Source: Lampris incognitus
Taxonomy: Eukaryota; Chordata; Actinopteri; Lampriformes; Lampridae
DNA: 64,000 bases
Assembly: GCF_029633865.1 (NCBI RefSeq)
Contig: NC_079223.1
Location: 2,327,556-2,391,555 of the forward strand
Direction of reading: 5' to 3'
Shown: piece after piece, positions 1 through 64,000 of the stretch
Numbering within the stretch: position 1 is the first letter of the stretch
Layout of the letters: each line of letters begins with the position of its first letter
Program-made: the position numbers and the translations under genes
The notes under the pieces: generated by a model
Told to the model about the DNA's origin: nothing
Seen by the model: only the letters and a program-made list of their open reading frames with translations
Databases searched by the model: none

Positions 1-248
1 GTTGAAGGGGGGAGGGGGAACTGGAGGGAATAGTATGATCCTTCCACGCACTACGTCCCCCTGGTGAAACTCCTCACTGTCAGGTGAAAAGAAGCGGCTG
101 GTGACTCCACATGTATCGGAGGAGGAATTTAGTAGTCTGCAGCCCGCCTCGGATCAGCAGAGGGGGTGGAGCAGTGACTGGGACGGCTCAGAAGAGTAGG
201 GTAATTGGACGGTTACAATTGGGGAGAAAAGAGGGGGGTCCAAAAAAA
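1..248 (+). repeat. tRNA-derived SINE, family A, copy 1 (5' part outside)
   Basis: Contains the family body (CCCTGGTGAAACTCCTCACTG, then GTCTGCAGCC, then GGGGTAATTGG) and the A/G-rich tail. It matches copies at 26874, 31616, 37909, 41920 and 49335. The tRNA-like head is outside the window. Confidence 0.8.
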
Positions 249-361
249 ATTTAACAATTGAAGACCACATTGAGTGTATGTGTACATTTAGTAATGGCGA
301 CTATTTTGTTGCGGTTCTTCCATAAAAATTAAAAAGTTGCAGCATCTTAATCACTTCTCAG

Positions 362-36643
<36,282 letters not shown>

Positions 36644-36915
36644 CAGGTGAGGGTTGAAGTGAATGTGTATACATACCACAGGGTTCCTACAGTCAGCAGG
36701 ATGCGTGAAGTAATCATGTCAAGATGGACCAGAACCTCAAATCAGTGTTTCCAGCATCTTGTGGAATCCATGCCATGCAGAGCTGAGGCTGTATTTAGAG
36801 CAGGGGGAGGCCCTCCCCACTACGAGTGTAGTGTTCCTAATGAAGTGGTGTGTGTCAGTGAATATATGTTAAGGAGCTTTTTTAACAGGATTTATTTTTG
36901 TTTTGCTTTCAACAG

Positions 36916-37073
36916 GAAGTAACACCGAAGAAGAATTACAACCGTCTGTTCTCTTATATTACATTTTCTTTGCTAAGCTGATTTTTTTTCTCTCACTTTA
37001 GTTGAAATCATATAAGCTAGTTGCAGAGTTGCAGTTTTGTTATGTGTTAATAAAGAAGGCTATACATTTCTTC
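36916..37073 (+). other. ddx43: ddx43 3'UTR exon
   Basis: Acceptor AAC-AG ends at 36915 after a pyrimidine-rich tract. The exon carries no reading frame of note and contains AATAAA at 37049-37054. The end is estimated about 20 nt after that signal, so the exact cleavage site is not known. Confidence 0.7.
37049..37054 (+). terminator. ddx43 polyadenylation signal AATAAA
   Basis: Canonical AATAAA about 135 nt after the 3'UTR acceptor and 400 nt after the stop codon, followed by T-rich sequence. This is the likely end of the ddx43 transcript. Confidence 0.75.
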
Positions 37074-37630
37074 TGCCTTTTCATCATTTAACACTTTGAG
37101 CACTGGAGCATCACAGGCGTTGCCCCAACACTGTCCCTGTAACTTGTTACAGTAGCAGTAACAAAGTAATGTAACATGTTTCCAGTAGGATTTTGGTAAT
37201 ATTATTACGCATCATGTTATTAGTACGCAGCGTGTCACGTAGGCGGGGTGGAGCAGGGTTTTTGGCTGGATCAGCTAGCGGAGGCAGCCCAACAATGCAA
37301 ATGTCCCTGTAAGGTGACCAATGCAGCAGTTCCAGCCAGCAGCAACCAACGACGTCACTGAAGGTACATGATTGGTGGGCAAACCAAAGACGTGGCTGGT
37401 AAACATGGAAGTGAGCGTTTCCCTGTTAGCTGAGAAGCAGCGCAGCAGTTCCCACACCACAGAACATGTTGCTGCTGGTGGATACCGACACGCCTCACGG
37501 CAGAAAACATCAGTTCACACACACCAGCGCTAATAGCCACCGCAGAGTCTTCATAGTTGGTGGTATTTATAAGGGGTGTTACACCAGACTTCCCCTTAGT
37601 CATGGCTGCAGTGATTGTAGCCAGGTAATT
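37074..37630. other. intergenic, no recognised gene
   Basis: Downstream of ddx43. GTAACAAAGTAATGTAAC at about 37157-37174 is repeat-like; the rest is unclassified. Confidence 0.35.
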
Positions 37631-37631
37631 A

Positions 37632-37760
37632 TTCAGTCATTCATTCATTCATCTTGAGCCGCTTCTCCGGGGTCGGGTCGCGGTGGCGGCGAGCTCAGTC
37701 GGCACTCCAGACATCCCTCTCCCCAGCAACGCCCTCCAGCTCCTCCTGGGGGATCCAGGT
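37632..37760 (+). repeat. fish dispersed repeat fragment
   Basis: TTCATTCATCTTGAGCCGCTTCTCCGGGGTCGGGTCGCGGTGG and CTCCCCAGCAACGCCCTCCAGCTCCTCCTGGGGGATCC match a very common fish repeat. Confidence 0.6.
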
Positions 37761-37908
37761 AATTATTTCATATAAAAATAAATTGGCGCTGTTTAACCGT
37801 ATAATTAATCAGGGTTTGAAAGATGCTGTTCACGGAACCGATGTCAAAACAACCATTTTCTAAATGTCGCCGCGGTCCAGCCATACGCTAGGTTTTCTTT
37901 TCTTTTTT

Positions 37909-38000
37909 TGTTTCTGCCTTTTTCTCCCCAATTGTACCCGGCCAATTACCCCACTCTTCCGAGCCATCCGGTCTCTGCTCCACTCCCTCTGCTGATCTGA
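37909..38000 (-). repeat. SINE family A, 3' fragment
   Basis: TTTTTCTCCCCAATTGTACCCGGCCAATTACCCCACTCTTCCGAG, then broken at CTGCTGATCTGA. Confidence 0.8.
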
Positions 38001-38169
38001 ATTTCCGGCAGCCTAGACACTTTACCCCTGAACTGCCCTCTAGTGGATGTATTGCTTAACAACCATGCCAACGTAAAACCCGGATGGGACGTATGTGGGC
38101 AGCGACGTTTAGAACATTGGAAACGGACGTATCTATTTACGTACGTAAAGGGGGCATACATGAGCCTTA

Positions 38170-38463
38170 AGTCACCTGCCAGACTCTTCTGTAGTTCCCC
38201 GGTGGCGGCGGGACGACTTACTAAACTCCATTCGACCCAAGGAGTCCCTCTGCACCTTTAAGAAGCTGAAACCACACCTCTTCACCTGATGGTGTTCATA
38301 TTAAAGAAATCGCTGCTGTGCACCCTGTGCACTGCCTGTTGACACTTACGTCCTGTCGGAGCTGAACCTGTTTTTGTCGCCTCCTGACTAGGTCCTTGCT
38401 TGTGTTGTACCAGCTCTCAGATGTACGCGGCTTTTGGATAAAAGCGTCTGCTAAATGAAGTTG
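38170..38463 (+). repeat. L2-type LINE 3' end
   Basis: TTCGACCCAAGGAGTCCCTCTGCACC (RT C-terminus) to GCGGCTTTTGGATAAAAGCGTCTGCTAAATGAAG, the same terminal motif as the LINE at 14890-17480 but on the + strand. Confidence 0.75.
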
Positions 38464-38467
38464 TAAG

Positions 38468-39176
38468 TGTAACCAGGTTAAAATTAATGTTTTTATTTTA
38501 TTTTGTTTGAGTATGAAATATCACCAAATCCTGTCTGTGTGCTGTTATTTGTGTTTACTACATTTTATTTTATGTCATTATTTACTTTTATGTATGTTTT
38601 CCAACGACCGTCATATACGTGTACTGTCGCTTTAAGAGAGAGGTCTTGTGGGTACACGGAAGAGGCCATTTTTGTTTTGTGGGAGGAGTCTCAAGCAGCA
38701 ATCGAGCCGAGCCACACGTGTTTCTTACCGTGGGACAGTTTTGCTGGTTGAGGAGAACGTAACCTTGAGTATCCCTGTAAGAAGATACTGCAAGCTGTGG
38801 GATAAAATACTTGTTTATCCTTTCTTACATCGGAGTCCCGTGGACGGTTTCTCCTTCTAACGCACACGAGTGGAGTCCGGGCGGTGGTTGAACTTCGACC
38901 CCCACGTCCGTAAGAAACACCGCTCCCGCTGGAGGACTGGACGGTTGTCGAAGGGTTTGAAACCAAAATAAATGGCAAGGTGAGCCAAATAGAGTCCTGT
39001 GTGTCCCCGCTCCTTGCTTGATCATGATCATGATGATGATGATGATGAGAGACTGAGGGCCCCCCACAACACCTGGGGCCCCACCCAACTAGAACACAAC
39101 GCAGAGCTAATGATGAGAGTGACGGGCATGCAGCAGGCTGACCAGCACAGAACAGCATAGGACTGCCCCCGTTACA
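38468..39176. repeat. putative solo LTR (709 bp) with 4-bp TSD
   Basis: Starts TGTAAC and ends GTTACA (6-bp inverted termini, TG...CA) between direct repeats TAAG at 38464-38467 and 39177-39180. It contains GATAAAATA and CAAAATAAATGG as possible promoter and polyA signals on the + strand. The left flank is a LINE 3' end and the right flank a PLE fragment, so it appears inserted between two old repeats. Confidence 0.7.
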
Positions 39177-39180
39177 TAAG

Positions 39181-39845
39181 TATCGTCATAACTTTCTCAT
39201 GGTGGTCCGTCTGGTTTGATACAACAGTGCATGTGCCGTTGTCTGCCGGAAGGAGGGTGACGTTATCGTCCTACCGAGTCGTGCGAGCTTCTCTCTCGTC
39301 TCTGCTCATGTTGGACGGCAGCACCTTGGCATTGCTGAGGCAGGCGGAAACTTTCGTCCACAGTTGCGCCGCTTCCGGATCCGTGATGTTGTTTTTTCGG
39401 ATCGCTGATTCGATTCCGTGGCTGTGATCAGTCCCACTAGCGGGATGTGCCTCGGCGTGACAGCAAAACTCACCCCCTTAGCAACTCTTTCTCTGCCTGG
39501 GTGAGTTGTCTGTCAGACAGATTCTTCACCCACTTGTCCACATCGGCGGCGTGTGTCCGGCGTCCGTCTCTGTGTGCCATCGAGGGCGCCGTCCGTTGTT
39601 TGCTGGTGTCTCTGGCGTGCAGCAAGTAGGTCGAACTTCCTTTGCTGCCTGGTTTTCGACTTTCCGTATTGAGCTAGACAAGCCTTCTCCGTGAACCCAG
39701 TCACACGTTGGGAAATAGTCTCATCTAGACGCGACATGAGTCTCTGCTGGATCTGCTCCTCTGGCTTTCAAAGCGTTGACATTAAAATTAGTTTGTCTCA
39801 CCCGTTCGTTCCACAGCCGGCTCTGTGCCTTCTGGAGCAGTGGTC
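39181..39845 (-). mobile_element. PLE copy E, 5' coding fragment
   Basis: Reverse complement of 18130-18790 of copy A: GAGACTATTTCCCAACGTGTG, GCAGCAAAGGAAGTTCGACC and GGTGAAGAATCTGTCTGACAGACAACTC all match after complementing. It encodes the PLE N-terminal region (ETISQRVTGFTEKACLAQYGKS). Confidence 0.8.
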
Positions 39846-39954
39846 TCAACCCTGCTCCCAGTGTTGCCAACTCTCGCGAGACAAATAAGCAGCTGCAGCT
39901 TCAAAAATAAGCTCAATACCGCTGTAGCCTGTCGTGGCCTTAACAACATATTGT

Positions 39955-40290
39955 AGCAAATTCGGGGGGCAGTCCGGGAGCGCCACAGCCGGGACGCGAA
40001 CCCGTGGCTCCCACACCGCAAGCGTCAACGTTAACCAGTCGACTAAAGGGTCCGACCCATTAGTCAAGGACCAACGTGTCTACGTATCCATGCACGTTAC
40101 ACTACCCCCTCCTTCCTTCGGGAAGCGCGTCCCCGCGCTTCAGCATATCCGCTCCCTCACGCTTCCGATGACCTCACGATCCCACCATCCCACTTCTGAC
40201 ACCGATGTAGCGAATTCGGGGGGCAACCACAGGAGCTGCCGCGGCCGGGACGCGAACCCGTATCGCCCGCACCCCCCCGAATTAGCCACA
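39955..40290. repeat. unclassified repeat with internal direct repeats
   Basis: TGTAGCAAATTCGGGGGGCA ... CCGGGACGCGAACCCGT at 39954-40003 is repeated at 40206-40261. This arrangement suggests LTR-retrotransposon remnants but no coding region is present. Confidence 0.5.
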
Positions 40291-40740
40291 GCATTGTAAG
40301 GTGCATGGACAAGTGAAACTCGGTAGAAAGCGAAAACGCGGAGCCTTGGATATGAACAAGCCAGTGTGTGTATTGTACAGAATATTCTCGGCGTTATGGA
40401 AATACGATCTCGGACTCTCGGCTGCCTCAGTCAGTGGTGCGGTTTCCATAAAACGTCGAGCGAATTCTCAGCGAACTGTTGAAAATTCGCAAAAAGAAAA
40501 TGCGACTTAGGCGCGTTGATGCTCGTTTCGTTGATGGTTTGTAGCGTTTCGTTGGCTACGCACTGCGTAGTTCCGTCAGAAGATGGCGCTGTACGTTACG
40601 CGTGGCTATGACAGGAAGCAGACTAACTAAACGAGCCTTGGTCGTGAGAAAAACGGAGAGAGGTCGAAGTTAATTCAAATTTTGCCGTTTCCATAAGCTT
40701 TTTAATGCGATACGTCCTAAATGCGCATTAACCCCTGTAC
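40291..40740. other. intergenic, no recognised gene
   Basis: Unclassified. GGTTTCCATAAAACG (40440-) and CCGTTTCCATAAGC (40685-) look like parts of a DNA transposon. Confidence 0.3.
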
Positions 40741-40899
40741 GGGAACACAGCCATTGGCGGGGGCGAGGTGAGCGTTGGAGGAGTTTTACTATTTGGCCCC
40801 CGGTGACGGGGAGGGGGTAGGTCATCTGGGGTTTGTAGGAGGGCCAGGTGCACTACACTCGTGTGTGCGTCACGTCGAGCGTTCACAGAGCCAAGCCTC

Positions 40900-40978
40900 G
40901 ATCGATGCTGCGCGCAGGCGGCGCCGTAGGCTCGAGGCTGCGCGCAGGCGGCGCCGTAGGCTCGAGGCTGCGTCGCTC
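40900..40978 (+). repeat. GC-rich 30-bp tandem duplication
   Basis: GCTGCGCGCAGGCGGCGCCG TAGGCTCGAG occurs twice in tandem followed by GCTGCGTCG, inside a CpG-rich stretch (40730-41060). No gene is attached to it. Confidence 0.8.
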
Positions 40979-41271
40979 GGCGGAGGTTCGCACCGGAAGC
41001 CATGCTGGGAGCAGATCGTGTCAGTCGATGCCGCTGGTGAGAATACACTGAACATTAAAACAAAGCCGCTTCTTGCTTTTACAATCAAGCAGCCATAGTT
41101 TTAAAAACAAGCCCCCCCCGCCCCCCCCCCGGAAAAAAGACAACGCAACCCGCGACTCATGACTTTCTCCAGCGAGTTAGAAAAAGAAGCCCAGAGTCGC
41201 GTATTATGAGCGGACTTGGCAACTCCGGCTGCTCCGGAAGAGCTGCCGTCCTGCCGGTTTCTCTCCCGGGT

Positions 41272-41919
41272 GCGATATTATGAACCCTACATAGCCCTCG
41301 CCAAAATCCCGTACCCTGTCCCAAATCTCGCGAACGGACGCCGGATTTCCGCTGCGTTGCTAAGGAAACAATCAACTATCAACTCGGTGCGAAGCAAAGC
41401 TAACGTTAGCTACCTTCAATTTTGTAATTTTGTATTTTTCGCAATTTTGGACAGCTGGCTGCTTTTGTAATTTTGGACTGCTGGCTGTCAACAACAGAAC
41501 GGAGGTAAGTAACGTTAGTTTGATTTAAGTGTTTGCCCTGAAAACGAAATTAAGCAGGAAGTCTAGATTATTTTTGGTTTTGATTAAAAATAATCAAAAT
41601 ATTAAGTTACATAACTTATGAATCGTCTAAAAAGTGAACCATGGGGTTGAAATTATGATTGTGAGGGAAAGAATAGCCTTAAGTTGACTAACCTAACAAT
41701 TTTAGGTTACAAGGTCTGCCTCTGCTCCTTGGATACGTTATTGGTATTATATTAATGTTGATTGTGGATAACTTAGACAGGTTAAATTGTGGGTGTACAG
41801 CGTTTCCTTGATGAGCGCTAACCCCATAACAACATATTTTCGCGTTGCTACGGTGGCGCACACGTGACAAAGCCAGAAACGGGATTTTGGCGAGGCCTAT
41901 GTAGGGTTCATAATATCGC
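41272..41919. mobile_element. 648-bp DNA transposon, 41-bp TIRs, 9-bp TSD
   Basis: Left TIR 41272-41312 starts GCGATATTATGAACCCTACA; right TIR 41879-41919 is its complement with one mismatch. Flanks CTCCCGGGT at 41263-41271 and 41920-41928 are identical. It has no transposase. The inside is GC-rich on the left with CTAACGTTAGCTA and an imperfect direct repeat around AATTTTGGACAGCTGGCTG. A 9-bp duplication fits MULE or Merlin elements. Confidence 0.88.
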
Positions 41920-42210
41920 CTCCCGGGTAGCCTAGCGCTCTAGTCCGCTGCTACCATCACGGGATCGCGGGGTCGAATCCCCGTGTTACGTCCGGCTGGT
42001 CGGGCGTCCCGACAGACAGTTGGCCGTGTCTGCGTGTGGGAAGTCGGATGTGGATATTTGTCCTGGGCGCTGCACTAGCGCCTCCTCTGGTCGGTCTGTC
42101 GGGGCGCCCCCAAGATCGGCAGAGAGGGGGGGGTGGGGGGGGCAGCGCCTGGGACGGCTCAAAAAGAGCGGGGTGATTGGCCAGATACAACTGGGGAGAA
42201 AAAACAAACT
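41920..42210 (+). repeat. SINE family A, short form, with tRNA-like head
   Basis: Head CCCGGGTAGCCTAGCGCTCTAG, B box GGGTCGAATCCCC (41972-), body GCTGCACTAGCGCCTCCTCTGG, then directly to GATCGGCAGAGAGG, so the long-form middle is absent, as at 25988. Its first nine bases are duplicated by the element to its left. Confidence 0.88.
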
Positions 42211-43088
42211 ACTTCTTCTTCTTCTACTTGGTGTTTAGTGGCGGTTGGCAAACAACGAATTGGTGCGTTGTCGCCACCAACTGATATGGAGTGTGGATCA
42301 GAATGTCTAAGTTAAACTATTACCCCCCCCCCCACAAAATAAAACAAAACTCAAATCTGCACAGTTAAATTAGTTACTCTAAGATACTGAAAGGAGATTG
42401 TATAACACCCAGTTGAGTTCTTCTGTAGAATATCTATTAAACCAAATTGTACTTTTATTTTTCGGAGATTTTGAGTCATACACCTTTCTGCCTCATATTT
42501 CTGACAATATGTTATAACATGCTCTATTGGCTCTTCTTGCCCATAGTAGTCACATCTGCCTGTAAAAATATTATACACCCTCCTCTATTGCCCTCCCCTC
42601 TATCTCTGAGAAAACTATCATATCCTTTAATAGCAAAGTCTAAATCTGGTTTAAGCCAGATTTGCTAAACGCATGATTTCTGCTTTTGCTTTGTAAGATC
42701 TTGAATGAATCCTTTAAACTCTTGGCCATTCTCTTAACAAACTTCTTGCATTTCATTGCAGAATAATCAGACTGTCCTATCACCTGGCCCTCCCGGCTTT
42801 CCATCTGCTTCAAGTCTTTTATTAATATGCTCCCAGGAGACATCTTTTTTCCCAAAAACTTCTCAGCTCCCTTCACTATTATTTTAATTTTCTCCGTTTT
42901 GTGTTTGACTTGATCGGAACAGCTGATGACATAGGCAATGAACAGAATCAGTTTATCCCCCGTCAGTGCTGTGTTAGTTTTCTCTGTTTGACCGACTTCT
43001 GAGCTCGAAGGTTGGTTAACTTCATCCCTTTCATCCCTTCTCCTTTGTCTTTGTACCCTCTTCACTGCTTCTGCAAAGCTTATGTTGT

Positions 43089-43424
43089 TCACTTGCCCAA
43101 TTTCCACAACCCCCTTTCTGACTTCACAGCCACCACGTTGTCCCTGTGTTGTCCACCACAATTACAACACTTTTCCTGCACATTGTCTTGACAATCTTCA
43201 ACTCTGTGCTCACCTCCACATTTGGGACACCTCTGCCTTCCTTTGCAAACTGCTGCTATATGCCCGTATCTCTGGCATTTGGAACAATGAAGTGGAGGAG
43301 GGATATAGGGCCTAACTGGAAAGCTCATACATCTGATTTGAACTTTTTCTGGAAGTACGGACTCCTGAAACTCCAGAAGCACAGACAAGCTATCAACTCT
43401 TTCACCATTAACTGTTTTCAGCAA
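43089..43424 (-). pseudogene. LINE ORF1 zinc-knuckle domain
   Basis: CSKCQRYGHIAAVC, CPKCGGEHRVEDC and CCNCGGQH are two CCHC knuckles and a damaged third, typical of ORF1 in I-group LINEs. Confidence 0.8.
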
Positions 43425-43488
43425 TCCCTTTATTCTGTTCTGGTTTACAAGATGGCTTCCAGTGCAAACCTTGATTATATGGTTTATA

Positions 43489-43912
43489 TAGTTGTTATAT
43501 GGTTTGGAGACAGTGGTGCTGATGAAAAGACAGGAGGTGGAGCTGGAGGTGGCAGAGGTGAAGATAAGATTTTCACTGGGAGTGATGAAGAAGGACAGGA
43601 TTAGGAACGAGTATATTAGAGGGACAGCTCAGGTTGGACGGTTTGGAGACAAAGCAAGAGAGACAAGACTGAGATGGTGTGGACATGTGAGGAGGAGAGA
43701 TGCTGGGTATACTGGGAGAAGGATGCTGAATATGGAGCTGCCAGGGAAGAGGAGAAGAGGAAGGCCAAAGAGGAGGTTTATGGAGGTGGTGAGGGAGGAC
43801 ATGCAGGTGGCTGGTGTGACAGAGGAAGATGGAGAGGACAGGAAGAGATGGAGACGGATGATCCGCTGTGGCGCCCCCTAATGGGAGCAGCCGAAAGTAG
43901 TAGTAGTAGTCT
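43489..43912 (+). mobile_element. RTE-like LINE 3' end, inserted in the I-like LINE
   Basis: Starts at LYGLETVVLMKRQEVELEV, includes DRIRNEYIRGTAQVG, and ends RCGAP with tail GGAGCAGCCGAAAGTAGTAGTAGTAG. One open frame 43492-43881 (129 residues). Confidence 0.88.
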
Positions 43913-44244
43913 TCATTCTGCTTACCTCGCCCCCGCCAATACTCTGAGTCTTTCCAAGTCTTTATCCACAGGAATACCTGTTACGACTCCCCGTGTCACT
44001 CTATTTTCACTGAGAATCCTTCTTTCACTTATCGTTTTCTTGCAAATACATTCAGTATGCAAGGCTTTGTTTTTCTGTTCTTCTGTTTTATGCGTTATTA
44101 ACAAGTTTCCATCTCTCAAAATCTTAGCCATTTCCACCTCTCCTAACTTCTTTTTTAATTCCCTAGACAATGCTACCAGACTAAAGTTGACATGCATAGC
44201 ATCCTTTCTGAATTTAAGGATTATTTTAAAATCCTCCTTCACAA

Positions 44245-45097
44245 CCTTTTGACAGAGACGAGATTCAGCACCTCACATCATGGTGTACTACCAACAGTCT
44301 TGTTCTTAATGTGCAGAAGACAAAGGAGCTGATTGTGGACTTCAGGAGGTCTAGAAGCTGCAGCCACTCCCCCATACACATCAATGGGGTGGAAGTGGAG
44401 CGTGTTTCCAGCTTTAAATTCCTTGGAGTCCACATCAGCGAGGACCTTTCGTGGACATTAAACACCCAGGCCCTTGTGAAAAAGGTCCAACAACGCCTGC
44501 ATTTCCTGAGGAGGCTGAGGAGCGCCCGTCTACCACCCAAAATTCTCACCAACTTCTACCACTGCACCATAGAGAGCATCCTGACCTGCTGCATCTCAGT
44601 GTGGTACGGCAACTGAACCTCAGTAGACCAGAAAGCTCTGCAGTGGGTCGTCAAGGCGGCCCAGCATATCACCGGTACCCAGCTCCCAGCCATAAAAGAC
44701 ATTTATCACAAACGCTGCCTTCGAAGGGGTCTGAGCATCAGCAGAGATCCCACCCACCCCAACCATGGACTGTTCTCCCCCTGTGCTCTGGGAGGCGCTA
44801 CAGGAGCCTCAGAGCCCCCACTACCAGGCTCAAAAACAGCTTCTTTCCACAAGCTGTTGCCCACCTGAACCTGGCTACTCACTGAATGTCTGTAGATATT
44901 TTTAAATATTTTGTACTCCAGCTCTTTTTTAACTTATTTTTAGCTTTTGGTCTTCATGTGTGTATATCTTGTACTGTGTTTGCTGTGTTTATCTGTGTCT
45001 GTCTTGCAATGTTTGGTGAAGCCACAGCCCTCATTTCATTTTTAACATGTGCTGCACATTGTCTTTAATGACAATAAAATTGAATTGAATTGAATTT
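44245..45097 (+). mobile_element. L2-type LINE 3' end, inserted in the I-like LINE
   Basis: NVQKTKELIVDFRRSRS (44305-), FKFLGVHISEDLSW, CCISVWYGN then a stop and frameshift, RTTRLKNSFFPQAV, 3'UTR, and tail CAATAAAATTGAATTGAATTGAATT at 45072-45097. 5'-truncated. Confidence 0.88.
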
Positions 45098-45369
45098 TGC
45101 CGGACAACTCTCCTGTCTTCATCTGAACTGCTCTCTTCCAAGCTTCTTTTACTATTCAGACTTAGATCTCGCCTGTATCCCCCATGTCCTCGTCCTCTCC
45201 TACTAGAAACTTGAGACCAGCCATCAAATTCCATATCAACATCCTCTTCATCTACCTAAGTCGCCATCCTATTCCAGTCACAAACCAGTTTATGCCAACC
45301 GCCAAGTCCAAAGTCCAGGAAATCGTTGTCAAAAGCCAAAAAACTACCACGCCCTCACAATCCGTCTGA

Positions 45370-45503
45370 CCAAAGAACCACCTGATTCAATTAATCAAGG
45401 TCTTGTTAAGTAGGTAATCAGTAGAGTCAGGTGTGTTAAATTAGGGTTGGAGTGAAAACCGGCAGGATGGTAGCTCTCCAGGAGCAGGGTTGGTGACCAC
45501 TGT
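45370..45503 (-). repeat. fish MITE (probable hAT type)
   Basis: On the minus strand CAGTGGTCACCAACCCTGCTCCTGGAGAGCTACC to CACCTGATTCAATTAATCAAGG, a widespread fish non-autonomous repeat. A short piece of its start also occurs at 39840-39862. Confidence 0.65.
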
Positions 45504-45690
45504 TCTGGAGGATCTTGTTAGCTTGGTGGCCCTTGACTGAAGATTTTGTTTGCAGGCTCTTAGGTGTAATCCCACTCTGTCTGCATCTGAGGTTGAATCT
45601 CAGGTGGTTCGTGTAGTCTGCCATTTTACATGCTCTTTGCTCGTACTCGTACAAGTTTAAGGCAATTCTCGCTGAAATGAGACAACATTT
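45504..45690 (-). mobile_element. PLE 5' fragment
   Basis: CTGGAGGATCTTGTTAGCTTGGTGGCCCTTGACTGAAGATTTTGTTTGCAGGCTCTTA is the complement of 18065-18130 of PLE copy A. Confidence 0.65.
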
Positions 45691-45699
45691 CTTTATCCA

Positions 45700-46383
45700 T
45701 GCTCAATAATCCAGGTAAGAAAATCAAAAAAAGTTGAATCAGTTCATCTGGACACAGAGTTTATTGACAGATACGTTTCATCACTCATCTAAGTGACCTC
45801 TTCAGTCTCAACTGACTGCAGGTATCCCTGTCCCTTACAAACAATACAGTGGCACAATGACCGAAACCAACCATCAGTTTCATATGCACATATGGGGGCG
45901 TACTTGTCGCGGCCTAGCCCTCAAGGCTCCTGCTGCCAGCGATGGCTAGGTATGGGCCCGACGCTCCAGCGCCATCCATTTTCAGGGCTAGGTGATTCGG
46001 CAGGTGAGTTGTTACACAATCCTTAGTGGATTCGGACTTCCATGGTCACCGTCCTGCCATCCCTGAGCTGGGGGGGGGGGCTAAGATTACATGTCACCAT
46101 CTTACAAAGTTGTGATTGCAACTATTTCCCAACCCTCTGTGAATAGTACACACGGCCATAGAAAGTCTAGTAAAAGGTCACACCGATATTTGCATATGAA
46201 ACTGATGGTTGTTTCGGTCGTCACGCAACTGTATTGTGTATAAGGGTGGGGTACCTGCAGTCAGGTGAGACTGAAGAGGTCACTTAGATGATGATGAAAC
46301 GTTTCTGTCAATAAACGTTGTGTCCAGATGACTTGATTCACCTTTATTTGATTTTCTCACCTGGATTATTGAGCAGCATCAAG
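45700..46383 (+). mobile_element. PLE copy C, core replaced by 28S rRNA sequence
   Basis: Left inverted arm 45700-45900 (CTCAATAATCCAGGTAAG, TCATCTAAGTGACCTCTTCAG), then antisense 28S at 45903-46055, then the PLE tail from CCATCCCTGAGC (46057) through GACTGAAGAGGTCACTTAGATGATGATGAAACG to GGATTATTGAGCAGCATCAAG. No RT sequence remains. Confidence 0.85.
45903..46055 (-). pseudogene. 28S rRNA fragment inside PLE copy C
   Basis: On the minus strand it contains CCATGGAAGTCCGAATCCAC, GTGTAACAACTCACCTGCCG, TAGCCCTGAAAATGGATGGC and GCTGGAGCGTCGGGCCCATA, which is vertebrate 28S rRNA with a few substitutions. About 150 bp, antisense to the PLE reading direction. Confidence 0.92.
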
Positions 46384-46389
46384 ACACTT

Positions 46390-46703
46390 AGAAGGACAGG
46401 ATTAGGAACAATTATATTAGAGGGACCGCTCAGGTTGGACGGTTTGGAGACAAAGCAAGAGAGGCAAGATTGAGGTGGTTTGGACATGTGTGGAGGAGAG
46501 ATGCTGGGTATATTGGGAGAAGGATGCTGAATATGGAGCTGCCAGGGAAGAGGAGAAGAGGAAGGCCAAAGAGGAGGTTCAGGATGTGGTGAGAGAGGAC
46601 ATGCAGGTGGTCGGTGTGACAGAGGAAGATGCAGAAGACAGGAAGAGATGGAAACGGATGATCCGCTGTGGCGACCCCTAACGGGAGCAGCCGAAAGTAG
46701 TAG
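46390..46703 (+). mobile_element. RTE-like LINE 3' end
   Basis: AGGACAGGATTAGGAACAATTATATTAGAGGGACCGC to GCGACCCCTAACGGGAGCAGCCGAAAGTAGTAG; same family as 24465-25275. It is followed by ATCAAGACACTT, also present just before it at 46378-46389, which looks like a target duplication. Confidence 0.85.
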
Positions 46704-46899
46704 ATCAAGACACTTATTTAAGTAAATTCCATCCTCTAGTGGACAGTGTCCTAGTTAGTGAACTCATGGCTCTTTGGCCCATGGTGTGATGAGACAAATG
46801 TTGATTTGATCATGAAAAATGAATCAAATGGCAAAATGTGTCAATAACTCAAGATAGTGGATAGAAATAATGACCAGAGGCGAACCTGCACAGTTGAAA

Positions 46900-47586
46900 C
46901 ATGTTTAATGACGCAAAGTGGCTCATGCCATCTTGGAGTAAGGTGCAGTAGCTTATGCCAATTTAAAGTTTTCCAGTGCAAGTGCAAGGTTAGCAAAAAG
47001 CCAATCAAAGTGCTTCAAGAGTCAATCGTAGTTCTACTCAGTTCACCCAGAGTAAGACGAATTTGGACTTTGTTTTCTTTTTTAAAGCTTAAAACACAAC
47101 ATATCGCTAAGTTCTACTCATTTACTACTAACGGGAACATAGCATTAACTTTAAACCACAGGCTCCTACTGAGCATCGGGCAGTTCCGAAACAAACACTG
47201 AAAGCAAGACAATGGGTAACATGTAGAGTGACTAGTAACTGTACTCCAGAAAGCTAAAAGGATGATGTAAATCACAATTCCTCTCCTTGGTCAATAAATC
47301 TCAATCAAAGAGAGGCATGGTCACAGACCCAATAAACAGTACACCTTTAAAACTATTTGTGCTATTACATTGTACATGATGTAAGTTAACCACTGAAATG
47401 GAGACAGAATGCTGCCTCAAGAACTAAGGATCTAAGAATTTGTGCTTTCCTTCGGATGCTTTTGCGATGCATTGTGACGATCAACCAGTCTCTAATTATT
47501 GAGTTGACACAGCCAATCATGGGATGGGGTTGGATGACCGATGTCCTGCCCTGGGAGACCCTGGGGTCGGCAGCACAGCACAACAT
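46900..47586 (-). other. eef1a1: eef1a1 3'UTR (end uncertain)
   Basis: Unique-looking sequence directly after the stop codon with no transposon match. It contains the conserved block at 47436-47500. No AATAAA on this strand was found; an ATTAAA at about 46904-46909 is the only candidate signal noticed, so the 3' border is a guess. Confidence 0.5.
47436..47500 (-). promoter_or_regulatory. conserved 3'UTR block of EEF1A1 type
   Basis: Read on the minus strand, this stretch contains AGACTGGTTGAT, ACAATGCATCG and CCGAAGGAAAG in order. The mammalian EEF1A1 3'UTR, as I remember it, has the same words in the same order and spacing (AGACTGGTTAAT, ACAATGCATCG, CAGAAGGAAAG). Strong retention in non-coding sequence suggests a post-transcriptional role, which is inference. 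Confidence 0.7.
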
Positions 47587-54144
<6,558 letters not shown>

Positions 54145-54171
54145 TTACAGTCTGCTGGCAGAGACAGTGGG

Positions 54172-55620
54172 GTGTAGTGACGGTGTCTACAGTAACATGG
54201 TGTGTAGTGACGATGTCTACATGTAACGTGTGTGTAGTGACGGTGTCTACAGTAACATGTGTGTAGTGACGGTGTCTACAGTAACGTGTGTGTAGTGACG
54301 GTGTCTACAGTAACATGTGGTGTGTAGTGACGGTGTCTACAGTAACGTGGTGTGTAGTGACGGTGTCTACAGTAACATGTGGTGTGTAGTGACGGTGTCT
54401 ACAGTAACATGTGGTGTGTAGTGACGGTGTCGACAGTAACGTGGTGTGTAGTGACGGTGTCTACAGTAACGTGGTGTGTAGTGACGGTGTCTACAGTAAC
54501 ATGTGGTGTGTAGTGACGGTGTCTACAGTAACATGTGGTGTGTAGTGACGGTGTCCACAGTAACATGGTGTGTAGTGACGGTGTCTACAGTAACATGTGG
54601 TGTGTAGTGACGGTGTCCACAGTAACATGTGGTGTGTAGTGACGGTGTCCACAGTAACATGTGGTGTGTAGTGACGGTGTCCACAGTAACACGTGGTGTG
54701 TAGTGACGGTGTCCACAGTAACACGTGGTGTGTAGTGACGGTCTCTACAGTAACGTGGTGTGTAGTGACGGTGTCTACAGTAACATGTGGTGTGTAGTGA
54801 CGGTGTCTACAGTAACATGTGGTGTGTAGTGACGGTGTCTACAGTAACGTGTGTGTAGTGACGGTGTCTACAGGTAACGTGTGTGTAGTGACGGTGTCTA
54901 CAGTAACGTGGTGTGTAGTGACGGTGTCTACAGGTAACGTGGTGTGTAGTGACGGTGTCTACAGTAACATGTGGTGTGTAGTGACGGTGTCTACAGTAAC
55001 ATGTGGTGTGTAGTGACTGTCTACAGCAACGTGGTGTGTAGTGACGGTGTCTACAGTAACGTGGTGTGTAGTGACGGTGTCTACAGTAACGTGGTGTGTA
55101 GTGACGGTGTCTACAGTAACGTGGTGTGTAGTGACGGTGTCTACAGTAACGTGGTGTGTAGTGACGGTGTCTACAGTAACATGTGGTGTGTAGTGACGGT
55201 GTCTACAGTAACATGTGGTGTGTAGTGACGGTGTCTACAGGTAACATGGTGTGTAGTGACGGTGTCTACAGTAACATGTGGTGTGTAGTGACGGTGTCTA
55301 CAGTAACGTGGTGTGTAGTGACGGTGTCTACAGGTAACATGGTGTGTAGTGACGGTGTCTACAGTAACATGTGGTGTGTAGTGACGGTCTCTACAGTAAC
55401 ATGTGGTGTGTAGTGACGGTCTCTACAGTAACATGTGGTGTGTAGTGACGGTGTCTACAGTAACGTGGTGTGTAGTGACGGTGTCTACAGTAACGTGGTG
55501 TGTAGTGACGGTGTCTACAGTAACGTGGTGTGTAGTGACGGTGACTACAGTAACATGTGGTGTGTAGTGACGGTGTCCACAGTAACATGTGGTGTGTAGT
55601 GACGGTGTCCACAGGTAACA
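54172..55620. repeat. satellite, 28-32-bp unit, next to the eef1a1 start
   Basis: About 48 copies of GTGTGTAGTGACGGTGTCTA CAGTAACATGTG with 1-4-bp length variants and GTCCAC or GTCTCT variants. It starts about 42 bp before the eef1a1 ATG, probably inside the intron between the non-coding first exon and coding exon 1. Confidence 0.95.
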
Positions 55621-55639
55621 GCAAGCAGGGTGGACACAA

Positions 55640-57085
55640 TCAGGAACATACCCACACTAACACACATACCCACACCCACACTAACACACATACCCACACC
55701 CACAGTAACACACACACCCACACTAACACACATACCCACACCCACACTAACACACATACCCACACTAACACACATACCCACAGTAACACACATACCCACA
55801 CTAACACACATACCCACACCCACACTAACACACATACCCACACTAACACACATACCCACAGTAACACACATACCCACACTAACACACATACCCACAGTAA
55901 CACACATACCCACAGTAACACACATATCCACACTAACACACATACCCACACTAACACACATACCCACAGTAACACACATATCCACACTGACACACATACC
56001 CACACTAACACACATACCCACAGTAACACACATACCCACACTAACACACATACCCACACTAACACACGTACCCACACTAACACACATACCCACACTAACA
56101 CACATACCCACAGTAACACACATACCCACACTAACACACATACCCACACTAACACACATACACACAGTAACACACATACCCACAGTAACACACATACCCA
56201 CACTAACACACATACCCACAGTAACACACATACCCACACTAACACACATACCCACAGTAACACACATACCCACAGTAACACACACACCCACACTAACACA
56301 CATACCCACACTAACACACATATCCACAGTAACACACATATCCACACTAACACACATACCCACAGTAACACACATATCCACACTAACACACATACCCACA
56401 CTAACACACATACCCACACCCACAGTAACACACATACCCACACTAACACACATACCCACAGTAACACACATACCCACACTAACACACATACCCACACCCA
56501 CACTAACACACATACCCACACTAACACACATACCCACAGTAACACACATACCCACACTAACACACATACCCACAGTAACACACATACCCACACTAACACA
56601 CATACCCACAGTAACACACAAATCCACACTAACACACATACCCACACTAACACACATACCCACAGTAACACACATATCCACACTGACACACATACCCACA
56701 CTAACACACATACCCACAGTAACACACATACCCACACTAACACACATACCCACACTAACACACGTACCCACACTAACACACATACCCACACTAACACACA
56801 TACCCACAGTAACACACATACCCACACTAACACACATACCCACACTAACACACATACACACAGTAACACACATACCCACAGTAACACACATACCCACAGT
56901 AACACACATACCCACACTAACACACATACCCACAGTAACACACATACCCACAGTAACACACATACCCACAGTAACACACACACCCACACTAACACACATA
57001 CCCACACTAACACACATATCCACAGTAACACACATATCCACACTAACACACATACCCACACTAACACACATATCCAAAGTGAAAA
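55640..57085. repeat. 18-bp satellite with about 695-bp higher-order repeat
   Basis: About 80 copies of TAACACACATACCCACAC or ...CACAG. Rare variants recur with the same offset: CACTGACAC at 55986 and 56681, ACACGTACC at 56066 and 56761, ATACACACAG at about 56159 and 56854. Long open frames here are only repeat artefacts. Confidence 0.95.
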
Positions 57086-57760
57086 AACCCCAAACAAACA
57101 CTATCCAAGGGAACGGACGCCAGCCAGGAGGGCTGTCAGAACAGCGCCCCCTTCAGGCGCTGGTGATAGGTTTCAAAACTCCCAACTTCCACGGTGCAGT
57201 ACTTTGAGCTGGAGGAGTCCCTCAAGGTAATGCTGGGACACTTGTGAGAGTGGGTCAGCATGTACCATCATCAACACAGCAGTGGGTCCAAAGGGCTGTG
57301 CAGGCAGTCACAGCAGCAGAACCAGAGGGGGCGCTGCAGCCTGGACAAGGACACCAGTGGCCCAGTTTACTTCCCATTAGGGCGGTGCTCTCGCCGCACC
57401 TTTACCCGTTTTTTGTTAAGTTTTATTTCATTTATTTCTATGTGTGTCCTGTATTTATTCACACCCCTGCTGGACTCTTTCATGGGACCAGGACTCTGTC
57501 CCTGCTGGACTCTGCGAGGAGAACCGAGCCGTGATGTTCGTGAGTCCGAGTGCCGCCGGTGTGTCATGAACAGACTCTGCAGCAGAGCTTCGTTCAAGTC
57601 TCACGCCACCATTTTGTCGTCGGGCTGGTTTCCGGAGGAGCCGCCATGTCCGCCACGCTGCGCTGCAGCGCACAGGTGCACGCGGAGGAGGGAGGAGGGG
57701 GGAGGAGGAGCACGCTTCACCTTAAGTGGGCGTCTCAGTGACGGTTGATATGCCCTCGGT
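57086..57760. other. dispersed repeat end and unclassified sequence
   Basis: 57086-57150 matches the repeat at 35280-35340. The rest is unclassified; GCCGCCATGTCCGCC at 57639-57653 is a strong Kozak ATG but its frame is short. Confidence 0.4.
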
Positions 57761-57802
57761 ATGTGTGGTGAGCGACGGGTCAATAAATATTCACCTAGAA
57801 CA

Positions 57803-57846
57803 AGCAGACCAGACCAGACCAGACCAGACCAGACCAGACCAGACCA
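57803..57846 (+). repeat. (GACCA)n pentanucleotide repeat
   Basis: About nine AGACC units. Confidence 0.9.
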
Positions 57847-58149
57847 CGTCCCCTCTTGGGAAACTGGGCTGGAAGCGGCAGCAGGGCGCCGTCTTAATCC
57901 CTCTGCGTCAGGTGGACGGCACACGGCGCCAGCCCTGCTCCGCCCCAAGCCCCGCCTCCCTCCCGCCTCCCTCCTCCCTCCCTACCGTTAGAGAGGCGAG
58001 GACTCACGCTCGCCACTGTGACCGCGTCGCTCCCACGTCGTGGGGCCCGCAGCCCGCTGTCGCCGCCGCCGCCATGTTCCCTCATCCGCCGCCGGCGGCC
58101 CGAGCAGCCCGGCTGCGATTACCAGACGCGTGGCGTCCGCTGCGCCGCT

Positions 58150-58577
58150 ACCAAATGTCCATCCATCCATCCATCCACCCATCCATCCATCCATCCATCC
58201 ACCCATCCATCCTTTATCCGAACCGCTTATCCTGCTCTCAGGGTTGCGGGGATGCTGCAGCCTGTCATCCCAGCAGCCACTGGGCGGCAGGCGGGGAGAC
58301 ACCCTGGACAGGCCGCCAGGCCATCACACGCACACACACACACACACACGCACACCTAGGGACAACTTAGTGCGGCTGATTCACCTGGCCTACACGTCTT
58401 TGGACCGTGGGAGGAAACCGGATCACCCGGAGGAAACCCACGCAGACACGGGCACAACATGCAAACTGCACACAAGAGGACGACCCCCAAGGTCGGACTA
58501 CCCCGGGGCTCGAACCCGGGACCTTCTTGCTGCGAGGCCACCGCGCTACGCTACCCACTGCGCCACCGCGCCGCCCA
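58150..58577 (-). repeat. SINE family B, full length
   Basis: Minus strand: head GGGCGGCGCGGTGGCGCAGTGGGTAGCG, B box GGGTTCGAGCCCC (about 58507-58519), body CCGGTTTCCTCCCACGGTCC, (TG)n, GGCGGCCTGTCCAGGG and a (GGAT)n tail at 58158-58211. A truncated relative is at 865-1077. Confidence 0.9.
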
Positions 58578-58744
58578 GCAAGCGCTCCGTCACACGCAGA
58601 GGAAGGGAGAATAAGGGAGGCAGAGGAAGGGAGGCGCGCAGCCTCGCCGCCGGCCAATAGAAGGGGCCGTGAGGGAGGGCCGCGGCGCGCTGCGTGCCCG
58701 GAGCTACGCGGTCCACGCCGCCGCGTTGCTCGGCGTGAGTCCTA

Positions 58745-59232
58745 CCTGTGGGTCCGCTGCGGCGCAGGAGACGCTGGTCCGTTTAACGAGCGGCAGACGG
58801 ACAGAGCGGCGTTGCGTAATGCGCTGTGCGCGTACCCGCTCCAGCGCGCGTCACGGCACGGGCCCGTCACAGACTACACACGGCACTGCGCGAGCGTCCC
58901 GGACCAGCGCGCGTCACGGCACGGGACCGTCACAGACTACACACGGCACTGCGCGAGCGTCCCGGACCAGCGTCGACGGGGTTTAAACGGCTTAAAGCGC
59001 TCTGGCCAATTACTCCGCTGGCAGCGCTCCTCTGTCTGCACTGGAGTGGACCTGAGCAGGAGGTCCTGGACGGGTCGTGGTCCGCTCGGCCAGCTGACCA
59101 TCTGCACGTTTAGCGACGGCCCACAGATGGTGGCGGTGTTGGGTGGAGGGGCCCTCCACTCCAGAATGACTCGTTTCGTCTTGCCATGTCTGGTTTCCAA
59201 GGTGCAGCAGAAACACAGCTGAGCTTATAAAA
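58745..59232 (-). promoter_or_regulatory. possible eef1a1 promoter / non-coding first exon region
   Basis: EEF1A1 genes have a non-coding first exon and an intron before the ATG. This GC- and CpG-rich stretch on the eef1a1 template side contains a good minus-strand donor (CCCACAG then GTAGGA, junction at 58747/58746) and a TTATAAG sequence near 59226-59232. The two are too far apart (about 480 bp) for one short first exon, so the real start site is not established. Confidence 0.3.
58841..58978. repeat. 63-bp tandem duplication in GC-rich region
   Basis: CCAGCGCGCGTCACGGCACG and onward to CGTCCCGGA occurs at 58841 and 58904 with one difference (GGGCCC versus GGGACC), then a partial third start. 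Each unit has two CGTCAC words. Confidence 0.9.
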
Positions 59233-59640
59233 GGAAGGACGACTCCTTTAATATGTGGTCTGTTTATTGAGCCAATTAAGGCACAGTAATAAAAAAACTA
59301 ATGTGGCAATTGCGACAAATTATAACCCAGCGACTAAAACCACCGTTAACAGTAAACATAACACAAAACGGACTCTGAGCATAACTACATTCATTGAAAA
59401 CCAACACATCATGTAATGACATTTTAATTACTGTAACCCAACACATCATGTAATGACATTTTATTTTAATTACTGTAACCCAACACATAATGTAGCTACA
59501 AGGCAAGGACTGGGACATTTTACTGGTCTGTTACCAGGGCAACTAAAAAGTCCCAGAACACAACAACTTTATCCCTTCACTTTTCTCTTATCCTCCTCGA
59601 CACACACTTTAAAAAATTAAAAAGCAGTGTATTTCATCTT
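59230..59640. other. intergenic, mostly unrecognised
   Basis: Contains a duplicated AACCCAACACATCATGTAATGACATTTTA (59400- and 59435-). Nothing else recognised. Confidence 0.4.
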
Positions 59641-60890
59641 CCTGGCGTAGGGTGGTTCTGGTGTAGGATGGTAGGGTGGTACTGGTTTAGGATGGTATTG
59701 GTGCGGGATGGTAGGATGATACTGGTGTGCGCTGGTACTGGTTTAGGATAGTACTGGTGTAGGATGGTAGGATGGTACTGGTGTAGAATAGTACTGGTGT
59801 AGGCTGGTACTGGTTTAGGATGGTAGGATGCTACTGGTGTAGGACGCTACTGGTGTAGGATGGTAGAATGGTACTGGTGTAGGATGGTACTGGTGTAGGA
59901 GGGTAGTGGTGAAGGATGGTAATGGTGTAGGATGGCACTGGTGTAGGATGGTAGGATGGTACTGGTGTAGGATGGTAGGATGGTACAGGTGTAGGATGGT
60001 AGGATGGTACAGGTGTAGGAGGGTAGTGGTGAAGGATGGTAATGGTGTAGGATGGCACTGGTGTAGGATGGTAGGATGGTACTGGTGTAGGATGGTAGGA
60101 TGGTACAGGTGTAGGATGGTAGGATGGTACTGGTGTAGGAGGGTAGTGGTGAAGGATGGTAATGGTGTAGGATGGCACTCGTGTAGGATGGTAGGATGGT
60201 ACTGGTGTAGGATGGTAGGATGGTACAGGTGTAGGATGGTAGGATGATACATCTGTAGGATGGTACAGGTGTAGGATGGTAGGATGGTACAGGTGTGGGA
60301 TGGTACTGGTGTAGGAGGGTAGTAGTGAAGGATGGTAATGGTGTAGGATGGCACTCGTGTAGGATGGTAGGATGGTACAGGTGTAGGATGGTAGGATGAT
60401 ACAGCTGTAGGATGGTACAGGTATAGGATGGTAGGATGGTAGGATGATACAGGTGTAGGAGGGTAGTGGTGTAGGATGATACAGGTGTAGGATGGTAGGA
60501 TGATACAGGTGTAGGAGGGTAGTGGTCTAGGATGGTAGGATGATACAGGTGTAGGATGATACAGGCGTAGGATGGTACTGGTGTAGGATGATACAGGCGT
60601 AGGATGGTACTGGTGTAGGATGATACAGGTGTAGGATGGTACTGGTGTAGGAGGGTAGTGGTGTAGGATGATACAGGTGTAGGATGGTACTGGTGTAGGA
60701 TGATACAGGTGTAGGATGGTACTGGTGTAGGAGGGTGGGTAGTGGTGTAGGATGATACAGGTGTAGGAGGGTAGTGGTGTAGGATGATACAGGTGTAGGA
60801 TGGTAGGGTGTAGGAGGGTAGTGGTGTAGGATGGTAGGATGATACAGGTGTAGGATGGTAGTGGTGTAGGAGGGTACTGGTACATGTGAC
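59640..60890. repeat. minisatellite (GTAGGATGGTAC-type) with 120-bp higher-order unit
   Basis: Basic words TGGTGTAGGATGG and TAGGATGGTAC. A 120-bp unit starting GTAGTGGTGAAGGATGG is exact at 59903, 60023 and 60143, then the order decays. Confidence 0.93.
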
Positions 60891-61010
60891 TCTACAGTCT
60901 TTATAAGAGTGTGGCCCTGCTCAGGTTAATAAAATAAGGCACACTGGCAGCTTTGGGTGAGAGTGTGTTTGTTGGTGTGTGTAACAAACACGGTGAAGTG
61001 CTTCACGACA

Positions 61011-61012
<2 letters not shown>

Positions 61013-61078
<66 letters not shown>
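61013..61078. repeat. (CA)n microsatellite
   Basis: About 30 CA dinucleotides. Confidence 0.95.
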
Positions 61079-61079
<1 letters not shown>

Positions 61080-62145
61080 CTTCATGACTTTTCCCTTTTT
61101 ACACAGGCCTACCTTAAAGGCTGTCCCAGTGTCAGCTGGGTTTATGGAGAACTGATTCGGGTGTGAAGTGATATTTCTACTGTTCCATAAGCTCAAGCTA
61201 ACCGCCATCATCACCCACAGCATCGCACACGCCAGAGGACTCGCTTGATTGGCTGTCAGCTGGATGGTTTAACAGAGCTGGAAGAAGACGTGCAACACAA
61301 AGACATTTATACCACCAGGGCCCCGACCCTAAGGCCATAAGACCCATAAATCTGTTAAGATAGACTTCCTTCTCAGCTGTAAGGCCTGATGGATGGCAGA
61401 CAGGAAGTGCAAATCCTGCAAACAAAGGCAAGGACGTGTCCGACAGGCACTTCTGTCTGTGACACGGCCTACTTCTTCATCGCCATCCAGGCTGAGAGGG
61501 CCCTGAGGACGGCCTGTCGGTCAAAACACGCGGTCACAGCTTTTGTGGCAGCGAGTGCTTCTCTCTGGGCTCACTGCCACTCGGGGACACACAACTTCAC
61601 TTGTGCAGAGGCTGCACAACTTTAAACATGTACAACAAGAAACAATCACCAAACTGAATCATATGCAAAGAAAACACACAAGCATGGACTACGCTTACAA
61701 TCACCACACACAAAAGCACTTTAAAATCAATGGTAGAGGCCTCCTCCTAACGCGTGTCTCCCCCTACTGGTGTTTTGCACGTCGTCATCATGATGCTTTT
61801 TAAGAAGGACAAGTTAAATTCTCATACGTGTGCCACATCTGTTACCGGCCATATTGTCCCACATTATTTCGATGTGACCAGATGTCAGTCATGTTTTTTT
61901 TCTTTTCTTTTTTGTTGTTGACACGTGCTCTGTTGAACCATTGTCTGTTAAATCAGACGGCCTCTGTCGAGTGCAGCTGACACCGTATCAAGTAAGACCC
62001 GCAACGTGACGCTTCACTGGGATTAAGGCTGCGATTATTACACCAGGGTTCAGAACGGCCCTAAGTAACTGTGATTGCTATAAGGCGTTGTTGACCTGGA
62101 TGTGTACTAGTCTAGTAGAGGTGTGATTGACATGAGTGTGTGTGA
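61080..62145 (-). other. slc17a5 3' side, probable 3'UTR and intergenic
   Basis: Sequence after the slc17a5 stop on the minus strand. No other exon and no clear AATAAA on that strand were found, so the transcript end is unknown. Confidence 0.4.
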
Positions 62146-62334
62146 CTAAAGCAGGGAGGGGTTGGTACACTTTCCCATAATGCATGGCTCTTTGGCTCTG
62201 TCTCCATGACTGTAGGGCCTGGGGACGGCCCAGGGCTGCAGCGTGCCTTGGCCGAACACTGTGTAGAACGTCGCTCCAAACAGGTTGATTGCAGCGGCGA
62301 TATAGAAGACAGTCTGCCACTCCTCTATGGTGTT
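62146..62334 (-). CDS. slc17a5: slc17a5 (sialin) terminal coding exon
   Basis: Last exon of the lysosomal sialic acid/H+ symporter, SLC17 family. Minus-strand acceptor GTTTAG ends at 62335, the exon starts AACACC at 62334 and stops TAG at 62148-62146 (62 residues). It encodes [18 protein letters not shown], the end of the last transmembrane helix, then [17 protein letters not shown] and a cytosolic tail. [12 protein letters not shown] is diagnostic for the sialin/VGLUT family; sialin is favoured over VGLUT because the tail is short and because SLC17A5 neighbours EEF1A1 in human. The tail beyond QPWAV is longer than in human. Upstream exons lie beyond 64000. Confidence 0.9.
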
Positions 62335-62739
62335 CTAAACCAAAACCACCAGTTAGACATCGTTTAGATCAGGAGGCGTTAACTTCAGAAGACTTACTCA
62401 CCAGCACACATTTTAAAAGAAGCTGACAAAATCTGAAATGGTGGGAAAAGTAAAAGCACGGTTATAACACTTGTTTATCTAGTCAGAGACCTCCGTCAGA
62501 GACCTCCACTTAGTGCTGGATGGTTCTGCAGCGCTGGCCCCTCACGGCGAAGCCATGCTGCACTATGGTAGTACATTCAGATACAAAAGGACAGCAAAGA
62601 GCTTTAGCTCATTACAATAATGGTGCAACAAAAAGAGGGAACCAAGCGTGCCCTCTGCAGGCAAACTGTCAACTTGCTAATCCTGGCAGTGACCTTAAAC
62701 CTATTAAGAGAGTATATTGGGCATCGTGCTGTCTGCAAG

Positions 62740-64000
62740 CTGTCTGCATGTTGTCTACATGATGTCTACATGTTGTCTACATGTTGTCTACATCATGTCT
62801 GCATGCTGTCTGCATGTTGTCTGCATGATGTCTGCATGATGTCTGCAAGCTGTCTACATGATGTCTGCAAGATGTCTGCATGTTGTCTACATGATGTCTA
62901 CATGATGTCTGCATGTTGTCTACATGTTGTCTACATGATGTCTGCATGTTGTCTACATGTTGTCTACATGTTGTCTACATGATGTCTGCATGCTGTCTAC
63001 ATGATGTCTACATGATGTCTGCATGTTGTCTGCATGATGTCTGCATGATGTCTGCATGTTGTCTGCATGCTGTCTGCATGATGTCTGCATGTTGTCTGCA
63101 TGCTGTCTGCATGTTGTCTGCATGTTGTCTGCATGCTGTCTGCATGTTGTCTGCATGCTGTCTGCATGCTGTCTGCATGCTGTCTGCATGTTGTCTGCAT
63201 GTTGTCTACATGATGTCTGCATGTTGTCTGCATGCTGTCTGCATGCTGTCTACATGATGTCTACATGATGTCTGCATGCTGTCTGCATGCTGTCTGCATG
63301 TTGTCTGCATGCTGTCTACATGATGTCTACATGATGTCTCCATGCTGTCTGCATGTTGTCTGCATGTTGTCTGCATGCTGTCTACATGATGTCTACATGA
63401 TGTCTACATGATGTCTGCATGCTGTCTGCATGCTGTCTGCATGTTGTCTGCATACTGTCTGCATGTTGTCTGCATGCTGTCTACATGATGTCTACATGAT
63501 GTCTGCATGCTGTCTGCATGTTGTCTGCATGCTGTCTACATGTTGTCTACATGCTGTCTACATGATGTCTGCATGTTGTCTACATGATGTCTGCAAGATG
63601 TCTGCATGTTGTCTACATGATGTCTGCATGTTGTCTACATGTTGTCTGCATGTTGTCTACATGATGTCTGCATGATGTCTGCATGCTGTCTGCATGTTGT
63701 CTGCATGATGTCTGCATGCTGTCTGCATGTTGTCTGCATGCTGTCTGCATGTTGTCTGCATGCTGTCTACATGATGTCTACATGATGTCTGCATGCTGTC
63801 TGCATGCTGTCTGCATGCTGTCTGCATGTTGTCTGCATGCTGTCTGCATGTTGTCTACATGATGTCTGCATGCTGTCTGCATGTTGTCTGCATGATGTCT
63901 GCATGCTGTCTACATGTTGTCTGCATGTTGTCTGCATGATGTCTACATGATGTCTGCATGTTGTCTGCATGCTGTCTGCATGTTGTCTGCATGCTGTCTG
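62740..64000. repeat. 11-bp satellite, runs off the window
   Basis: At least 110 copies of TGTCTGCATGC, TGTCTACATGA and TGTCTGCATGT, always 11 bp. It lies in the last slc17a5 intron and continues past the end. The open frames here are repeat artefacts. Confidence 0.95.

Follow-up and report, generated by a model that had tools for sequence, protein, structure and literature searches.

Fragments of 28S rRNA at head-to-head joints of Penelope-like elements in the Lampris incognitus genome

Results

Four copies of a Penelope-like element with opposed pLTRs

The window analysed here, a stretch of 64,000 nucleotides of Lampris incognitus contig NC_079223.1 (positions 2,327,556 to 2,391,555, forward strand), contains copies A, B, C and D of a Penelope-like element (PLE), all of which carry opposed pLTRs, one of them inverted and on the 5' side. 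In copy C, a fragment of 28S rRNA is located between the two. The features are as follows:

17766..20551, plus strand: copy A, with inverted pLTR, 5'-truncated broken ORF containing a GIY-YIG region, and 3' pLTR (8-bp duplication TATCTCAT)
28122..31097, minus strand: copy B, layout as in copy A with other inserts, and a tandem array of ~35-bp units inside one pLTR
39177..39837, minus strand: copy C, continuation of the PLE ORF (83% identity to copy A 18123-18787, alignment across the empty hAT site)
39838..45502, no strand assigned: insertion of hAT type that interrupts the PLE ORF and contains further nested elements (8-bp duplication, termini)
45503..45689, minus strand: copy C, beginning of the PLE ORF, reading with MADYTNHLRFNLRCRQSGITPKSLQTKSSVKGHQANKILQ and continuous with the pLTR (translation)
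45690..45900, minus strand: copy C, direct (5') pLTR, its 5' end cut where the 28S begins (BLAST)
45902..46056, minus strand (sense on the minus strand): 28S rRNA fragment (Rfam, BLAST identity within the genome)
46057..46384, plus strand: copy C, opposed (inverted) pLTR, starting in the last ORF codons and ending near GGATTATTGAGCAGCATCAAG (alignment)
46391..46703, plus strand: later insertion just outside the opposed pLTR, between two copies of the 13-bp repeat ATCAAGACACTTA
47743..47885, no strand assigned: copy D, two opposed short pLTR tails, directly joined (11-bp duplication AGTTGGACTTA, reached by 1/2000 shuffles)

The family is classified as a putative PLE from its nucleotide layout, a GIY-YIG match below the cut-off and sequence motifs. 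The GIY-YIG domain (PF01541) is matched in copy A fragment 19938-20246 with an E-value of 0.00036 and 21.2 bits, just under the curated 22.6. Seven scanned ORF fragments of copy A gave no match to a reverse transcriptase (RT) domain; words such as RFVDD, seen by eye in the PLE ORF, are presumably RT-like. A pLTR motif (CTGAAGAGG...GATGAAAC) is suggestive of a hammerhead ribozyme by eye only, and the Rfam hammerhead models found no match across 45600-46450, even with E-values as high as 5 allowed.

The duplication around copy A is reached by 23/2000 shuffles, and the exact-word test for a target-site duplication of copy B was not significant (1674/2000). The tandem array of copy B (29949-30792) derives from a single pLTR spot; the pLTR stretch near this spot (~172-213) is also tandemly repeated at loci L094, L103 and L104, so expansion recurs in the PLE family. 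Copy D, a 143-bp fold-back, is positioned just upstream of an apparent last exon on the minus strand (region 47588-47885), apparently in the last intron of a gene that we take to be eEF1A.

The 28S fragment extends the 5' end of copy C

A sequence-only reading of this locus had described the 28S as replacing the core of the element to the right of a left inverted arm. This arm is instead the 5' pLTR of a minus-strand PLE, and the core is still present: the ORF lies to the left of the 28S, is broken by the hAT-type insertion and resumes at 39837. We had also considered copy C as a coreless fold-back like copy D and dropped this, the left pLTR being continuous with the ORF. The insertion, whose assignment to hAT is our assumption from its ends and its 8-bp duplication, has the termini CAGTGGTCACCAACCCTGCTCC and CAGTGGTCTCAACCCTGCTCC and duplicates CTCCAGAA at 45503-45510 and 39830-39837 (an 8-bp word is reached by 13/2000 shuffles). 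On its 5' side, the ORF start (45503-45574) is 87.5% identical to copy A 18059-18130; projected onto copy A, the PLE matches on either side of the insertion (18059-18130, 18123-18787) share exactly 8 bp. The remainder of the ORF and the 3' pLTR were not found within the 64-kb window.

By BLAST, the direct pLTR of copy C is 87% identical to the opposed pLTR over 207 columns, 87% to copy B over 174 and 83% to copy A over 207, while the opposed pLTR is 84% identical to copy B and 80% to copy A; these matched-column values were used in place of MAFFT pair differences (24% between the pLTRs of copy C), which include flanking and unrelated ends. The 13-bp repeat around the later insertion outside the opposed pLTR is reached by 0/2000 shuffles, and this insertion has three matches of ~315 columns elsewhere in the window.

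The 28S identity proposed earlier is borne out by the Rfam model LSU_rRNA_eukarya, whose scored match on the minus strand covers 45965-46064 with 79.2 bits (gathering score, 50; E = 7e-17); homology to 28S extends beyond the scored span to ~45902, giving a fragment at 45902-46056. Over 147 bases, the fragment is 91% identical to sequence at seven sites elsewhere in the genome, all on other contigs, and these copies may themselves be pseudogenes. Within the conserved part, 82 of 90 aligned columns carry the Rfam consensus base (8/90 differ), and on this comparison the window 28S is therefore taken to be a decayed copy. Divergence of the copy C pLTRs from the majority of arms is 13-14%, so that by sequence the ages of the 28S and of these pLTRs would agree only loosely. 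It is the single 28S copy in the window, the remaining matches being 11-27 bases long with E >=1. An exact-pattern search for a 28S reference outside the Lampris genome returned none in viral_contigs or genome_contigs.

Both borders with the PLE are abrupt (~45901/45902 and ~46056/46057), as had been noted for the one with the tail, and each has ~1 nt of possible shared sequence by eye. The only repeat flanking the 28S is a 6-nt G-rich word, reached by 454/2000 shuffles; without a duplication, a separate later insertion is not indicated.

Read along the minus strand, copy C consists of the opposed pLTR (46384-46057), the 28S in sense (46056-45902), the direct pLTR (45900-45690) and the ORF start (45689-45503). 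The 28S sense and the PLE ORF are thus both on the minus strand, and the 28S is antisense to the opposed pLTR alone. The earlier description of the 28S as inverted relative to the PLE therefore holds for the opposed right pLTR and fails for the ORF-bearing element. The 28S shares the sense of the PLE that it prolongs at the 5' end, as template switching would give, but this counts for little, because the orientation is forced by the opposed-arm layout: with opposed arms, any insert is sense to one and antisense to the other.

Head-to-head joints are the usual layout of the family

A genome query spanning the window's left junction listed 41 matches, 35 of which (by row count) are non-window matches in the pLTR part; none of the 41 other than the window's own spans the junction. 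Among 24 pLTR-matched loci examined, 16 have PLE pieces joined head to head, no more than 30 nt apart; this is thus the usual layout of this PLE family. Orientation is consequently neutral on the mechanism, and the inversion or twin-priming-like event that had been thought to be implied is not needed. LSU sequence was found at 0/24 of these loci, and an Rfam scan of 20 of them returned one UnaL2 match and nothing else. UnaL2 LINE 3' elements were noted on the minus strand at 14897-14950 and at 694-747 of L053.

PLE tails are common in the genome, as the tail query gave 1,113 candidates at first look, 40 of which were scored. A second control sample of 16 tails from the top of the scored list (431 bases each) contained 28S in 0/16, so that 28S was present at the PLE joint in 0/40 control loci overall. 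In this second sample, opposed arms are joined within 12 nt in 7/16 as read from the table (L095, L097, L099, L100, L101, L102, L106), L098 and L107 being ambiguous. Inner arm ends of the chimeras were also set against those of the first control sample, but this comparison was discarded, since the query that picked this sample requires a long arm; inner arm ends resembling those of the chimeras are seen in control loci L100 and L101.

PLE/28S chimeras occur at 13 distinct loci

In order to find further 28S fragments we searched the genome (1.48 Gb, 537 contigs) with the window 28S segment and a neighbouring 28S stretch from L029. Both queries lie within one part of 28S and ~40 candidates were scored per query, so the chimera counts are lower bounds, and the choice of queries may account for the apparent preference for a single 28S region. 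Twenty-two rDNA-like loci or longer relatives (L002-L017, L019, L021-L023, L026, L092; several represent the same place twice) were left out; none of them has a PLE match. L009 and its near copies (L002-L008, L010, L012), which are 99% alike, do not have the stretch adjoining the homologue of the window segment that most printed dispersed copies have, and may not be functional 28S.

PLE sequence abuts 28S at 14 of the 40 dispersed loci including the window, corresponding to 13 distinct loci. Eight of these are two-sided, with the order pLTR(-)/28S/pLTR(+): the window, L018, L020, L029, L038, L079, L086 and L088. The near-identical chimeras L086 and L091 are located 0.17 Mb apart on one contig and are probably a local duplication, and L091 is treated as a duplicate. 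At L035, L040, L089, L037 and L030, PLE is found on one side of the 28S. The gaps between PLE and 28S matches in BLAST range from 0 to ~20 nt, apart from L018 (left, 28), L088 (right, ~42) and L091 (left, ~31); by eye, part of the gap in L018 and L088 reads as 28S. L033 and L087, where PLE is nearby and not abutting, were not counted. The PLE-28S chimera first noticed in the window, where 28S abuts PLE on both sides, is accordingly one of a series. The other 26 dispersed loci have no abutting PLE, which implies that 28S fragments also enter the genome by routes other than PLE.

Junctions differ and duplications enclose whole units

The sequence-only reading had proposed a search for copies with the same junctions. 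The letters of the 28S/pLTR junction differ among the 11 loci printed (PLE on the 28S 3' side), which speaks for mainly separate events rather than one propagating copy. Even in the closest pair, L020 and L079, whose 28S 3' ends fall within 4 nt and whose pLTR breaks fall within 1-2 nt of each other, the junction letters are different, and a common origin is unlikely. The inner ends of the opposed arms lie within 3 nt of each other in pLTR position at L018 (252/255), L020 (214/212), L038 (236/236) and L079 (215/213). By eye, the outer ends comprise one long (GCATCAAGACA or a variant) and one short (CTTCTTTGAT or a variant) at L018, L020, L038, L079, L086 and L088; at L029 both are long.

A significant duplication encloses the pLTR-28S-pLTR unit at five of the seven two-sided loci that could be assessed, the duplicate L091 being left out along with the window copy, which has lost its other outer end. 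The unit is enclosed by 14 bp with no mismatch at L079, by 10 bp at L086 and by 13 identical bases outside both pLTRs at L088 (each 0/200 shuffles); at L088 the outer border was set after reading the sequence, an earlier border having given no duplication. L038 has a 14-bp duplication with 1 mismatch (0/200 shuffles; 10-bp exact word 2/1000), and L020 one of 13 bp with 2 mismatches (4/200 shuffles; exact-word test not significant). No significant duplication was found outside the pLTRs of L018 and L029. Since the duplications surround the whole unit, pLTR, 28S and pLTR went in as a single insertion in at least five cases.

28S fragments share preferred ends with and without PLE

To assess the 28S boundaries quantitatively, we compared BLAST ends, which are good to a few nt, at 34 of the 40 dispersed loci, leaving out the duplicates L025 and L091 and the broken or short matches L039, L041, L042 and L043; for L031 the 3' end was taken from a separate piece, and the end taken for L018 understates its 28S. 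Within 12 nt, a 3' end (GGTAACGCAAGCGAT) is common to 12/34 loci and a 5' end (AATCAACTAGCCC) to 10/34, and neither clustering was reached by any of 2000 uniform draws. Neither of the common positions coincides with a query end. On the side in question, PLE is present at 5 and absent at 7 of the loci sharing the 3' end, and present at 4 and absent at 6 of those sharing the 5' end. Because the common ends are found both with and without PLE, they stem from the source of the 28S rather than from the PLE, and discrete 28S fragments would be the simplest source. Common end points without PLE on that side were seen at L028, L030-L036, L076, L080, L083 and L084. The window 28S has a 3' end unlike the common one and a 5' end near that of a smaller group (L018, L020, L027, L031).

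Discussion

A proposed two-ended integration with a switch to 28S

We consider it likely that the chimeras arose by two-ended PLE integration with a switch of the RT to a 28S fragment, which would have happened repeatedly and mostly independently in the Lampris genome. Each DNA end of the target would prime copying of PLE RNA, yielding two opposed pLTR-containing cDNAs that would then be joined head to head. For copy C, the cDNA from the minus-strand PLE template would have reached the 5' pLTR, where the RT, out of PLE template, would have taken a fragment of 28S rRNA as its next template, copying ~155 nt of it. The end bearing the 28S would then have been joined to the opposed pLTR cDNA, and the 28S would represent a third template caught at the joint. 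The sequences themselves show the layout, the 28S, the differing junctions and, at other loci, the duplications around whole units; that RNA was copied, that the enzyme of the PLE itself made the switch, and in which order the steps took place, is our inference.

At the level of DNA sequence, RNA template switching looks the same as end joining that traps a piece of 28S DNA or cDNA. The main rival is accordingly filler capture, in which host end joining of two PLE cDNA ends traps a free 28S DNA or cDNA piece, and we regard it as unlikely. It would accommodate the shared sequence of at most ~1 nt at the window junctions (by eye), as well as the 26 of 40 dispersed 28S loci without PLE, which have the same preferred ends and indicate that such pieces exist independently of PLE. 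The clustering of the 28S ends, however, suggests discrete RNA fragments and is a better fit to copying of RNA, although cDNA made from these fragments could be trapped too.

It is very improbable that the PLE formerly resided inside an rRNA gene and that a read-through 28S-PLE transcript served as the template. Such a transcript would be expected to carry 28S in sense directly 5' of a same-sense PLE, as is observed, but the junctions differing at 11 loci would demand many separate rDNA insertions, the window's left junction has no counterpart among the 41 matches listed, and the rDNA-like stretches examined are free of PLE matches. Multiplication of one 28S-PLE copy as a propagating subfamily has even less to recommend it: the 13 distinct loci, the close ends of L020 and L079 and the near copies L086 and L091 would suit it, yet junction letters differ across the 11 printed loci, L020 and L079 among them, the 3' and 5' ends of the 28S vary, and L086/L091 look like a local duplication. 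Least credible of all is an assembly error or the later insertion of a 28S pseudogene into a finished PLE fold-back, for although the genome does hold 28S fragments without PLE neighbours, no duplication surrounds the 28S of the window, and 28S sits at the opposed-pLTR joint in eight distinct loci, five of them with duplications outside the pLTRs.

Within two-ended integration with template switching, a more specific version can be put forward tentatively, namely that the PLE RT jumps end to end, using discrete 28S fragments with preferred ends as acceptors, such that a chimera would preserve the 5' end of the PLE RNA together with both ends of the rRNA fragment. If this were so, the near-equal inner arm ends of L018, L020, L038 and L079 would correspond to 5' ends at which PLE RNA was processed, perhaps by a ribozyme.

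To our knowledge, the mechanism of PLE integration is poorly understood. In a chimera, the foreign third template would pinpoint the stop of each PLE cDNA and the manner of their joining. The recurrence of 28S ends suggests that stable rRNA fragments are present in the germ line.

Relation to known chimeras and PLE systems

The sequence-only reading knew of no described PLE-28S chimera, and our literature searches, which reached few subscription papers, likewise found none published. What appears to be new is 28S as the captured sequence in a PLE; LINE-1/28S chimeras, inverted pLTRs of PLEs and capture of unrelated sequence by PLEs are already known.

Copies of a SINE family would have junctions in common, whereas the junctions of the Lampris chimeras differ at 11 loci; the term SINE28 is reportedly used in another paper (PMC3576234). 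As in Lampris, dispersed 28S-derived sequence is also represented by the 28S-derived SINEs that the text of one report mentions (PMC13174262). The same report catalogues LINE-1/28S chimeras (n = 18), in which 28S is in sense in 83%, and attributes this bias to RNA ligation or template switching (PMC13174262). As described there, these chimeras resemble those of Lampris in having the 28S fragment at the 5' side of the element, mostly in sense, and with recurrent 28S breaks (PMC13174262). The likeness does not concern the region of 28S, the two numberings being unmapped to each other, and the Lampris carrier differs in being a PLE with opposed pLTRs that holds the 28S between two PLE cDNAs.

Closer in architecture are the PLEs of Adineta vaga, for which inverted pLTRs and unrelated sequence captured between pLTRs are described (PMC3846280). 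There, as here, an inverted pLTR completes the Penelope insert, duplications measure 8-10 bp and one arm carries a short tail extension (PMC3846280). The captures in A. vaga are of gene or non-coding sequence, and the main text of that report makes no mention of rRNA (PMC3846280), while in Lampris 28S rRNA was captured repeatedly.

On the biochemical side, the purified Poseidon PLE protein of Anolis carolinensis cleaves and extends both target strands in vitro, an activity that can yield two opposed cDNAs as proposed for the Lampris PLE (PMC11167929). The layout described for Poseidon is tandem and the main text of that report does not mention rRNA (PMC11167929), whereas the Lampris joints are head to head. 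Alongside this strand extension in vitro and the known inverted pLTRs, the Lampris chimeras support a two-ended PLE reaction in vivo, and they suggest that a class of retroelements besides LINEs places rRNA pseudogenes in genomes.
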